A stretch of DNA of 64,000 nucleotides, taken from NCBI GenBank assembly GCA_009840165.1, contig VXOG01000114.1, positions 1 to 64,000 of the forward strand, written 5' to 3'. Position numbers and translations under genes: made by a program. Shown piece by piece: positions 1 to 64,000 of the stretch (the first letter of the stretch is position 1; each line of letters opens with the position of its first letter). This DNA is from Chloroflexota bacterium (GTDB taxonomy: Bacteria > Chloroflexota > Dehalococcoidia > Lucifugimonadales > UBA3495). The notes below the pieces were generated by a model. That model ran no database searches and had not been told where the DNA came from. It was given only the letters and a program-made list of their open reading frames with translations.

Positions 1-282
1 CCCCAAAACCGTTCTCCCCGCCGCCATTCACTCCCCACGACCTGCCACGGGCCCTACTCAAATGACCTGAAATGAGAGGAAATGAGCGGGATTCTCGCAA
101 AATTGTCAGCATCCCGCTCCAATCCTGATAGTGCTGCTGCTGACAATCGTGGGAATGACGGTAGCGCTGGTTTGGACCAATAATCGAAAGGCCCTGTCCC
201 AGCATCCCCCACAATTGACCTGCGGCGTTGGCTGCGGTATGGTATTTTGCGATTTACCCCACCGTTTTCGGAGTGTCCCGCT

Positions 283-708
283 ATGGCCGCACCAGACCTC
301 CCTCTGTTCAACTACGACGACGTTCAAATCGGCGAGGAGCTCGGCTCTTATGAGTACGAGCTGACGCAGGAGATGATCGATCTCTACCGCAAGGCCGTGG
401 ACGACCCCGACGCGGTGTTCCCCACCATCGCCGTGAAGCATGACGCCACCTCGCTGGCCCTGGCCTACGACGACCAGACCGGCAGCATCAACGCCGGCAA
501 CGAGATCGACCTGTACAATCAGCCCGTGCCCGGTAAGAAAATCCGTGTCACCGGCCGGATCCACGACAAGTTCGTCCGCCGCGAGAAGCCCTACCTGGTC
601 ATCGAGGCCACCGCCACCGACGAGGACGGTCGCCTCATCGAGAGAATGCGCACCTACCAGATCAAGAAACCCGAGGAGTTGGGCAAGAAATGGCATCCGC
701 AAGGCTAG
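283..708 (+). CDS. MaoC/FAS1-like hotdog dehydratase, first of pair
   Basis: A protein of about 141 residues that resembles the hotdog-fold half of MaoC-type enoyl-CoA hydratases, which act on acyl-CoA thioesters. I chose the ATG at 283 (MAAPDL) because the twelve residues encoded upstream from 247 look unlike a protein start. The mid-region PGKKIRVTGRI and the run PYLVIEATATDEDG fit the strands of a hotdog core. The next gene starts inside the last codons of this one (19-base overlap), so the two are probably co-translated and may form a heterodimeric dehydratase. The exact substrate cannot be read from sequence. Confidence 0.75.
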   Translation: MAAPDLPLFNYDDVQIGEELGSYEYELTQEMIDLYRKAVDDPDAVFPTIAVKHDATSLALAYDDQTGSINAGNEIDLYNQPVPGKKIRVTGRIHDKFVRREKPYLVIEATATDEDGRLIERMRTYQIKKPEELGKKWHPQG

Positions 709-1112
709 ACAGCGAAACGCTGCCCGTTATCACCAAGCACATCACCCAGGACGTCATCAACACGTTCGAGGCGTGCGGCATCCTCAACCGCGCCAATATC
801 CACAACGATCCGGAGTTGGCGTCCAAGCGGTTGGGCACCACCTACGCCATCGCGTCGGGCCGCATGAGCATCGCCTTCTGCACCGAGGCCATGCGCAAGT
901 TCATCGGCGCCGAGGACTTCCACCGCAGCGGCAACGTCAACCTCAAGTTCCTTCGTCCAGTCAAGCACGGCGACACCGTCAGCGTCCACGGGCAGGTCAA
1001 CAGCCGCCAGCCCCAGGACGACGGCACCACCATGGTAGTGGTGGACGTGTACTGCGAAAACCAGAACGGCGACAAAACCGCCGTCGGCCAGGCCAGCGCG
1101 GTGATCCGCTAA
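690..1112 (+). CDS. MaoC-like hotdog dehydratase, second of pair
   Basis: A 140-residue hotdog-fold protein. The segment NVNLKFLRPVKHGDTVSVHG is the usual MaoC pattern in which the core strand is followed by a 'P-V-x-x-G-D-x-V' turn. It overlaps the preceding hotdog gene by 19 bases, which points to translational coupling. Two-subunit MaoC-like hydratases are known in bacteria and archaea, so a heteromeric enoyl-CoA or (R)-hydroxyacyl-CoA dehydratase is the likeliest role. This part is inferred from the family. Confidence 0.75.
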   Translation: MASARLDSETLPVITKHITQDVINTFEACGILNRANIHNDPELASKRLGTTYAIASGRMSIAFCTEAMRKFIGAEDFHRSGNVNLKFLRPVKHGDTVSVHGQVNSRQPQDDGTTMVVVDVYCENQNGDKTAVGQASAVIR

Positions 1113-1136
1113 CCATTCCGTGAACCCTGACGGTGC

Positions 1137-1496
1137 ATGATGACCACGGTTGTTGATTACCATGCTGAGCGTAGCTGGCATTTCCTTGACCTCGTGGACG
1201 ATGAAGTCGAGCGCGGCGAGTTGGAGGAGGCCAGCAACAAGATATGGGGCGCGGCCGCCCATGCCATCAAAGCCGTCGCCGAGCGCAGAGGGTGGTTTCA
1301 TGGGTCGCACAATGCGCTGGCGGACACCGTGATGCGCTTGATTGACGATGAGGGCGCCCCTCCGGTGCTGTACACCTACTACATGGCGGCAAACTCCTTT
1401 CACTCGCGATTTTACGGCTGGCCTCCCGGCGTTGACGAAATCCGCCACGGCAAAGGTGAAATAGCTAACTTCATTCGTATGCTGGAAAACCTGTGA
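1137..1496 (+). CDS. PaREP1/HEPN-like protein
   Basis: A 119-residue, probably all-helical protein. The run KIWGAAAHAIKAVAERRGW matches the core helix of the PaREP1/HEPN-like families, which typically read 'KAWGAAAHAVKALAE'. HEPN proteins of this size are often nucleic-acid-associated or TA-like, but I see no clear Rx4-6H ribonuclease motif. It is the first gene of a compact cluster: the SelW-like selenoprotein starts 60 bases downstream. No nucleotidyltransferase partner lies next to it. Function is not known. Confidence 0.65.
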   Translation: MMTTVVDYHAERSWHFLDLVDDEVERGELEEASNKIWGAAAHAIKAVAERRGWFHGSHNALADTVMRLIDDEGAPPVLYTYYMAANSFHSRFYGWPPGVDEIRHGKGEIANFIRMLENL

Positions 1497-1555
1497 GTGA
1501 GATGCCACCGAAGCGCATCCCCTTGCTAAACAACCTGATAGGAGAATCAACCCGA

Positions 1556-1870
1556 ATGACTATGACCCGCTCAGAGTTCGGCAAAGTTGAAGTGGACATC
1601 ATCTATTGCGTGCCTTGAGGCTATCACGGCCTCGCCACGTGGCTGGCGACCGAATTCTGGCGTTCCCAGAACGCCGGCGATATTGCCATCAAGCTCACCC
1701 CCGCCGACAAGGGCCGCCTGGAAATTTACCTGGACGGTTCCAAGATCTTCGACCGCTTCGACGAGGAAGGCGACGAATACCCGGGCTACACCAAGGTCAA
1801 CGAGTTGAAAATGGTCATCGCCGAGCGCGTCTTTGACGTTGAAGACGAAATGATGGCGGCGCGCGGCTGA
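1556..1870 (+). CDS. SelW/Rdx-family selenoprotein (in-frame UGA = Sec21)
   Basis: Reading from ATG 1556 through the TGA at 1616-1618 gives a single 104-residue frame that ends at TGA 1868-1870. The N-terminal strand VDIIYCVP is followed by UGA and then GYHGLATWLA, so the motif is C-x-x-U as in the Rdx redox family (SelW, SelT, SelH and bacterial SelW-like proteins). The later strand RLEIYLDGSKIFDR matches the family's second half. A hairpin that fits bacterial SECIS rules starts just after the UGA. AGGAG lies upstream at 1540-1544. The stop overlaps the next ATG (TGATG). An ordinary gene caller misses this gene because it breaks at the UGA. Predicted role: thioredoxin-like thiol/selenol redox protein. 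Confidence 0.88.
1616..1652 (+). promoter_or_regulatory. candidate bacterial SECIS hairpin
   Basis: Directly after the in-frame UGA, TCGCCA (1632-1637) pairs perfectly with TGGCGA (1644-1649). The stem extends by CGG (1627-1629) with CCG (1650-1652) across a two-base CC bulge. The apical loop CGTGGC (1638-1643) has G as its second base and begins 19 bases after the UGA. Published bacterial SECIS rules ask for an apical loop about 16-37 bases from the UGA with a G in the first two loop positions, and this hairpin meets both. The fold was done by eye. Confidence 0.65.
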
Positions 1871-2571
1871 TGGCTAACAACGAACACGTTGAACTCGTGC
1901 GCGCCGGCGGGGATGCCCTGGCATCGTGGCGCGCCGACAACCCCGACCAGCAGCTGGACCTCCGAGTCGCCGATCTCAGTGGCATGGATCTGGCCGGCAT
2001 CGACCTGCGCGGCGCCGACCTGCGGGGCGCGAACCTGGCCGACGCCCGGCTCACCAGGGCCAATCTTTCCCGTTGCGACCTGCGGGCGGCGGACTTCACC
2101 GGCGCAGATCTGTACGGCGCGACGTTGGCCTCCGCGCAGATGGCCATGACCATCCTGCGCAACGTCAATCTCTTCTGGGCCGACCTGAAGCAGTCCGACA
2201 TGCAGGAATGTATCCTGCAAATGTCTCGCCTGAACCGCGCGTCGTTCCTGAACACCAACCTCACCGCCGCCGATTGCAGCCAGACCACGGCCATCGAGGT
2301 GGACCTGCGTTCCGCCAACCTGACCAACTCCGACTGGCAGGGGGCGAACCTGAATGGCGCAGATGTGAGCCGCGCGGTGATGCAGGGAGCCAACTTCACC
2401 AATGCCAAGATCCGCGACTCCATGTGGATTATGACCGATATGCGAGGGGCTAACTTCGACCGCGCCAGCCTGCACCGCTGCGACATGACCATGAGCAAGT
2501 GGGACGACACCACGAACTTCCCGCCCGGTTTCGATCCGAACCACATCGAGAATCGAGTGGACGATTACTAG
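1870..2571 (+). CDS. pentapeptide-repeat protein
   Basis: A 233-residue protein dominated by A(D/N)LxG-type five-residue repeats, for example DLRGADLRGANL near residue 50 and GANLNGADVS near residue 160. Such repeats fold into a right-handed quadrilateral beta-helix. The start codon overlaps the stop of the selenoprotein (TGATG), so the two are translationally coupled. Some pentapeptide-repeat proteins bind gyrase and give quinolone tolerance, but most have no known function and nothing here singles out a target. Confidence 0.85.
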   Translation: MANNEHVELVRAGGDALASWRADNPDQQLDLRVADLSGMDLAGIDLRGADLRGANLADARLTRANLSRCDLRAADFTGADLYGATLASAQMAMTILRNVNLFWADLKQSDMQECILQMSRLNRASFLNTNLTAADCSQTTAIEVDLRSANLTNSDWQGANLNGADVSRAVMQGANFTNAKIRDSMWIMTDMRGANFDRASLHRCDMTMSKWDDTTNFPPGFDPNHIENRVDDY

Positions 2572-2580
2572 TTTTCCCAG

Positions 2581-3561
2581 ATGTCTGTCCTGCTGGTAGC
2601 ATCCCACGGCCCCGGCGCGGGCAAAACGTCCGTCGCCGCCGGCCTCGCCACCCTCATCGCCCGTAGCGGGGCGACGGTATCGGTCTGCAAACCGCTATCG
2701 CCGGCCGGACGCACCGATCCCGACGCCATCTACTTCGCGCAGAATTTCCGCGGGGGCGTGGCCGTGGCCTCCGGAGACGATTCCGATTCCCTGGACGCGG
2801 CTGCCAGCGCGGTACGGTCTCTCTCCGGCATCAGTGAGCACACGCTGGTGGAGGTGGCGAACCCGGCCAGTGGATCCGGGGTTTCGTCCTCAATCACCGC
2901 CGGGCTGGTCGAACGCCTTTCGGCGCGGGTGGTCGCCGTGTTCGGGTACGACGCCGCGCTATCGGCGGTGTCGGTGTCCAGCAGCGTCGCGCCCCTGGGC
3001 AGCTCACTGGCCGGCGTGTTTGTGAACCAGACGGGGCGTTACCGCGCTGCCGAAACCGGCCGGATGCTGGACGAAGTATCCGCAGCCGGGATCCCCGTCG
3101 TTACCGCGATCCCGGAAGACCGTCCGTTGCTCTCGCTGACCATGAATCAGCTGGAACAGCAGCTTGGCGGCCGCTGGGAACTGGAACCCTCGGACGGCGA
3201 CGAATGGGTGGACCGTTTCCTGATTGGCGGCAACATCATGGACTCGGGCGCCGGCTACTTTGGCCGGTACGCGCACCAGGCCGTCATCACCCGCGCCGAG
3301 CGGCCCGACATCCAGATGGCCAGCCTGATGCAAGACACCCGTTGCCTGGTGCTGACCGGCGGAGCGCGGCCCACCGAATACATCCGCGTGGAGGCGGCCA
3401 AGCGCGACGTTCCGATGCTGCTCGTTGACGGCGGCACCGTCGCCACCGCCGACGCCGTAGGCAACCTGCTGGGCGCAGTCGTCCCTTACCACGCTCACAA
3501 AGCCGAGCGGATGGCCGACCTGCTGGCGGAGCGGATCGACGTAGCAACGCTGATTGCTTAG
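2581..3561 (+). CDS. P-loop ATPase with DRTGG-type C-terminus
   Basis: A 326-residue protein with an N-terminal Walker A motif GPGAGKTS (residues 10-17) in a BioD/phosphotransacetylase-N-like P-loop domain, followed by a DRTGG-like region (residues about 200-320, including CLVLTGGARPTEYI). DRTGG domains are found next to CBS domains and in phosphotransacetylases and are thought to sense ligands, so a regulatory ATPase is likely. It starts 9 bases after the pentapeptide gene and closes that operon. Its TAG stop (3559-3561) lies inside a palindromic repeat. Confidence 0.75.
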   Translation: MSVLLVASHGPGAGKTSVAAGLATLIARSGATVSVCKPLSPAGRTDPDAIYFAQNFRGGVAVASGDDSDSLDAAASAVRSLSGISEHTLVEVANPASGSGVSSSITAGLVERLSARVVAVFGYDAALSAVSVSSSVAPLGSSLAGVFVNQTGRYRAAETGRMLDEVSAAGIPVVTAIPEDRPLLSLTMNQLEQQLGGRWELEPSDGDEWVDRFLIGGNIMDSGAGYFGRYAHQAVITRAERPDIQMASLMQDTRCLVLTGGARPTEYIRVEAAKRDVPMLLVDGGTVATADAVGNLLGAVVPYHAHKAERMADLLAERIDVATLIA

Positions 3562-3585
3562 GGGCGAATAATTATTCGCCCCTAC
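3559..3585. repeat. palindromic repeat, family A (GGGGCGAATAATTATTCGCC)
   Basis: A near-perfect inverted repeat whose arms read TAGGGGCGAATA / TATTCGCCCCTA. The left arm supplies the TAG stop of the DRTGG-type gene. Related copies lie at 14891, 30789, 32081 and 58832. Confidence 0.85.
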
Positions 3586-3609
3586 GTTCGCGTCAAGGTT
3601 ACGGGCACT

Positions 3610-3635
3610 GGATTCCGGCTTTCGCCGGAATGACG
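3610..3635. repeat. palindromic repeat, family B (ATTCCGGC...GCCGGAAT)
   Basis: ATTCCGGC and GCCGGAAT arms surround a TTTC loop. It belongs to the widespread 'ATTCCCGCGAAAGCGGGAAT' class of intergenic repeats. Further copies occur at 4098, 23039, 29611, 30715 and 40642. Confidence 0.8.
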
Positions 3636-3686
3636 GGGAAGGGCCCGAATGATTGGGAAAGGATCGTAATGACGGGGGAAGGGCGT

Positions 3687-3986
3687 TCAGTCCTGCATCT
3701 CGAACCGCTCGGACTCCGGCGGTTGCGCCCACAGTTCCTCCGCGCCGGACATGGCCACGGCCCGTTCGGGACTGGCGCGCCAGGCGTCGTAGATTTCGTT
3801 GCTGTCCCACGTGACCAGCGTTGAGATCTTGGTGGGATCGGCCAGGGAGATGAACGTCTGCCGAGCCCCGAATCCGGGCGCTTTGCTCTGCGCCTCGCCG
3901 TTGCCTTCCAGCAGCGCTTTCGCCTCTGCGATCTTGTCCGCTTTGGCCCAGTGATGCGTCAACACGCCGATCATTGCCATGGTCAA
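3687..3986 (-). CDS. ABM-like (antibiotic biosynthesis monooxygenase) dimeric barrel protein
   Basis: A 99-residue protein with the pattern of the dimeric alpha-beta barrel ABM family: an N-terminal strand MAMIGVLTHHWAK, a helix EAKALLEGNGEAQ and a later strand STLVTWDSNEIYDAW. Members range from haem-degrading and quinone monooxygenases to small non-enzymatic barrels. Without neighbours from one pathway the substrate cannot be given. It stands alone between two repeat clusters. Confidence 0.6.
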   Translation of the reverse strand: MTMAMIGVLTHHWAKADKIAEAKALLEGNGEAQSKAPGFGARQTFISLADPTKISTLVTWDSNEIYDAWRASPERAVAMSGAEELWAQPPESERFEMQD

Positions 3987-4097
3987 ACTCTCCTGGTTAT
4001 TGCGTCGTCGTCAGCTCACAGCGGCGTGGCGGCGATTCGGGAACGGCGGCGATTTTACCATCATTTCCGACCCCTATCGTCACTCCCGAGCCCTATC

Positions 4098-4124
4098 GTC
4101 ATTCCCGCGAAGGCGGGAATCCAG
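4098..4124. repeat. palindromic repeat, family B
   Basis: ATTCCCGC / GCGGGAAT arms around GAAG, between the ABM gene and the hydrolase gene. Confidence 0.8.
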
Positions 4125-4136
4125 GAACCTCAAAAG

Positions 4137-4955
4137 CTAAACCCGCTGCTGCCAGCAGTCAAAGGCCACTGACACCGGCCCGTCGTACACCGACCGCGCC
4201 TCCGCCACCAGGGGCTCGGTATCCAGGTGGTACGCATTGTCGATGTGCGTCAGCGTTAACGCCTGCACGCCGGCCAACTGCGCGATGCGCGCGGCCTCGG
4301 CCGCCGTGGAGTGCGCCGTCTCATCCGCCCGGTGGCGTTCCGCCTCGATGCACAGGGCCTCGTGGATCAGCAACGTCGCCCCCTCCGCCAGCTCTGCCAG
4401 CGACGGACACCACCGCGTATCACCCGAAAACACCACCGCGTGCTCGCCCGATTCCACGCGCCACGCCATCGCGCCGCCGATGTGGTCAACGGGAGCGCAT
4501 TTGGCCCGCACGTTGGGAGACAACTGCACCCATTCGCCCGGCTCCGTGGGTTGCAGCGTGAATACCAGCCGGCCATCCCGCCGCCGCACGCCATCCGCTG
4601 CCACGTTCAGGCCGCGCGTTGGGTACGCCAGCAGCGTGCCCATGTCCGACATTGCCCTTTCGGATCCGTACACCTGCATGGGCGCCTCGGCCGGATTGCG
4701 CCGGCTGCGCTGCATCTCGATGTGGGGCAGCCCCTCGCAGTGGTCGGGATGGCTGTGGCTCAACAGGCAGTGGTCATAGTCCGTGGGCGATATGCCCAGT
4801 TGATCGCCGTGACGCAGAACCGTATTGCCCGACGCCGCGTCCAGCAGGATGCGCTCGCCCTGGGGACATTCCAGCACCATCGCCGTGTGGTTCCGCATGG
4901 TGCTTCCGCCCGAGCCGGTGCCCAGATAACTGATAGTAAATCCTGCCGTCGTCAA
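4137..4955 (-). CDS. metallo-beta-lactamase-fold hydrolase
   Basis: A 272-residue enzyme of the MBL fold, close in layout to RNase Z/phosphodiesterase-type members. The metal-binding motif H-x-H-x-D-H appears as LLSHSHPDHCEG near residue 68. Further ligands are probably the H of PVDHIGG (about 157), the D of VVFSGDTRW (about 177) and the H in LTLTHIDN. It may cleave phosphodiesters or other esters. The downstream dehydrogenase ORF begins only a few bases from its start on the same strand, but no shared pathway is evident. Confidence 0.8.
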   Translation of the reverse strand: MTTAGFTISYLGTGSGGSTMRNHTAMVLECPQGERILLDAASGNTVLRHGDQLGISPTDYDHCLLSHSHPDHCEGLPHIEMQRSRRNPAEAPMQVYGSERAMSDMGTLLAYPTRGLNVAADGVRRRDGRLVFTLQPTEPGEWVQLSPNVRAKCAPVDHIGGAMAWRVESGEHAVVFSGDTRWCPSLAELAEGATLLIHEALCIEAERHRADETAHSTAAEAARIAQLAGVQALTLTHIDNAYHLDTEPLVAEARSVYDGPVSVAFDCWQQRV

Positions 4956-4971
4956 ATCATCCTCCGTTATC

Positions 4972-5997
4972 CTATCCCAGCGCCACCCGCGAGTGTGGCA
5001 GCACCGTCGGGTTCACCAGGAACTCCGGCATCCGGCCTTGAAGCACGTCCACCGTCGCTTTGGCCGTGCGCACCTCCAATTCAAGCACTGACTGTTGCGA
5101 CAGGAACGCCACGTGCGGCGTGATTATCACGTTGTCCAGCGCGAACATGGGGTGGTCCGCCGGCGGAGCTGACGATTCCATCACGTCCAGGCCGGCGCCG
5201 GCAATGCTGCCGTCCCGCAGGGCGGCGTACAGCGCCGGCTCATGTACGATGGGGCCACGCGCGCAGTTGATCAGGTACGCGGACGGTTTCATCAGGCCGA
5301 AAGCCCGCTCTCCGATCAGCCCTCGCGTGTCCTCGTTCAGCGGTGTGTGCACCGTCACGTAGTCGGACGCGACCAGCAACTCGTCCAGCGTTGCCACCGT
5401 TACGCCGTCCGGCAGGTTAGCGTCCGCCGACAGATAGGGATCGTAGGCCAACACGGACAGGCCGAACGCGCGTGCCTTGTCCGCCACTGCGCGCCCGATG
5501 CGTCCGAACCCGACGATGCCGATGGTCTGACCCCGCAGTCGTGTCAACGGATGGGGCGACGGCGTGCCCTCCCAACGGCCGGCTTTGGCGATCCCGTCGT
5601 AAAAACCCACCTGCCGGTTCCAGGTCAGCAGCAGGGCCATCACGTGATCGCTCACCTCATCCACGCAGTAGTCGGGCACGTAGGTGACGGGGATGCCCAG
5701 CTCGGTGGCCACGTCCACCGCGATGTTATCTACTCCCACGCCGTACCGGCTGATGCAACGGCACCGCTCGGCGGCGCGCACCACCGCCGGCGTAACCTGA
5801 GCGAAGCACGTCATAATCGCGTCGCAATCGACGGCCAGCGTCGCCAGCGTCGCCTCCGACCCATCGGGCGCCTCCACCACCTCAACGCCGTCACCCAACC
5901 CGGCCACCAGCGCCTCGCGCTCGGGCGCGGTGGAGGGCCAGACGAAGTCGGTGATGAGGATGCGGGTGAATGTGCTATCGGCGGATGCCATCAACAA
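4972..5997 (-). CDS. D-2-hydroxyacid dehydrogenase, NAD-dependent
   Basis: A 341-residue protein with both halves of the D-2-hydroxyacid dehydrogenase fold. The dinucleotide site reads GIVGFGRIGRAVADKA (about residue 160). The catalytic arginine sits in LINCARGPIVHE and the catalytic histidine in IITPHVAFLS. These enzymes interconvert 2-keto acids and D-2-hydroxyacids such as phosphoglycerate, glycerate or lactate. The length suits the CtBP/PGDH-like subgroup without an ACT domain. MLMAS offers two possible ATG starts six bases apart. Confidence 0.88.
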   Translation of the reverse strand: MLMASADSTFTRILITDFVWPSTAPEREALVAGLGDGVEVVEAPDGSEATLATLAVDCDAIMTCFAQVTPAVVRAAERCRCISRYGVGVDNIAVDVATELGIPVTYVPDYCVDEVSDHVMALLLTWNRQVGFYDGIAKAGRWEGTPSPHPLTRLRGQTIGIVGFGRIGRAVADKARAFGLSVLAYDPYLSADANLPDGVTVATLDELLVASDYVTVHTPLNEDTRGLIGERAFGLMKPSAYLINCARGPIVHEPALYAALRDGSIAGAGLDVMESSAPPADHPMFALDNVIITPHVAFLSQQSVLELEVRTAKATVDVLQGRMPEFLVNPTVLPHSRVALG

Positions 5998-6152
5998 TTA
6001 CCAAATGCCCAATGGGGCGGGGAAAGTATAACCGACGAGCCATCAGGGGCGAAACAAGGTTACGTCGTCTTTCGCATTGCCGCAATCTGTGGTTGGCTAG
6101 AATATTCGGGGATAGCGGCCCAGAGGCTCGGTCGCGCGACTTTGGACGGAAA

Positions 6153-6882
6153 TCATGCCATATCCTGTCTATCCCGTTCATCCTCTTCATCCCGGTAAAA
6201 ATTCTCTGCCGCCTCCAGAAAATGCCCCACCGCCTCCGCGATAAACGTCCCCGACCCGCACGCCGGGTCCAGCACGCGCTGGTTCAGCGGGTCATCAATC
6301 AACTCCCGCACCATCGTCCGTGCCAGGCACGCCGGAGTGTAGTATTCGCCCAGGGTGCGCCGTTCCTCGGGCGGTATGACCGTCTCGTAGAGGATGGCCG
6401 CGATGTCCGGCGGAGCGTTGGTCCAGTCGAACCGCGCAATCCGGCGGGCCAACGCTCTGATCACGTCCTGTCCGCCCACCTCGTCGGGTCAGGCGAAGAG
6501 GTCCGATTCGATGATGCCGCCTCAAGCCGGTGGCGTCCCGGAACCGCCGGCCTTGCAGCAAATCCGAAGGGTCGGTTTCCGCCACCTGTCGCAGGTCGAT
6601 GCCGAATGACGCCGGCACCGCCATGCCGATGACCAGGCTCAGGTAGGTGTGGCGGATGAACAGGTCGTCCAGCTCCGCCGGCTCCCGGGCGATTTCACCC
6701 AGCGCGGCCCGCAGCAGGTTCTCCTCGATTATCTCGTCGCCAACGGCCAACCCGGACAGTATGAGGAAATCCCGCACGGCGGTGGTGATGTTGGCCTCAG
6801 CCTCAAAGTTGTCATACCGCCGCAGAATGGCCGCCGCCGCTTCCACATACCGCCCGTCGCTGATGTCCAGATGCGTGACCAT
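6153..6882 (-). pseudogene. broken N-6 DNA methyltransferase (type I/IIG-like) remnant
   Basis: The N-terminal piece (MVTHLDISDGRYVEAAAAIL...) reads to about 6535, where the frame slips. The next frame gives GIIESDLFA, then TGA where the family has tryptophan (codon TGG), then PDEVGGQDVIRALARR and onward to motif I, DPACGSGTF. The frame ends shortly after motif I, in repeat-like sequence, so the catalytic NPPY motif and target-recognition part are gone. Frameshift, nonsense codon and 3' truncation together show a decayed gene. No specificity or restriction partner remains nearby. Confidence 0.8.
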
Positions 6883-7355
6883 GCAGCGATTCTATTACCA
6901 ACGTAGCAGCATCCCCCTCTCCCCTGGCGGGAGCAATATCATTCGGTTGTCATTGCGAGGAGCGGTAGCGACGCGGCAATCCCGTCTCGGCGCTTTGCAA
7001 AATCCTTGCCGGTGGCAATCTATCGTCTGAATCAAGATTTACCGGATTTTAGGATTATCAAGATTGAGTAGATGAGGTAGCGTTGCAAGTTAGGTGGTTT
7101 TGCGTGTCCGTAGGGGCAGGTTTCAAACCTGCCCCTAAACCGCTTGCATCATATGATGAAACTTGACCACCTAAAACGGAACGCTACAAGTAGATGACTC
7201 TGAGTGTGAGCGTAATCCTTAACAGCCTGTCCGTTGCCTGACACGGAGCCACTCCGTACTTGATACGGGGCGCCGTCATCCCAACTCGAAAATCCTGTAA
7301 TCCTGTGAATCCTGATTCTGACAATTCCCATCAATATCCCGGTCGCTGTAAATCA
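6883..7355. other. 473-base gap filled with repeats
   Basis: I see no gene here. The stretch holds a truncated family C repeat (about 6914-6932), a 'CATTGCGAGGAGCGGTAGCG' type repeat near 6954, an oligo-repeat of the 'ATCAAGATTTACCGGAT' class near 7032 and 7290, and a palindrome GTAGGGGCAGGTTTCAAACC at 7110-7137. Confidence 0.7.
7110..7137. repeat. palindromic repeat, family A variant
   Basis: GTAGGGGCAGGTTT and AAACCTGCCCCTA arms. It has the GTAGGGGC core of family A with a different centre. Confidence 0.75.
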
Positions 7356-7673
7356 TCACCACCAGCCATTCACAACCACAACGTTCTGGTCCTCTTTGAG
7401 CACGACAATATTGCGGCCAGACACGCGAGTTTCGTCCGGGAGTTGAACCAGCCACCTGCCATCATCAAAGTCGGTGGTGATGAACGCCTTGAGCCACTTA
7501 TTTTCTTCGTTGACCGCATGATTCGGCATCCACCCGCCGTGGGCTTTGTCGCCGATCTGGAACTTGGCGTACCGCTCGTCGGGCATCATACCGGGGCCGA
7601 CGTAGTCCAGCTGGATTTTGGCGCCTTCCGGTTTGTCGCGGTTGCGTCCCCAATCATATTTTTGGCCTGTCAT
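7356..7673 (-). CDS. hypothetical protein
   Basis: About 105 residues when started at the ATG of MTGQKYDW (7673); an upstream ATG at 7712 adds 13 residues of doubtful reality. The protein is rich in W, K and D, with no membrane segment or known catalytic motif that I recognise. The last part (SGRNIVVLKEDQNVVVV) looks like a beta-rich, SH3-like end. It stands alone downstream of a repeat-filled gap. No function proposed. Confidence 0.45.
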   Translation of the reverse strand: MTGQKYDWGRNRDKPEGAKIQLDYVGPGMMPDERYAKFQIGDKAHGGWMPNHAVNEENKWLKAFITTDFDDGRWLVQLPDETRVSGRNIVVLKEDQNVVVVNGWW

Positions 7674-7865
7674 CACTATCTCCGTAAGTGCTATTGTCGG
7701 CAATATAGCCACTGCCTAACCTACCGTCAACGACTCGCTGTCACCCATGCTTTCGCACTCCCAATCCCCTGAAATGGGCGCTGTTTGACACCCCTAAACG
7801 GCTTTGCCTACACTGTGGCCCGCGTTATGCATACCCTTTATGGATTCCCAACGGAGGACGGCCAC

Positions 7866-8885
7866 ATGACCACTGCCCACACCCACGACCACAATCACGA
7901 TCACCCCCATACCCACCCGCAGGCCGCCGGCGAAATGCGCGGCGCGGCCCTGGCCCTGCTGAACAGCCTGGACGCCAACCAGAAGTCGGCCATCAACTTC
8001 AGCTACTACGACGGCGAGCGCATCTTCTGGTACTACCCGCCGCTGAACCGCCACGGCCTGCAACTCCGCGACATGAACGAGGATCAGCGCAAACTGGCCT
8101 ACGCCCTCATGGCCACCGGCCTCACCGATGATTCCAACCGCAAAGCCCAGCTCATCATCGAGCACGAAGCCGTCCTCGGCCCGCTGGAGCAGGAACGGGG
8201 CCTCATCACCTTCGTGCGCGACCCCCTGCTCTATGCCTGGACCATCTTCGGCGATCCCGCCAACGATGGAGAACCCTGGGGCTGGCGCGTGGAAGGACAT
8301 CACGTTTCGCTGCACTACAGCGTCTGGGGCGACCGCGTGCTGTCCATGACCCCATTCTTCTTCGGCGCAAACCCCGCCGAGGTGCCCAAAGGACCCAAGC
8401 AGGGCCTCCGCATCCTGGGCGACAGCCAGGACATCTCCCTGGAGCTCATGGAGAGCCTCGATGCCGGCCAGAAGAGCCGCGCCATGATCTACGACGAAGC
8501 CCCCTCCGACATCATCACCTTCAACTCCTCCCGCGCCTCCCTGCCCAAAGAGGAGGGTCTGCCCGCCTCCGCCATGTCCGGCACACAGCGCGAGATGCTG
8601 ATGACCCTGGCCAGCGAGTACGTCACCCGCATCCGCGCCGACCTGGCCGAGGAAAAGCTCGTCGCCCTGCGCGAGGGTGGCCTGGAGAATATCCACTTGG
8701 CCTGGGGCGGCCCCATCGACCGGATGCAGCCCCACTACTACCGGCTGCACGGCGGCGATTTCGTCGTCGAGTACGACAACCGGCAGAACGGCGCCAACCA
8801 CATCCACTCCGTCCTCCGCGACGTCAACAACGACTTCGCCGCCGACGTAATGCGCGACCACCTGCTCATGTACCACGTCCTGTAA
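7866..8885 (+). CDS. DUF3500 family protein
   Basis: A 339-residue protein of the DUF3500 family, recognised from the run AINFSYYDGERIFWYYPP and the later HVSLHYSVWGDRV and ANHIHSVLRD stretches. I start it at ATG 7866, preceded by GGAGG; the ORF upstream from 7785 has no family similarity. The first 20 residues are histidine- and aspartate-rich (HTHDHNHDHPHTH), which could bind metal. Biochemistry of the family is not established. Confidence 0.85.
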   Translation: MTTAHTHDHNHDHPHTHPQAAGEMRGAALALLNSLDANQKSAINFSYYDGERIFWYYPPLNRHGLQLRDMNEDQRKLAYALMATGLTDDSNRKAQLIIEHEAVLGPLEQERGLITFVRDPLLYAWTIFGDPANDGEPWGWRVEGHHVSLHYSVWGDRVLSMTPFFFGANPAEVPKGPKQGLRILGDSQDISLELMESLDAGQKSRAMIYDEAPSDIITFNSSRASLPKEEGLPASAMSGTQREMLMTLASEYVTRIRADLAEEKLVALREGGLENIHLAWGGPIDRMQPHYYRLHGGDFVVEYDNRQNGANHIHSVLRDVNNDFAADVMRDHLLMYHVL

Positions 8886-8900
8886 GCGGGTATCTATAAA

Positions 8901-8939
8901 CTCCCTCTCCCTTGGTGGGAGAGGGTTGGGGTGAGGGGG
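8901..8939. repeat. repeat, family C (CCCTCTCCC...GGGAGAGGG)
   Basis: CTCCCTCTCCC and GGGAGAGGG arms followed by TTGGGGTGAGGG. The same element occurs at 25568, and shortened forms are seen at 6914 and 12428. Confidence 0.8.
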
Positions 8940-9000
8940 ATGCTTCACAGCTTCAGCGCCGCCGGCGATTTTCACCCGACTTGTTGCACTCCCCCTTGTA

Positions 9001-9297
9001 ATGGCTGCAATGGAAATCCGCGCTACCGACACCTACCTCCGCTGGTACAGGCGGCTGCGCGATCAGGAAGCGCAGCAGCGTATCGACAACCGGATTTTGA
9101 GACTCGCTGAAGGCAATCCGGGCGATGTCGCCCCGGTAGGAGGTGGCATATCGGAACTGCGCATCAACTATGGGCCTGGCTACCGGGTGTACTATGTGCA
9201 ACGCGGGCGCCAAATCATTATCCTGCTGGCCGGCGGCGACAAGGACAGTCAAGGGCGAGATATTGCCACCGCACGCCGCTTGGCGCGCGAGCTGTAA
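9001..9297 (+). CDS. RelE/HigB-like toxin (Gp49-like addiction killer)
   Basis: A 98-residue protein with the phage-Gp49-like RelE/HigB pattern: AEGNPGDVAPVGGGISELRI, then GPGYRVYYVQRGRQIIILLAGGDK. Such toxins cleave mRNA at the ribosome. The actual start may be the second ATG at 9010. Its partner begins 15 bases after the stop, which is the usual toxin-first order for HigBA-like loci. Confidence 0.82.
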   Translation: MAAMEIRATDTYLRWYRRLRDQEAQQRIDNRILRLAEGNPGDVAPVGGGISELRINYGPGYRVYYVQRGRQIIILLAGGDKDSQGRDIATARRLAREL

Positions 9298-9312
9298 TGC
9301 AAGGAGGCGAAC

Positions 9313-9624
9313 ATGCCGAAAGTCAAAACCTACCCCTGGGACGCGGCAGACCACATCGAAACCGCCGAGGACGCCATTCTCTTCCTCAAAATATCTCTGG
9401 AAGATTACGACTCGACGTTCAACGCTTTGATGGACTGCATCGCCCGCTCCAAGGGTGTGGCCGAGATTGCCAGCCTGGTTTGCCACGAAGCCGGCGACGG
9501 AAACCGCTCCATAACCATCACCACCATAAGCGGCGCGGAGACAACCATAGCCATCGCGCCCGAGGTCGATGTGGATAGTATCCGCAGGGCCTTCACCCCG
9601 GCGCCCGCGCCTGCCTCTCCCTGA
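9313..9624 (+). CDS. HigA-2-like addiction antidote with atypical C-terminus
   Basis: A 103-residue protein. The first half (YPWDAADHIETAEDAILFLKIS through DCIARSKGVAEIAS) matches the 'addiction module antidote' family that pairs with Gp49-like killers. In that family an HTH ('TGLSRESLYKALS') normally follows; here the second half instead reads CHEAGDGNRSITITTISG, with no HTH in any frame. It may neutralise by protein contact only or have lost autoregulation. AAGGAGG precedes the ATG. Confidence 0.7.
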   Translation: MPKVKTYPWDAADHIETAEDAILFLKISLEDYDSTFNALMDCIARSKGVAEIASLVCHEAGDGNRSITITTISGAETTIAIAPEVDVDSIRRAFTPAPAPASP

Positions 9625-9695
9625 ACCCGCCAGTTTCCCATCGTAAATACGACACTACCTTGGGGGAGCGGCTATGTCCCGCTCCCCTCTTGTTT

Positions 9696-9704
9696 TGCGA
9701 TAAT
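9696..9704 (+). promoter_or_regulatory. candidate extended -10 promoter of glutamine-synthetase-like gene
   Basis: TGCGATAAT lies 30 bases before the ATG at 9735 and fits an extended -10 (TGnTAnAAT-like). No good -35 is visible. Confidence 0.35.
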
Positions 9705-9734
9705 GCTCTGCCACAACTCTGTGCAGAGGTCATC

Positions 9735-11090
9735 ATGGAAGCCCACGAAATAGTCCAACAGGCCCGCGACTCCGGGGTCAATCTGGTCATGTTCGCCTAC
9801 TGCGACAACAGCGGCATCATCCGCGGCAAGGCCACCCACGTCTCCGGTCTCGAACGCCGCCTGGCGTCTGGTATCGGCGTCACCACGGCCATGCAGGTCA
9901 TGGGCGACATGGACCAATTACAGCCAATCGACGGCATGGGTCCCGTCGGCGAGTTTCGCATGATGCCCGACCTGGATACCTTCACGCTCCTGCCCTACGC
10001 CCCAAAGCGCGCGCTGATCCTGGTGGACATGATCACCATGGACCAGAAGCCCTGGGCCGCTTGCCCACGCAATTTTCTCAAGCGGATGCTGGCGCAGGCC
10101 GAGTCAATGGCCATTACTTTCCAGGCGGCGTTTGAACCCGAATGGTATCTGGCCCGCCAGGATGGCGACTCGTTCGTCCCTATGGACGAGAGCCTGGACA
10201 ACTCCACCCTCGGCGCGGCCATCGCCCGCGAGATCGTTGACGACGTGGTGGACGCGCTGGAAGCCCAGGGCCTGGCAATCGAGCAGTACCACACCGAGGT
10301 CGGCCACGGCCAGCAGGAGTTGAGTATCACCCACGCCGACGCCCTCCGCGCCGCCGACAACCACATCATCTACCGCGAAACGGTGCGCAACGTCGCCTGG
10401 CAGCGCGGCTGGCTGGCGTCTTTCGCACCCAAGCCTTTCCCCGATCAGGCTGGCAACGGCAACCATACCCATATCAGCGCCTGGGACGCCGCCAGTGAGC
10501 GCAACTTGTTCTACGATCCCAACGACTCGATGCAGCTCAGCGAGCTGGCCTACCATTTCATCTCCGGCATCATGGAGCACCTGCCTGGCCTCACCCTGCT
10601 CACTGGCCCCAGCATGAATAGCTACCGTCGCATCTCGCCCGGCTCGTGGAGCACCGCCTACATCTGCTACGGGCCCGACAACCGGGAGGCCGCGCTGCGT
10701 GTACCCTCCCGGTTCTGGGGTTCTGAGATGGCATCCACCAACCTGGAATACCGGCCGGCCGATTCCAGCTCCAACCCCTACATCGCCCTGGCCGGCATCA
10801 TCGCCGCCGGCCTCGACGGCATCCGACGCAGCCTGACCCCCGCCGACGGCCTGCGCATTGCTGAAGACCCGGCCCGCCTCACGCCCGACGAACTGGCGGC
10901 CCGCGGCATCAGGCGGCTACCGTCAACCCTGCTGGAGGCCATCCATGCGCTGGAGGCGGACACCGTGCTTACCGACGCCATGGGCCCACTGCTGGCGGAC
11001 TCATACCTCACCATCCGAAAAGCCGATTGGGAACTGTTCTCCCAGCACGACGTGGACTTTGAAATCCGCCACCACTTCTACAAATACTGA
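9735..11090 (+). CDS. glutamine-synthetase-family ligase
   Basis: A 451-residue protein of the glutamine synthetase fold. Landmarks are the beta-grasp N-terminus (YCDNSGIIRGKATH), the metal/ATP motif HGQQELS (around residue 197) and the NGNHTHIS block (around residue 242), which corresponds to the GSGMHxH loop. It is longer and more divergent than type I GlnA and fits the gamma-glutamylamide / type III-like branch that ligates glutamate to amines. The upstream ATG at 9660 lies before the putative promoter, so 9735 is preferred. Confidence 0.8.
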   Translation: MEAHEIVQQARDSGVNLVMFAYCDNSGIIRGKATHVSGLERRLASGIGVTTAMQVMGDMDQLQPIDGMGPVGEFRMMPDLDTFTLLPYAPKRALILVDMITMDQKPWAACPRNFLKRMLAQAESMAITFQAAFEPEWYLARQDGDSFVPMDESLDNSTLGAAIAREIVDDVVDALEAQGLAIEQYHTEVGHGQQELSITHADALRAADNHIIYRETVRNVAWQRGWLASFAPKPFPDQAGNGNHTHISAWDAASERNLFYDPNDSMQLSELAYHFISGIMEHLPGLTLLTGPSMNSYRRISPGSWSTAYICYGPDNREAALRVPSRFWGSEMASTNLEYRPADSSSNPYIALAGIIAAGLDGIRRSLTPADGLRIAEDPARLTPDELAARGIRRLPSTLLEAIHALEADTVLTDAMGPLLADSYLTIRKADWELFSQHDVDFEIRHHFYKY

Positions 11091-11170
11091 GCGTCAAAGG
11101 TCAATTTGCGTCGATTTGTTATCATATAGTTGCGCATTCCAAAAATTACCCATAGCAGGAGCCACCAGAT

Positions 11171-12421
11171 ATGACCACCATACTCGACCGCATCGATCCC
11201 GCCGTCGCCGCCGCCATCCAGAGCGAGAACCGCCGCCAGCGCGATTCAATCGTCCTCATCGCATCGGAAAACTACGCCAGCAAGGCGGTGCTGGAAGCCC
11301 AGGCCCAGTTGATGAACAACAAGTACGCCGAGGGCTACCCGGGCCGGCGCTACTACGGCGGCTGCGAGTTCGTGGACGTGGTCGAGACCCTGGCCATCGA
11401 CCGCGCCAGGGAACTCTTCGGCGCGGAACACGCCAACGTCCAGGCCCACAGCGGCGCGCAGGCCAACATGGCCGCCTACTTCGCCGTCCTTGAGCCGGGC
11501 GATACCGTCCTGGGTATGCAGCTGGACATGGGCGGCCACCTGACCCACGGGGCCGGCGTCAATTTCTCCGGCAACCTCTACCGGTTCGTGCCTTACGGCG
11601 TCGATCAGGAAACCGAGACCATCGACTACGACCAGGTTGAGCGGCTGGCGAAGGAGCACAACCCCAAGCTTATCGTCGCCGGTTGCAGCAGCTACTCCCG
11701 CGTGCTGGACTTCCCCCGCTTCCGCGCCATCGCCGATTCCGTCGGCGCGCTGCTCATGGTGGACATGGCGCACATCTCCGGCCTTATCGCCGGTGGGGCC
11801 CACCCCTCGCCGTTCCCCCACGCGCAGGTCGTGACGTCAACCACGCAAAAGACCCTGCGCGGTCCCCGCGGCGGCATGATCCTCACCGAGGAGGAACTGG
11901 GACGCAAGGTTGACTTCGCCGTCTTCCCCTACATGCAGGGCGGGCCGTTCATGCACGTCATCGCGGCCAAGGCCGTCTGCTTCGGCGAGGCTCTGCAACC
12001 CGACTTCGCCCGCTATACCCACCAGGTCGTCGCCAACGCCCAGGTCATGGCCCAGGAGCTTTCCGAAGCCGGCGTGCGCCTGGTGGCCGGCGGCACCGAC
12101 AATCACCTTATGCTGGTGGACCTCACTCCCTTGGGCATCACCGGCCGTCAGGCCGAGCGGGCGCTGGAGTCGGTGGACATCGTGGTCAACAAGAACGCCA
12201 TTCCCTACGACCAGTTGCCGCCGCGCACCGCGTCCGGCTTGCGCCTGGGGACTCCGGCTATCACCAGCCGGGGCATGGGCGAAGAGGACACCCGTGAGGT
12301 CGCCAGGCTCATCGTCCGCACTCTGAGCAGCATCGGTGACGAATCCGCCACGTCGCAAATCCGCGACGAGGTTCGCCACCTGAGCAACCGCTTCCCCGTC
12401 CCAGGCCTGGATGAGGAGTAG
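11171..12421 (+). CDS. glyA: serine hydroxymethyltransferase
   Basis: A 416-residue PLP enzyme that converts serine and tetrahydrofolate to glycine and 5,10-methylene-THF. The PLP lysine is K227 in [13 protein letters not shown]; most GlyA proteins have histidine where this one has glutamine at 226. The [14 protein letters not shown] start and the [10 protein letters not shown] block are typical. CAGGAG lies just before the ATG. The gene is followed by a bidirectional hairpin. Length matches the family. Confidence 0.95.
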
Positions 12422-12427
12422 CAAAAT

Positions 12428-12452
12428 CCCCTCTCCCATCAAGGGAGAGGGG
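12428..12452. terminator. bidirectional terminator-like hairpin (family C repeat)
   Basis: CCCCTCTCCC (12428-12437) pairs with GGGAGAGGGG (12443-12452) around ATCAA. A T-run follows weakly on the plus strand and clearly on the minus strand (ATTTTG). It separates two convergent genes, and the minus-strand gene's stop lies in its loop. Confidence 0.6.
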
Positions 12453-13230
12453 GTTTCCTTCCCACGAACAGGTTGCCGCCGAAGCCGCCTTCGTAGGCGT
12501 TGGTCTGGATGTATTCCGCCTCCAGGCCCGCCTCTTCCAGGAGACTCAACCAGGTTTCGGTTGGGAACAGGCCGCCCGTGTGCCGGTCCACCTCCACCCG
12601 GAGTTCCCCGCCTTCGTCGATCACGAATACGAACACCGACTCTACGGTGGTGGATCCTGGGCGCGGCTTGCCCATGTACTCGATGAAGGTCACCGACCGG
12701 TCCTCGGCTTCTTTGGTCCATTCCACCACCCGGGGGCCTTCAAAAGTTTCCTGCACGCAATCGGGCGCCAGCAACAACAGCCCGCCCGGATTCAGGTGTA
12801 CTGTTGCAGTTGCAATCGCCGCCCGCAGGTCGTCCTCCGTGGTCATGTAGTTGATGGCGTCGTGGATTGCCACCACGTCAAACGCATGACCCAAGCACAC
12901 GTCGCGCATGTCCCCCAGGTGATGGAGCGTTTGAGGATTGAGTTGCCGGGAAATCTCCAGCATCCGCGGCGATATGTCCACGGCCTCGGTGATGAAGTGC
13001 GCCGTCAGGTGCGACAGCAGGTGGCCGCCGCCGCAGCCCAATTCCAGCAGCGTCGGCAGGGACTCCCGGTCCGTTGGAGCGGCGTCAAGACTGCCGCGTA
13101 TCACGTCCAACCATTCCTGCGCCTCCACCATGTATTCCTCCGGCGGGCTGATGATGGGCCAGAGGTGCGCCAGGTCGCTGTACAGCCGGAGGGTCATTTG
13201 CCGGTCATGCTGCCATTGAGCCGATGCCAT
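12439..13230 (-). CDS. class I SAM-dependent methyltransferase
   Basis: About 263 residues with a standard Rossmann methyltransferase core: LLELGCGGGHLLSHL (motif I), VDISPRMLEIS (motif II) and FDVVAIHDAINYM (post II), then GGLLLLAPDCV. The substrate is unknown. Start options are ATG 13230, which overlaps the upstream gene by 26 bases, or ATG 13197, which leaves an 8-base gap; neither has a strong ribosome-binding site. The last codons run into a family C repeat hairpin. Probably translated with the 80-residue protein upstream. Confidence 0.82.
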   Translation of the reverse strand: MASAQWQHDRQMTLRLYSDLAHLWPIISPPEEYMVEAQEWLDVIRGSLDAAPTDRESLPTLLELGCGGGHLLSHLTAHFITEAVDISPRMLEISRQLNPQTLHHLGDMRDVCLGHAFDVVAIHDAINYMTTEDDLRAAIATATVHLNPGGLLLLAPDCVQETFEGPRVVEWTKEAEDRSVTFIEYMGKPRPGSTTVESVFVFVIDEGGELRVEVDRHTGGLFPTETWLSLLEEAGLEAEYIQTNAYEGGFGGNLFVGRKPPLP

Positions 13231-13447
13231 AGGTGTCGATGTAGAGATATTCCCGTACCCGCGCCAGCCAGACGCCGGAGTGCGGCGCATTGTTGTACAG
13301 CCAACGCTCCAGGTTGCTGATCACGACGCCCGTGTCCAGCTCAATGTAGGGACAGCCCAACGTGCGCCAGCGGGCGATCATCCGCCCGGCATCGGACGGC
13401 AGGTCCGGTGCCACACAAGCGGCGAGAGTTGCATCGTTATCTGTCAT
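13205..13447 (-). CDS. small hypothetical protein
   Basis: An 80-residue protein (MTDNDATLAACV...GIGSMAA) with AGGAGG at ideal spacing and a good promoter immediately upstream, so it is likely to be real. It has no transmembrane segment. The core TLGCPYIELDTGVVISNLERWLY has no family I recognise. It overlaps the start of the methyltransferase and may be its partner or regulator. Confidence 0.65.
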   Translation of the reverse strand: MTDNDATLAACVAPDLPSDAGRMIARWRTLGCPYIELDTGVVISNLERWLYNNAPHSGVWLARVREYLYIDTYGIGSMAA

Positions 13448-13475
13448 CGCACGACCTCCTGTTCTATACAGGATA

Positions 13476-13504
13476 ATTGTACGGAACAAAAATGCGAAAT
13501 GCAA
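13476..13504 (-). promoter_or_regulatory. sigma70-type promoter
   Basis: On the minus strand TTGCAT (13504-13499) and TACAAT (13481-13476) are exactly 17 bases apart. The predicted start near 13469 leaves a short leader containing AGGAGG before the ATG at 13447. Confidence 0.65.
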
Positions 13505-13551
13505 CCCGAAGCCGAGGGGATTTGATCCGGTTCCCGTTCGCCTCCAGAGGG

Positions 13552-14466
13552 TCACGCCCGGGGATGGCTGCGTCCGTACTCGTCGCGTATGTGGGAATCG
13601 GTGAGGTGGGTGTACACCTGGGTTGTGGAAATGTTGGAGTGGCCCAGGAGTTCCTGCACGTGTCGCAGCGACGCGCCGTTCTGGAGCAGATGTGTGGCAA
13701 AGCTGTGGCGCAGCGTATGGGGGGTGATCTTGGGGTCCACCCCCGATTTCTTCGCGGCCGTTTTCAGGATGTTCCAAACCCATTGTCGGGTGAGCCGCTC
13801 GCCCCGGTTGTTGATGTAGAGGGCGGTTTCGCCCTTCTTGTTGGTGACGAGCTCGGCCCGCGGCCCGCCGATGTACTCGCGCAGATTGGACAGGGCTTCG
13901 GGATACAGATATACGATGCGTTCCTTGGAACCCTTGCCCCAGGCCCGGATGAAGCCCTCCTCAAAGTCGATGTCCTGCACGTTCAAGGCGACCAGCTCGC
14001 TGACCCGCACGCCGGTGGCATAGAGCAGTTCTAGGATGCTGGCGTCGCGGCGGCCTTCCGGAGTGCCAGTATCGGCGGCGGTGCTGAGCAGGAGTTTCAC
14101 GTCATCTTCGGATATGAACTTGGGCACCGCGCGCCCGACGCGAGGGGAACCGAGATTTTCGGTGGGGTCTTCGCTGATCAGCTCGTTGGCGCTGAGGTAG
14201 CCGAAGAAAGAGCGGACGGCCGCTACTTTACGCGCGGTGGTCGAATCCCGGTATTTCTTTTTGTCCCGAAGCTCACTGATGTATGCGTTCAGCAGGTCCA
14301 GGTCCACCGACCGCCACGCTTCTGCCTCGTCATCGGAGGCTTTCAGATAGTCGGCCACGAACTCGCGGAACTGGTTCAGGTCGTTGCTGTAAGCGTCCAG
14401 CGTGTTCTGGGAAAAGCCGCGTTCGACGACTAGATGCTGAAGGAAGGCATTTACGGTCTCTTTCAT
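13552..14466 (-). CDS. xerC: tyrosine recombinase XerC/XerD
   Basis: About 304 residues with an N-terminal SAM-like core-binding domain and a C-terminal catalytic domain. Catalytic residues are visible: R in YATGVRVSELV, H-x-x-R in HTLRHSFATH, H in LLGHSNIST and the nucleophile Y in TQVYTHL. Length and layout match chromosomal dimer-resolving XerC/D rather than a phage integrase. No att-like direct repeat is seen beside it. The start at MKETVNAF is chosen by family length; upstream ATGs at 14478 and 14520 are also open. C versus D cannot be decided by eye. Confidence 0.88.
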   Translation of the reverse strand: MKETVNAFLQHLVVERGFSQNTLDAYSNDLNQFREFVADYLKASDDEAEAWRSVDLDLLNAYISELRDKKKYRDSTTARKVAAVRSFFGYLSANELISEDPTENLGSPRVGRAVPKFISEDDVKLLLSTAADTGTPEGRRDASILELLYATGVRVSELVALNVQDIDFEEGFIRAWGKGSKERIVYLYPEALSNLREYIGGPRAELVTNKKGETALYINNRGERLTRQWVWNILKTAAKKSGVDPKITPHTLRHSFATHLLQNGASLRHVQELLGHSNISTTQVYTHLTDSHIRDEYGRSHPRA

Positions 14467-14640
14467 AATCTTCACCATCAGCCTGCTTTGGATCGCCTCT
14501 CGACAGCGAGGGGATTCCAATGATCCGGCAATCTGCTATTCCGGCAATGTGGGGGAGCGAATGCTATTATTGTAAATCATTATGATCGAGGCATACTTGG
14601 GGCCCTGCGAGATTCGGCCATTTTGCGCCCCGGAGCGTCC

Positions 14641-14904
14641 ATGAACCCGCCCGCCATCCTTTCCGTCGCCACACAGACCGCTGGACAGCCCGCCGACCTG
14701 ACCTTTCTGGCCTACCTCGATATATGGATCATCAGCGGCTTGGTCCTGCTGGCCGTGGTCGTGGTGGTGGGCAAACTGGTTTGGGGCAAACTGCGCCGGC
14801 GCGACGACGAAGAGTACGACTACGATTGGTACTACGACGACGAGTACGTTCTGGATGCCGACGACGACTTGAACGACCAAACGGAACGAAGTAGAGGCGA
14901 ATAA
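14641..14904 (+). CDS. small single-pass membrane protein with acidic tail
   Basis: An 87-residue protein with one hydrophobic segment (IWIISGLVLLAVVVVVGKLVW, residues about 28-48) followed by a strongly acidic, tyrosine-rich tail (DDEEYDYDWYYDDEY). A positive stretch KLRRR after the membrane segment predicts the tail in the cytoplasm. The last residues and the TAA come from a family A repeat, so the native C-terminus may have been altered. No family recognised. Confidence 0.55.
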   Translation: MNPPAILSVATQTAGQPADLTFLAYLDIWIISGLVLLAVVVVVGKLVWGKLRRRDDEEYDYDWYYDDEYVLDADDDLNDQTERSRGE

Positions 14905-14918
14905 TCATTCGCCCCTAC
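14891..14918. repeat. palindromic repeat, family A
   Basis: GTAGAGGCGAATAATCATTC with its inverted arm GCCCCTAC. Its left arm forms the final codons and the TAA stop of the small membrane protein gene. Confidence 0.8.
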
Positions 14919-14949
14919 ACGCTGGATCCCGTCCGGGTTCAAAGTCCGG

Positions 14950-16746
14950 CTACTGATCGGGCCAGCCGTCGGGAATTTCACCCGCCGCCAGCGCAGCGCG
15001 GATGGAGGCCGCCGCTTCGTCGGTGACCCACTGCTCCCAGGTGTCGGCGTTGTTGTTCAGCCACCAGATGGCGGTAGCGTTAACGTCAGCGTCCTGGTTG
15101 GCGTCCTGCCATCTGACAATTCCTTTATAGACCGGGTCAACGGCAAAATCCCACTTGCCCAACATTTCAGCCACGTCCGGTGCTTTTCCGGGCAGGTTGT
15201 GGTTCGCCGCAATCAGGATGGTGGAATCCTCGTGGGCGCAGGCCATGGTGGTTGCCCAGCATTCATCACTGTAGGCCGGCTCTTCCAGCCGTACCAGGTC
15301 CAGCAGAAGCGTGGGGCCGTTGGTGCCCCACTGGTAGCCGAGCCATGGTTCGCGGCGCTCGTATGCGTCGGAGAGGTCGGCGTTCAACGCCGCGCCGTCG
15401 GCAGGATTAACGATGTGAACGTGGTCGGAGAGGCCATATCCTCTAATTTGCGCGGCGTTGACGCTCTCGCAACGCCAATCGATGGGGCAGGACGCCAAAC
15501 GGGCTTTGCCGCCGGTTTCAGCGATAGCAAACAGTTGCTTGTACTGCGAATTTTTCAAGTCTTCAACGCTGTCCAGTTCGGGGTACTGCTCTTGCAGGTA
15601 GGCCGGGATCACGAATGCGGATTGCCAGTCCTTGCCCAAACCTTCTCCCGGAGAATAGACCTGGCCTGCTTCCAGTCCGGCAGACCAGGCCGCTTCCTGG
15701 TTGGGAAGCCAAAGCTCCATCAGAACGTGGACATCGCCGCCGCGCAGGCCCTGGAACAGCGGCAGCGTTGCCCCGAATCTGGCGTCCGTAGCATAGCCGT
15801 AGCCCTTTTCCACGATGTACTGCGCGATGCGGGTCTGCACTCTGGCGCTAGACCAGTTGAGATCACCAAATACGACGGTTTGCTCAGCGGTGGGTATTGA
15901 AATACTGAATAGCTGAGGAGCGTTGTCTCCAGACTCGCTGGTAAAAGGACGCACCGCCCACACCGCCGTCGTGGCGTCCTGCGGTATGTCGAAAAGCAAG
16001 CTGGTGTCGTGTGTTTCACCTGATTCAACCGTTCTCTCTGAACTCCACGAGAACGCGTTCCCTGCGTCGGTATCCAGTACGGAATCCTTCCCTCGCGTGA
16101 GGGTTATCTTGGAATCTCCAGCATTCTCCAAATGCATGTAGATTCTCAGCCACCGTCGACCTGGCGGAGCTTCGCTATCGTACTTTGTACGGTCTGACCG
16201 TGTAAGAATTACGGATTCCGGTGTTTCGACCTCTTGGATAGTAATAGAGTATTTTCCGAAAGTAGCCGTGTCGCCAACACCTAGGTAGCCGCCTTCCGGT
16301 ATTGGCAACCCGGTAATGGGACAAAAGCCGTCCCCGTGCTGGCCGGCGGTGGTGGCCACCGCATGTTGACTTGCCCATACCAGGTCGGTGGCTCCGAATC
16401 TTTGGCTGTGTGCGCCCACCGTCACCCAATAAACGGTTTCCGGTTCCAGCCCAGTGAAAGTGTGGCTGGTATTCTCTGCTCCGATGGTGGCGTAGTAGAA
16501 GGCGTCCAGTCTGTTCCGGCCGGCGGCGGCCATCCGGTCCATTTCGTCCGGACTGGCATAGCCCACGGTGTAGTGCTGCGCGCCGGGAACGGGGTTCCAA
16601 CTCATCTGCAACTCGCCGGCGTTGGCGGTGGCAACGACGGTGGGTTGGCCTGGCGCGGCCAACTGCGCTGGCGTGGCAGCGATACCGGCGACCAGCATGA
16701 TGGCAACCAGGACAATCAGGGTTAGCGCTCTGGCGGGTTTATTCAT
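14950..16746 (-). CDS. secreted FnIII + DUF4352-like + OpuAC substrate-binding fusion
   Basis: A 598-residue exported protein. Residues 1-28 form a Sec signal peptide. Residues about 31-132 are a fibronectin type III domain (GELQMSWNPVPGAQHY to LEPETVYWVTVGA). Residues about 150-285 resemble DUF4352 (GDTATFGKYSITIQEV, RWLRIYMHLENAG). From about 290 to the end it is an OpuAC/ProX-like glycine-betaine-type binding domain (FGDLNWSSARVQTRIAQYI, ...). No ABC permease or ATPase is encoded nearby. It probably captures a quaternary amine or related osmolyte at the cell surface, with the FnIII part as a spacer or glycan-binding module. Confidence 0.75.
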   Translation of the reverse strand: MNKPARALTLIVLVAIMLVAGIAATPAQLAAPGQPTVVATANAGELQMSWNPVPGAQHYTVGYASPDEMDRMAAAGRNRLDAFYYATIGAENTSHTFTGLEPETVYWVTVGAHSQRFGATDLVWASQHAVATTAGQHGDGFCPITGLPIPEGGYLGVGDTATFGKYSITIQEVETPESVILTRSDRTKYDSEAPPGRRWLRIYMHLENAGDSKITLTRGKDSVLDTDAGNAFSWSSERTVESGETHDTSLLFDIPQDATTAVWAVRPFTSESGDNAPQLFSISIPTAEQTVVFGDLNWSSARVQTRIAQYIVEKGYGYATDARFGATLPLFQGLRGGDVHVLMELWLPNQEAAWSAGLEAGQVYSPGEGLGKDWQSAFVIPAYLQEQYPELDSVEDLKNSQYKQLFAIAETGGKARLASCPIDWRCESVNAAQIRGYGLSDHVHIVNPADGAALNADLSDAYERREPWLGYQWGTNGPTLLLDLVRLEEPAYSDECWATTMACAHEDSTILIAANHNLPGKAPDVAEMLGKWDFAVDPVYKGIVRWQDANQDADVNATAIWWLNNNADTWEQWVTDEAAASIRAALAAGEIPDGWPDQ

Positions 16747-16792
16747 GCTTTTTCCTCCCTTCCGTTTGTGATCCTCGCGTCGTGGTCGAAAT

Positions 16793-19231
16793 TCAGCGCA
16801 ACTGCACCACCGTCACCCCCGCCGCGCTGCCGCCCTCGCCCGGCTCGGTGGTTGCTACCAGCGGATGCCCGGTCAGGTATTCGCGGATGGCGCGGCGCAA
16901 CGCCCCCGTGCCCTTGCCGTGGACGATCTTGAGCGACGTCATGCCCTCCAGCGCGGCGTCGTCAAGCAGTGAGTCAATGATGTTGAGCGCCTCGTCCACC
17001 CGGTAGCCGTGCAGGTTCACCTCCGGGCTCAGCGTGCGCTTGGCCTCCGGGCGGCGATACACCACGCCGGCCTGCTCGGCGGCGGGATGCACCCGCTCAG
17101 CCGCCCGGTCAAGCTGGTACACGGGCAATCGGGCGCGCATACTGCCGATGACGACCTCGATCTCCTGCTGCTCGTTGGGCGGCGAGACAACCTCCACCGG
17201 ACGGGACACGCCGCGGATGTACACCCGGTCTCCCACGTGCAGGTCGTGATACCAGGGCGGACGCTCCACCGGGATCGGCGCCCATTCCGGCGACACCACC
17301 TCCCGCTGTGCCTCCGCCAGCCGCTCCCGCTCCGCCTGCAAATCGACGTCCGAGCGTTGGGCGTCCCGGCCGGCAACGGCCTGCCGATCCTGCTCCCGCC
17401 GCAGCGAACGTTCCGCCTGCCGTATGCGTCCGGCGACTTCTGCGATTTCCTCGGCAAGCTCGCGCCGGGCATCCTCCACCAATTGGGCCTTGGTATCCTC
17501 CACCGCCTCCAGACGTTCGGCAATCTCCTGCTCCTGCCGCCGCGCGTCGGCCAGGGCGCGCTCCGCCTGCTGACGCAGTTCGGACACGGTGAGCCGTTCC
17601 TCCTGCAATTCCTGCAACAGTCGGTCGGCCTGCACGTGGGACGGCTCCAGGTGCGTCTGCGCGCCGGCGATTACGGTCTCGGGCAGGCCCAGCCGGGAAG
17701 CGATGGTCAGGGCGTAGCTGCGGCCCGGCACCCCGTGAGTCAGCCGGTACGTCGGCTCCAGCGTGCGCGGGTTCAGGTCAACGCTGGCGTTCACCATGCC
17801 GGGCTCTTCCTGGGCCAGGCGCGCCACGTTGCGGTGATGGGTCGTCGCCACCACCGTCGCGCCGCAGTCCCGCAGGTGCGACAGCAGGGCGATGGCCAGG
17901 GCCGAACCCTCCTCCGGGTCGGTGGCCGAACCCAGCTCGTCGATCAGCACCAGCGAGTGCGGGGTGACCACGTCCAGGATGCGCTGGATGTTGCGGATGT
18001 GGCTGCTGAACGTGGACAGCGATTCAAAGATGCTCTGCTGGTCGCCGATGTCGGCGTAGATGCCGTCGAACAGCGGCAGGTCGGCCTCGTTGGCCGGCAC
18101 CTGGAGGCCGGCGTGGGCCATCATCGCCAGCAGCCCGACGGTCTTGAGCGCAACCGTCTTGCCGCCGGCGTTGGGGCCGGTGATGAGCAGCACCGGATGG
18201 TCGGCGTCGATGCTGATGGTGGTGGGTACCACCTCTCCGGTGAGCAGCGGATGGCGCGCGCCGCCCAGATGCAGCCGCCTCGGCTCATCCGAGTCAAGTA
18301 GGCTGGGAGGAACGGCCCGCAGGCTGGCGGCGTAGCGACCCTTGGCCACCGCCAGGTCCAGGCGTCCCAGCAGGTGGGACATCAGGTTGATGTCCTCGGC
18401 GTAGCGGCCCACCAGTGATGACAACTGCCGCAGCACCCGTTCCTCCTCGCGCTGTTCGGCCAGGCGAGTCTCCCGCCAGCGGTTGCCCAGGTCAATCGCC
18501 GGCATCGGCTCCACGAACACGGTGGCGCCGCTGTCGGATACGTCGTGAACGATGCCGGGAGCCTGCCCCTTGAAGTCGTTCTTTACCAGCAGCACCATGC
18601 GCCCGTTGCGCTCGGTCACGATGTTTTCCTGCGCCACGCCGGAACGCTGGTAGCGGCGCAGCATCCGCTGCATCACGTCGTTGAGCGCGGAGTACGACGA
18701 GCGGGATTCCCGGCGCAGGCGGGACAGCTCGGGCGTTGCGTTGTCCAGCACCTCACCGGCGGGGCCGATGGCGTGATTCACCGCGCTTTCCAGATCGGGC
18801 AGGTCGGGCAGGTTCTGGGTAACGGCGGCCAGGATGGGCAGGTCTTCTCGATGGGACAGCGCGTTGCGATTCCAGCGGGCGGCGGCGGCCAGTGCCCCGA
18901 TGTTGCGCAGTTCCTCGCCGGTCAGAACGCCGCCCAGCATGGCGCGATGCACGGCGGGACGCAGGTCGTCAGTGGGGCCAAGTTCCAGGGATGCGGCGGT
19001 GTCCAGCAGGCGGCGCGCCTCGGCAGTTTCCTGCTGGCGCACGGCCACGTCGCGCGCATCAGCGGAGGGAGCGAGTTCAGCGGCGGCCTCTGCGCCAACG
19101 GCGGTGCGGGTAGCAGCGGCCAGCTGCCCGCGTATTTCGTCAAATTCCAGCAGCCCCAGCGCACGCCGGAAGCTGCCGCCGGATTCTGCATCGGTAGGTG
19201 TGGGTTGCTCGTCCGCCAAAGTCATAGTCAT
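16793..19231 (-). CDS. mutS2: MutS2, Smr-domain ATPase
   Basis: An 812-residue MutS2. Walker A is GPNAGGKT (about residue 350) and Walker B is LVLIDELGSATDP. A long coiled-coil region rich in E/R/A follows. The last ~75 residues are an Smr domain with VNLHGYRVDEA and IVHGKGTGALR. MutS2 was first described as an anti-recombination endonuclease; in Bacillus subtilis it also senses collided ribosomes and splits them. A -10 element lies only 7 bases before the ATG, so its mRNA may be leaderless. A Vms1-type peptidyl-tRNA hydrolase is encoded upstream beyond a TA pair. Confidence 0.93.
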   Translation of the reverse strand: MTMTLADEQPTPTDAESGGSFRRALGLLEFDEIRGQLAAATRTAVGAEAAAELAPSADARDVAVRQQETAEARRLLDTAASLELGPTDDLRPAVHRAMLGGVLTGEELRNIGALAAAARWNRNALSHREDLPILAAVTQNLPDLPDLESAVNHAIGPAGEVLDNATPELSRLRRESRSSYSALNDVMQRMLRRYQRSGVAQENIVTERNGRMVLLVKNDFKGQAPGIVHDVSDSGATVFVEPMPAIDLGNRWRETRLAEQREEERVLRQLSSLVGRYAEDINLMSHLLGRLDLAVAKGRYAASLRAVPPSLLDSDEPRRLHLGGARHPLLTGEVVPTTISIDADHPVLLITGPNAGGKTVALKTVGLLAMMAHAGLQVPANEADLPLFDGIYADIGDQQSIFESLSTFSSHIRNIQRILDVVTPHSLVLIDELGSATDPEEGSALAIALLSHLRDCGATVVATTHHRNVARLAQEEPGMVNASVDLNPRTLEPTYRLTHGVPGRSYALTIASRLGLPETVIAGAQTHLEPSHVQADRLLQELQEERLTVSELRQQAERALADARRQEQEIAERLEAVEDTKAQLVEDARRELAEEIAEVAGRIRQAERSLRREQDRQAVAGRDAQRSDVDLQAERERLAEAQREVVSPEWAPIPVERPPWYHDLHVGDRVYIRGVSRPVEVVSPPNEQQEIEVVIGSMRARLPVYQLDRAAERVHPAAEQAGVVYRRPEAKRTLSPEVNLHGYRVDEALNIIDSLLDDAALEGMTSLKIVHGKGTGALRRAIREYLTGHPLVATTEPGEGGSAAGVTVVQLR

Positions 19232-19238
19232 GCGCGGA

Positions 19239-19266
19239 ATTATAGCATTGGAGGGCTGACGAGCAA
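19239..19266 (-). promoter_or_regulatory. mutS2 promoter, probably leaderless
   Basis: Extended -10 TGCTATAAT, with TATAAT at 19244-19239 on the minus strand and a TTGCTC -35-like box 16 bases upstream. Only 7 bases separate the -10 from the ATG at 19231, so transcription would start at or next to the start codon. Confidence 0.55.
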
Positions 19267-19270
19267 GCCA

Positions 19271-19561
19271 TTATGCCAGCCCGAGCTCGCTGTGAGAGCC
19301 AAGACGCGCGAGTTCCAAAATGTCGTTCCCGATCTTGCGATAAAGCAAAACGAGATCAAACCGGATGTAGCAATTGCGGTAGCCTTCCCAATTACCAGTC
19401 ATAGCGTGGTCGCGGTGGCGGAGTGGCAGCGTTTGGTCTGTGGACGGTAAATCCAAAACTCGCTGTAGGTTGTCCTCCAACGTCGCGCGATGCCGGCCTC
19501 TCATTTCTCGCCGGTAATCGCGTCTGAACGACCTGCGTAAATTAGTCGTCCTCATCGTCAT
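19271..19561 (-). CDS. YafQ/RelE-family mRNA interferase toxin
   Basis: A 96-residue basic protein with the YafQ pattern: FRRDYRREMRGR at the N-terminus, LPLRHRDHAMTGNWEGYRNCYIRFDLVLLYR in the middle (given here in parts as LPLRHRDHAMTG and the strand FDLVLLYRK), and LARLGSHSELG at the end, which carries the conserved C-terminal histidine. YafQ cleaves mRNA in the ribosome. It overlaps the 3' end of the RelB/DinJ-like gene by 20 bases, the usual antitoxin-first layout. Confidence 0.85.
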   Translation of the reverse strand: MTMRTTNLRRSFRRDYRREMRGRHRATLEDNLQRVLDLPSTDQTLPLRHRDHAMTGNWEGYRNCYIRFDLVLLYRKIGNDILELARLGSHSELGLA

Positions 19562-19823
19562 CGGCGTTCAGATAGGCCATCAAGTCGGCAACGTTGTCAA
19601 AACTGATCACATCATCGCCTCTCTCCAACGCCTCCATCGCCGCTATCGTCTCCGCGTTGGGTATGATGCAGTCGAAGGGCAGTTCTCTGTTGATGGCGGT
19701 GTGCTGTAGCATCAGACGGAAGGCGTCGGAGACGGTGAAGGCGTGGCACTTCAGCACTGCCTTTACTTCGTCCCACGTCTGTTGGTCAATGGTGGCGCTG
19801 GCGCTGATTTTGATGTCGCTCAT
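19542..19823 (-). CDS. RelB/DinJ-family antitoxin
   Basis: A 93-residue protein starting at MSDIKISASATIDQQTW, a ribbon-helix-helix N-terminus as in RelB/DinJ (FTVSDAFRLMLQH is the helix pair). The acidic C-terminal tail ends DDDEDD and would wrap the toxin. The ATG at 19844 is an alternative but adds residues not typical for the family. It partners the YafQ-like gene downstream and probably represses the operon through its RHH domain. Confidence 0.85.
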   Translation of the reverse strand: MSDIKISASATIDQQTWDEVKAVLKCHAFTVSDAFRLMLQHTAINRELPFDCIIPNAETIAAMEALERGDDVISFDNVADLMAYLNADDDEDD

Positions 19824-19873
19824 AATCCTCGACTCCCCGATCATCTCATCCTGTCATACCAGTATATCCGACC

Positions 19874-20683
19874 TCAGCCGTCCCACTTCAACGGATAAGC
19901 GCGGCACTGGTATAGCATCGCGCCCACCTGATCCAGCGCGGCCCGGTTCGGCTCGCGCACGTCCAGCCGGCCCGGCAGTGTGATGGATGCCAGCCGGCCC
20001 AGCATGTCGCACTCCTTGACAAATCCGTTGACGGTGGCGGCCTCGCCGCCGAGGGCCACGTAGTCCAGCCGGTCGAGCCATGGCTGCCACTGCCGTTCCA
20101 GAACGCCAGCCGCCTCCACGTACAGCCGGTGTATCTGGTTTTCGCGCACACGCCGGAACCGCTGCTGGGACGTGCCGCCGGCGTGGTGCCGGCTCTTCAC
20201 GTAGCGAGTGTCCGTCTTGGAGACAGCCAGCTGTTGCCCCTCGTACACCGCGATGGCGTAACGACCCAGCCGCACCAGCGCGACGCCCACGATGAAACAT
20301 GATGCCAGCAGCGCGCGCAACGGCTGGTCGTTGATGCCATTGTCCAGGGCCGTCGCATCCATCGGAAACGGCGGCAGTATCGCCAGGCCCGCGTGGCCGA
20401 CGCGAAACGCCACTAGGCCCGTGGATGAACGGAGCAACTGATTGCCAGCGCGCTCCAATGCGTCGATCCACGCCGGGCCGCCCTCTCGCCTCAACAGCCC
20501 CGCAATGGCTGCGCTGTCCGCTGCGATGGTTGACGGCAGATGCAGGGTCGCCGCCGGCGTCCCCGATTCTGCCGACTCGCGCAGTTGGCCCAACACGCGC
20601 TGCATCCGGCGCTCGGACAGGGTTTGCCCGGGGCGGAAGGAGGGGAAAGTATCAGCTCGGTCGGTCAACATGGTGGGCATCAT
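19874..20683 (-). CDS. Vms1/Ankzf1 (VLRF1)-family peptidyl-tRNA hydrolase
   Basis: A 269-residue protein of the bacterial VLRF1 type, related to eukaryotic Vms1/ANKZF1 that releases nascent chains from stalled 60S subunits. The diagnostic catalytic loop is GGTSQQRFRR at residues 169-178; the glutamine acts like the release-factor GGQ glutamine. VALVRLGRYAIAVYEGQQL is the strand pair before it. The ATG at 20671 is an alternative start: TATGAT lies 7 bases before it and could drive a leaderless mRNA. A role in ribosome rescue is inferred from the family. Its position near mutS2 supports that role. Confidence 0.8.
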   Translation of the reverse strand: MMPTMLTDRADTFPSFRPGQTLSERRMQRVLGQLRESAESGTPAATLHLPSTIAADSAAIAGLLRREGGPAWIDALERAGNQLLRSSTGLVAFRVGHAGLAILPPFPMDATALDNGINDQPLRALLASCFIVGVALVRLGRYAIAVYEGQQLAVSKTDTRYVKSRHHAGGTSQQRFRRVRENQIHRLYVEAAGVLERQWQPWLDRLDYVALGGEAATVNGFVKECDMLGRLASITLPGRLDVREPNRAALDQVGAMLYQCRAYPLKWDG

Positions 20684-20738
20684 AACCGATGGGGTAAAGA
20701 AGGCCAGCCTCTGCCCCGGTTTGGATCAGAATGTACAT

Positions 20739-20747
20739 TGCTATAAT
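20739..20747 (+). promoter_or_regulatory. extended -10 promoter of TIR operon
   Basis: TTGCTATAAT (TATAAT at 20742-20747) gives an extended -10 element 52 bases before the first ATG of the two-gene TIR cluster. A weak TTGGAT at 20721 could act as -35. Confidence 0.5.
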
Positions 20748-20799
20748 GACGGCGCAACTCTGTGATTTGTGATTATAGAAACGTGCGGGAGGACGTGAA

Positions 20800-21282
20800 A
20801 TGAATTTTAACTTGCGTACGTCCCTCAACCGGTTCAGCCTTGAGAAAGTGCGGTTGAACCTGCCCGTAGTCGGGCTGGAAATCGACCTTACCCAGGATGA
20901 TCAGGACGCCGCCTGGGAACTCTGCATCGAGATGCTGACCCGGATAGTCACGCAACCGCTGCCGGCCGAGGCAGGGGACGAACTGACGGCGTTGGAAAGC
21001 GTGTATTCCCTGTTCCCAACCACCCGTGAGATTCTACGGGCACGGGGACGAGGAACAATACAATTCAGCAAAGTCGCCATTCCGGTGCTGAATCAGGTGG
21101 TGCGTCCCTTTACCGCCAAATGGCACCGCGAAAGCCTGGCCGGAGCGTTCGATAATGAAGTCAAACGGCGCGAATTCCGCGAAGAACTGGCGACGCTACA
21201 GAAAGACCTGCGCAACTACAACCGGATGCTGGCAGAAATCGCCGGCGTTGAGGACCTCACCGATCTGGAACCGGACACATAA
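20800..21282 (+). CDS. unknown helical protein paired with TIR protein
   Basis: A 160-residue protein with the layout N-terminal strand LPVVGLEIDLT, then a mostly helical body (AAWELCIEMLTRIVTQPL, ALESVYSLFPTTREILR) and a C-terminal helix ELATLQKDLRNYNRMLAEIAG. No catalytic motif or membrane segment is visible. GGGAGGA precedes the ATG. The TIR gene begins 10 bases after its stop, so they form a two-gene operon; this protein may be a regulator, sensor or scaffold for the TIR effector. Family not named with certainty. Confidence 0.65.
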   Translation: MNFNLRTSLNRFSLEKVRLNLPVVGLEIDLTQDDQDAAWELCIEMLTRIVTQPLPAEAGDELTALESVYSLFPTTREILRARGRGTIQFSKVAIPVLNQVVRPFTAKWHRESLAGAFDNEVKRREFREELATLQKDLRNYNRMLAEIAGVEDLTDLEPDT

Positions 21283-21291
21283 GGAACGATA

Positions 21292-21864
21292 ATGCCTGAA
21301 ACCCCGCGACATAAGGTTTTCATCAGCTACTACCATGACGACGACCAGGACTACAAGAACCGTTTTGCCCAAATGATGGAACACAACATCGTCGATAAAT
21401 CGGTTGGAGATGGCGACATTGACGACCAACAAAGGCCTACCGACGACATCTTGCGAATAATTCGGGAAGATTACATAGGGGATGCAACTGTCACTGTAGT
21501 GTTGATAGGCAAACGCACCTGGCAACGCAAATATGTCGATTGGGAAATCAGCGCCAGCCTGAGGGATACACAAGCAAACCCGCGGTGCGGACTGCTGGGC
21601 ATTCTGCTACCCTGCCATCCCAATTACCGTGAGGAATCTTACACTCCACAACTGATACCGCCGCGCTTGGCGGACAATTTGGACGGCAACAGCCCGTTTG
21701 CTGAAATCTACGACTGGCCAGGCGGGAAACACCGTCCCGCCCGCATTCGGGAATGGATACACCAAGCCTATCTGCGTCGCAACAAAAGCCCAGCGCCAAG
21801 CGACGGCAGAGATAGGTTTGCCCGCAACCGAACCGGCAACCCAGCCACCGGCTGGCAAAACTGA
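21292..21864 (+). CDS. TIR-like (MTH538/DUF1863) domain protein
   Basis: A 190-residue protein. Residues 7-20 (HKVFISYYHDDDQD) are the first strand and loop of a TIR domain of the MTH538 type. VTVVLIGKRTWQRKYVDWEI contains the W-E motif of the NAD-processing glutamate. This TIR subtype occurs in ThsB of Thoeris anti-phage defence and in related systems. No ThsA (SIR2/SLOG) gene lies beside it, so this is either another TIR defence system or a signalling pair with the 160-residue protein. The C-terminal ~30 residues are polar and low-complexity. Confidence 0.8.
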   Translation: MPETPRHKVFISYYHDDDQDYKNRFAQMMEHNIVDKSVGDGDIDDQQRPTDDILRIIREDYIGDATVTVVLIGKRTWQRKYVDWEISASLRDTQANPRCGLLGILLPCHPNYREESYTPQLIPPRLADNLDGNSPFAEIYDWPGGKHRPARIREWIHQAYLRRNKSPAPSDGRDRFARNRTGNPATGWQN

Positions 21865-21877
21865 ACAGGACATTGAC

Positions 21878-23017
21878 ATGGTTTCTCACGACCCACCAAC
21901 CAACGACGACAATCTATCCCCCACCGAACGGCAGCAACGCGCTCTGCGCCGGCTGGACGAAGGCCACGCCGCGTTGTTGGAGGCGTTGGCAGGTGTTGGG
22001 CAGGCAGAGGCGTTTTTAGGCTCCCGCTGGTCGGTGTGGGAGGTGATGCAGCACCTGCTCACGGAGAACTTCGTGCAGGCGTTGGAGGAGATCGCATCAG
22101 GTGAACGGGAGATGCTGCCGCCGTTCGACGCGCGCGAAGACCGCATTGCCGCCGACGTGGCCCGCCTGGAAGCCAACTACCAACGGTTCCGTAGTCTCAT
22201 AGTCGGCCTGTCGCCGGCGCAGTTGGACCTGCCGGCCACCCCCTACAATCCCGAAAACAACTACCCCGCCCTGTCGCTGCTCGACCTGATTGAACGCACC
22301 TCCGGACACGAAGGCAATCACGCCCGCCAGGTGGTGGAAACCCGCCGGTTCGTAAATGCCTTCCGTTCGGTGGAGCGGGCGGTAACCATCGCGGGCCTGG
22401 GGACGGGAGACCCTGCATCCGTCCCCATGCAGACACGCGAGATGCTCGCCAACGCTGATTACGTCATCGGATCGCCGGCCGCCCTGTCGGTGGCGAGCCG
22501 CTGGATTCGTTCGGTGCAACTGCCCCTGCACGCCGACAACCGCGCCGAACTGGTCAACCGCCTGGTGCGCGACATTCGCGCCGGCCTCTGGTCCATGGTC
22601 GTTACCCTGGGCGACCCGGCCGAGTCTATGCCTACTTTGATGTCGAATCTCATCGATGCCGTGGGGAACGTGTCCGTCATATCCGCGCCCGGGTTTTACC
22701 GGCTCGCACTGGAGCGGTTGGGACTTTCGCCACTGGACGCCGTTTGCGGCTCCGTGGAACGTATCGATGCCGTTGCGAACCTGTCGGCCTCCGACCGGGC
22801 CGTGGTGCTCTTGGGCGCCGACTATTCCGGAACTTGGCGCGACGCGGCGGTCAGTTTGCAGCAGTCCGGCATCCCCGCCGATACGCTGACCGATCTGGTG
22901 ACCAATATGTCCACCCAGTGCGCCACCATCGCCACGTCCCTGACCGAACTGATCGCCGCGCCGCTGGGGGACACCGCCGCGCCCGTTGACTCGGCACTCA
23001 TACTCCGGCATCACTAA
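21878..23017 (+). CDS. DinB-like domain fused to tetrapyrrole (CbiE-like) methylase domain
   Basis: A 379-residue protein started at ATG 21878 (AGGA upstream). Residues about 15-165 form a DinB-like four-helix bundle (VWEVMQHLLTENF, SGHEGNHARQVVETR). From about 170, VTIAGLGTGDPASVPMQTRE begins a SAM-binding tetrapyrrole methylase fold of the CbiE/CobL type, with VVTLGDPAES as the second SAM loop. I know of no standard architecture joining these two, and no cobalamin gene is nearby. The role is unknown; a thiol-dependent or SAM-dependent transferase is possible. Confidence 0.72.
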   Translation: MVSHDPPTNDDNLSPTERQQRALRRLDEGHAALLEALAGVGQAEAFLGSRWSVWEVMQHLLTENFVQALEEIASGEREMLPPFDAREDRIAADVARLEANYQRFRSLIVGLSPAQLDLPATPYNPENNYPALSLLDLIERTSGHEGNHARQVVETRRFVNAFRSVERAVTIAGLGTGDPASVPMQTREMLANADYVIGSPAALSVASRWIRSVQLPLHADNRAELVNRLVRDIRAGLWSMVVTLGDPAESMPTLMSNLIDAVGNVSVISAPGFYRLALERLGLSPLDAVCGSVERIDAVANLSASDRAVVLLGADYSGTWRDAAVSLQQSGIPADTLTDLVTNMSTQCATIATSLTELIAAPLGDTAAPVDSALILRHH

Positions 23018-23038
23018 CGCCCTCCCTGCACTGCTAAC

Positions 23039-23065
23039 GTCATTCCCGCGAAAGCGGGAATCCAG
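23039..23065. repeat. palindromic repeat, family B
   Basis: CATTCCCGCGAAAGCGGGAAT followed by CCAGT, between the DinB fusion gene and the GarR-like gene. Confidence 0.8.
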
Positions 23066-23129
23066 TATGATACATCCAGCAAACAACAGCCAGCCGGACA
23101 GACTGCCGCCTGGCAACGGAGGAAACACA

Positions 23130-24026
23130 ATGGCAGAGCGGATTGGATTCGTCGGGCTGGGAATCATGGGCAAGCCCATGGCCCGCAACCTGATGGCAGC
23201 CGGCTACGAGTTGACGGTTTATGACATCGTGGGCGAGCCGGTGGAAGAGCTGGCCACGGAGGGTGCGACCGCGGCATCCTCGCCGGCCGGCGCGGCGGCG
23301 GGCAACGTCCGCACCATCACCATGCTGCCCGACTCGGCCGACTCCGAGCGGGCCATCCTCGGCCCCGAGGGTGTGCTGGAAGGCGCGGAACCCGGCTCGG
23401 TCATCATCGACATGAGCAGCATCGCCCCGTCCATGTCCCAGAAGATCGGCATGGCCTGCGACGTGAAGGGCGTGAAGTTCCTCGACGCGCCCGTGAGCGG
23501 CGGCGAGCCGGGCGCTATCGCCGGCACCCTGGCCGTCATGGTGGGCGGCGACGAGGCGGTGTTCGACGACTGCAAGGCCGTGCTGGACGTCGTGGGCGGC
23601 AACGTGGTGCTCACCGGCGACGTCGGAGCCGGTAACATCACCAAGCTCGCCAACCAGATCATCGTCGCCGCCAACATCGAGGCCCTCAGCGAGGCGATGG
23701 TGCTGGCTCAGAAGGCAGGCGTCGATCCCGAGCGTGTCTTCAACGCCATCCGCGGCGGTCTGGCCGGCAGCGCCGTTATGGAAGCCAAGGCCCCCATGAT
23801 GCTGGACCGCAACTTCCGCGCCGGGTTCCGCATCCGCCTGCACCAGAAGGACCTGCGCAACGTGCTGCAAACCGCCGGCGAGCTCAACGTGCCGCTGCCC
23901 GTAACGGCGTTGGTGCAGCAGATGCTCGGCTCGCTCATCAACGACGGCGAGCAGGATGCAGACCACTCGGCCATCCTGCACTTCATCGAGCAACTGGCCG
24001 GCGTGGAGGTGACGCGCGGCGGCTGA
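23130..24026 (+). CDS. 2-hydroxy-3-oxopropionate reductase / beta-hydroxyacid dehydrogenase
   Basis: A 298-residue NAD(P)-dependent enzyme of the GarR/HIBADH family. The dinucleotide motif is GFVGLGIMGKPMARNLM at the N-terminus, the substrate motif is DAPVSGGEPGAIAGTL, and the catalytic lysine lies in ITKLANQIIV. The C-terminal all-helical domain ends with a KDLRNVLQTAGELNVPLP block typical of tartronate-semialdehyde reductase. The start at 23130 follows GGAGGAAACAC; the longer frame upstream runs through a family B repeat. Confidence 0.88.
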   Translation: MAERIGFVGLGIMGKPMARNLMAAGYELTVYDIVGEPVEELATEGATAASSPAGAAAGNVRTITMLPDSADSERAILGPEGVLEGAEPGSVIIDMSSIAPSMSQKIGMACDVKGVKFLDAPVSGGEPGAIAGTLAVMVGGDEAVFDDCKAVLDVVGGNVVLTGDVGAGNITKLANQIIVAANIEALSEAMVLAQKAGVDPERVFNAIRGGLAGSAVMEAKAPMMLDRNFRAGFRIRLHQKDLRNVLQTAGELNVPLPVTALVQQMLGSLINDGEQDADHSAILHFIEQLAGVEVTRGG

Positions 24027-24032
24027 CGATTC

Positions 24033-24728
24033 ATGTGGCACAGCGCCCGGCAATGGGTGGGCGATTTTGCGTCGGATTGGGCCGTCCCGATCTGTATGGG
24101 TCTTGCCATCGGAGTAGCAGTATGGCTGGTATGGCATTTCACCAAACCGGAGTGTACGGCGACCGCAGCGGCTAATGGATTGTGCAATCCGGGCATCGTC
24201 GCCCGTTACATCACCGTGGAAATCCTTCTGCAATCCGGAGGCGCCGCGCTGGCCGCGGGCGCGCTCAAAGGGGGTTACGACAGGTATATGATGCGCAATA
24301 TGCTAAACCAGGAACGGGAAAAGGTGGAGCAGGAACGGGAAGCGCGACAACAGGCAGAACTGGAGTTGGCCGAAGCGCGCAAGCGAAACGAAGAAAACAC
24401 CGCCAGATTAATTACGCTACGAGAAGAAGCGCTCCGTCAGACGGAAGCGGCTCGGGAGGAAGCCTACCGACAAGCCAACTCAGACCGGGAAGAAGCTCGC
24501 CGGCAAGCAATCGCCGAGCGAGAAGAGGCCCGCCGTCAGGCCAATGCTGACCGGGAAGAAACCGCCCGCATGTTTGCCCAAATCCTGAACGAAATGCGCG
24601 AGGAACGGCGGGAGGCGGCTGAAGAACGCCGTCAGAATGTCGCCACCCAGCAGGCCCTACTCGACACCATAGTCCGGTTGGCACAGCAGCAGAACGGCAA
24701 CGGCCACTCTGAGAACTCCGACGCCTAA
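24033..24728 (+). CDS. membrane-anchored coiled-coil protein
   Basis: A 231-residue protein. One hydrophobic helix (VPICMGLAIGVAVWLVW, about residues 18-36) and a weaker second one (SGGAALAAGAL) are followed by about 150 residues of charged coiled coil with repeated REEARRQA units (about residues 145-175). It follows the reductase by 6 bases. The layout recalls the protein encoded at 56701-57132, so the genome uses this design more than once. No enzymatic motif. Confidence 0.6.
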   Translation: MWHSARQWVGDFASDWAVPICMGLAIGVAVWLVWHFTKPECTATAAANGLCNPGIVARYITVEILLQSGGAALAAGALKGGYDRYMMRNMLNQEREKVEQEREARQQAELELAEARKRNEENTARLITLREEALRQTEAAREEAYRQANSDREEARRQAIAEREEARRQANADREETARMFAQILNEMREERREAAEERRQNVATQQALLDTIVRLAQQQNGNGHSENSDA

Positions 24729-25543
24729 TCAGGAAACCGCGAGCGGCTCCACTCCAGCGCCGCTCGCAACCCGCTCTCCTCGCGGATGCGCGCGAACTCG
24801 GCGTGCTCCGGCGTCTCCGCAGTGTCGAACTGCGTCATCAACTCCAGGTTGTGGTTCAGCGCCGACAGGAACCCGGCCGATTCCAAAGCGCGGTTCACCG
24901 ACAGCTTGGTCGTCTTGATGCCGATGGCCGAGATGCCCCGCATCTTCTGCGCCACCCGCTCGCACTCCGCCATCAGGTTATCGTGGGGCACCACTCGGTT
25001 TACCATGCCGATGCGCGCCGCCTCGTGCGCGTCGATGATATCGCCGGTGAGCATCATCTCCTTGGCCAGCGCCAGGTTCAGCGAGTACGGCGTGATCAGG
25101 AATGGCGCGCCGTAGCCCAGCCGTATCTCCGGCTCGCCCAGCATGGCCCGGTCCGACGCGATCTTGACGTCGCACACCTGCACCAGTTCGCACGCGCCGC
25201 CCAGCGCGTACCCGTTGACGCCGGCGATGACCGGCTTGCTCAGGTTCCACACCATCAGGAAGGTTTCGATGTTGTGCTTGAGCCGCGAACGCCGGCCATC
25301 CACCGACAGCGGCTCTCCACTCGGCCCGCTGGCCTCGCTCTCAATATCAAACCCGGCGGAAAACGCCCGGCCCGCTCCGGTCAGGATGACCACCCGCACG
25401 TCCGGGTTGGCTTCGATGGCCTCCATCGCCTCGCGGAACTCGGATATCAGCGTCGGGCTGAGGGCATTCAGCTTCTCGGGCCGGTTCAGAGTCAGGTAGC
25501 CAATGCTGTCCCGCTCCTCATACAACAACGTTTCAAAAGCCAT
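24725..25543 (-). CDS. enoyl-CoA hydratase/isomerase family protein
   Basis: A 272-residue crotonase. The oxyanion-hole segments are AGRAFSAGFDIE (about residues 60-70) and GVNGYALGGACELVQVCD (about 110-127). Active-site glutamate candidates lie in MLGEPEIRLGYG. The enzyme adds water to, or isomerises, enoyl-CoA thioesters, as in fatty-acid or aromatic-acid catabolism. The 3' end overlaps the convergent coiled-coil gene by 4 bases. Confidence 0.88.
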   Translation of the reverse strand: MAFETLLYEERDSIGYLTLNRPEKLNALSPTLISEFREAMEAIEANPDVRVVILTGAGRAFSAGFDIESEASGPSGEPLSVDGRRSRLKHNIETFLMVWNLSKPVIAGVNGYALGGACELVQVCDVKIASDRAMLGEPEIRLGYGAPFLITPYSLNLALAKEMMLTGDIIDAHEAARIGMVNRVVPHDNLMAECERVAQKMRGISAIGIKTTKLSVNRALESAGFLSALNHNLELMTQFDTAETPEHAEFARIREESGLRAALEWSRSRFPD

Positions 25544-25567
25544 ATCGCTCCCTCGTCTGGGACTATG

Positions 25568-25605
25568 CTCCCTCTCCCCTCGCGGGAGAGGGTTGGGGTG
25601 AGGGG
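25568..25605. repeat. repeat, family C
   Basis: CTCCCTCTCCCCTCGCGGGAG followed by AGGGTTGGGGTGAGGG, between the crotonase and cyclophilin genes. Confidence 0.8.
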
Positions 25606-25611
25606 GTGTCC

Positions 25612-26361
25612 CTAGGGCCCGACTATCTCCACCGACTGGATGACTACCGGGTTCACCGGCGTCGAGCCTTCGCCGCCCGGCTGCGTGGGCGCGGTGGCGA
25701 TTGCGTCAATGGTTTCCAGGCCCGCCACCGTCTGCCCGAAGATGGTGTAGTTGGGCGGCAGCGGGTAGTCGGCGTGCATGATGAAGAACTGGCTGCCGTT
25801 GGTGTTGGGCCCGGCGTTGGCCATCGCCAGTACGCCGCGAGTGTAGGGGCGCTGCACCGGCTCGTCGGCGAAGCGATAACCGGGGCCGCCGCCGCCGGTG
25901 CCGGTGGGATCGCCGCCCTGGATCATAAACCCCGCGATGGTGCGGTGAAAGATCACGTTGTCGTAGAAGCTCTGCCGCGCCAGGAATACAAAGTTGTTCA
26001 CCGTGTTGGGCGCTTCGCCGGCCAGCAACTCCACCGTGATCGCGCCCACTGAGGTGTTCAGCACGGCGGTGTAGGACGATGCCGGGTCGATGGTCAACGG
26101 AGGCGGCGAAGACCACTGCTTGACCGAGTGGCCTTGATTCACCACGACGGTCGGTGACGGAGCGGCAGGTTGGGCTGCGGATGCTCCCGTATCCGATATT
26201 GCCGTCGGCGTGGGTATCGGCGCTTGGGTTGCGACGGCCGGCGCGGCCGTGGGTTCGTCCGGTTGGGGGGCCGTGGGGTTGGGGATAAATCCGCAGCCCG
26301 CAACCACCAGCGCCGCGAGGACTGAAACCAGACAAATGGCAAGTATTCTGCGTGCGGTCAT
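25612..26361 (-). CDS. lipoprotein peptidyl-prolyl isomerase (cyclophilin)
   Basis: A 249-residue exported protein with a signal peptide and lipobox VVAGC (Cys23), so anchored on the outer face of the membrane. A proline/threonine-rich linker (about 25-85) precedes a cyclophilin domain with FHRTIAGFMIQGGDP, NTNGSQFFI and FGQTVAGL, which hold the catalytic arginine and the cyclosporin-site residues. It assists folding of extracytoplasmic proteins. The family length and layout are normal for Chloroflexota-type extracellular cyclophilins. Confidence 0.92.
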   Translation of the reverse strand: MTARRILAICLVSVLAALVVAGCGFIPNPTAPQPDEPTAAPAVATQAPIPTPTAISDTGASAAQPAAPSPTVVVNQGHSVKQWSSPPPLTIDPASSYTAVLNTSVGAITVELLAGEAPNTVNNFVFLARQSFYDNVIFHRTIAGFMIQGGDPTGTGGGGPGYRFADEPVQRPYTRGVLAMANAGPNTNGSQFFIMHADYPLPPNYTIFGQTVAGLETIDAIATAPTQPGGEGSTPVNPVVIQSVEIVGP

Positions 26362-26378
26362 GTTCTGCGACTCTGCCT

Positions 26379-27065
26379 CTAGTAGGGGCGGGTAATCTTG
26401 GCGACTTCCTTGAGAGCGTCAAGGGAGAAGTCGGGCGACTGGCACAGGCCGATGGTCTTCTGCTCGTAGTCGGCAATCGTCGCCACCATGTCGGGAATCC
26501 GGTCGGCCAGCTCGAAGGGGATGTTGGTAACGCCGTGCTTGTCGCCGTGCAGCAGGTCGCCGGTGGATACTGTCAGCCCGCCCACGTCGATGGGGATGCC
26601 CATGTCAACCATGTGCACGTAGGCATGAGACACGGACACTTCCTTGGCGAAGAACTGGAAACCCAGCTCACGCACCTCGTCAAGGTCGCGCACGGTGCCG
26701 TCGGTGGCGACGGCCAGAGCGCCCAGCGCCTTGTGGATGTTGGACTGCACCTCGCCCCAGTACGCGCCCAGCGGCGGGTTATCGATGTCGTGCAGCACGA
26801 TGAAGCGCGGCTCCGGCACCGATACGATCAGATCCCACCAGTCCTCGCGGGCGACGCTGCGCCCCTCGGGACGGTTGGCGGAGATCACGCCGGTGACGGC
26901 ATAGCCGACGATGGGCGGAAAGTCCTGAAACACCGTCTTGATCTCCGGCAGCATAAAGCCGGAGTTCTTGGGCCGGAAGTTGAACCCCTCAATCGCGTTG
27001 CAGATGCTGGGAGAGTCAATTTTGGCAAGGGCTTGCAGGGTAGCGTCGCTGACGGTCTGGTACAA
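26379..27065 (-). CDS. RraA-like family protein
   Basis: About 228 residues when started at TTG 27065, which follows AGGAGG at 7 bases; an ATG at 27110 is weaker. The protein starts with YQTVSDATLQALAKID as is usual in RraA-like proteins, and carries AVATDGTVRDLDEVRELGF, the loop with the D-G-x-x-R-D motif of the HMG/CHA-aldolase and RraA fold. Members include 4-hydroxy-4-methyl-2-oxoglutarate aldolases and RNase E inhibitors. An aldolase or decarboxylase role is likelier here, given the catabolic setting. Confidence 0.82.
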   Translation of the reverse strand: MYQTVSDATLQALAKIDSPSICNAIEGFNFRPKNSGFMLPEIKTVFQDFPPIVGYAVTGVISANRPEGRSVAREDWWDLIVSVPEPRFIVLHDIDNPPLGAYWGEVQSNIHKALGALAVATDGTVRDLDEVRELGFQFFAKEVSVSHAYVHMVDMGIPIDVGGLTVSTGDLLHGDKHGVTNIPFELADRIPDMVATIADYEQKTIGLCQSPDFSLDALKEVAKITRPY

Positions 27066-27184
27066 AGCCGGGCCTCCTGAGATTGGTAACAGTGTGCACG
27101 CCGGCAACATACCGGCGCGGCGAAAAGCATACCATAAAACGGGTTGGGGTGCGGTTGTGAGACGTAACGGGCGCTCAAGCAAGG

Positions 27185-27541
27185 TCATCCAGTGCCCTGT
27201 TCGATCTTCCCGTTCACAGAGACCCTAAAGATACGTCCCGGAGATCGTAGTCCTGAAGACACAATGTCAGGCCATACTTTCACCAGCTTCCACGACAAAT
27301 CCCAAAACGTCAGGTTGCCCCAACCACGGTTCAAAATAAACCAAGTGAGGTTTGTGGTTCCTATCAGCGCCCTTTCCTGTCTCATCAAGTCGCGACCGAC
27401 AACCGTCCATGCGTTCGCGGTTTGGGTCAACGAGCGTATCCACACCTCGTCCGCAGTACCTTGCGCCCGAATTTCTCGGATGGACACCACGTCGTCGGCA
27501 GGGTGATCCCGCATGTGCAGGGCTGCGACGGCCCTTATCAA
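27185..27541 (-). CDS. VapC45-like PIN toxin, start unclear
   Basis: The frame encodes the PIN_10/VapC45-like pattern: VVSIREIRAQGTADEVWIRSL, then WTVVGRDL. The strand YLLDENIP, which carries the catalytic aspartate of PIN domains, is encoded upstream of the only possible start (TTG at 27541), from about 27577. Between there and an in-frame TAA (27589-27587) there is no ATG, GTG or TTG. Either a non-standard start or frameshift is used, or the toxin has lost its N-terminus. It overlaps the antitoxin by 4 bases from the TTG. Confidence 0.65.
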   Translation of the reverse strand: MIRAVAALHMRDHPADDVVSIREIRAQGTADEVWIRSLTQTANAWTVVGRDLMRQERALIGTTNLTWFILNRGWGNLTFWDLSWKLVKVWPDIVSSGLRSPGRIFRVSVNGKIEQGTG

Positions 27542-28281
27542 TTGTGGGGGTATGTTTTCGTCGAGGAGATAGTTGACGCGCCTGTGTTATTCGACCGACG
27601 GGCGAGCTCTTCCTCGAAACGCACGGCATGCCACACAGTTTCTTCGGATACTTCGTAGCTGCGAGCAACTAGATGAGCATCAAATCCCTCAGCCATGAAA
27701 TTGAGGTGCAGCGTTTCGGTGGGGATGTAGTGCTCGTGGACCACCGGCGCTCCGAATGAAAGCCTTGGGTCAACCAACACACCCCTACCAACGTTATCCA
27801 ATCTCCATTCCTGTGCCGGATACCATCGCACGGGAGTGTCATCCACATACTCCACCGGTTCAAACAGGTCGGGACCGATGATTTCTGTAAATGCCAATTG
27901 ACCGGCGCCGGATACTTTTTCCAATCGATCGTCAGCGCGGTCAAATATTTCTGCGCCGTCGGTTTGGAATCGCCTGTCGGAGAATGGGTAGTCAGTGTCG
28001 AACCGCTCGGTGGCGTATTCTGCGGTCTTGCGAATCCTCTGCCAGGTTACCCCCACGAGCCTGAAAGCGTGGACCACGCGCAGTTCCAAAAGGTCTCGGA
28101 ATGTGGCGTAATAGAAACGTCCGATCCTTTGGTCGCCACCGCCCCAAAGGCCTTGTTGTCCTTTGTACACTTGGACAAACCGGCGCGACCTGGCAGTAGG
28201 CACGCCCGTCAGCCAGCGCACGTTGTCAAGCCAATACACGCCGGCAGTCAGCCGTTCGATAGATGTCGTCGCCTTTGTCAT
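27538..28281 (-). CDS. VapB45-like antitoxin (DUF433-type)
   Basis: About 247 residues starting at MTKATTSIERLTAGVYWLDN. The protein has the two-part layout of VapB45-like antitoxins: an N-terminal MerR-like winged-helix part (RLTAGVYWLDNVRWLTGVP, RDLLELRVVHAFRLVGV) and a C-terminal DUF433 part (VLVDPRLSFGAPVVHEHYIP, SYEVSEETVWHAVRFEEEL). It probably represses its own operon. The C-terminal tail overlaps the toxin's N-terminal coding part by about 50 bases. Confidence 0.75.
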   Translation of the reverse strand: MTKATTSIERLTAGVYWLDNVRWLTGVPTARSRRFVQVYKGQQGLWGGGDQRIGRFYYATFRDLLELRVVHAFRLVGVTWQRIRKTAEYATERFDTDYPFSDRRFQTDGAEIFDRADDRLEKVSGAGQLAFTEIIGPDLFEPVEYVDDTPVRWYPAQEWRLDNVGRGVLVDPRLSFGAPVVHEHYIPTETLHLNFMAEGFDAHLVARSYEVSEETVWHAVRFEEELARRSNNTGASTISSTKTYPHN

Positions 28282-28506
28282 AGTATCCACCCCGTCTTTC
28301 CGAAACGGGATATAACGCGCACTAGTCCTGATGCCAATATGCCATACCGCCCCCGGCACGTCAAATGTTGTTGTGTCAACACGGAACGTAACGGAAACCG
28401 TCCCCGGTTGACACCACCCCAATCCCCACGCAAAATACCGCCATCACGCACCGCCTGCGCCACGCTTATACCTATACTGGCCACGCCTATTTTAGGAGAT
28501 GACGAA

Positions 28507-29553
28507 ATGGCAGAAATCCTGGGCCTTGGCCTTACCCACTACCCGCCTCTGATTGGGCCTGACGAGGACAAGAACATCCCCCTCAAGCGCACCCTGAACA
28601 GCAACAAGAACGTGCCCGAGGAGATGAAGAACCCCAGCGCCTGGCCCGAACCCATGCGCATCGAGTACGGCGAGGACGAGGGCTACGCGTCGTCGCTGGA
28701 GCATCGCGCCCGCCTGGTTGCCGGCTTCCGCCGCATCCGTGAGGAACTGGACGCCTTCAACCCCGATTTCGTGGTCATCTGGGGCGACGACCAGTACGAG
28801 AACTTCCGCGAGGACATAATCCCGCCCTTCTGCGTGCTGGCCTACGACGAGTTCGAGTGCCAGCCCTTCGGCGTGGAGGGCCACGCCGGCCGCCGCAACG
28901 TCTGGAACGAACCGGCGGGAACCACCTTCACGTACCAGGGAAACAAGAAAGCCGCCACCGCGCTGGTGTCCGGCCTGATCGACCACGGCGTGGACATGGC
29001 CTACGCCTACCAGCCTCTCCACCAGCCGGGTCTCGGCCACGCCGTGCTCAACACCCTGCTGTATCTGGACTACGACCGCAAGGGGTTCGACTACCCCGTG
29101 GTCCCCATGCTGGTCAACTGCTACGGCAGCCGCGTCATCCGCAACCGGGGCGGCGCAATCGAGTACCTGTCCGATCCCGATCCGCCCGGCCCGTCGCCCA
29201 AGCGCTGCATGCAAGTCGGCGCGGCCACCGCCAAGACGCTGATGGACTCGCCGTACCGCGTCGCCCTCATCGCGTCGTCGTCCTGGTCCCATGCCTTCCT
29301 GGTGGAAAAGAATTACTGGCTGTGGCCCGATGTCGAATCCGACCGTGCCCGCTTCGAGGAGCTAAAGGCCGGCGACTATGAGGCGTGGAGCCGCCTGTCC
29401 ACCGACCAGGTGGAGGACGCCGGACAGCAGGAAATGCTCAACTGGATGTGCCTCGCCGGCGCCATGGACACCCTGGACTACAAGCCGGAGATCCTCGACT
29501 ACGTGGAAACCTACGTCTTCAACTCCAACAAGTGCCTGGCAATCTTCAAGTAG
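28507..29553 (+). CDS. class III extradiol dioxygenase-like protein, copy 1
   Basis: A 348-residue LigB-like protein (start at ATG 28507 after GGAGATGACGAA). The N-terminal strand MAEILGLGLTHYP gives the first metal histidine; NPDFVVIWGDDQYENF and the RVALIASSSWSHAF block (about residue 255) carry the other conserved residues. Such enzymes open catechol rings with Fe(II). It is about three-quarters identical to the next gene, a tandem duplicate of exactly equal length. Its TAG stop lies in a family A repeat. Confidence 0.85.
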   Translation: MAEILGLGLTHYPPLIGPDEDKNIPLKRTLNSNKNVPEEMKNPSAWPEPMRIEYGEDEGYASSLEHRARLVAGFRRIREELDAFNPDFVVIWGDDQYENFREDIIPPFCVLAYDEFECQPFGVEGHAGRRNVWNEPAGTTFTYQGNKKAATALVSGLIDHGVDMAYAYQPLHQPGLGHAVLNTLLYLDYDRKGFDYPVVPMLVNCYGSRVIRNRGGAIEYLSDPDPPGPSPKRCMQVGAATAKTLMDSPYRVALIASSSWSHAFLVEKNYWLWPDVESDRARFEELKAGDYEAWSRLSTDQVEDAGQQEMLNWMCLAGAMDTLDYKPEILDYVETYVFNSNKCLAIFK

Positions 29554-29601
29554 GGGCAACCCTTGTGGTTGCCCGCGTAGGGGCGGGTTTCAAACCCGCC
29601 C
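29550..29601. repeat. two adjacent family A variants
   Basis: GTAGGGGCAACC / GGTTGCCC (29550-29575) followed by GTAGGGGCGGGTTT / AAACCCGCCC (29578-29601). The first supplies the TAG stop of dioxygenase copy 1. Confidence 0.8.
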
Positions 29602-29610
29602 ACACCCCTG

Positions 29611-29636
29611 GATTCCGGCGAAAGCCGGAATGACGG
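29611..29636. repeat. palindromic repeat, family B
   Basis: ATTCCGGCGAAAGCCGGAAT between the duplicated dioxygenase genes. Confidence 0.8.
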
Positions 29637-29659
29637 TTGTATAGATAAGGAGGCCCGAA

Positions 29660-30706
29660 ATGGCGGAAATCCTGGGATTGGGACTGACGCACTCCCCCTC
29701 GTTCATCCGGCCCGATGAGGACGGCGAGTCATCCCTCAAGCGCACCCTGCGCACCAACGACAACGTGCCGGCGGAGATGAAAAACCCCTCCAACTGGCCG
29801 GAACCCATGCGCATCGAGTACGGCGAGGACGAGGGCTACGCCTCTGCGGTGCGCCTGCGTGAGCGAATGGTCGCCGGCTTCCGCAAGCTGCGCAAGGAGC
29901 TGGACGCCTTCAACCCCGACTTCGTGGTCATTTGGGGTGACGACCAGTACGAGAACTTCCGCGAGGACATCATCCCGCCCTTCTGCGTGCTGGCCTACGA
30001 CGAGTTCGAGTGCAAACCCTTCGGCGAGGAAGGCCACGCCACCCGGCGCAACGTCTGGGACGAGCCGGCTGGCACCACCTTCAAGTACCAGGGACACAAG
30101 GACGGCGCGCGCTCCCTGGTGTCCGGCATGATCGACCGGGGCGTGGACATGGCCTATGCCTACCGGCCGCTCCACGAGCCGGGCCTGGGCCACGCCATCC
30201 TGAACACGATCCTCTACTTGGACTACGACCGCAAGGGCTTCGACTACCCCGTGGTCCCCATGCTGGTCAACTGCTACGGCAGCCGCGTCATCCGCAACCG
30301 TGGCGGCAGCGTCGAGCACTCGCCCGACCCGGACCCGCCCGGCCCGTCGCCCAAGCGGTGCATGGAGATTGGCAAGGCAGCGGCGCAGGCGATCAAGGAG
30401 TCGCCCTACCGGGTAGCCCTCATCGCGTCATCTTCATGGTCCCACGCCTTCCTGACCGAGAAGCACCACTGGCTGTACCCCGACATTGAGTCTGACCGCG
30501 CGCGGTTCGCCGAAATGAAAGACGGCGACTACCAGGCGTGGGCCCGCATATCCACCGAGCAGATCGAAGATGCCGGCCAGCAGGAACTCCTCAACTGGGC
30601 CTGCCTCGTCGGCGCGGTGGACGAACTCGGCTACAAGGCCGACATCGTGGACTGGTACGAGACCTACATCTTCAACTCCACCAAGTGCCTCGCCGTGTTC
30701 AGGTAA
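29660..30706 (+). CDS. class III extradiol dioxygenase-like protein, copy 2
   Basis: A 348-residue paralogue of the preceding gene, with the same motifs (MAEILGLGLTHSP, WGDDQYENF, IASSSWSHAF). Differences cluster in the helical parts, for example RLRERMVAGFRKLRKEL against HRARLVAGFRRIREEL. Two copies may form a heteromer or handle different catechols. AAGGAGG precedes the ATG. The epoxide hydrolase and amidohydrolase genes downstream suggest breakdown of aromatic or epoxidised compounds. Confidence 0.85.
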   Translation: MAEILGLGLTHSPSFIRPDEDGESSLKRTLRTNDNVPAEMKNPSNWPEPMRIEYGEDEGYASAVRLRERMVAGFRKLRKELDAFNPDFVVIWGDDQYENFREDIIPPFCVLAYDEFECKPFGEEGHATRRNVWDEPAGTTFKYQGHKDGARSLVSGMIDRGVDMAYAYRPLHEPGLGHAILNTILYLDYDRKGFDYPVVPMLVNCYGSRVIRNRGGSVEHSPDPDPPGPSPKRCMEIGKAAAQAIKESPYRVALIASSSWSHAFLTEKHHWLYPDIESDRARFAEMKDGDYQAWARISTEQIEDAGQQELLNWACLVGAVDELGYKADIVDWYETYIFNSTKCLAVFR

Positions 30707-30714
30707 CCGATATT

Positions 30715-30743
30715 CGTCATTCCTGCGAAAGCAGGAATCCAGG
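30715..30743. repeat. palindromic repeat, family B
   Basis: CATTCCTGCGAAAGCAGGAAT with paired changes (T/A instead of C/G) that keep the stem, so the hairpin itself appears to be conserved. Confidence 0.8.
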
Positions 30744-30788
30744 CGTCTTGCTACCGTAGCCGTCGCTCCGGTAACACCCATCAACCGC

Positions 30789-30816
30789 GTAGGGGTGAAT
30801 AATCATTCGCCCCTAC
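30789..30816. repeat. palindromic repeat, family A
   Basis: GTAGGGGTGAATAATCATTC with GCCCCTAC, between the dioxygenase and epoxide hydrolase genes. Confidence 0.8.
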
Positions 30817-30838
30817 GTCGTTAAAATCCGCCGGCGTT

Positions 30839-31987
30839 CTATCCGCGGAACGGCCTGAAGAACTCCCGCACCTCGTGGGCCAGCAGCTCCGGCTCCTCCA
30901 GCGCGGCGAAGTGCCCGCCTCTCGGCATCTGCACCCACCGGCGCACGTCCCAGGAACGCTCGGCCCATTCGCGGGGAGGCTTGGCGATCTCCTGCGGGAA
31001 CATGGCCATGCCGGCCGGCGTGGGCACCTTTTCGCCCTCCGCCATCTCCCACACGGAACTCTGGTTCTCTTTGTACATCCGCACCGACGACCCGATGGTC
31101 TGCGTGACCCAGTAGATGGTCACCGTGGTCAGCAGTTCGTCCTTCGTGTACGTGCTCTCCACGTCGCCGTTACAATCGCTCCACGTCCGGTACTTCTCTA
31201 CAATCCAGGCTGCCAATCCGGCCGGCGAATCGTTGAGACCGTAGGATAGCGTCTGCGGCTTGGTGCCCTGGATGTGGCTGTACCCGCCCTCCGACTGCTG
31301 CCAGCGTTCGCGCTGGTCCGAGTGCGCTTGCTCCGCCTCCGTCAGCGGACGCGAACCTGCCCCCAGGTATGGTGTGGGCCGTGTGATGGACGTCAAGTGA
31401 ACCCCGATCATCTTGTCCGAGTGGGCGTAGCCCAGCCGCGACGTAACGCCCGCGCCGATGTCGCCGCCCTGCGCCGCGAACTTGGGATAGCCCAGGTTCT
31501 CCGTCATCAGCTTGGCCCACAGGTCGGCTACCTTCTGCACCTGCATTCCCGGCTCTTGCGAAGCCTGCGAGAACCCGAACCCGGGCAGCGACGGCGCAAC
31601 CACGTCAAATGAGTCCGCCGGATCCCCGCCGTGTCCGCCCGGGTCGGCCAGCAAGGGGATGATCTTGGTCATCTCAAAGAACGTGCTCGGCCAACCGTGG
31701 GTGATCACCAGCGGCATCGGGTTAGGCCCCGTACCATCTTCCTTAATGAAGTGGATGCTCAGCCCATCGACTTCCGACTTGTAGTGATTGAAGGCGTTGA
31801 GCTTCTGCTCCTGTGCGCGCCAGTCAAAGTCGGTGCGCCAGTACTCGCACAGCTCCTTGATGTAATCCAGGTTGGAACCATACTCCCAGCCGGTCCCGGG
31901 CATTTCGTCGGGCCAGCGGGTCAGGCTGAGCCGCTGCCGCAAATCGTCCAGCACCCCGTCGCTGATGGCTATCTCAAAGGGCTCCAT
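30839..31987 (-). CDS. epoxide hydrolase (alpha/beta hydrolase with EHN domain)
   Basis: A 382-residue protein with the N-terminal epoxide-hydrolase lid domain (LRQRLSLTRWPDEMPGTGWEYG, given in part: LRQRLSLTRWPD) and an alpha/beta hydrolase core. The oxyanion-hole motif is HGWPSTFFE; the nucleophile lies in AQGGDIGAGVTS (aspartate, as in epoxide hydrolases); the catalytic histidine is in MPRGGHFAALEEP near the end. Opens epoxides to diols in xenobiotic or lipid breakdown. Confidence 0.9.
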   Translation of the reverse strand: MEPFEIAISDGVLDDLRQRLSLTRWPDEMPGTGWEYGSNLDYIKELCEYWRTDFDWRAQEQKLNAFNHYKSEVDGLSIHFIKEDGTGPNPMPLVITHGWPSTFFEMTKIIPLLADPGGHGGDPADSFDVVAPSLPGFGFSQASQEPGMQVQKVADLWAKLMTENLGYPKFAAQGGDIGAGVTSRLGYAHSDKMIGVHLTSITRPTPYLGAGSRPLTEAEQAHSDQRERWQQSEGGYSHIQGTKPQTLSYGLNDSPAGLAAWIVEKYRTWSDCNGDVESTYTKDELLTTVTIYWVTQTIGSSVRMYKENQSSVWEMAEGEKVPTPAGMAMFPQEIAKPPREWAERSWDVRRWVQMPRGGHFAALEEPELLAHEVREFFRPFRG

Positions 31988-32080
31988 AGCTCCTCCGTAT
32001 GTTGGTGGTCATCTGTCATTGCGAGCGCAGCGTGGCAATTTCGATGGCATCGAATCCAACCATGCGGCTATCCCGCTGTT

Positions 32081-32108
32081 GTAGGGGCGAGGTATGCCTC
32101 GCCCCTAC
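32081..32108. repeat. palindromic repeat, family A variant
   Basis: GTAGGGGCGAGGTATGCCTC with GCCCCTAC, just downstream of the amidohydrolase's stop on the minus strand. A 'TCATTGCGAGCGCAGCGTGG' type repeat lies at about 32016. Confidence 0.8.
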
Positions 32109-32125
32109 GTTTCGGCCAACGGTCG

Positions 32126-33142
32126 TTACGCCTCAATCCGGTACACCCGCACCGCCGTGTCGCGGAACGCCGATGCCCGCTCGGACGCCGAGTATCCCTC
32201 CGAAAGCCGCTTGAAGGCGTTGTACATCACGTTGTACGAGAAGGACACCTTGTCCACCGGAAAGTTGCTCTCGAACATGCAGCGGTCCGGCCCGAACGAG
32301 TCCAGGCAGTGCCGCATCCACTCGCCCACCGAGTCGGCCAGTTCCTCCGACCCGATGGGCGTCTCCCGCTCGTGCCAGTCGTACCCGATGCGCGGCATTC
32401 CGATGCCGCCCAGCTTCATGATCACGTTGGGACACGCGCCCACCGCCTCAATCCCGCTGCGCCACTGGGAAATCACCTCGTCGTCCCGGTGGGCATAGGG
32501 GCCGGTGCGCATCATTCCCCCGATGTGGTTCAGCACGATGGTCAGGTCGGGCATGCGCCGGGCGAAGTCGGCCAAATCCGGCAGCTGCGGGAAGAACACG
32601 GTCGTTTCCAGTATCAACCCCATGTCGCGCAGGACGCGCGCGCCGGCCATGTAGTCGTCCCTTTGCAAACACCCCTCAACCTCGCGGTTTTCAACCTCCG
32701 GATGCGGGTCCCACCCTACCGAGTGGCGGATCCCGCGAAATCGGTTGGGGCTGGCCGCCTGCAACGCCTCCAGCACGGGCCGCACGCCGTCCCCGAGTTT
32801 CAGGTCGGCGCGGCCAATGATGGCGGCGGCGGCGCGGGACTCGCCGTAGCGTCCGCTGGCGCTGTCGTCGGCGATGGACTGCACGAACTCCACCTCGCCC
32901 ACGGAGCGCATCTCCTCCGGCCCGTCGGTGCGGTACTCGGAACGCGCCTCGATGAACACGGTGGAGCGCACGTTGTGGCCGCTGGTGATGTCGGCAACCA
33001 GGTCGGGCAGCAGGTACTGCTGATAGTCAACGGGTTCGGGCCGCTGCACCCAGAAATGATGGTGAGGGTCGCAGATGGGAAGGTCGGGTTCCAAAGACGA
33101 TTCGGCGGTCAGGGCCAGCCATTCGTTGCCACGGGGCGGCAT
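32126..33142 (-). CDS. amidohydrolase family protein (metal-dependent hydrolase/decarboxylase)
   Basis: A 338-residue TIM-barrel protein started at ATG 33142, which has AGGAGG upstream. The metal-binding H-x-H is in CDPHHHFW near residue 24; LNHIGG (about 205) and FESNFPVDK (about 290) match the later metal-ligand regions of the 2-pyrone-4,6-dicarboxylate lactonase/ACMSD group. These enzymes act on ring-cleavage products, which fits the extradiol dioxygenases nearby. Confidence 0.87.
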   Translation of the reverse strand: MPPRGNEWLALTAESSLEPDLPICDPHHHFWVQRPEPVDYQQYLLPDLVADITSGHNVRSTVFIEARSEYRTDGPEEMRSVGEVEFVQSIADDSASGRYGESRAAAAIIGRADLKLGDGVRPVLEALQAASPNRFRGIRHSVGWDPHPEVENREVEGCLQRDDYMAGARVLRDMGLILETTVFFPQLPDLADFARRMPDLTIVLNHIGGMMRTGPYAHRDDEVISQWRSGIEAVGACPNVIMKLGGIGMPRIGYDWHERETPIGSEELADSVGEWMRHCLDSFGPDRCMFESNFPVDKVSFSYNVMYNAFKRLSEGYSASERASAFRDTAVRVYRIEA

Positions 33143-33200
33143 GATCGCACCTCCTGGTGTCGGGCGCAAACGAGTTAAACAGGGTGCCGTAAGCGCCCGA

Positions 33201-33209
33201 ATGATAGCA
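33201..33209 (-). promoter_or_regulatory. extended -10 of amidohydrolase gene
   Basis: On the minus strand TGCTATCAT (TATCAT at 33206-33201), about 60 bases before the ATG. Confidence 0.4.
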
Positions 33210-33267
33210 CACGGTCGGTATTCGGTTGCCGTTCCATATTTGCGATGTCGGCCAGGGCAATCGCGTC

Positions 33268-33910
33268 TTATCCGAGGAGGACTTTGAGTAGGTAGTCCTC
33301 ATCCCAACCGGTGTTGAGTCGCTTGCCTTGGATACCTACTTTCAGCGTTCGCTCGTTTTTCAAAATGGCGGTGATCTCGTTGGATTTCTCGTCGGTCTTG
33401 ACTTCGTGTCGGGGCACGGGGCAGGCTTTGGCCCAGGGTCAGGCTCTGTCGGGTGGCCCAGGCACGCGATTGGTCAAAGATCGTATGGGGATGGCCCCCT
33501 GCTTCCCCGCCCGAGCATGGGACCGTCGGGCGGTCTTGCCATCGATAGCCACCACCTCGCCGGGCGACAACTCGGCGATGGCCTGGGTCCAGAACACGAA
33601 GCAATACTGCAACTGCACCGGGTCGAGGCGGGCGAAGACATTGCCCAAGGTGTCGTGGGACGGAATGCCGCGGGGCAGTTCCAGGAAGCTCTGAAACCAG
33701 GCCAGTTTGCTCTTGCCGAACAGTTCGATATGGACCCAGGAATCGGCCCCGCAGATGGCAATGGCCAGAATGTCCACCAGTTTGTGATGTCGGGTGCGTG
33801 CTACTCGGGGATCGTCCAACTCAGCGAAATGATCCAGAATGGTTGCCTCGGGTGGTTGTGCCCTACCCTACCCCACTACCGCCACGACCTTCAATGGATC
33901 ATCCGACATT
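33268..33910 (-). pseudogene. ISAs1-family transposase remnant
   Basis: Pieces of an ISAs1 transposase lie in several frames. They are LDHFAELDDPRVAR and KLVDILAIAICGADSW (N-terminal), then SHDTLGNVFARLDP and VVAIDGKTARRSH (DDE region), and finally [12 protein letters not shown] followed directly by a C-terminal-like stretch [17 protein letters not shown]. The middle of the DDE domain is missing and at least two frameshifts are present, so it cannot transpose. I did not find clear terminal inverted repeats or a target duplication. Confidence 0.75.
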
Positions 33911-33932
33911 AGCGCATTTCTAAAAATCTTAG

Positions 33933-34529
33933 TTAAGACGCGATTGCCCTGCCACTAAACGCGCTGTCCAACCTCACCGCCAAATCGTCAAAGTCCTCTG
34001 GGCATTTCTGGCGGATGGCGCGGATACGGCGCGAAGCCAATTCGGCCAGCGCCTTGCGCCCGCCGCCTTGCGAGTTGGCTAAATCGCGCAAAGCCGCCAG
34101 CGGCTCAAAATAGTGCTCCTTGACGTTGATCTCTGCCCGAACGTCCGCCCACCGCCATTCTCCCGGCAAGTCCAAGCCGGCGAGAACCCGGGCTTCCAGC
34201 TCTTCCCAAGCGTTTTCGGCGAGGAACCGCACATTGTTCCCAAATTGGGTCTGTATCTCGGCTTCTATATCGTCAAGCCGTTGCCGGCGGCCGACTACGC
34301 CATCGCGGTCAACGCAGAGTATGTATAGGTCATACATACCTCGATTGTCATCCAAAATTTCTGTTATGCGTTCCGATTTGAGCGCTTCCGCGACGCCGCC
34401 GAGTAACGGATCTACGCAAATATCCACTTGTACCGAACGCACGCCCAAGTGTCGAAAAAGCCGAGTGAACAACGGTTTGAGGATGTATTGGTCTTTGCGA
34501 AAGTCTTCTGGGATGATGAGCGCGTTCAT
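33933..34529 (-). CDS. TOPRIM/DUF4276-like partner of AAA ATPase
   Basis: A 198-residue protein. The strand YDLYILCVDRDG (about residues 65-76) has the D-x-D pattern of TOPRIM-like or OLD-type nucleases, and FLAENAWEELEARVLAG the conserved acidic helix. It starts inside the last codons of the ATPase gene (4-base overlap), so the two form an obligate pair. Such ATPase/nuclease-like pairs are often defence systems (compare OLD, PARIS, Gabija). The exact family (DUF4276 or relative) is a guess from motif shape. Confidence 0.6.
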   Translation of the reverse strand: MNALIIPEDFRKDQYILKPLFTRLFRHLGVRSVQVDICVDPLLGGVAEALKSERITEILDDNRGMYDLYILCVDRDGVVGRRQRLDDIEAEIQTQFGNNVRFLAENAWEELEARVLAGLDLPGEWRWADVRAEINVKEHYFEPLAALRDLANSQGGGRKALAELASRRIRAIRQKCPEDFDDLAVRLDSAFSGRAIAS

Positions 34530-35770
34530 TCTTCCGCTATCCCCCAGTCGTCTTCGTCGTCATCATCCAAGTGGTCCGTGTCGAAATCCCCTTCGGACGC
34601 TTTCATCGCCGATTCCAGCCATCCGCTGGTGAATAGGCGTCCCAATCCTCGTGACTTCCGCAGTTCGCGCAGGTGGTACAAATCGGCTATTGGGCGGATC
34701 ACACTGTCCGACCAGTATTCGTCTCGATAGATCACGGACGTATGCTCAAATGTTTCGTCTCTGATCCAGTCCAGCAACGCCGGGTTATGGGTGGTGGTGA
34801 TGACCTGCATCTTGCCTTTGGCCGTTTGCCGTTCAATCAAGTCCAGCAGCAGCCACAGGCGGTTGGGATGGATTCCGGTGTCAATCTCCTCGAAGAAGTA
34901 GATGCCGCCGGCGTTTTCGTTCATCAGCGCGGCCAGTATCCCCAGGAATCGCAGCGTGCCATCGGATGCGCTGTACGCCGACACCTTGCGTCCGTTGCGC
35001 TCGAGGATTTGCAGATGCACGCGCCCACTGGGATCGCGCGGAAACTCAAAGCCGGCCACGTCCATAGGCGTGAGTTCTTCAAACCACGAGAGCAGGGTTT
35101 GCTTGCGGTCGGCGTCGGCGCAGATGGATTCGAGGACGGTGGGCAGGTTCTGTCCGTGGTCGCCGAGGGTAGTTGCGCCGGGGATGGAGGGTTCGCGCAT
35201 CTGCGCCGGCGATGGGTCGAGGAAGCGCATATTCTCCAGGACGGAACGGATGTGGAGCCGCACGTCATCATACGGCGACTCATCGCCAAGGTTTCGCGTC
35301 AGATAAGGTCGGGGCGATTCCGATATACGATGCCATTGACTTGCAAATGACACTGATCCCATGGCCGGTTGCCCATTAACGAGCGTGTCATCCGATAGCC
35401 AACGGAATCCGTCTGGGTCGTCTGGGTTGAATCCGACCGTTGCCGAAAAAACCGTAGATTCTTCACTCCGGCGCATACCGACGCTCAAAGTAAATTCGCC
35501 GCTGCCGGGGGAATCGCTTTGCCCGAATCGCACAATCTCATTGGGCGCGCCCCGAATCCCGTCCCATTCCACGTAGCCGCCCGGCCCAAGTTTGCCGCCC
35601 ATTATCTCCGCCAGCGTGTACCCCCGGCCGATGCCGTGCAAGAACCGGAAGGCGTCGCGGATGTTGCTCTTGCCGCTAGCGTTGGCGCCGACGATGACCG
35701 TGAATGGGCCGAGCTTCAGCGTCTCGTCGGCGAAGTTCTTGAAGTTGACCAGGCGAAGGGATGTGAGCAC
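34526..35770 (-). CDS. RecF/OLD-like AAA ATPase
   Basis: A 414-residue ATPase. N-terminus MLTSLRLVNFKNFADETL with Walker A GANASGKSN (about residue 30) is the RecF/SMC-like AAA_15/21 pattern; the Walker B is GGIYFFEEIDTGIHPNRL and the H-loop ITTTHNPALLD. No coiled-coil arms are long enough for an SMC. Together with the following nuclease-like gene it resembles two-gene ATPase-effector defence modules. An acidic tail (DDDDEDDWG) ends the protein. Confidence 0.78.
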   Translation of the reverse strand: MLTSLRLVNFKNFADETLKLGPFTVIVGANASGKSNIRDAFRFLHGIGRGYTLAEIMGGKLGPGGYVEWDGIRGAPNEIVRFGQSDSPGSGEFTLSVGMRRSEESTVFSATVGFNPDDPDGFRWLSDDTLVNGQPAMGSVSFASQWHRISESPRPYLTRNLGDESPYDDVRLHIRSVLENMRFLDPSPAQMREPSIPGATTLGDHGQNLPTVLESICADADRKQTLLSWFEELTPMDVAGFEFPRDPSGRVHLQILERNGRKVSAYSASDGTLRFLGILAALMNENAGGIYFFEEIDTGIHPNRLWLLLDLIERQTAKGKMQVITTTHNPALLDWIRDETFEHTSVIYRDEYWSDSVIRPIADLYHLRELRKSRGLGRLFTSGWLESAMKASEGDFDTDHLDDDDEDDWGIAEE

Positions 35771-35830
35771 GATGACGCTCCCGCTAGCGTTCCAATGGCG
35801 TCGTTGCGACCGCTGCTACTGGTATCGGCG

Positions 35831-36511
35831 CTAACCGCCCTCGCGCAGTCGGCGCAGCTCAGCTTCCAGTTCCTGCACCCTGGCCGTTTGTGATTGCAGG
35901 GTTGGGATGTGTTCCCCCGTAGCAGGATCATGCCAGCCCAGGTAGCCATCCTCCGCCCTCAGGTTCAAATTCAGCGCTGCGCTGTATCCCTGCATCACTC
36001 CAGGGCGGATTTCACGCACCTCTGTGGGTTGGTAGCCGTTCTCTTCCAGCCGATAGCCTGCCAGGGTGAACCTATAAAACTCCCCCGCGCTGTCGAACAG
36101 CCAGTACTCGTCCACTCCCAGCCGTTCGTAGTAATCCTTCTTCCCCTCCAGGTCATCGCTGGCTGTGCGCCGCGACGCAACTTCCAGGATGAAGTCCGGC
36201 GCCTTGCCCTGCTCCGACACGACGTAGCCGTTGCGGGCTTCGTAGGCGGCGGGGTCAACGTTGAAGGCCACCAGCAGGTCCGGGTAGCGGCTTTCGTTGG
36301 CCACGTAGGCTGGTACCGGCATGACGTAGCGTTCGGCGGTGACCAGGGTGGTGTCCCGGTTGCCCAGGTATTGAGACAGATGATGCGACTGGCCGGTTTC
36401 ATGCAGGTATTTTACGGAGGTCATGTCGTCTGGATGCTTCTGTGGGATGTCGGGAAGGCGAAAAGGTGGGCCAGGTACAGCCGGCGGGTTGGCGGGTCGT
36501 GTGGTGGTCAT
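35831..36511 (-). CDS. Uma2-family (DUF820) putative endonuclease
   Basis: A 226-residue PD-(D/E)XK-like protein. PDFILEVASRRTASDD and the following YYERLGVDEYWLFD are the family hallmarks (D, E-x-S and the G-V-x-E-Y-W block). A C-terminal helix (LEAELRRLREGG) could dimerise. Uma2 genes are multiplied in Chloroflexota and cyanobacteria and their role is unknown. Two more copies lie at 59957-61181. Confidence 0.8.
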   Translation of the reverse strand: MTTTRPANPPAVPGPPFRLPDIPQKHPDDMTSVKYLHETGQSHHLSQYLGNRDTTLVTAERYVMPVPAYVANESRYPDLLVAFNVDPAAYEARNGYVVSEQGKAPDFILEVASRRTASDDLEGKKDYYERLGVDEYWLFDSAGEFYRFTLAGYRLEENGYQPTEVREIRPGVMQGYSAALNLNLRAEDGYLGWHDPATGEHIPTLQSQTARVQELEAELRRLREGG

Positions 36512-36580
36512 ACTGAACCTCGTCGGGCGTGGATGGCGCGGTCAGGCGTGGCTATCGTACTGGTGTGAATCATATCATCC

Positions 36581-39500
36581 CTATCCGCCGTCCCCGTCTC
36601 CCGCGTTGACCGTCGTTGGCGCTCCCGCCGCTGACTCTTCTGCTGACCGTCGCCAAACCAGGCGGCGCACGCGGTGGTAGAGGTTGGGCGCCGACTCCTC
36701 GAACAGCAGGTACACCACCGGCACCGCCACCAGGGTCAGGAAGGTGGAGCTGATCAGGCCGCCGATCACCACCGTGGCCAGCTCTGCCCCCACCAGGCCG
36801 GCGGAATCGCTCAGCGACAGCGGGACCAGCGCCAGGATGGTGGTGAAGGCGGTCATCAGGATGGGACGCAGGCGGATGCGGCTGGCCGACAGCACGGCTT
36901 CATACGGGGGCAATCCTCGCTGCCGCAGCTGCTGCACAAAGGTCAGCAGCACGATGGCGTTGGTCACCACGATGCCCACCAGCAGCAGGAATCCCATCAG
37001 CGCCGGCAGGCTCAGCGAGCGGTCGGTGATGACCAGCGCGGACAGCGCGCCCACCACGGCCAGGGGCATGCTCAACACGATGATGAACGGGATTTTCAGC
37101 GAACCCAGGGTCGCCACCATCACCAGGTACACCAGGGAAACGCCGATGGCCATGGCCACGTACACGTTGTTGAACTCTTCCCGAATGTCGCTGAAGGTTC
37201 CGCCGGAGCGCACGCTTACGCCCGGCGGCAGCGGGGTGGAGGCTACGATGGCATCCACGCGCTCGCCGATGGCGCCGGCGTCGCGGCCGGCCAGTCGGCC
37301 CGAGATGGTGGCCGAGCGATTGCCGTTGTAGTGGGTGACCGCGCTGGGGCCGACGGTGTAGCCGGCATCGGAAATGGCTCCCAGCGGGATCACGCCTCCG
37401 CTGCCCGAGATGGGCAGCAAGGGGATGTCATCGGTGTCGTCCACCGAATCGGGCGCGCCGCGAACCACCACGTCCAGGGTTTCCTCGCCCAGGTTGACCT
37501 CGGTGACCTCGCTGCCCCGGAGCCAGGTGCGGACCTGGCCGGCGACGTTGGCCGTGGACAGGCCGTAGCGTCCCGCCTCGTTGGGGTCGATGGCGATGGT
37601 GAACTCCTCGGCGCCGTCCACGACGTTGGTGTTGACGTTGCGGACGCCGGGGTCGCGCTCGATGGCGACCTCCAGGATGTCGGTGGCGGCGCGGACGTCC
37701 TCGTAGTTGGGGCCGGTGAGGGTCAGCCGTATACCGCCGCCGCGTCCCGGCCCGCCGGAATCGGCGAACACCTGCGTGGTAACGCCCGGTGTTTCGGGAA
37801 GGGCGTTGCGGATCTGCTCGTCCACGTCGGCAGGGGGATCCTCCGGCAGCACCACGGTGAAGCCGGCCCGGTCGAAGGAATCGTCCGCGCCGCCGCCGAA
37901 GTTCCGGCTGCTGGAGCCTAGCGTCACCTGGTAACTTTCCACCGTGCCCGAGGCTGCGAAATCATCCAGGATGCGTTCGACGCCGCGCACTTCCTGGAAC
38001 AACTGGCCGGTCGAGGGGTTGTTGCTCAGGCGCAGGTCGATGCGGACTCCTTCGGTGCGGCCCTGGGAGAAGAGTTCGATGGGGAGCTGGCGGATGAGGG
38101 TAAGGCTGGCCAGCACCACCAGGACGCTCAGGATCGCAGTCAGCAACCGGAACCGCAGGGCCAGCCGCAGCACGGGGGTGTAGATCTTTTGCAGCAGGGT
38201 ATCCTCCGGCTGCGTGTCGGGGTTGATGGTCATGTCGCCCTGGCGGAGGAACCACGACGCCAGCACGGGAACCGCGGTCAGCGCCACCAGGGTGGAAGCC
38301 ACCAGCGACACGCACACGGTCTGGGCGAAGGGCAGGAAGAACTGGCCCACCACGCCGGGCAGGAACCCCAGCGGTATGAACACGGCCACGGTGGTCAGCG
38401 TTGACGCCACGATGGCCGGGCTCACCTCCTGGGTAGCCTCGATCACCGCCACGGCGCGGGGACTGCCGTTCTGGATGTGCCGGTAGATGTTCTCCAGCAC
38501 CACGATGCTGTCGTCAACGATGCGCCCCACGGCGATGGCCAGGCCGGCCAGGCTCATGAAGTTCATGTTCCAGTCGAACACCGCCATCACCAGCATGGTC
38601 ACCATCACGCTCAGGGGAATCGACAGGGCGATGATTACGGTGGGCCGGATCGTGTTGATGACGCCTGAGAAAATGGCGGGTCGAATCTGTAGCAGGAACA
38701 CGAACACGGCGATGACGGCGAAGGCGAAGCCCTGGACGCCCTGGCCGATGACCTTGCTGAGTTCCTCTTCCAGCCGGGGCGCCTGGCTGTCCATCACGGC
38801 GATGTCCAGGTCGGGCGGCAGTTCGCTTTCCAGCTCCAGCAGCAGGTCGTCGATGGCGTGGGCGATGTCGATGGTGTTGCCTTCGGGGGTTTTGAGCACG
38901 TTGAGGCTCACGCTGGGCTGGCCGTTGGTGCGGGAGACGGTGCTGGCCTCCGGTGTGGCGACGCGCACGTCGGCCACGTCAACCATTCGAATGGGCGTGG
39001 CGGTGGCGTCGGCGCTGCGGTTTGGGCCGGCCGCTCCGTCGGGACGGGCGAAACCCACGGGCAGGTTGCGGATCGAATCCAGGTTGGCGTACCCGTGAAA
39101 GGCGCGGACGGTGACGATGCCGTCCTGGGACGACATGCTGCCGGCGGTGACGTCCACCGAGTTGCTCTGCAATGCCCCGATGACATTCTGGATGGTGAGG
39201 CCGTAGGTTTCCAGCAGCGCGGGGTCAACGGTGACGAAGACTTGCTCGGAAACGCCGCCCTCGATGTCCACCTCGAACACGCCGGGAACGGCCTGAAGGG
39301 GAGGCGCGATCTGCCGCTCGACGATGCGGAGCAGTTCCGGCACGTCGCGCTGCCCCGATATGCTCAACTCCATCACGGGCCGCTGGTTGGGCGAGAGCGC
39401 GAACACGCGGGGGGCGCCGGCGGCGTCGGGCAGGCGCAGAGCGGACACGCGGCTCTGAATTTCCGCCTCCGCCTCCTCAAGGTCGGCGTTGTTCTCGAAG

Positions 39501-39784
39501 CTGGCGCGCACCGTGGAGCGGCTGCCCCGGGAGGTGGAGGTCACCTCCTTCAGGTTCTCCATCCCGATGATCACGTCCTCGATGGGCTTGGTAACCTCCT
39601 GGGCGACCTGGTAGGGCGTACCCTGCTGGAACGAGGTGGAGATGTTGATGACCCCAAGACTGATTTCAGGGAAGAGCTCCTGCTGCAACTGCTGGTAGGC
39701 ATACACGCCGCCCACCAGGATGAGAACCAGCGCCATGACGGTTACGGCGCGATTGCGGAGCGCCAGTTTGGTCAGGATGATCAT
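36581..39784 (-). CDS. RND-family efflux permease (HAE1/AcrB type)
   Basis: A 1067-residue protein beginning MIILTKLALRNRAVT with AGGGAG upstream. It has the RND layout: a membrane helix near residue 15-35, a large extracytoplasmic loop, six helices in the middle (FAVIAVFVFLLQI to VVGQFFLPFAQTV), a second loop and a last set of helices (IGVSLVYLVMVATLG to LVAVPVVYLLF). AGRIVDDSIVV carries an aspartate of the proton relay region (written in the protein as AIAVGRIVDDSIVV). No membrane-fusion or outer-membrane partner lies nearby. Confidence 0.92.
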   Translation of the reverse strand: MIILTKLALRNRAVTVMALVLILVGGVYAYQQLQQELFPEISLGVINISTSFQQGTPYQVAQEVTKPIEDVIIGMENLKEVTSTSRGSRSTVRASFENNADLEEAEAEIQSRVSALRLPDAAGAPRVFALSPNQRPVMELSISGQRDVPELLRIVERQIAPPLQAVPGVFEVDIEGGVSEQVFVTVDPALLETYGLTIQNVIGALQSNSVDVTAGSMSSQDGIVTVRAFHGYANLDSIRNLPVGFARPDGAAGPNRSADATATPIRMVDVADVRVATPEASTVSRTNGQPSVSLNVLKTPEGNTIDIAHAIDDLLLELESELPPDLDIAVMDSQAPRLEEELSKVIGQGVQGFAFAVIAVFVFLLQIRPAIFSGVINTIRPTVIIALSIPLSVMVTMLVMAVFDWNMNFMSLAGLAIAVGRIVDDSIVVLENIYRHIQNGSPRAVAVIEATQEVSPAIVASTLTTVAVFIPLGFLPGVVGQFFLPFAQTVCVSLVASTLVALTAVPVLASWFLRQGDMTINPDTQPEDTLLQKIYTPVLRLALRFRLLTAILSVLVVLASLTLIRQLPIELFSQGRTEGVRIDLRLSNNPSTGQLFQEVRGVERILDDFAASGTVESYQVTLGSSSRNFGGGADDSFDRAGFTVVLPEDPPADVDEQIRNALPETPGVTTQVFADSGGPGRGGGIRLTLTGPNYEDVRAATDILEVAIERDPGVRNVNTNVVDGAEEFTIAIDPNEAGRYGLSTANVAGQVRTWLRGSEVTEVNLGEETLDVVVRGAPDSVDDTDDIPLLPISGSGGVIPLGAISDAGYTVGPSAVTHYNGNRSATISGRLAGRDAGAIGERVDAIVASTPLPPGVSVRSGGTFSDIREEFNNVYVAMAIGVSLVYLVMVATLGSLKIPFIIVLSMPLAVVGALSALVITDRSLSLPALMGFLLLVGIVVTNAIVLLTFVQQLRQRGLPPYEAVLSASRIRLRPILMTAFTTILALVPLSLSDSAGLVGAELATVVIGGLISSTFLTLVAVPVVYLLFEESAPNLYHRVRRLVWRRSAEESAAGAPTTVNAGDGDGG

Positions 39785-40132
39785 ATCGTGCTCCCTATGG
39801 ACGCCGGTGGCCCGTTCAATTGGGTGGCCTATTTTCCTACTGCACTGCGTTACTTTCCTGCTCCGGTAAAGAATACTACGCCGCGCGATGTTTTGGGCAG
39901 ACGCATCCACGCGCCATGATACGCGGCCAATGTGAAGATTTGATTAAGAGCCGAAACCGTCACTCCCACACCCCGCCCGTCATTCCCGTGCCCCTTACCG
40001 CTCATCCTGAGCCTGTCGAAGGGCCGTCACTCCCGTACCCCACCCGTCAACCCTCGGGTGTCGCCCAACAAAAATCGCCGCCCCATTCCTAGGGCGGCGA
40101 TTGCGCCTTTCGTCAAGGAAGACTCCGGATGG
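39785..40132. other. 348-base gap: repeats and a terminator, no gene
   Basis: It contains a 'CTCATCCTGAGCCTGTCGAA' class repeat near 40002, short fragments of the 'CGTCATTCCC' class, and a minus-strand terminator at 40069-40101. I see no gene. Confidence 0.65.
40069..40101 (-). terminator. rho-independent terminator
   Basis: ATCGCCGCCC (40074-40083) and GGGCGGCGAT (40092-40101) form a ten-pair stem; on the minus strand a run of T follows. It lies downstream of the gene at 40133-40477. Confidence 0.75.
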
Positions 40133-40477
40133 CTACGGCTGCGGGATGGTGAATACCGTTGTGCCGTCCGTGTCGTGGCGGTGATTCGCCAGTCCCACCA
40201 GAATCCGGTTGGTTTCCTCTATTCTCCGGTTGGTCTCGTCTATCTGCGCCCGCATTTCCGCAAACCCTGCCCGCATCTCGTTACGCAGATCGTTAATCTC
40301 GCTCCGTACCTCGCCAATCTCGCTCCGCACCTCGTCAATCCTGCTATCCACTCGGGCGATGTTGCTTTCCACTTGGGCAACGCGCTGGCTCAGCCGTCCG
40401 AAGGCCACGCCAGCGCCGATGGCCGCCAGCGCCATCGCGATCGCCGTCCCCAAAGTCGCCAGTTCTCCAATGGTCAT
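40133..40477 (-). CDS. small membrane-anchored coiled-coil protein
   Basis: A 114-residue protein with an N-terminal hydrophobic helix (LATLGTAIAMALAAIGAGVAFG) and then heptads IARVDSRIDEVRSEIGEVRS and ETNRRIEETNRIL, a long parallel coiled coil. It is followed by a good terminator and probably forms its own transcription unit. No function can be assigned; the design is common in bacterial accessory DNA. Confidence 0.6.
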   Translation of the reverse strand: MTIGELATLGTAIAMALAAIGAGVAFGRLSQRVAQVESNIARVDSRIDEVRSEIGEVRSEINDLRNEMRAGFAEMRAQIDETNRRIEETNRILVGLANHRHDTDGTTVFTIPQP

Positions 40478-40641
40478 TACGATGCCCTCCGATTACCTTA
40501 CCCCCACTTTACCACAACCCACACTACGCCGTTGCCCGTCCACCACCGTCGCTGATTCCCCTCCGCTTAGCGCTCACCCTGCGGAACGTCGTCCGCCTCT
40601 GGCGGGAGCCTGTGGAAGGGCCGCTACTCCCGCACCCCAAC

Positions 40642-40670
40642 CGTCATTCCCGGGAAAGCGGGAATCCAGT
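40642..40670. repeat. palindromic repeat, family B
   Basis: CATTCCCGGGAAAGCGGGAAT, between two minus-strand genes. Confidence 0.75.
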
Positions 40671-40687
40671 GGACGGCCCGCCCTGAT

Positions 40688-40918
40688 TCAGCGAGGCAGC
40701 GTCTCAATCGCAGAGACCGGGCCGCCCGGAATCTGCTCGTAAGAGAACGCCGGCATGTCCATACGGGTACTGGCGTGTTCGATGGTCAGAGCGCAAAGGC
40801 GGCCGGCGGTGTCCAACTCCAACAGCGTGTCCTCGTCCAGGTCGCGGGTTTCATCAACCTCGGCTGGATAGAGCTCGATGTACAGGGTATCGGTATCCGC
40901 AAAGTACTTGACGTTCAT
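40688..40918 (-). CDS. DUF2283-family protein
   Basis: A 76-residue protein with the DUF2283 pattern: MNVKYFADTDTLYIEL, then RDLDEDTLLELDTAGRLCALTIEHAS (the 'D-x-x-G-x-x-x-x-I-E-I' block). DUF2283 proteins are small beta-rich proteins often found in TA-rich regions; some are suspected antitoxins. No clear toxin is next to it; the HNH gene lies 36 bases upstream on the same strand. Confidence 0.75.
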   Translation of the reverse strand: MNVKYFADTDTLYIELYPAEVDETRDLDEDTLLELDTAGRLCALTIEHASTRMDMPAFSYEQIPGGPVSAIETLPR

Positions 40919-40954
40919 GGCCTGAACCTCCGGTTGATAGATATCGCCCAGAGA

Positions 40955-41230
40955 TCATTTCGCGGTAATGCCGATTTTGCGGAGGTACTCCGACAGGTGT
41001 TCCTGCGACCGTTTCCCTTTAGCGTAGTTGCAGTGGGCACAAAGGAGCTGTAGGTTTTCCAAGCGGTCTGCGCCACCGCTGGCTACGGGGACAATGTGGT
41101 CCACTTGCAGGTTGCGGAATTCAAAGGCAAAGCCGCAGCCACTGCACTTTCCTCGCTGCTGCCTGAAGAGGGTACGCCTGTCCTGGAGGCGGGTGGGGTC
41201 GTCTTTCGCCTCTCGGATTTTGAATGCCAT
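40955..41230 (-). CDS. HNH endonuclease
   Basis: A 91-residue HNH nuclease with two zinc-binding C-x-x-C pairs (CSGCGFAFEF and CAHCNYAKG) around LQVDHIVPVASGGADRLENLQ. The sequence is very like the C-terminal HNH domain of the methyltransferase encoded at 41811-43037, so one arose from the other or both from a shared source. It begins one base after a 49-residue ORF (TGACATG). Confidence 0.82.
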   Translation of the reverse strand: MAFKIREAKDDPTRLQDRRTLFRQQRGKCSGCGFAFEFRNLQVDHIVPVASGGADRLENLQLLCAHCNYAKGKRSQEHLSEYLRKIGITAK

Positions 41231-41231
41231 G

Positions 41232-41381
41232 TCACGCCTCCGCCTTCATGTCGTGCTGGCATCGAGCCGCCCAGCACAACGGCGGGTCATTTTTCGTTGG
41301 CGGGCTATCCAATTCTATTAGAACGTTAACCGCCTCAATCCAATCCGGAATGGCCAATCTCATGCTTATGGGGTCAGCCAT
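41232..41381 (-). CDS. 49-residue micro-ORF in HNH operon
   Basis: Reads MADPISMRLAIPDWIEA to the TGA at 41234-41232, 49 residues. It lies two bases after the stop of the 80-residue gene and one base before the HNH start, so the tight spacing supports translation. The sequence has no known family. It might be a small regulator, or simply keep ribosomes moving to the HNH gene. Confidence 0.5.
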   Translation of the reverse strand: MADPISMRLAIPDWIEAVNVLIELDSPPTKNDPPLCWAARCQHDMKAEA

Positions 41382-41383
41382 GG

Positions 41384-41626
41384 TTACTTCCGCGAAGGTT
41401 TGATGTACTCGAGTTGCCTCAGGAACAGCTTTCTGTCTTCTTCCGACATGGCCGTGTATAGCTCCAGGCCTAATTCGCGAAGTGTATGGTCGGGAGACAG
41501 GTGTTTTACGAAGAATTCCCAGTTCCGACGGCGACTCATTTCTCCGGCGGAGTACCCGATAACGGCTTCTTGGGTTTTCAGGGATAGGCGTTTCAGAACT
41601 CTCCCTGCTGCGGATGCGTTCGACAT
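41384..41626 (-). CDS. small hypothetical protein, first gene of HNH operon
   Basis: An 80-residue basic protein (MSNASAAGRVLKRLSL...LEYIKPSRK), probably helical, with no recognised domain. It is the first of three tightly spaced minus-strand genes ending in the HNH nuclease. The context suggests accessory or mobile DNA. Confidence 0.5.
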   Translation of the reverse strand: MSNASAAGRVLKRLSLKTQEAVIGYSAGEMSRRRNWEFFVKHLSPDHTLRELGLELYTAMSEEDRKLFLRQLEYIKPSRK

Positions 41627-41810
41627 TTTGCGGTCCTTAGCTTTGGCAGATATTTTGCGGCAACGAAATGATAGGGAGTAGCTTTCCTGCTCTGTGTAAT
41701 TGGGGCGTTACTTAATTGTATAGCCCGGCTTGTGGATGAATGTCAACGCACCCCAATTGTCGCAACATCCTCTTTGGTTATGCGTTTAGCCATGACAATA
41801 CCGCTTCCCT

Positions 41811-43037
41811 CTACGCCGCCATCCCCATCTCCCGCAGCCGAGCCACCAGGTACTCTTGCGGCCGGTCTCCCTTCACCCGGTTGCAGTGAGCGCACAGCAG
41901 TTGCAGATTTTCGAGGTGGTCGGCGCCGCCATGTGAGCGTGGGATGATATGGTCAACCTCCAGGTGGCGGAACTCAAAGGCTGACCGGCACCCGTTGCAA
42001 CGCCCTTCCTGCTGCCCAAACAGCACGTGCTTGTTCTGGCGGTAGGGAATCGGCGCGTCAATGTCGGTACGCCGTGGAATGTCCTTCCGCGCCGTCACCA
42101 GCCGGTTGTGAAACAGCTCGCCCATGGTCTGCTGCAACCGCATGTTGACCAGCTCAACGGCCTTGGGCGATATGTCAATGCCAACCCAGCGCCGGCCCAG
42201 GTTCTCAGCGGCGACGCAGGCGGTGGCGCACCCGCAGAATGGGTCCAGCACCACGTCGCCCTCGTCGGACGACGCCTTGATGATGCGCTCGAGCAACGCC
42301 AGCGGTTTCTGCGTCGGATAGCCGATGCGCTCTTTGGACGAACCGGCGATGATGGAAATGTCCCAGACATCTCTTTGAGGCATACCTTTCGTCGGTCTAT
42401 CGACTACTAACTTGCGAGTCCCAGTCTCTGGATCCAGCACTTGGGTACGACCTTTGAACCTCCTCAAATAGCTGGCGCTGGGGGGTTCGTAATCAATGTT
42501 GAACGTCGGCTTTTCGCCCTTTGCAAACATGAGGATCACGTCGTGCATAGTCTGGAAACGAGAGCTTTGCGACGGCCATCGCCGGTACGACCAGATGACT
42601 TCATTACGGAAGTTTCCCTGCCCGAAGATGCTGTCCATCAGCAGCTTGAGGTAATGGCTCGCCGTCGGGTCGCAATGCAGATAGATGCTGCCGGTATCTT
42701 TCAGCACCCGGCGCATTTCCAGCAAACGCACCGCCATCATGCACAGGTACGACTGCATCCCCTTGCCGTGAGTCAGGCCGGCGGTTTGCAGTACCTGGTA
42801 CATGGCGGGCTGCTCGTCGGCAATCAACCCCATCCACGCCACGTCCAGATCCGACAGCGTCCACGTGTCCTTGAACGCCGCGCCCGCCGCGGCTGAGCCC
42901 ACCGGCGCGGCATAGTTCCGGTTGGAGTTGAACGGCGGGTCCAGGTAAATCAGGTCAACGCAGTCCGAGTTCAACCCCCGCAGGATGTCCAGGTTATCCC
43001 CGGTCCAGACGGTCTTGTCGGCAAAGTTCGTCGTCAT
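41811..43037 (-). CDS. DNA methyltransferase fused to HNH nuclease domain
   Basis: A 408-residue protein. Residues 1-280 form a beta-class DNA methyltransferase: catalytic motif IV is LIYLDPPFNSNRNY (about residue 30) and comes before motif I, VVLDPFCGCATACVAAENLG (about 250), as in N6-adenine or N4-cytosine enzymes. Residues about 330-408 form an HNH domain (CNGCRSAFEF, LEVDHIIPRSHGGADHL, CAHCN). This puts modification and cleavage in one chain. A TAGAAT -10 lies 6 bases before the ATG, so the mRNA may be leaderless. Confidence 0.88.
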   Translation of the reverse strand: MTTNFADKTVWTGDNLDILRGLNSDCVDLIYLDPPFNSNRNYAAPVGSAAAGAAFKDTWTLSDLDVAWMGLIADEQPAMYQVLQTAGLTHGKGMQSYLCMMAVRLLEMRRVLKDTGSIYLHCDPTASHYLKLLMDSIFGQGNFRNEVIWSYRRWPSQSSRFQTMHDVILMFAKGEKPTFNIDYEPPSASYLRRFKGRTQVLDPETGTRKLVVDRPTKGMPQRDVWDISIIAGSSKERIGYPTQKPLALLERIIKASSDEGDVVLDPFCGCATACVAAENLGRRWVGIDISPKAVELVNMRLQQTMGELFHNRLVTARKDIPRRTDIDAPIPYRQNKHVLFGQQEGRCNGCRSAFEFRHLEVDHIIPRSHGGADHLENLQLLCAHCNRVKGDRPQEYLVARLREMGMAA

Positions 43038-43043
43038 GGCGCG

Positions 43044-43052
43044 ATTCTAGCA
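43044..43052 (-). promoter_or_regulatory. extended -10 for methyltransferase-HNH gene
   Basis: TGCTAGAAT on the minus strand (TAGAAT at 43049-43044), six bases before the ATG at 43037. Confidence 0.45.
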
Positions 43053-43196
43053 CAGCCACCATTACACCTACCGAGGAAGGACCAGCATTCCCGGTCCTAA
43101 CCCGTCATCCCGGCGAAAGAACGTTACCCCGTACTTGATGCGGGGCCGGGAAATCACTCGTCGCCATGCTGTATGATGTCCGCTGCGAGGTGAATC

Positions 43197-43547
43197 ATGG
43201 CCCAACCGCCCATAGCAGCGCAAGCTAGGGCGTCCGAAGAACTCCGCGACAGGTTTGAGCGGCTGGCCGACGAATGGGAACGTGACCGTCCGCGCGGGGC
43301 CGATGTTGCGCAGATGACGCAGCACCCGGCCTATCGGCGCATCATCGACATGGGCGAGCCTGCCGTGCCCTGGCTGTTGCAACGACTGGCCGAAAAGCCC
43401 AACCACTGGTTCGTCGCGCTCAACGCGATTACCGGCGCCAGGCCAGTCCCGCCGGAGAGCCGCGGACGCATCAAAGAAATGGCGCAGGCGTGGTTGGACT
43501 GGGGACGCCAAAACGGGTACGGGTTGACCGGCAACGATGTGGATTGA
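43197..43547 (+). CDS. small conserved hypothetical protein
   Basis: A 116-residue protein: HPAYRRIIDMGEPAVPWLLQRL, then HWFVALNAITGARPVPPE and the end MAQAWLDWGRQNGYG. This HEAT-like helical pattern is shared by a widespread bacterial family without known role. The next ORF starts 11 bases before its stop, and the same two-gene pairing seems typical, so they probably act together. Confidence 0.65.
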   Translation: MAQPPIAAQARASEELRDRFERLADEWERDRPRGADVAQMTQHPAYRRIIDMGEPAVPWLLQRLAEKPNHWFVALNAITGARPVPPESRGRIKEMAQAWLDWGRQNGYGLTGNDVD

Positions 43548-43692
43548 CGAAGAACTGCCACACTTGGCGTCGGAGGGCTACGAGATCACCAGTACCCCTA
43601 CCGACGAGTACAATTGCATCGCAGACGCCGCCGGTGAAACCGACCGTTGGTGGAGCCATGTCGAAGACGTCGGTTACTACTGGCGGGTTTGA
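43537..43692 (+). CDS. truncated DUF7689-like protein
   Basis: A 51-residue ORF (MWIDEELPHLASEGYEI...VEDVGYYWRV). The block EYNCIADAAGETDRWW resembles the start of a larger family whose members read 'YNCIAWAAGDTDRWWW' and continue for about 100 more residues, so this copy seems cut short at its TGA. The start overlaps the preceding gene by 11 bases. The family name is from memory and not certain. Confidence 0.45.
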   Translation: MWIDEELPHLASEGYEITSTPTDEYNCIADAAGETDRWWSHVEDVGYYWRV

Positions 43693-43780
43693 ACCGGGAA
43701 TGACTGGGCGAGAGCAGCGGTTCCAATTGGCGCGGTGAATCGGCCCGTGCTACCATGATGTACGTTGAAAGGACGGCATT

Positions 43781-44035
43781 ATGAATCAGCAGCGTATTCG
43801 CAATTTCTGCATCATCGCCCACATCGATCACGGGAAATCCACACTGGCGGACCGCCTGCTGGAGATCACCGGAACGGTGCGGCCCCAGGATATGAAGGCC
43901 CAGTTCCTCGATCAGATGGAGCTGGAGCGCGAGCGCGGCATCACCATCAAGGGCAAGGCCGTCACCATGTCCCACCGCGTTGCGGGCGGCGACTACGCCG
44001 GCGAGTACCAGCTGAACCTGATCGACACGCCCTAG
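43781..44035 (+). pseudogene. lepA: N-terminal fragment of elongation factor 4 (lepA)
   Basis: Reads 84 residues of LepA, beginning [21 protein letters not shown] with the G1 motif AHIDHGKST and [12 protein letters not shown] (switch region). It ends abruptly at LNLIDTP followed by TAG, exactly inside the G3 motif DTPGH. Complete LepA has about 600 residues. GAAAGGA precedes the ATG, so the 5' region is intact. The break joins directly to the stop codon of the convergent gene. It is either a real deletion or a joining error in the assembly. Confidence 0.88.
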
Positions 44036-45174
44036 GCGGTCAGGATTTCCCGGAGGCGGCGGATCACGATCTCGGTTTCGTCCTCGGTGAGGTTGAGGGG
44101 ATCCACCATCAGCTCGTCGGGCGGGCCGAGCTGCTGTAGGAATATGGGCGGGTCGCCCTGCTGGAGGGCGGCGCTGACCTCCCGGGGCGATGGGCCTGAC
44201 CAGTCATCGCCGCCAAAGTTGAGCACTGCGGTGGGGATCAGATGGTCGTGGCCGTCATGCTCGAGGGTTACACGCAGGCCGGGCACCTCGACCAGACTGT
44301 CCACCACGCGCTGCGCCAGGGTGCGGTAGAACGTCATCTCCGCTTCCTCATCCTCTTCCACGAACATGGACAGGGCAGTGACCAGCCCCAGAACCTCCTC
44401 CTTGGCGACCTTCATGGGGCGTCCGAGGAACTGGGCTGGGCTGGCGTTGGCCAGGGCGGCGTCGATGAGGTCGGCGCGGCCACACAGGATGCCGGTGCCC
44501 TGCGGCCCGCGCACGCCCTTGCCGCCGCTGAATATCACCATGTCCGCGCCATCGTTGAGGTAGCGGTGCAGGTTGGCCCGCGGGGGCAACATGGACGCGG
44601 CGTCAACGATTACCGGCACCTCGTTGGCGTGGGCGATCTCGCAGACCTGATCCAGCGGCAGCATCCGGCGGCTGGTGTAAGGGGCGCACAGGTAGGCGAC
44701 GGCAGCGGTGCGCTCGTTGATGGCCGCTTCCATTTCCCACGGGTGGCTGTACAGGTAGTTGCCGACCTCGACAATCTTGGCGCCGGCGGCGCGGTAGGCA
44801 TGGTCGTAGGGGAACCGGTGCATGGTCTGGATGATGATCTCGTTCTTCATGCCGTCGGTGTCGGGCAGGCGGTGCATCTGGGCGGGGTCGCTGCCGGCGA
44901 TACAGGCCGCGGCTTGGAGGAGCAGCCCGCCGGCCGCGCCGCTGGAGACCATGGCGGCCTCCGCGCCGACCAGTCGGGCAATCTCCTCGCCGGCCCGGCG
45001 GTTCAGCTCGTCGATGTTGACCATGACGCGGGATGCGCCGGCCATCTGCTCCAGCACCTCCGGGCGGGTGCGAGTGCCGCCGAGTCGGGTCACCGAGCCG
45101 GAGGCGTTGATGATGGGGGTGACGCCCAGGCTGCGGTATGCCTGTTCGGCGTCGGTGATGTTCTGCTGGGTCAA
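44032..45174 (-). CDS. SelA-like PLP-dependent enzyme
   Basis: A 380-residue fold-type I PLP enzyme. It starts like SelA-like/DgaE-type enzymes ([19 protein letters not shown]) and the PLP lysine is in [14 protein letters not shown]. True selenocysteine synthases read 'FSGDKLLGGPQAG' and have about 460 residues, so this is more likely an ammonia lyase, aldolase or cystathionine-lyase-like relative than SelA. AGGAGG and a good promoter lie upstream. Confidence 0.8.
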
Positions 45175-45209
45175 AGGAACCTCCTGGCTGCTAACGACGG
45201 TTGGGCGGC

Positions 45210-45218
45210 ATTATAGCA
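45210..45218 (-). promoter_or_regulatory. extended -10 for SelA-like gene
   Basis: TGCTATAAT on the minus strand (TATAAT at 45215-45210), 35 bases before the ATG at 45174. Confidence 0.5.
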
Positions 45219-45293
45219 AGGGGCGGCAGTTTCACTATGGTAAGATTTCCGCGCTGTTCAAACTTGCCTTACGCACAATCTGGAGGTAGCAAC

Positions 45294-45920
45294 GTGACCA
45301 CCGCCGACCGTCTGAACGTGATTCCGCTGGGAGAGGCCATGTTCACCCAGCGGGCGATTCGCCGCTTCAAGCCCGACCCGATTCCCGCCGACGTGATGGA
45401 CGACATCATGCAGTCCGCCATCCGCGCGCCCAACGGCGGCAACAATCAAGGCTGGCACTTCATCGTGGTGCAGAACGAGGAGATGCGGCGCAAGTTGGGC
45501 GATCTTTACCATGAAGCATGGTGGGCCAAGCGGGCCGACGCCGGCATCATGGGGCCGCAGGACATACCGCCCGGGCCGAGTTCCATGCGCTCGGCGATGC
45601 GGCTGGCCAACGAGATCGGCGACGCGCCGGTGATGGTGTTGATATGCGCCACGTCCAAAGGGGCGCAGGCGGCCGGATCGGTGATACCGGCGGCGCAGAA
45701 CATGCTGCTGGCGGCGCGGGCCTTCGGCATCGGCGGCACCATCGCCACGCTGCATGCCGTAGTCGAGGAACGGGTACACGCGCTGTTCAACATCCCCGAT
45801 GAGGCGCAGATCGTGTACTGCATGCCATTCGGCTACCCGCGCGGCAACTTCGGCCCGGTTACGCGCCTCCCGCTGAACGAAGTCTGCTCCTACGACCGCT
45901 GGGGCGCGCCCCGGGACTAG
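45294..45920 (+). CDS. nitroreductase-family FMN protein
   Basis: A 208-residue protein started at GTG 45294 after TGGAGG. The FMN-binding pattern is TQRAIRRFKPDPIPADVMDD at the N-terminus, AIRAPNGGNNQGWHF, and the C-terminal MPFGYPRGNFGPVTR. Reduces nitro groups, quinones or flavins with NAD(P)H. The gene is transcribed divergently from the SelA-like gene. Confidence 0.88.
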   Translation: MTTADRLNVIPLGEAMFTQRAIRRFKPDPIPADVMDDIMQSAIRAPNGGNNQGWHFIVVQNEEMRRKLGDLYHEAWWAKRADAGIMGPQDIPPGPSSMRSAMRLANEIGDAPVMVLICATSKGAQAAGSVIPAAQNMLLAARAFGIGGTIATLHAVVEERVHALFNIPDEAQIVYCMPFGYPRGNFGPVTRLPLNEVCSYDRWGAPRD

Positions 45921-46191
45921 GCGAACCCCGCGCCAGCCGTGTCCTTTGAGTTTGCCACCGTGTTCGGAAACGATGGCAACATCCTGGCTCGCTGCGTGTC
46001 GCTGGACCTGGAGGTAGGCCGCCGGGATGGCCGTATCCGCGCTTTCGCCGGGGTGCGACCACCACCCGGAGCTGGAGGCGACGGAGCGGTTCCTGGAGCT
46101 GGTGGAGGGGTTTTGATGTAGGGGATTGACCGATTTGCTTGGCGCGGTTACTTTGCTGCCCATGCAACACAACCAAACGAGGGGGAATCCT

Positions 46192-47139
46192 ATGGGCACG
46201 GCAATTTCGCTGTTCAGTGGTTGTGGAGGATCCGACAAAGGGCTAATCGACGCTGGCTATAGCGTAGTGATGGCAAATGACATAATGGGCTACGCCAAGG
46301 AAGTGTACGAAGCTAATCTGCCGGAAACCGACTTTCAACTTGGCGATATTGCCAAGATTACGAAGTTTCCTAAAGCCGACATATTGGTGGGCTGCTACCC
46401 CTGCCAGGGGTATTCTCAAGGCGGGGCCAGAGACCCTGATCGGCCAATCAATAAGTTGTACAGGGAATTCGGACGGGCCTTGAGAGTCGTGCGCCCCAAA
46501 GCATTTATCGTAGAGAACGTGCCGGGCATGGCACGTAGCAACAACAGGCCTCTTCTGGACAGCCAGATCGAAAACTTTAGCGACGCAGGCTACAAAGTCG
46601 CTGATCCGAAAATTGTCAACGCAGTGGGATACGGGCTGCCCCAAGAACGTAAGCGCATTTTCATCGTAGGCGTCAGGTCAGACCTGAAGGCAGAGTATAG
46701 GTTCCCTATGGCCTCTCATGGACCATCGCTTTTACCTGTCATCACCCAGGCGGATTGCCTAGCAGGGACTAACGGGACATGGCCTGCTGGTGAATACTAC
46801 GACAAAGCTTTTCACTGGTACTACCTTTCGCGTGACCGACACCGTGGATGGGACCGTCCAAGCAAGACAGTCCTTGCAAATGCACGCCATATGCCACTCC
46901 ACCCTATGAGTCCACCCCTTAGGAAAGTTGGCCCAGACCAATGGGAATTTGACGGCACCGCTGATGATGCTAGACGGCTCTCTTACAGAGAGGCTGCTAT
47001 CTTGCAAGACTTGGCAGGGTGGGAGTTTCCAGAAACGGCGGGCCTGATGAGCAAATACAAGGTGATAGGTAACGCTGTTCCCCCTCTCGTCTTTCAGCGA
47101 GTCGTGGAAGCACTGCCCCCGGAGGTATCCCATGCCTGA
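46192..47139 (+). CDS. C5-cytosine DNA methyltransferase
   Basis: A 315-residue Dcm-type enzyme. Motif I is ISLFSGCGGSDKGL, motif IV (catalytic Cys) VGCYPCQGYSQGG, motif VI IVENVPGMA, motif VIII GYGLPQERKRIFIVG, and motif X (KVIGNAVPPLV) closes the chain. The target-recognition region between VIII and X is short. It opens a lower-GC cluster with two Vsr endonucleases, which suit 5-methylcytosine because Vsr repairs T:G mismatches left by its deamination. Confidence 0.93.
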   Translation: MGTAISLFSGCGGSDKGLIDAGYSVVMANDIMGYAKEVYEANLPETDFQLGDIAKITKFPKADILVGCYPCQGYSQGGARDPDRPINKLYREFGRALRVVRPKAFIVENVPGMARSNNRPLLDSQIENFSDAGYKVADPKIVNAVGYGLPQERKRIFIVGVRSDLKAEYRFPMASHGPSLLPVITQADCLAGTNGTWPAGEYYDKAFHWYYLSRDRHRGWDRPSKTVLANARHMPLHPMSPPLRKVGPDQWEFDGTADDARRLSYREAAILQDLAGWEFPETAGLMSKYKVIGNAVPPLVFQRVVEALPPEVSHA

Positions 47140-48208
47140 TTTCAAGGAAATCGACGTTTCGGAATTGGAACTTGACAGAGAGAACCCGCGTCTCCCGTCC
47201 AGACTAAAGGGGGCGGATGAAGATGAAATACTAAAGTACCTCATCCGGAAGACCAACATAGCTGAGTTAGTGACTTCAATCGGGGAGAACGACTTTTTCC
47301 CCGGCGAGGCTATTGTTGTAACTAGCGACGGAGCACCAGATGGGAAGTACACGGTGCTCGAGGGAAACCGCCGCCTGACGGCCTTGAAATTGCTAGCAGA
47401 GCCTAGCATCGCAAAAGGCGTTTCCGCGGGTGTGGCAGAGGCTGCAACTAACGCTAAAAATCGTCCCACAAAAGTACCAGCCTACGAAGTGGATTCGAGG
47501 GGTGATGCCCTCCAATATCTGGGGTTCCGACACGTGTCGGGCGTTCAACGTTGGGACCCGCTGGCGAAAGCGCGGTATTTGAAGATGCTTTACCAGCACT
47601 CGGAAGGCAGCCCTGATTCTCGATACCTACAAGTTGCAAGCGAGATAGGAAGCAGGCGAGACACGGTCCGCAAAAACCTGGACGCGCTTGCGGCCTATGA
47701 AGTGGTAGAAAGCCACGATTTCTTCGACATCCAATCGCTCGACGAAGACAAGTTCCAATTTGGGACATTTTACACGGCACTGGGCATTACAGGCATAGCT
47801 GCCTTTACCGGAGCGAGAGATGATAGCGACCAGCCGACCCACCCGATAGAGAATCCACAGAGTTTGAAAGTCGATGCAATCAAAGAGATAGTCGAGTGGA
47901 TGTTCGTCAAAAACGCAGACGGTAAAACCCGCCTGGGCGAGTCTAGGAACATTCCCAAGCTAGCTGCTGTGGTGTCAGCCCCCAGAGCGCTAGAACGATT
48001 CCGCGATGGTGCGACGCTAGATGATGCGCATCTCGACACTCCGGACATTCAGAATGAATTCATTCGCGAAATAAGGACAGCACTGCATCATATCAAGTCA
48101 GCGATTTCGAAACTTAACTCTGTTGACGGCAAAGATCCTGATGTGCAGCAAGTCATATCCGAAATCAAGTTCGAAACTGACAGATTAGCAGACAAGATAA
48201 GCCCGTAA
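47132..48208 (+). CDS. ParB-like nuclease-domain protein
   Basis: A 358-residue protein with an N-terminal ParB/Srx-like domain: IDVSELELDRENPRLPSR, then EGNRRLTALKLL, the conserved G-x-R-R motif. The C-terminal two-thirds (HVSGVQRWDPLAKARYLKML; IGSRRDTVRKNLDALAAYEV) includes an HTH. The start overlaps the methyltransferase gene by 8 bases. ParB-like proteins of this kind may be CTP- or ATP-dependent clamps or nucleases. Its role in the island is unknown. Confidence 0.8.
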   Translation: MPDFKEIDVSELELDRENPRLPSRLKGADEDEILKYLIRKTNIAELVTSIGENDFFPGEAIVVTSDGAPDGKYTVLEGNRRLTALKLLAEPSIAKGVSAGVAEAATNAKNRPTKVPAYEVDSRGDALQYLGFRHVSGVQRWDPLAKARYLKMLYQHSEGSPDSRYLQVASEIGSRRDTVRKNLDALAAYEVVESHDFFDIQSLDEDKFQFGTFYTALGITGIAAFTGARDDSDQPTHPIENPQSLKVDAIKEIVEWMFVKNADGKTRLGESRNIPKLAAVVSAPRALERFRDGATLDDAHLDTPDIQNEFIREIRTALHHIKSAISKLNSVDGKDPDVQQVISEIKFETDRLADKISP

Positions 48209-48255
48209 TCTGTTGCCATGGAACAGTGGGATAAGCACGGAAAGGTGGCATAAAG

Positions 48256-49269
48256 ATGTTAGAGATTAATTGGAACGAAGGGGTAGTTAATGACCCTGTT
48301 ATATTGGCTGATTACATAGAGCTTACTATCGCAATTGATAGTGAGCATGAGGGTATGGTATTCACTCATGCCGACTTCGTAAACGCTGTCCAGGAGGCTC
48401 CCTACAATGATATCGAGGATTCCTTCCTAGAAGGGGATGAGGTGGACGAAACAAAATGTCATTTCGAGGATGCGTTGTCATTGATAGAACGACGTCGCCA
48501 GTGGCTGGGATCCCTGCACCCTTTTGTGGTAGATGGCGATGAAGTAAGACTCGCGCCAGGATCTGACCGAGATGAATGGACGCCTTACGTATTTTTGCTT
48601 GCTTGCTCACATTATGCTTCAATAACCGGTAAAGGGCCAAGGCTCGAAACGGAGTTTGAAAAAATCTGCAAAGAGGCAATGAAGGCACTCTTTAGCGAGT
48701 CGGCAGATGTCTTTCTGTTCAGTCAATTTAGCCACGACAGAGCAAAGCTGGGACGCTCAGCACGGGAGGCTGTCAAAAATTTGGCGGCAATGCTAAATAC
48801 TAGTATGGTGAGGCCTGAAGAAGAGATCCCGACAGGTCCAAATGAATTTGGGATTGACATAATTGCCATTGATGCGCTGGATGACCGCCTCGGCTATCCT
48901 TTCTTTGCGTTTGCGCAGTGTACTGTATCCCAGTCCTCACGGGAATGGGGGCGTAAGAATAGTGAAGCGCGGGCTGACCATGGTCTAGCTGCGTACATAC
49001 TCCTCAACGTGCAGCATTCTAATTTTTTGTTCATACCACATCTTCCCAGAGAAGATTTTGACACACTAGACGAAAGCGTGCTACCGCATGAAATTAGCAA
49101 CTGCGTATTTTGTGACCGCTACAGAATATGCAAAGCACTTCATCGCCTAGCGTACTTTAGGGACGGTGAACCGCGACGTTTCATCGCGGAAATCATCGAC
49201 GCTTTCCTTGACTCCTACGGTGCTAAATTGTGTTCTGATAGCCTAAGCGATTTTACACCAACCGCATAA
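48256..49269 (+). CDS. putative PD-(D/E)XK-like restriction endonuclease
   Basis: A 337-residue protein with no close family I can name. The region GIDIIAIDALDDRLGYPFFAFAQCTVSQSSREW (given here as GIDIIAIDALDD and FFAFAQCTV) resembles the D-x(n)-Q-C core of some restriction-like nucleases that read 'GVDVVAW...GQCA'. The gene is AT-rich: 23 G/C in the 60 bases at 48301-48360. It lies between the ParB-like and Vsr genes, the position expected for the restriction enzyme of the system. Assignment is inference. Confidence 0.5.
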   Translation: MLEINWNEGVVNDPVILADYIELTIAIDSEHEGMVFTHADFVNAVQEAPYNDIEDSFLEGDEVDETKCHFEDALSLIERRRQWLGSLHPFVVDGDEVRLAPGSDRDEWTPYVFLLACSHYASITGKGPRLETEFEKICKEAMKALFSESADVFLFSQFSHDRAKLGRSAREAVKNLAAMLNTSMVRPEEEIPTGPNEFGIDIIAIDALDDRLGYPFFAFAQCTVSQSSREWGRKNSEARADHGLAAYILLNVQHSNFLFIPHLPREDFDTLDESVLPHEISNCVFCDRYRICKALHRLAYFRDGEPRRFIAEIIDAFLDSYGAKLCSDSLSDFTPTA

Positions 49270-49327
49270 CGCTGCTGATTGCCTCATCTCATGCTTTGCT
49301 CTGGCGTTTGGGAGAGGATTACCCACC

Positions 49328-49786
49328 ATGCCACGTGCTAAAACCACACTCATGCCACTTCCGCCAGCACCGCCAGCAACTTCGCCTGCGGTACGCTCTT
49401 CAATGGTTGGCAACCGTTCGGCTAACACGCGCCCCGAACAGTCCATGCGGGATGCTTTGACCGCTTTGGGCCTCGACCATTTCGTCCTACATCCTGCATT
49501 GCCGGGAAAGCCCGATATAACCTTCTACGCGGAAAAAGTCGCCGTGTTCGTCCATGGCTGCTACTGGCATCGCTGCCCTCACTGCTCTCCGCATTTCCCA
49601 TCCACAAATCAAGATTATTGGACAGCGAAATTTGCCCGAAACCGAGCTAGGGACAAGCGTAATACCACTGCTCTGAAGGAATTAGGGTGGCTTGTCGTAG
49701 TCGTATGGGAATGCAAAGTTCGCAAAAACCCTAAACAGCAAGCTCGCCGTGTCCAGTCTTGGATGTTGAAGAGAGAACAGTGCTGA
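49328..49786 (+). CDS. vsr: Vsr-type DNA mismatch endonuclease, copy 1
   Basis: A 152-residue very-short-patch-repair nuclease. Key blocks are PGKPDITFYAEKVAVFVHGC (with the metal aspartate) and YWHRCPHCSPHFPSTNQDYW, then KELGWLVVVVWECKV. The first 35 residues are an unusual proline- and alanine-rich extension. Vsr nicks 5' to T:G mismatches that form when 5-methylcytosine deaminates, so it protects the sites of the C5 methyltransferase in this island. Confidence 0.9.
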   Translation: MPRAKTTLMPLPPAPPATSPAVRSSMVGNRSANTRPEQSMRDALTALGLDHFVLHPALPGKPDITFYAEKVAVFVHGCYWHRCPHCSPHFPSTNQDYWTAKFARNRARDKRNTTALKELGWLVVVVWECKVRKNPKQQARRVQSWMLKREQC

Positions 49787-49810
49787 TGGGGCTTGGAAGA
49801 GTCAACGACA

Positions 49811-50581
49811 ATGATTACCAGAGCCAACTGGACGCGCGAGCAATTGCTGGTGGCGTTTGCGTTGTATTGTCGGATGCCGTTTGGCAAGATTAGCTCGCGG
49901 CACCCCGACATCATACGGGTCGCTGCCGCCATCGGGCGGACGCCGGCGGCGCTATCTATGAAGATGGGCAACCTCGCTAGCTTGGACCCGGCTATCACAT
50001 CAACGGGGCGCAGCGGACTGCGGGCTGCGTCCGCCAACGACCGGGCGATGTGGGATGAGATGACTAGCGATTGGGAACGCTTTGCCGTCGAATGCGAACA
50101 GGCCCTGCTAGCGACGGAGGCGATGCCGGAGCCTACTGTTGAACCAGTCATTCCTGACTATGACGACTTACCCATTGGTGAAGATCGGGTTGTGCGGGCT
50201 ACTACCCGCATCGGGCAGAGGTTCTTCCGTGCGGCGGTGATGAGCGCCTACAACGAGCAATGCTGTGTCACCGGGCTGGCGGTCCCCACGTTGCTGCAAG
50301 CCAGCCACATCGTACCGTGGCAACACGACAGCGCGAACCGGACGAATCCCCGCAACGGCCTTTTGTTGTCAGTGCTACACCACAAAGCGTTTGACGTCGG
50401 GCTGTTCACCATCAGAGACGATATGACCGTCCATGTGTCACGTGAGCATACCGCTGTCGGCGGCGAGTTTTTCACATCCGCCATAGGTTCTTACGATGGG
50501 CGACCGATTCAGCTACCGGAAAAATTCGCGCCTCATCGGGATTTCCTCGCCTACCACCGGGAGTATATCTTTCAAGGGTGA
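49811..50581 (+). CDS. HNH restriction-endonuclease-like protein
   Basis: About 256 residues (ATG 49811; 49793 is an alternative). The N-terminal part (WTREQLLVAFALYCRMPFG) is a helical DNA-binding-like domain; the C-terminal part is an HNH_2-type nuclease: EQCCVTGLAVPTLLQASHIVPW, then NPRNGLLLSVLHHKAFDVGL. This family often lies in restriction islands. It could be the main cleaving enzyme, since both Vsr genes flank it. Confidence 0.82.
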   Translation: MITRANWTREQLLVAFALYCRMPFGKISSRHPDIIRVAAAIGRTPAALSMKMGNLASLDPAITSTGRSGLRAASANDRAMWDEMTSDWERFAVECEQALLATEAMPEPTVEPVIPDYDDLPIGEDRVVRATTRIGQRFFRAAVMSAYNEQCCVTGLAVPTLLQASHIVPWQHDSANRTNPRNGLLLSVLHHKAFDVGLFTIRDDMTVHVSREHTAVGGEFFTSAIGSYDGRPIQLPEKFAPHRDFLAYHREYIFQG

Positions 50582-50591
50582 GTAGCCGTTT

Positions 50592-51020
50592 ATGTCCCGC
50601 ATCCGCGGCGGGAACACCAAGCCGGAGCGGTTGGTGCGTTCGATGTTGCACAGTATGGGCTACCGATTCCGACTGCACCGGAAAGACCTGCCGGGTCGGC
50701 CCGACATTGTTCTGCCGGGCCGACGCACGGTCGTACTAGTACACGGCTGCTATTGGCATCGTCACCCCGGTTGCAGATTCGCTTACACTCCAAAGAGCAA
50801 TATCGATTTCTGGAACGCCAAATTCGCAGAGAATGTCAAACGAGACCAGCGCCAGTACAATCAGCTGCGCGAACTCGGTTGGGCCGTCATCACAGTGTGG
50901 GAGTGTGAAACCAAAGAGTTGACAACACTTGCCGAACGGTTGAGCAGTGAGATACCGGCGCCTAGTGGGCCACCGGGCTGGGGGACCAGCCGCAGTAGCG
51001 GGGATACTGCGAGCAGATGA
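50592..51020 (+). CDS. vsr: Vsr-type DNA mismatch endonuclease, copy 2
   Basis: A 142-residue Vsr with the standard N-terminus MSRIRGGNTKPERLVRSML and LPGRPDIVLPGRRTVVLVHGC, YWHRHPGC and FWNAKFAENVKRD blocks. Unlike copy 1 it lacks the N-terminal extension and has the canonical start. Divergence between the two copies suggests separate origins or different mismatch contexts. It begins 10 bases after the HNH gene's stop. The last ~20 residues look unlike the family. Confidence 0.92.
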   Translation: MSRIRGGNTKPERLVRSMLHSMGYRFRLHRKDLPGRPDIVLPGRRTVVLVHGCYWHRHPGCRFAYTPKSNIDFWNAKFAENVKRDQRQYNQLRELGWAVITVWECETKELTTLAERLSSEIPAPSGPPGWGTSRSSGDTASR

Positions 51021-51224
51021 GCTCCGGGTAGGAGCGCTGACCGGCGGCTTCAAGGCCCTCGCCGACACACGCCGCGCCATGGCCACTGTGCAGGCTATCG
51101 TCCACTGGAACCGGAAAAGTTCAGAGCCGCAGTACCGAGACCGCTACCGCTGCGATTCCTGGGAGGTGGTGGTTCCGGAGTTGGTATTCGAGCGTTGACG
51201 CCGTAGCTCAGGTAATAGCCTTTG

Positions 51225-52829
51225 TCATGAACGATGGTCGTGTTCGCCCTCAGGGGCGCCCCAGCCGCCGCCGCCGGGCGTGCGGATGCTGAGGATGTCG
51301 CCGGCCTCCACGTCCAGGGTCTCCTTGCCGGCGAGGTGGACCTCCTCGTAGCCGCCCTTGAGCAGGACGTTCTCGCCGTGGTGGCCGTGGTGTCCGCCGT
51401 GGTAGCCGGGGGGCGCGTAGCGGCGACGCTCGGACAGCACGGTAACGCGGGCGGGGCTGAGGAACTCGACGTCGCGGATGAGGCCGTCGCCGCCCCGATG
51501 CAGGCCGTCGCCGCCGGATCCACGGCGCAGGGCGTAGCGGCGCAGGCGCAATGGGAAGGCAAACTCCAGGGCCTCGACCGGCGTGTTCATGGTGTTGGTC
51601 ATGTGGGTGTGGATGCCGGAGATGCCGTCCTTGTCGGGGCGCGCGCCCATGCCGCCGCCGATGGTCTCGTAATAGACGTAGGGTTTGTCGCGGGAAATGT
51701 CGTGGCCGCCCACGATCATGTTGTTCATGGTGCCCTGGGACGAAGCGGGAATCTTGTCGGGCATGGCTTGGCTCATGGCGGCGAGCAGCACGTCGGTGAT
51801 GCGCTGGGATGTTTCCACGTTGCCACCCGCCACGCCGCGCTGGGGCAGCGGATCGACGAGGCTGCCGCGTGGAGTTATGACCTCAACGGGACGCAGGCAA
51901 CCCTGGTTGGCGGGAGCCTCGTCGCCGACGACACAGCGGACGACATAGAGGCTGGCGGAGACGGTGACGGCGCGGGGCGCGTTGATGCAGCCGGGCCGGT
52001 GGTCGGCGGTGCCGGTGAAGTCGATGGTAAGTCGGTCGCCGGCGACGGTTACGGCAACGCTGATGGCGACGGGTTCGTCGGTCTGGCCGTCGTCGTCCAT
52101 GTAGTCGGTGACACGGTAGGTTCCGTCGGGGATCTCGGTGATGCGGCGGCGGGTGAGACGCTCGGAGTAGTCGAGCAGCGCGTCCATGTGCTCGTGGGTC
52201 TCCGCCAGGCCGTAGCGCTGGGCGATTTCGGTGAGGCGTATGTCGCCAACGCGGATGGACGCAATCTGGGCGGCGAGGTCACCCTGGCGGTCGTCGGGGG
52301 TGCGGGAGTTGCGGCAGATTAACGCGATGAGCTCCTGGTTGATGCGGCCGGCATCGGAGAGCTTGAGGGGCGGGATGATCATGCCCTCCTGGTAGAGCTC
52401 GGTGGACAGGGGCATGGAGCCGGGGGCCATGCCGCCGACGTCGGAGTGGTGGCCCCGGTTGCTGACGTAGCCGATGAGTTCCTGGCCGCCGTCGGAGTCA
52501 ATATATGCTGGGGCAACCAGGGTGATGTCGGGCAGGTGGGAGCCGCCGAGGTAGGGATCGTTGAGGATGATGATGTCGCCGGGTTGGAGGCCGTCGGGGA
52601 AGGTGCTGAGGGCTGCCTGTACCGAGGCCGGCATGGCCCCCAAATGCACCGGCTGGTGCGCGGCCTGCGCCACCATTTCGGCGGCGGGATTGAACAGGGC
52701 GCAGGAAAAGTCCTGCCGCTCCTTCATGTTGGTGGAGTAGCTGGTGCGCTGGAGCGCCACGCCCATCTCCTCGGAGACGGAGATGAACATGTTCTTGAAA
52801 ACTTCCAGGCTGATGGCGTCAACTGGCAT
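51225..52829 (-). CDS. hyuB: hydantoinase B / oxoprolinase subunit
   Basis: A 534-residue protein of the HyuB family: SVSEEMGVALQRTSYSTNMKE at the N-terminus, DIIILNDPYLGGSHLPDI (about residue 85), and RRYALRRGSGGDGLHRGGDG near the C-terminus. Together with HyuA it hydrolyses 5-membered cyclic amides such as hydantoins, oxoprolines or related lactams, with ATP. The HyuA gene lies 1.9 kb upstream on the same strand, separated by PIG-L and a TA pair. Confidence 0.93.
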   Translation of the reverse strand: MPVDAISLEVFKNMFISVSEEMGVALQRTSYSTNMKERQDFSCALFNPAAEMVAQAAHQPVHLGAMPASVQAALSTFPDGLQPGDIIILNDPYLGGSHLPDITLVAPAYIDSDGGQELIGYVSNRGHHSDVGGMAPGSMPLSTELYQEGMIIPPLKLSDAGRINQELIALICRNSRTPDDRQGDLAAQIASIRVGDIRLTEIAQRYGLAETHEHMDALLDYSERLTRRRITEIPDGTYRVTDYMDDDGQTDEPVAISVAVTVAGDRLTIDFTGTADHRPGCINAPRAVTVSASLYVVRCVVGDEAPANQGCLRPVEVITPRGSLVDPLPQRGVAGGNVETSQRITDVLLAAMSQAMPDKIPASSQGTMNNMIVGGHDISRDKPYVYYETIGGGMGARPDKDGISGIHTHMTNTMNTPVEALEFAFPLRLRRYALRRGSGGDGLHRGGDGLIRDVEFLSPARVTVLSERRRYAPPGYHGGHHGHHGENVLLKGGYEEVHLAGKETLDVEAGDILSIRTPGGGGWGAPEGEHDHRS

Positions 52830-52852
52830 GGTGGCTAAGGCTCCTCGCTGGT

Positions 52853-53158
52853 TCAGGGAATCAGGCGGATTTCTTCCAGAATTATGGTGCGGTCATCCTC
52901 AACTATGGAATAGAGGATTTCGATCAGGCTGGAGCCGCGCGGGGCGTGTGGCAAACGAAGTACCCTGAAATTCGGTGGCTGACCGGCTGCCTGACTCCCG
53001 AAAAAAGGCATCGTGGGTAGCACATCGCCGGTGAAATACTCCACTTGAGCAGGATGTACCATAGGGTTGAGCCAGCCGGCCGCGACACCCGCGCTCCAGT
53101 CGGAGTGAAACTCGGCGCTCCGAATAATCCGGTAAGGTTCATTTGCTCCCGGCAGCAT
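52853..53158 (-). CDS. candidate toxin of Panacea TA pair
   Basis: A 101-residue protein (MLPGANEPYRIIRSAEFHS...). The C-terminal strands SLIEILYSIVEDDRTIILEEIRL suggest a small beta-rich fold, but no known toxin motif is visible. Its ATG overlaps the TAA of the Panacea-domain gene by one base (TAATG). In Panacea loci the neighbouring gene encodes the toxin, and toxin folds vary, so this is the natural toxin candidate. Confidence 0.55.
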   Translation of the reverse strand: MLPGANEPYRIIRSAEFHSDWSAGVAAGWLNPMVHPAQVEYFTGDVLPTMPFFGSQAAGQPPNFRVLRLPHAPRGSSLIEILYSIVEDDRTIILEEIRLIP

Positions 53159-53751
53159 TAACCGCTGCCTGCACTGCCAACGGGGTCAGCAGGCGCTCCT
53201 GCGGCAGCGCGGCGTTTGGCAATCTCCTTGACGTGGCGGATTGAGTTCTGGCTCAAAGGCGGGGCAGTCCAACCGGCCAAATCGTAGGACATGGGCTGCC
53301 CATCCTCGGTGGCGAGCCAGGCCGCTTCGTATTGGGAGTAGTCCTCAATGGCCGCCGCGCTGTAGTCGGCGAACCGCTCCATTTGAGCGTCCATTTCCTC
53401 CATTTCCTCGGCCGCCAGCATTTCCCGGTTGGCCGGCCGGTTGGTCAACAGGCCGTAGCGGTGGTAGCCTTGCGCGTGGCTGTCGCGCAGCACGGTGATG
53501 GCGCCGGACTGCTCCATTATCATGCGGGCCTGATACCAGTTTTCCGGGTACGGGCCATGCGGGAAATGAAGATAAGTGGCGCCGGTGATGGGCCTGCCCA
53601 GGAGCATGTAAACGGCGCAATCGGAGTAGTAGAGCAAGCGCGTCAGCTTGCTGACGCCGAAATGTGGGTCGTTCTCTGACCGTTCGCCAATGTAGAGAAC
53701 TGCCTCAATGAACTTATCCATGTCCTGGGTGAAACTTGCCTGCTCAGTCAT
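53158..53751 (-). CDS. Panacea (SocA-like/DUF4065) antitoxin
   Basis: A 197-residue protein. The block FGVSKLTRLLYYSDCAVYMLLGRPITGATY (in part: SKLTRLLYYSD and GRPITGATY) and FPHGPYPENW are hallmarks of the Panacea domain (phage GepA/SocA-like). Panacea antitoxins neutralise many unrelated toxins. The C-terminus is low-complexity (APADPVGSAGSG). A strong promoter with palindromes lies upstream (53782-53848), consistent with autoregulation. Confidence 0.85.
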   Translation of the reverse strand: MTEQASFTQDMDKFIEAVLYIGERSENDPHFGVSKLTRLLYYSDCAVYMLLGRPITGATYLHFPHGPYPENWYQARMIMEQSGAITVLRDSHAQGYHRYGLLTNRPANREMLAAEEMEEMDAQMERFADYSAAAIEDYSQYEAAWLATEDGQPMSYDLAGWTAPPLSQNSIRHVKEIAKRRAAAGAPADPVGSAGSG

Positions 53752-53781
53752 AATGACAACCCCGCTTCTTCCGGGCCATGA

Positions 53782-53799
53782 GATCGGTTTGTCCCGATC
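53782..53799. promoter_or_regulatory. inverted repeat near Panacea transcription start
   Basis: GATCGG (53782-53787) and CCGATC (53794-53799) with six bases between, lying over the predicted transcription start of the Panacea operon. It could be a second operator site. Confidence 0.45.
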
Positions 53800-53800
53800 A

Positions 53801-53829
53801 ATTCTAGGTTACATGCTACGGCTTGCCAA
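53801..53829 (-). promoter_or_regulatory. Panacea TA promoter
   Basis: TTGGCA (53829-53824) and TAGAAT (53806-53801) on the minus strand with 17 bases between, 50 bases before the antitoxin start. Confidence 0.65.
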
Positions 53830-53848
53830 TGCACGGTGTCATTGGCAA
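53823..53848. promoter_or_regulatory. palindrome over -35 of Panacea operon
   Basis: TTGCCAATG (53823-53831) and CATTGGCAA (53840-53848) are perfect inverted arms around eight bases. One arm contains the -35 box, so a bound protein would block RNA polymerase. Confidence 0.6.
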
Positions 53849-53875
53849 CCTGCGCCTCTAGGTGTTTTGGGCAGT

Positions 53876-54688
53876 CTAAAGTGTTGCCAGCAAATCCGTC
53901 CCGCCCGCCGGAATCGCCAACTGGTAGTATTCGGCGCCCATGAGGCCGGCCATGATGTCCGCGGGTAGCTGGAAGAAAGGGCCGTCGTCGCTGATCTGGG
54001 TGCGGTGGCATTTCAGGGATGCGATCTTGGTAGCGACGTAGGGCGACACGTCCACGGCGGTGGTTACGTCCTCGTCGGGCGTGCCCAGGGAGTCGATGGC
54101 GTCCACCGCGAAGGGTGGCTCGATGCCCCGGTTGAGCATCTCCTGCCACCAGCGTTGGAACACGCCGCGTGGAAAACAGACGTAGTAGAGCAGCGGGGTG
54201 AAGCCGTCGGGATCGGAGGCGCGCTGCACGGCAGCGGTGGCGTGGGCGCACATGGTCTTGTGGTCGGGGTGGCCGTAGCCGCCGCTGGGGTCGTGGGTCA
54301 GCACGACGTGGGGGTTTATCTCGGCGATGATGCCAGTGAGCAGGCCGACGATGTGGTCGGAGTCGGCGTTGCAATATGCATTGGGGTGGTTGTTGGAATC
54401 CCAGCCGTCCATGCCGCTGTCTCGGTAGTCGAGGAAGCGCAGGTCGGTGATCCCTGTGATGGCCATGGCATTGCGGAGTTCCTGCTTGCGTACCTGCCAG
54501 AGGTTTTCGGGCGTGGCCAAGGTTGGGTCGCTAATCTCGCCGAGGTCGCCATTGGTGGCGCAGACCAGCGTAACGCGCGCGCCGCCAGCCGCCAGCATCG
54601 CCAGCAGGCCGCCTGAGGCAAAGCCCTCGTCGTCAGGATGAGCGAAACAGGCCAGGACGGAGAGGCGGGATATATCCGTTGCGGTCAC
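53876..54688 (-). CDS. PIG-L/LmbE-family deacetylase
   Basis: A 270-residue zinc-dependent hydrolase. The metal motif A-H-P-D-D-E is in LACFAHPDDEGFASGG (about residue 15); HDPSGGYGHPDHKTM (about 112) provides the second histidine group. Such enzymes deacetylate N-acetylglucosaminyl conjugates, including mycothiol and bacillithiol precursors. It overlaps the hyuA gene by four bases, so the two are co-translated. Confidence 0.9.
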   Translation of the reverse strand: MTATDISRLSVLACFAHPDDEGFASGGLLAMLAAGGARVTLVCATNGDLGEISDPTLATPENLWQVRKQELRNAMAITGITDLRFLDYRDSGMDGWDSNNHPNAYCNADSDHIVGLLTGIIAEINPHVVLTHDPSGGYGHPDHKTMCAHATAAVQRASDPDGFTPLLYYVCFPRGVFQRWWQEMLNRGIEPPFAVDAIDSLGTPDEDVTTAVDVSPYVATKIASLKCHRTQISDDGPFFQLPADIMAGLMGAEYYQLAIPAGGTDLLATL

Positions 54689-56694
54689 GAGGCCGGCTCC
54701 AAAATCAGGTTGCCGTAGGGGTCGATCTCGCCGTTCCAGCCGGTCGGGACCACTATGGTCGTGTCCAGTTGCAACAGCAGGGCCGGCCCGGCGATGCGGT
54801 TGCCGGTTTGCAGTTGGTCGCGGTCGTAGAGCGTCGTGTTGACCGGGCCGCCGGCGAACACTACCTCGGCGGAACCGATGGCGGCATGGGCGGCGTCCGA
54901 CTCTTGGGCCGATGCTGGCTCCAGCGCGGGTTTATCCACTGCCAGTTCCAGCTTGAGGCGCAGGTTGACCACCTCGATGGGCAGGTCGCGGTCGGCGTAA
55001 CCGAACCGTTGCAGATGGGCCTCGTAGAAATCGCCCGCGATGGAGTCGGTGAGGTTGCCCGGCGCGTCCATGGGCGGACAATCCACCGTAAGCTCGAAGG
55101 ACTGCCCGACGTAACGCACATCGAGGAACCGCCGGGGCGTCATGTCGTCGGCGGGCAGGGACTCGTCCAGCAATTCGGCGCGGGCCAGTTGCTCCATGCC
55201 GCGAAACTCGGTATCCAGGCGAGCCTGGTCGAGATCGTCGCCGCGCAGCATGACGGTGCGGGAATAGTCCTTGACTATGTCGGCGATGGCGACGCCCAGG
55301 GCGGACAGGATGCCCGGGTGTCCGGGAACCAGCACGCGAGGGATGCCCAGCTCGGCGGCCAGCTCGCAGGCGTGCATGGGGCCAGCCCCGCCGAAGGGTA
55401 TCAGCGTGAACTCGCGGGGGTCATAGCCTCGCTCCAGGGAAATGGCGCGGATGGCGCGCTCCATGTTGGAGTTGACGACGCGGATGATGCCCAGTGCCGT
55501 GTCGGTAGGGGACGCGCCGATGCCAGCAGCAAGGTCGGTCATCAAAGTCTCGGCACGCTGGCGGTCAAGGGTCATGCGGCCACCGAGGAAGCCGTCGGAG
55601 CGCAGGCGTCCCAGGGCGAGGTTGGCGTCGGTGACGGTGATACGGTCGCCGCGCCCGTAGCAGGCCGGGCCGGGATCCGCGCCGGCGGACTGGGGGCCGA
55701 CAACCAGCGCGCCGCCGGCATCCACACGGGCGATGGATCCGCCGCCGGCGCCGACGGTGTGGATCTCGATCATCGGCACGCTGACCGGGTAGCCGCCCAG
55801 GTTAGCCGCCGTGGTCTCCTTGATGCGGCCGGGGCAGAGGGATACGTCGGTGGAGGTGCCGCCCATGTCCAGGGTGATGATGTCAGGGTAGCCGGCCTGG
55901 ACGCCGGTGTAGAACGCGCCGACGACTCCGCCGGCGGGTCCGCTGAGGATAGTGCGGACGGGCTGCTCAGCGGCTAGGCTGGCGGTGATGCTGCCGCCGG
56001 AAGACTGCATGATGCGGAGGCCGCGTCCCAATACGGATTCCAGCTGGGTGAGATAGCGGGCCATCACCGGGCCGACATAGGAGTTGACGACGACGGTGCT
56101 GGCGCGCTCGTACTCGCGGAACTCCGGCAGGATTTTCGAGGAAATGGAAATGAACGGGCCGTTGGGTAGTTCGGCGAGACGTTGGGCCAGGGTTTCCTCG
56201 TGTATCGGGTTGAGGAAGGAGAAGAGGAACGAAACCGCGATGCCATCGACCTCGGCCTCAGTGAGCAAGGACAGCAGAGCATCGACGGATTCGGGCGTGA
56301 GATCGTCGAGAATCGCGCCGGTGTAGTCGATGCGCTCGGGCAGGCCGAAGCGGAGTTGCCAGGGAGACAACGGCGTGGGTCGTTCCATGGAGAGGTCGTA
56401 GAGGTCGGCGCGGTTCTGGCGTCCGATTTCCAGCACGTCCTCAAAGCCCAGGGTGGTCACCAGGGCAGTGCGGCCGCCCTTGCCCTCAAGCAGCGCGTTG
56501 GTGGCGACGGTGCTGCCGTGGATAAAATCGGTAGAGGCGATGTCAACGCTGGTTTCGCTGATGCCGGCGGTGATGCCCTGGGAAGGATCGGCGGGCGTCG
56601 AGGGGAGCTTGTGGACGGAGAGTCGTCCGTCCTCCAGGATGGCGATGTCGGTGAACGTGCCACCGACATCAATACCGACAATGGTGCGTGGCAT
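54685..56694 (-). CDS. hyuA: hydantoinase A / oxoprolinase subunit
   Basis: A 669-residue protein beginning VGIDVGGTFTDIAILEDG, the actin-like ATP-binding motif of HyuA. DIITLDMGGTSTDVSLCPG (about residue 275) and TVGAGGGSIARVD (about 305) are the next family blocks. Length is typical. It supplies the ATPase half of an ATP-dependent cyclic amidase; HyuB is encoded downstream beyond PIG-L and the Panacea pair. Its start lies 6 bases after the stop of the coiled-coil protein gene. Confidence 0.93.
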   Translation of the reverse strand: MPRTIVGIDVGGTFTDIAILEDGRLSVHKLPSTPADPSQGITAGISETSVDIASTDFIHGSTVATNALLEGKGGRTALVTTLGFEDVLEIGRQNRADLYDLSMERPTPLSPWQLRFGLPERIDYTGAILDDLTPESVDALLSLLTEAEVDGIAVSFLFSFLNPIHEETLAQRLAELPNGPFISISSKILPEFREYERASTVVVNSYVGPVMARYLTQLESVLGRGLRIMQSSGGSITASLAAEQPVRTILSGPAGGVVGAFYTGVQAGYPDIITLDMGGTSTDVSLCPGRIKETTAANLGGYPVSVPMIEIHTVGAGGGSIARVDAGGALVVGPQSAGADPGPACYGRGDRITVTDANLALGRLRSDGFLGGRMTLDRQRAETLMTDLAAGIGASPTDTALGIIRVVNSNMERAIRAISLERGYDPREFTLIPFGGAGPMHACELAAELGIPRVLVPGHPGILSALGVAIADIVKDYSRTVMLRGDDLDQARLDTEFRGMEQLARAELLDESLPADDMTPRRFLDVRYVGQSFELTVDCPPMDAPGNLTDSIAGDFYEAHLQRFGYADRDLPIEVVNLRLKLELAVDKPALEPASAQESDAAHAAIGSAEVVFAGGPVNTTLYDRDQLQTGNRIAGPALLLQLDTTIVVPTGWNGEIDPYGNLILEPAS

Positions 56695-56700
56695 GTGGGT

Positions 56701-57132
56701 TCAGTTCTCCGTGGCGTCGTCGGAGGCATCGGGCGCTGCGAAGCCGGCGGCGATTTCGAGCCGGCGGATGCGGGCGGCCCATTCCTGGTCGCGCTCGGCA
56801 CGGACACGCTCAAGCTCGGCCTCGGCGCGTTCGGCGCGTTGGCGTTCCGACTCGGCTTGCTGCTTGAACTGTTCGGCTTGTTGCTTGAACTGCTCGGATT
56901 CCTGCCGCGCTTGTGCAGCATTCTCTTCGGCTTTTTGGACGCGGTCGTCGCGCAGAATTCCCAACACCAATGCGAAACCTCCTATTCCGTTTCCGCTGAG
57001 GGCGACAGCCAACTGGACGACGCCGGCCGCCGTGCTGTATTGCAGAGCCAACCCAGCCAGCGCTGTTGTAACCAACAACGCGGTGGTATAGACGGCGAAA
57101 GCCATTATATACAATCGGTTTCTCGAATTCAT
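56701..57132 (-). CDS. membrane protein with coiled-coil tail
   Basis: A 143-residue protein with two hydrophobic helices (IMAFAVYTTALLVTTALAGLAL and GNGIGGFALVLGIL) and then a 65-residue coiled coil with a direct repeat, EQFKQQA twice in succession. It is similar in design to the protein of 24033-24728. It lies directly upstream of hyuA; co-transcription is likely but no functional link is evident. Confidence 0.6.
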   Translation of the reverse strand: MNSRNRLYIMAFAVYTTALLVTTALAGLALQYSTAAGVVQLAVALSGNGIGGFALVLGILRDDRVQKAEENAAQARQESEQFKQQAEQFKQQAESERQRAERAEAELERVRAERDQEWAARIRRLEIAAGFAAPDASDDATEN

Positions 57133-57235
57133 GGCGAGATGGCAGCGACGTCCCGGTTGGCCTGTAGCATAGGCGCGTCATTATGCAATATGAACGCTCC
57201 CAGCGCCACATCCAGCGGTCAATGCCAGGGACATC

Positions 57236-57267
57236 AAAAAGCCCGGGGAGCGCACACTCCCCGGGCT
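57236..57267 (-). terminator. rho-independent terminator
   Basis: GCCCGGGGAG (57241-57250) and CTCCCCGGGC (57257-57266) form a ten-pair, GC-rich stem with loop CGCACA. On the minus strand a run of five T follows. It ends the transcript of the two micro membrane proteins. Confidence 0.85.
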
Positions 57268-57293
57268 GATTTTCGATATGGAGGACTCGGGTT

Positions 57294-57455
57294 TTAGTCA
57301 GCGGGGGACGGGGCCGGCTGCGCGTTAGCGTCCTCGTGGCGCATCGGCGCTGCGGCGGCGTTTTCATCCTGCTTGCGGCGAATGAAGAACCGGGGCACGA
57401 GTACCCAGAGCGCGAAGAGTCCCACGAAAGCGGCGGCAGCGGCGATAGGAAGCAT
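57294..57455 (-). CDS. micro membrane protein, copy 2 (53 residues)
   Basis: MLPIAAAAAFVGLFALWVLV continues into PRFFIRRKQDEN and a proline-rich tail, 53 residues. One membrane helix (about 3-20) is followed by a basic stretch. GGAGACA precedes the ATG. It is a tandem duplicate of the gene 41 bases upstream: 15 of the first 20 residues are the same. The good terminator right after it supports expression. Confidence 0.65.
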   Translation of the reverse strand: MLPIAAAAAFVGLFALWVLVPRFFIRRKQDENAAAAPMRHEDANAQPAPSPAD

Positions 57456-57496
57456 GGTCAGTTGTCTCCGTCCAATTTGGGTTGGTTGGTCAAATT

Positions 57497-57646
57497 TTAA
57501 TCAGCAGCCTGCGGAGCAAATTCTTCCTGAGGCGCCATGGTCATGGAAGCGCTCTCGTTGTTGCGGCGGCGCAGGACGAACCGGGGGACGATGACCCAGA
57601 GAGCGAACAGTCCAACGAAGGCGGCGCCGGCGGCTATAGCAAGCAT
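57497..57646 (-). CDS. micro membrane protein, copy 1 (49 residues)
   Basis: MLAIAAGAAFVGLFALWVIV, then PRFVLRRRNNES and an acidic tail, 49 residues. The FVGLFALWV(L/I)VPRF core is shared with copy 2, as is the GGAGACA ribosome-binding site. Many respiratory and photosynthetic complexes have single-helix subunits of this size, but no partner is nearby, so the role is open. Confidence 0.65.
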   Translation of the reverse strand: MLAIAAGAAFVGLFALWVIVPRFVLRRRNNESASMTMAPQEEFAPQAAD

Positions 57647-57755
57647 TTCAATCTGTCTCCAATGGTGATTGGGCGAGAGTGCCCGTTTCGATGGAGCAGA
57701 TTATGGCGAAGGGGTGTTACGCCGGTTTTGCGCCAATGTTACGCCTTTGTAACTT

Positions 57756-58808
57756 TCAGACGCGCGATTCCACGCCGATCCACCAGTGACGCCCTTTGCC
57801 GCGCCGCTTTCGTTCGTAGCCGCGCGCCCGCAGTTCCAGGCCGAATTTGCGCTGGCTGTGGGCCAGATAACCGTGGTCCAGGCACCAATTGGCGTAGGAG
57901 GTGTAGAGGTCTCCGGCCAGGTTCATTGCCCGCGACCCGGTGGAGCAGGCGTTGGCTACGAAGTCGTCGATGGGGCCCATCTCAGTGGCCTGGGACGCCA
58001 CGGATATGCGCGGTTCCGGGGGGCCGTCCGGAGCAATCCAGCCGGCCGGAGCGTCGCTTTCGACGCTGCCATCCAACGCCCCGTACTGACGCAGCCGGCC
58101 GGACCCGCTGCCGTAGCCGCCCACGTCGCTGATCGGACTTGCCGACGGTATTTCCCGTGAAAAATGTTCCGCCAGCAGCCCTAGCAGCCCATAGTTTCCA
58201 GACGACGCCTGCAACGCGACCGAGATGTCGATCCCGTCCAGACAATAAGAAACGAACAGGGACAGGTCCAGGTAACGCGCCAAACTGCCGAAGTGCCCCC
58301 AGCGGATTTCTTCGCCGTGCAGGTTCTCCGCGTCCAGCACAAACTCCATATTGGGGATGGCGTAGTTTTGCCGGAATTCGGGAGGTATGCGCCAGGAGGG
58401 GGCCATCAGGTCCAGCGCCACGCTCTGGGAGATCAAATACGTGGCCGCGCGGGCATTCCAGAGATCGACGTCCGGTTGGTCTGCCCCAGGCGGGGGAAGG
58501 TGCGAAACGGAGCCGAACACGGTTTCAGCCTCTCGCTGCGTTTGCATCGCCAGCAGGGCGAAAGCGCCGCGAACCTGGTTTCCGGTGGTGCGCAGCAGGG
58601 ACCGGTAGTCTGTCACCTCGAGGGGAAGGTTGGAGTCAAATGTCTGGCCGCTTTCGCGCTCCAGTTCCGCCCGGCTGGGAACCAGAGTGGCGGTGATCAG
58701 ACCCCGATGGGATGCTGCATACACGGCCATCGCCAGGCACAGGTTCTCCCGGGCCAGCCGGACCCTTCCGCCTGACGTAATGGACGTGATTGACGGATGC
58801 GATGACAC
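57756..58808 (-). CDS. protein with primase-C-terminal-like winged helix
   Basis: A 350-residue protein with a GTG start and no clear ribosome-binding site. The last 50 residues (LYTSYANWCLDHGYLAHSQR, then KFGLELRARGYERKR) resemble the winged-helix tail found at the end of D5/P4-type primases and of plasmid replication proteins. The first 270 residues match nothing I recognise and have no helicase or primase motif. It might be a replication-related remnant or an integrated-element regulator. Confidence 0.5.
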   Translation of the reverse strand: MSSHPSITSITSGGRVRLARENLCLAMAVYAASHRGLITATLVPSRAELERESGQTFDSNLPLEVTDYRSLLRTTGNQVRGAFALLAMQTQREAETVFGSVSHLPPPGADQPDVDLWNARAATYLISQSVALDLMAPSWRIPPEFRQNYAIPNMEFVLDAENLHGEEIRWGHFGSLARYLDLSLFVSYCLDGIDISVALQASSGNYGLLGLLAEHFSREIPSASPISDVGGYGSGSGRLRQYGALDGSVESDAPAGWIAPDGPPEPRISVASQATEMGPIDDFVANACSTGSRAMNLAGDLYTSYANWCLDHGYLAHSQRKFGLELRARGYERKRRGKGRHWWIGVESRV

Positions 58809-58831
58809 GGTTGCTTGAACTGCTCATACAG

Positions 58832-58859
58832 GTAGGGGCGAATAATTATTCGCCCCTAC
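58832..58859. repeat. palindromic repeat, family A
   Basis: GTAGGGGCGAATAATTATTC with GCCCCTAC, identical to the copy at 3559 over the full palindrome. It lies between two minus-strand genes. Confidence 0.85.
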
Positions 58860-58890
58860 GGAGTTTCGGCAAAGGCCACGGGAGAGTGGC

Positions 58891-59862
58891 CTAGGTGTTG
58901 ATGTCCATGACCACCTTGATGATGTTGTCGTCCCGCTGCTCGTACATGTCGTAGGCTTGCTGGATGTCGGAGAAGCCGACGCGGTGAGTGATGAGCTCGG
59001 CGGGGTCGGCCCAGCCGCGGTCGCGCAGGTCCACCATGTCCTGGATCTGGCTGATGGGATCGCCGCTGCGCGCGCCGGTGGTGGGGATGATGCGCGGCTG
59101 CTTGTCCATCCAAAGGTTGTGTTCGATGGGCACCATGTGGTCGGTCTGGATGCCGAAGATGATGACCTGGCCGAATTGCCGCACGTGGCGGAAACACTCA
59201 TTCAGCGCGTCGGGATAGCCGGCGGCCTCAACGCAGACGTCGGGGCCGGCGCCTTTGGTGATTTCCATGACGGCTTCATGGACGTCCTGCTGGTCGGGGT
59301 TGATGCGGTGGGTGGATCCCATCTGCTTGGATTTTTCGAGCCGGTAGTCCAGCGGATCAACTACGATGACGTTGCGCGCGCCCATGCGGGAGAGGATCAT
59401 GGTGAAGCTGAGGCCGATGCTGCCCTGGCCGAAGATAAGAATGTTCTGCTGAAGGGGGCTGCCCATCTGGCGGCAAGAATAGAGCACGGTGCCCGGGGGC
59501 TGGCACATCACCCACTCGTCCAGGCCGCCGTATTCAGGGAGCAGCGCCATGCGTCCGGGTTCAGACAGGATGTAGTCGCAGAGACCACCGGTGCCGGGAT
59601 ATGGAATCGCTATGACACGCTGGCCTTCACGGAACTCGTCGGTCTTGCTGTCCACGATGACGCCGGCCAGCTCGTGCGCGCCCTTGCAGGGAGCCATGGG
59701 GTACTCGGACTCGTCGAGTACGGGACCATAGGTGTGGCGTATGTCGGAACCGCACACGCTGACGGACTCCATCTTGATCAGCACCTGGCCGTCATTGGGG
59801 GCTGGTGTGTCAACTTCGGTGAACTCCCAACGCTTGGGGGCGACTAGCTGGGCTGCTTTCAT
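58891..59862 (-). CDS. zinc-type alcohol/threonine dehydrogenase family protein
   Basis: About 323 residues from ATG 59862 (AGGAG upstream): SVSVCGSDIRHTYG gives the catalytic zinc cysteine, CKGAHELAGVIVD the zinc His-Glu, and FGQGSIGLSFTMILSRMGA the NAD(P) motif. The four-cysteine structural zinc loop seen in many MDR enzymes is missing, so the protein is shorter. Substrate unknown: a sugar alcohol or amino acid alcohol is typical. Confidence 0.85.
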   Translation of the reverse strand: MKAAQLVAPKRWEFTEVDTPAPNDGQVLIKMESVSVCGSDIRHTYGPVLDESEYPMAPCKGAHELAGVIVDSKTDEFREGQRVIAIPYPGTGGLCDYILSEPGRMALLPEYGGLDEWVMCQPPGTVLYSCRQMGSPLQQNILIFGQGSIGLSFTMILSRMGARNVIVVDPLDYRLEKSKQMGSTHRINPDQQDVHEAVMEITKGAGPDVCVEAAGYPDALNECFRHVRQFGQVIIFGIQTDHMVPIEHNLWMDKQPRIIPTTGARSGDPISQIQDMVDLRDRGWADPAELITHRVGFSDIQQAYDMYEQRDDNIIKVVMDINT

Positions 59863-59956
59863 TAGAGGGCTGCTCCTTTCAACAGGATGTCGTTTTGAGA
59901 TTGAATCGCCGGGCAATCATAGTATGCCCAGGTACGTGGGGCAACCCGGCGGGTTG

Positions 59957-60562
59957 CTACTCGTCGCGGGGCGGACGGCGGCGGTGGTTGAAGATGCTGC
60001 CCAGCGGGATTTCCAGGCCGGGCAGCAGCGGGGTGGTGAGGGTGTCGTCCGCGGTGAGGGTGGGACGCTCGGCATATTTGCCGCCCCGCAGTTCCAGCGG
60101 GAGAACGTTGTCGTTGACGGGATCGAAAATCCAATACTCATGGACGCTGGCTTCGGCATACAACTGACGCTTGCGCACCAAGTCGCGGTTGCGGTCAGTG
60201 GAGAGGATTTCGATTACGATGTCGAGGATTCTACCCGAGGCGCTGATGTCGGATTCGTCGCCGGGCGCGCGCAGGAAAATGGACAGGTCGGGTATCAGGA
60301 TGCGTCCGGATTCCTGGGAAATGATGATGACCAGTTCGCTGTACACCTCGGCCGGAGGTTCATCGAAGCTCTCCAAATGGTTTTCAAAGAAGTTCGTTAG
60401 CCTACTCGACACAAATAGATGGATACGGCGTGGTCGGGGCATAAAATAAAGTTCTCCATCGTCGAGTTCCAGCCAGCGGTATTCGTCGATCTCCGGCAAG
60501 GCGAGATACTCGGCGGCGGACATGCGGGTCCCGGTGCGGAGTTTGGGTTTAGCGGTGGTCAT
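59957..60562 (-). CDS. Uma2-family putative endonuclease, tandem copy 2
   Basis: A 201-residue protein started at ATG 60562 (MTTAKPKLRTGTRMS). The Uma2 hallmarks are LIPDLSIFLRAP, ILDIVIEILSTDRNRD and YAEASVHEYWIFDP. It is a tandem duplicate of the next gene upstream; the first 14 and the last ~35 codons are nearly the same in DNA while the middle differs, which points to recombination or gene conversion between the copies. Confidence 0.85.
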   Translation of the reverse strand: MTTAKPKLRTGTRMSAAEYLALPEIDEYRWLELDDGELYFMPRPRRIHLFVSSRLTNFFENHLESFDEPPAEVYSELVIIISQESGRILIPDLSIFLRAPGDESDISASGRILDIVIEILSTDRNRDLVRKRQLYAEASVHEYWIFDPVNDNVLPLELRGGKYAERPTLTADDTLTTPLLPGLEIPLGSIFNHRRRPPRDE

Positions 60563-60581
60563 GGGTCGTCCTCCGGCGAAT

Positions 60582-61181
60582 CTACTCATCCCGGGGCGGA
60601 CGGCGGCGGTGGTTGAAGATGCTGCCCAGCGGGATTTCCAGGCCGGGCAGCAGCGGCGTGGTGAGGGTGTCGTCCGCGGTGAGGGTGGGACGCTCGACAT
60701 ATTGGCCGTCGCGCAGCTCCAGCGGCAACACCGTGTCGTTGCGCGGGTCGAAAACCCAGTATTCGCGAACGCCGGCCTCGGCGTAAATCCGCCGCTTGAA
60801 CACCAGATCATGGTTTCGGTCAGTGGACAGGATTTCCACCACGATGTCGGGCACGCCTTCAACGTGTATTCTCCCGCCGATGTTGTCGCGTCCGCTGAGG
60901 ATTACCACCAGGTCCGGATCAACGGCGCGCTGCAACTCCACCGATAGGATGGTGGTTATATCCTGATACACTTCTGCCGGGGAATCCTCAAAACCGTCCA
61001 GGTACAGTTCAAAGTGCAGGTGTATCCGGCCCATCAGGAATTGGTGGTCTTTGGTAGGTGTGCTCATAACGTAAAGGACCCCGTCAAACAGTTCCAGCCT
61101 CTCGTCGGTTTCGCCGAGGGCAAGGAACTCGTCCAGGGACATGCGGGTCCCGGTGCGGAGTTTGGGTTTGGCGGTGGTCAT
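60582..61181 (-). CDS. Uma2-family putative endonuclease, tandem copy 1
   Basis: A 199-residue Uma2 protein (VDPDLVVILSGRDN, PDIVVEILSTDRNHD, YAEAGVREYWVFDP). These carry the PD-(D/E)XK-like D...E-x-L pattern. Its N-terminal 14 codons and the C-terminal GLEIPLGSIFNHRRRPPRDE are shared with copy 2. The family's role is unknown. Confidence 0.85.
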   Translation of the reverse strand: MTTAKPKLRTGTRMSLDEFLALGETDERLELFDGVLYVMSTPTKDHQFLMGRIHLHFELYLDGFEDSPAEVYQDITTILSVELQRAVDPDLVVILSGRDNIGGRIHVEGVPDIVVEILSTDRNHDLVFKRRIYAEAGVREYWVFDPRNDTVLPLELRDGQYVERPTLTADDTLTTPLLPGLEIPLGSIFNHRRRPPRDE

Positions 61182-61197
61182 GGCGCCTCCGGGATGC

Positions 61198-62139
61198 CTA
61201 CTTGCTGCCCAGTGGGCCGTGGAAGCGGGGCAGGATCTCCTCGCCGGCCTGCTCCAGTTGCTCCATGGATTCGGTGCCAGCGCAGAGCGGGCGGATTACG
61301 AACTTGAAGCCGCCGGCGTCGATGTAATCCTGGATGAAGTCGCCGATCTGCTCGGAGGTGCCAACGGCGGAGAACTCAGTGAAATGAGCGTCGGGCCGCT
61401 GGCGGGTTACGAACTGCTCGGATTTTTCCTCTCCGGCCTTCTGGTCGTCGCAGATGTAATAGCCGATCAGGACGCCGACGTGGTCCTCCTCGATCTCGCG
61501 GTCGTATTGCTGTGCCGTCTCGAAGACGATCTCGCGGCCGGAGCGTACCTCGTCAGGGGTGGCGCTGGAGACGAGCCAGCCGTCGCCGACTCGGCCAACG
61601 CGGCGCGCTGCGGCGGGACTGCGACCGCCGATCCATACCGGCGGCGACGGCTTCAGGAACGTGCGCGGCGTCACCGACACGTTGTGCGTGGTGAAGAATT
61701 CGCCCTCGTGGGTTACGTCCTCTTCCTCCCAGAGGCGGCGCATGAGGGTGATGGCCTCGTCGGTGCGGCGGGCGCGGTCGGCCTTGGGTACGCCGCAGGC
61801 TTCGTACTCGTCGGGATCTTCCTGACCGAGACCGACGGCGGGAAAGAAGCGGCCCTGGGACAGCCAGTCCAGTGTGGCCACCTGCTTGGCCAAGACCACC
61901 GGGTTGCGTAGGGGCAGGGCCAGTACGCTGGTGCCGAACTTGAGCCGGTCGGAGTAGCCGGCGACCAGTGACAGGGCGACCATGGGCTCCAGGCTGAAGC
62001 GGTCGCTGCAAATGCGGTCGCTGAGCCAGATGGAGTCGTATTCGTACCGGTCGCCCAGCTCCACCAGGGTGCGGAGGAAATTGGGGTCGTCGCCTCCCTG
62101 TCCGAATGCGCCGGGGACGTAGCCGATGGCAACGCTCAT
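61198..62139 (-). CDS. LLM-class flavin-dependent oxidoreductase
   Basis: A 313-residue luciferase-like monooxygenase. Landmarks are YDSIWLSDRICSDRF near the N-terminus, RLKFGTSVLALPLRNPVVLAKQ (in part: GTSVLALPLRNP) and PPVWIGGRSPAAARR for the flavin (F420 or FMN) site. Such enzymes are expanded in SAR202-type Chloroflexota and oxidise varied organics. Its start overlaps the HepT stop by 4 bases, so it may be expressed with that TA operon. Confidence 0.9.
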   Translation of the reverse strand: MSVAIGYVPGAFGQGGDDPNFLRTLVELGDRYEYDSIWLSDRICSDRFSLEPMVALSLVAGYSDRLKFGTSVLALPLRNPVVLAKQVATLDWLSQGRFFPAVGLGQEDPDEYEACGVPKADRARRTDEAITLMRRLWEEEDVTHEGEFFTTHNVSVTPRTFLKPSPPVWIGGRSPAAARRVGRVGDGWLVSSATPDEVRSGREIVFETAQQYDREIEEDHVGVLIGYYICDDQKAGEEKSEQFVTRQRPDAHFTEFSAVGTSEQIGDFIQDYIDAGGFKFVIRPLCAGTESMEQLEQAGEEILPRFHGPLGSK

Positions 62140-62495
62140 AGTGGTTGGCCTCCTTGTCGTTGACGTACCGGCGTTTTCAGCGCGGTGAGAAGCGCCGGCA
62201 AGTCGTCAGTAACTGCTTCGTAGATGCGGTTGGGTTTCACAGAGTGGTACTCGTGAATCAGTATGTTTCTCAAACTCCGGAAAGTGCGCCAAGATGAGGT
62301 AGGGTACAAGCGGCGCGTAGGCCCGGTGGTTCTGCTGGCGGCTTCGCCGACGATTGCCACCAGATAAAAAATGGCGTGCCGCAGGTTAGCGTCGTTGAGG
62401 AAATCAGCATAGGAGGTGTTGCCAAGGGTTTCTATGGCGTCCTCAGCGTATCGGCGCATATCGTCCAGACGTTCCTCGTCAGTCACGTCGTTCAT
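62136..62495 (-). CDS. HepT-like ribonuclease toxin
   Basis: A 119-residue HEPN protein of the HepT/DUF86 family: YAEDAIETLGNTSYADFLND and SWRTFRSLRNILIHEYHSV. The active Rx4-6H motif is R-N-I-L-I-H-E-Y. HepT toxins cleave RNA or are switched off by polyadenylylation by an MNT-type antitoxin. The upstream gene encodes an MNT-like partner and overlaps by 17 bases. Confidence 0.88.
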   Translation of the reverse strand: MNDVTDEERLDDMRRYAEDAIETLGNTSYADFLNDANLRHAIFYLVAIVGEAASRTTGPTRRLYPTSSWRTFRSLRNILIHEYHSVKPNRIYEAVTDDLPALLTALKTPVRQRQGGQPL

Positions 62496-63066
62496 AGTGT
62501 ACCGTTGCCGACTGGCCTTTGGATTTGCCTTCTTCCTGCCAGGTTTCTACGCTATCCACCTGGCGCAGGTCCGCGGGATAACCAAGCAGTTCTGTCAGTT
62601 CCTCACCCAAGCCGAAATAAGCCAAGCCCAACTTGGCGTCGGGCGCGAACTCGGCGATGAAATCCAAATCGCTGTCGTTGATGACGGAATTTCGCCACGG
62701 GTACTTTATACTCGCTAGGCGCGTTATCTCGTGCCGCTGGCAGAAATCGGCGATTTTGTCTTTGGGGATAGGAAACTCCATGTAGTCCGCCCGGTCATAG
62801 GCGATTTTGCCTTCGTCGGGGATGTTGCCGACGTAAAAGCCCCGGATGTAGAGATGCAGGTCAGTGGGACGGTCCAGGATTTCCGTAATATCGGCCTCCA
62901 TAGCGGCCAGCGTGGCCAGGGGTGGCAGGTCTTCCCTGAGAAACTCGACCAGAAAAGCCGCCTCGCTGCCGGCGCGCACTGGCTCGTGCAACCACGTCAG
63001 CCGGCGCACGCTGTGCCGTTGGCAGAACCGACCGATTTCATCTTTGGCAGAACGGAGTTTTACAGT
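62479..63066 (-). CDS. tandem MNT nucleotidyltransferase-like antitoxin, degenerate
   Basis: A 195-residue protein started at ATG 63066. It has two copies of a MntA-like domain: residues about 1-85 (IGRFCQRHSVRRLTWLHEP) and about 100-190 (IADFCQRHEITRLASIKYP). The active motif of MntA, G-S-x-x-R with D-x-D, is lost in the first copy (WLHEPVRAGSEAAFLVEF). In the second copy the GS is lost but NDSDLDFIAEF keeps the D-x-D pair. It therefore may neutralise HepT by binding, or through the second domain only. Confidence 0.75.
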   Translation of the reverse strand, partial: TVKLRSAKDEIGRFCQRHSVRRLTWLHEPVRAGSEAAFLVEFLREDLPPLATLAAMEADITEILDRPTDLHLYIRGFYVGNIPDEGKIAYDRADYMEFPIPKDKIADFCQRHEITRLASIKYPWRNSVINDSDLDFIAEFAPDAKLGLAYFGLGEELTELLGYPADLRQVDSVETWQEEGKSKGQSATVHYERRD

Positions 63067-63086
63067 CATCAGAATCACCTGACTGC

Positions 63087-63095
63087 ATTGTAGCA
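63087..63095 (-). promoter_or_regulatory. extended -10 for MNT/HepT operon
   Basis: TGCTACAAT on the minus strand (TACAAT at 63092-63087), followed by a short leader with AGGTGA before the ATG at 63066. Confidence 0.5.
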
Positions 63096-63110
63096 AACGC
63101 TGGCTGGCGC

Positions 63111-64000
63111 TTATCCGCTGATAGGCTCCAGGCCAGCTTCGGCGCGGGCGTCGTTGATGTGGTCCAGCACGCGCATACGCAGGGGCGGCAACTCGTAGCC
63201 GAGGTCGGCCATCATGCGGCTGTTGTCCACCAGATAGACGTGGGGCACGGGCCGGTTGCCGGTGGTGATGCTGGCGTCGGGGATGTACGACCGCACCATG
63301 TCGGCCACGTCGGCGATGGTGGCCAGCTCGCCGCCGCTGATGTAGATGTTGTGGTTGAGATTGTCGGCCAGGGCGGTGCGGACGAAGATCTCGGCGGCAT
63401 CCTCGGCGTGGATCATGGGTGAGGCTTCCATGGGATCGAAGTCCATGCTGACGGGCTGGCCGATGGCGGGCAGGGACATCATCAGGCCGCCGATCATGCC
63501 GGTCATGCCGGTGACGCGGCCGTGTCCGAAGACGGTGCAGATGCGGATGCCCCTGATGTCCAGGCCGTGCAGCGTTCGGTAGCGGGCGGCGGCGAAGTCG
63601 TTGACGGCCTTGGTCATGCCGTACACGTTGATGGGCGCGGGCAGGTCGTCCTCAATCAACGGCCGGTCTCCGAAAGTGTCCTGCACACCGTACACCGCGA
63701 TGCTGCTGGCGTAGATGACGCGCTTGATGTTGCCCCAGCGGGCGGCCTCGAAGACGTTGTTGCAGCCGTCGATGTTTACCGCCATGCCGGTGGCGGGTCG
63801 ATCCTCGGTGTCCGGCGGCAGCAGGGCGGCCATGTGGATGATGCGATCAACGCTGTGGCGGTTGACGGCCTCCAGCAGGTGGTCCAGGCGGGTGACGTCG
63901 CCGCGATACACGGATATGCGATCCAGCAGTGGTTGCAAGTTGGCGCGTGGGGGAGCGAGGTCGAAGCAGACGACATCCTCGCCCCGCTCGACGAGCTTGC
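63111..64000 (-). CDS. NAD-dependent epimerase/dehydratase, 5' end outside window
   Basis: The frame is open from the window edge: KLVERGEDVVCFDLAPP precedes the first in-window TTG. The SDR-type core has VDRIIHMAALLPPDTEDRP, VIYASSIAVYGVQ and the active-site Y-x-x-x-K in NVYGMTKAVNDFAAARY. It belongs to the extended SDR (nucleotide-sugar epimerase) group. At least 296 residues; the N-terminal GxxGxxG lies beyond 64000. Confidence 0.88.
   Translation of the reverse strand, partial: KLVERGEDVVCFDLAPPRANLQPLLDRISVYRGDVTRLDHLLEAVNRHSVDRIIHMAALLPPDTEDRPATGMAVNIDGCNNVFEAARWGNIKRVIYASSIAVYGVQDTFGDRPLIEDDLPAPINVYGMTKAVNDFAAARYRTLHGLDIRGIRICTVFGHGRVTGMTGMIGGLMMSLPAIGQPVSMDFDPMEASPMIHAEDAAEIFVRTALADNLNHNIYISGGELATIADVADMVRSYIPDASITTGNRPVPHVYLVDNSRMMADLGYELPPLRMRVLDHINDARAEAGLEPISG

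Follow-up and report, generated by a model that had tools for sequence, protein, structure and literature searches.

Among the selenoprotein families in the Global Ocean Sampling data the SelW-like one was the largest, with 427 selenocysteine (Sec) and 56 cysteine (Cys) forms, and SelW-like selenoproteins are common in marine bacteria, according to the available passages of that study (PMC2398784). In Sec-containing organisms, SelW-like proteins are reported to have very few or no Cys homologues (PMC1794560, as excerpted). The bacterial SECIS (bSECIS) hairpin is defined, in the available part of PMC13188914, by criteria that include a loop lying 16-37 nt after the UGA and a G among the first two loop bases. 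Within the open-licence literature we found no paper linking SAR202 with a selenoprotein, nor one linking pentapeptide repeats with selenoprotein W, neither result being proof of absence; the passages seen from the open-licence literature on selenocysteine in SAR202/Chloroflexi do not describe SelW in SAR202.

The stretch of DNA analysed here (64,000 nucleotides, hereafter the window) very probably belongs to a SAR202-type bacterium. We hold with great confidence, from comparative sequence evidence, that positions 1556-1870 of its forward strand form a functional SelW-like selenoprotein gene, in which Sec would be inserted at UGA 1616 by means of a hairpin at 1632-1649, giving a predicted CxxU oxidoreductase. 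The gene is a further example of a well-known family and is not new in kind; it would, however, be truncated or missed by ordinary gene calling, because the standard code splits its frame into two pieces, and it provides a concrete, conserved case of selenium use in SAR202-type bacteria.

Reading frame, family and conservation of the UGA

Translated with TGA as Sec, the frame runs from ATG 1556 to a TGA stop at 1868-1870 and encodes 104 residues including Sec; its 104 codons are interrupted by a single internal TGA (1616-1618) in the context YCVP-UGA-GYHG, exactly as the initial annotation had read it. A likely ribosome-binding site, AGGAGA (1540-1545, forward strand), lies 10 nt 5′ of the ATG. 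Past the internal TGA, the first in-frame ATG, GTG or TTG is TTG 1805 and the next ATG is at 1811, both near the end of the gene, which bears out the earlier claim that the second half has no usable start codon of its own. The CxxU motif (1607-1618, forward strand) comprises Cys18 (TGC 1607-1609), Val, Pro and Sec21 (TGA 1616-1618), as placed by the translation and by the Sec column of the homologues.

The read-through protein, with C standing for Sec, matches Pfam Rdx (PF10262) at 42.8 bits (cut-off 22.6), and narrowly misses NCBIfam TIGR02174 (SelT/SelW/SelH) at 33.5 bits (cut-off 34.2); its membership in the SelW-like/Rdx group thus rests on the Pfam match and on profile matches to solved structures. 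A profile of 14 homologues matches the SelW-related chains 2p0g, 2obk, 2fa8 and others (best 2p0g, E 2.6e-9), and SelW itself (2npb) at only E 0.1; in the 14-row alignment Cys18 is invariant, as is position 21 with Sec taken as C. The initial assignment to an Rdx/SelW-type protein is supported by these matches. On the thioredoxin-like fold expected of the group, the sequence-level observation is the profile match to solved SelW-type chains.

We searched 60 genomes, including the window's own; 51 gave a SelW-like match, and an in-frame TGA is present in 104 of the 105 matches listed. Within the window's family an orthologue occurs in 35 of 36 genomes (the sole exception, G020, is 66% complete) and the TGA is kept in every one of the 35, our own gene included; the other 34 are 47-95% identical to the window's protein. 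Of 294 genomes sampled across the class, 107 gave matches scoring E 0.001 or better, and many of the weaker matches have no stop. From 110 loci read (30 orthologue loci and 80 hand-chosen from the hits) we obtained 114 homologue rows, whose proportions depend on this choice of loci: the Sec column holds TGA in 97, Cys in 16 (TGC 10, TGT 6) and Asp (GAT) in one. Close relatives with neither Sec nor Cys at this position had been named at the outset as evidence against the reading; one or other residue is found in 113 of the 114 rows, the exception being the Asp, in a tandem copy. The orthologues' final stop is TAG in 16, TAA in 11 and TGA in 8 (n=35, our own gene using TGA). The internal codon is therefore held as UGA, in contrast to the terminal stop, which varies.

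A tree of 92 of the 114 rows (91 columns) has many open forks and long branches, and no direction of change was inferred from it; the window's orthologues, 24 of whose 35 rows are in the tree, form one clade with support of 100/100, and the Sec and Cys states require at least 4 changes. In three genomes a Sec copy adjoins a Cys copy (L080 in G259, L100 in G230 and L110 in G287), and at L129 (G055) a TGA copy stands beside a second copy with Asp (GAT), from which the partner Cys has also been lost.

The base before the UGA (codon 1613-1615 in the window) is T in 59/59 copies retrieved from the window's family, spread over the codons CCT, GCT, TCT, AGT and GAT; these copies comprise 35 orthologues, 21 members of a second paralogue group and three of a third, groups that we assigned and that are single clades on the tree. 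Elsewhere this base is T in 16, C in 18 and G in 4 of the other 38 Sec copies, and C in 5, T in 5, A in 5 and G in 1 of the Cys forms.

A codon-score scan of the window for further read-through genes gave three candidates, all on the reverse strand, at 40955, 56701 and 11246; it missed the SelW gene itself, and is therefore insensitive. At 40955 the candidate resolves into a pair of adjacent ordinary genes, one of HNH type and a further small one (named by eye), and that at 56701 appears, in the stretch inspected, to be a normal stop with the next gene following it.

The hairpin downstream of the UGA

Just after the UGA lies a candidate bacterial SECIS-type hairpin (1632-1649, forward strand), so classed from the alignment, shuffles, folds and the bSECIS criteria as given in the available text of PMC13188914. 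Its stem TCGCCA (1632-1637) pairs exactly with TGGCGA (1644-1649) around the loop CGUGGC (1638-1643), which starts 19 nt after the UGA and has G as its second base; the 22-nt hairpin has a folding energy of -8.6 kcal/mol. The stem, loop G and spacing are as first described; the minimum-energy fold of 1600-1670 and that of 1616-1665 contain a different hairpin, with unremarkable z-scores (-0.83 and -1.15). This competing hairpin, predicted when the 50 nt starting at the UGA are folded, includes some of the UGA itself, and the six-pair stem emerges on folding shorter stretches. As there is no significant folding signal in the single sequence, our case for the hairpin rests on the alignment and on a synonymous-shuffle test.

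The RNAalifold consensus of 30 orthologues is exactly the six pairs 1632-1637/1644-1649, and the covariation score of 0.130 (0.051 in shuffled alignments) was reached by none of 500 shuffles, with the caveat that related sequences can beat shuffles. Of the six stem pairs one changes on both sides, two change on one side and three never vary; pair 18-33, which links the third positions of two codons, occurs as CG, AU, UG, GC and UA among the orthologues, and 167 of the 500 shuffles had as many pairs changing on both sides (one) or more. Codon choice within the hairpin hardly varies: Ala +6 is always GCC (35/35) and Thr +7 always ACG (26/26), whereas Ala +23 and Thr +27, outside the hairpin, use all four codons. 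Mean synonymous difference is 0.18 at +5 to +10 and 0.49 elsewhere (Mann-Whitney P 0.0018).

In the synonymous-shuffle test the protein was held fixed and codons were redrawn from the orthologues' own usage in 300 trials, scoring sequences with at least five of the pairs and a GU loop. All 32 distinct orthologue sequences have this hairpin, against 4.7 expected and a maximum of 10 in 300 shuffles, as do all 16 of the second paralogue group (0.5 expected); the Cys forms (1/16, 1.3 expected) and the other, more distant Sec homologues (5/37, 3.8 expected) show no excess of it. When the loop condition is dropped and only five or more pairs are asked for, the orthologues score 32 against 19.1 expected, so the protein sequence alone favours the stem. 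If every bSECIS-like hairpin with at least six pairs is counted, the other Sec homologues score 14/37 against 7.0 expected (maximum 13) and the Cys forms 4/16 against 2.5; with five or more pairs the figures are 19 against 14.3 (n=37) and 10/16 against 6.5, the Cys forms thus being somewhat above expectation. By these comparisons between groups the exact hairpin is a feature of two paralogue groups within the window's family, and the distant Sec forms seem to use other hairpins.

The own genome carries a second paralogue (L109, contig C66) with an in-frame TGA, the motif YCVPUQHH, an identical GU loop and all but one of the six hairpin pairs; its minimum-energy fold lacks the SECIS hairpin (z +1.01). 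Rfam gave nothing at gathering score in the window, where ARAGORN likewise found no tRNA.

Selenocysteine machinery and alternative readings

Absence of selB, selC or selD from the genome was the other finding that, according to the initial annotation, would speak against a selenoprotein; selA, selB, selC and selD were all found. The assembly (3.76 Mb in 115 contigs, with an estimated completeness of 95.99 and contamination of 5.73%) contains selA (552 bits), selB (363 bits over 2-580 of 581), selD (374 bits) and, by ARAGORN, a tRNA-Sec (selC) with anticodon UCA, all on contigs other than that of the SelW gene, in a bin with that contamination of 5.73%. The selD (L007, contig C7) is itself interrupted by an in-frame TGA, within a CAGU motif, and the hairpin after this TGA is not significant against shuffles (z -0.87).

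Among 80 genomes tested for the machinery, 49 have a TGA-bearing match (counted by the presence of an in-frame TGA, whatever its column), and selA is present at E 1e-50 or better in 44 of these; the remaining five (G059, G178, G211, G246 and G287) all have selB at E 1e-75 or better, and four of them have tRNA-Sec. In G051, G071, G101 and G199 none of selA, selB and tRNA-Sec was found, and none of these four genomes has a TGA-bearing match; G071 and G101 carry Cys forms. Eleven genomes gave only Cys forms among the matches read (G071, G101, G210, G238, G270, G301, G328, G341, G183, G170 and G278): eight have selA, selB and tRNA-Sec, two (G071 and G101) have none of them, and G183 lacks only selB. 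Cys forms thus go only partly with loss of the Sec machinery.

From the conserved anatomy of the gene and the machinery in the genome we infer Sec insertion at UGA 1616, directed by SelB and the hairpin. SelB, with Sec-tRNA(UCA), would bind the hairpin at 1632-1649, and Sec would be inserted at UGA 1616 in place of termination. In the resulting 104-residue Rdx-family product, Cys18 and Sec21 would make up the redox pair of the CxxU motif, and the protein would probably act as a thiol/selenol oxidoreductase on its partners, judging by its family.

A broken gene, with the TGA arising by nonsense mutation or sequencing error and the second half left as a remnant, would likewise be split in two by the standard code, and a single genome taken alone would look no different. 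We give this explanation next to no credence, as the same TGA stands in 35/35 orthologues, 34 of them differing from the window's protein to the extent given above, and the hairpin and the constraint on its codons also tell against it. An in-frame TGA by itself names no residue, and UGA might instead be reassigned to an ordinary amino acid, or be a leaky stop read without selenocysteine. TGA, however, serves as the final stop in eight of the 35 orthologues, our own gene among them, the residue in rows without TGA is Cys in 16 of 17, and the genome has the machinery for Sec; we consider this second possibility very unlikely. The broken gene, sequencing error and reassignment are rejected on the strength of conservation, the swapping of terminal stop codons and the Cys homologues.

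It could also be argued that the UGA is mainly a regulated terminator, with either a short peptide or the adjoining pentapeptide-repeat gene being what matters, since the gene overlaps the start of that neighbour by one base and read-through could affect its expression. Such a role as the main function of the UGA is scarcely credible to us: beyond the UGA the protein sequence is conserved, synonymous changes occur outside the hairpin, and the overlap is absent in 30/35 loci. A selenoprotein with Sec at UGA 1616 remains our reading of the locus.

The pentapeptide-repeat neighbour and comparison with known systems

Directly 3′ of the SelW gene is a pentapeptide-repeat protein gene (1870-2571, forward strand; Pfam PF00805, 125.3 bits), whose ATG shares base 1870 with the SelW stop. 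In all 35 orthologue loci the next gene downstream, on the same strand, encodes a pentapeptide-repeat protein, with identities as low as about 50%. The one-base overlap is found in five of the 35; in eight further same-genus loci the genes are 0 to 5 nt apart (with some starts extrapolated from the alignment), and the remaining 22 have gaps of 8 to 206 nt. Gene order is conserved throughout; the translational coupling stated in the initial annotation is weaker than claimed there, being extrapolated from an overlap present in five loci. Judging from gene order, the two genes are probably in the same transcript, and a functional linkage between them may be suggested. That the selenoprotein and the pentapeptide-repeat protein of this family are a dedicated functional pair, the latter physically partnering the former or serving as its redox client, is a tentative proposal that we think is rather unlikely to be right; if it were true, the pair would be a handle on the role of bacterial SelW, and the conserved pairing is in any case a testable lead on SelW function in bacteria.

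Upstream, the nearer of the MaoC-like genes is present in 26 of 30 loci (L013-L042). Between the MaoC-like genes and SelW lies a PaREP1-family gene (1137-1496; 34.5 bits, cut-off 24.4), which occurs at 8 of the 14 loci from the same genus (one of them, L022, being truncated upstream) and at none of the 16 from other genera (L027-L042).

Set against the bSECIS model, as far as the available text of PMC13188914 gives it, the hairpin agrees in its 6-nt loop, 6 bp, early loop G, 19-nt spacing and folding energy of -8.6 kcal/mol over 22 nt, and differs in that the window's own sequence, folded from the UGA, prefers a competing hairpin. Rdx proteins that have Cys, from the same order and class, belong to the same family, and the motif of their largest group is YCVPCGY, but Cys replaces Sec and the window's hairpin is not in excess in them. 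As in the ocean samples, going by the available passages of PMC2398784, Sec forms outnumber Cys forms among the homologues here. With bacterial SelW-like selenoproteins (PF10262) in general the gene shares the Rdx match, the CxxU motif and a UGA with a bSECIS-type hairpin just after it; it departs from them in scoring just below the TIGR02174 cut-off and in having a pentapeptide-repeat gene as its conserved neighbour.
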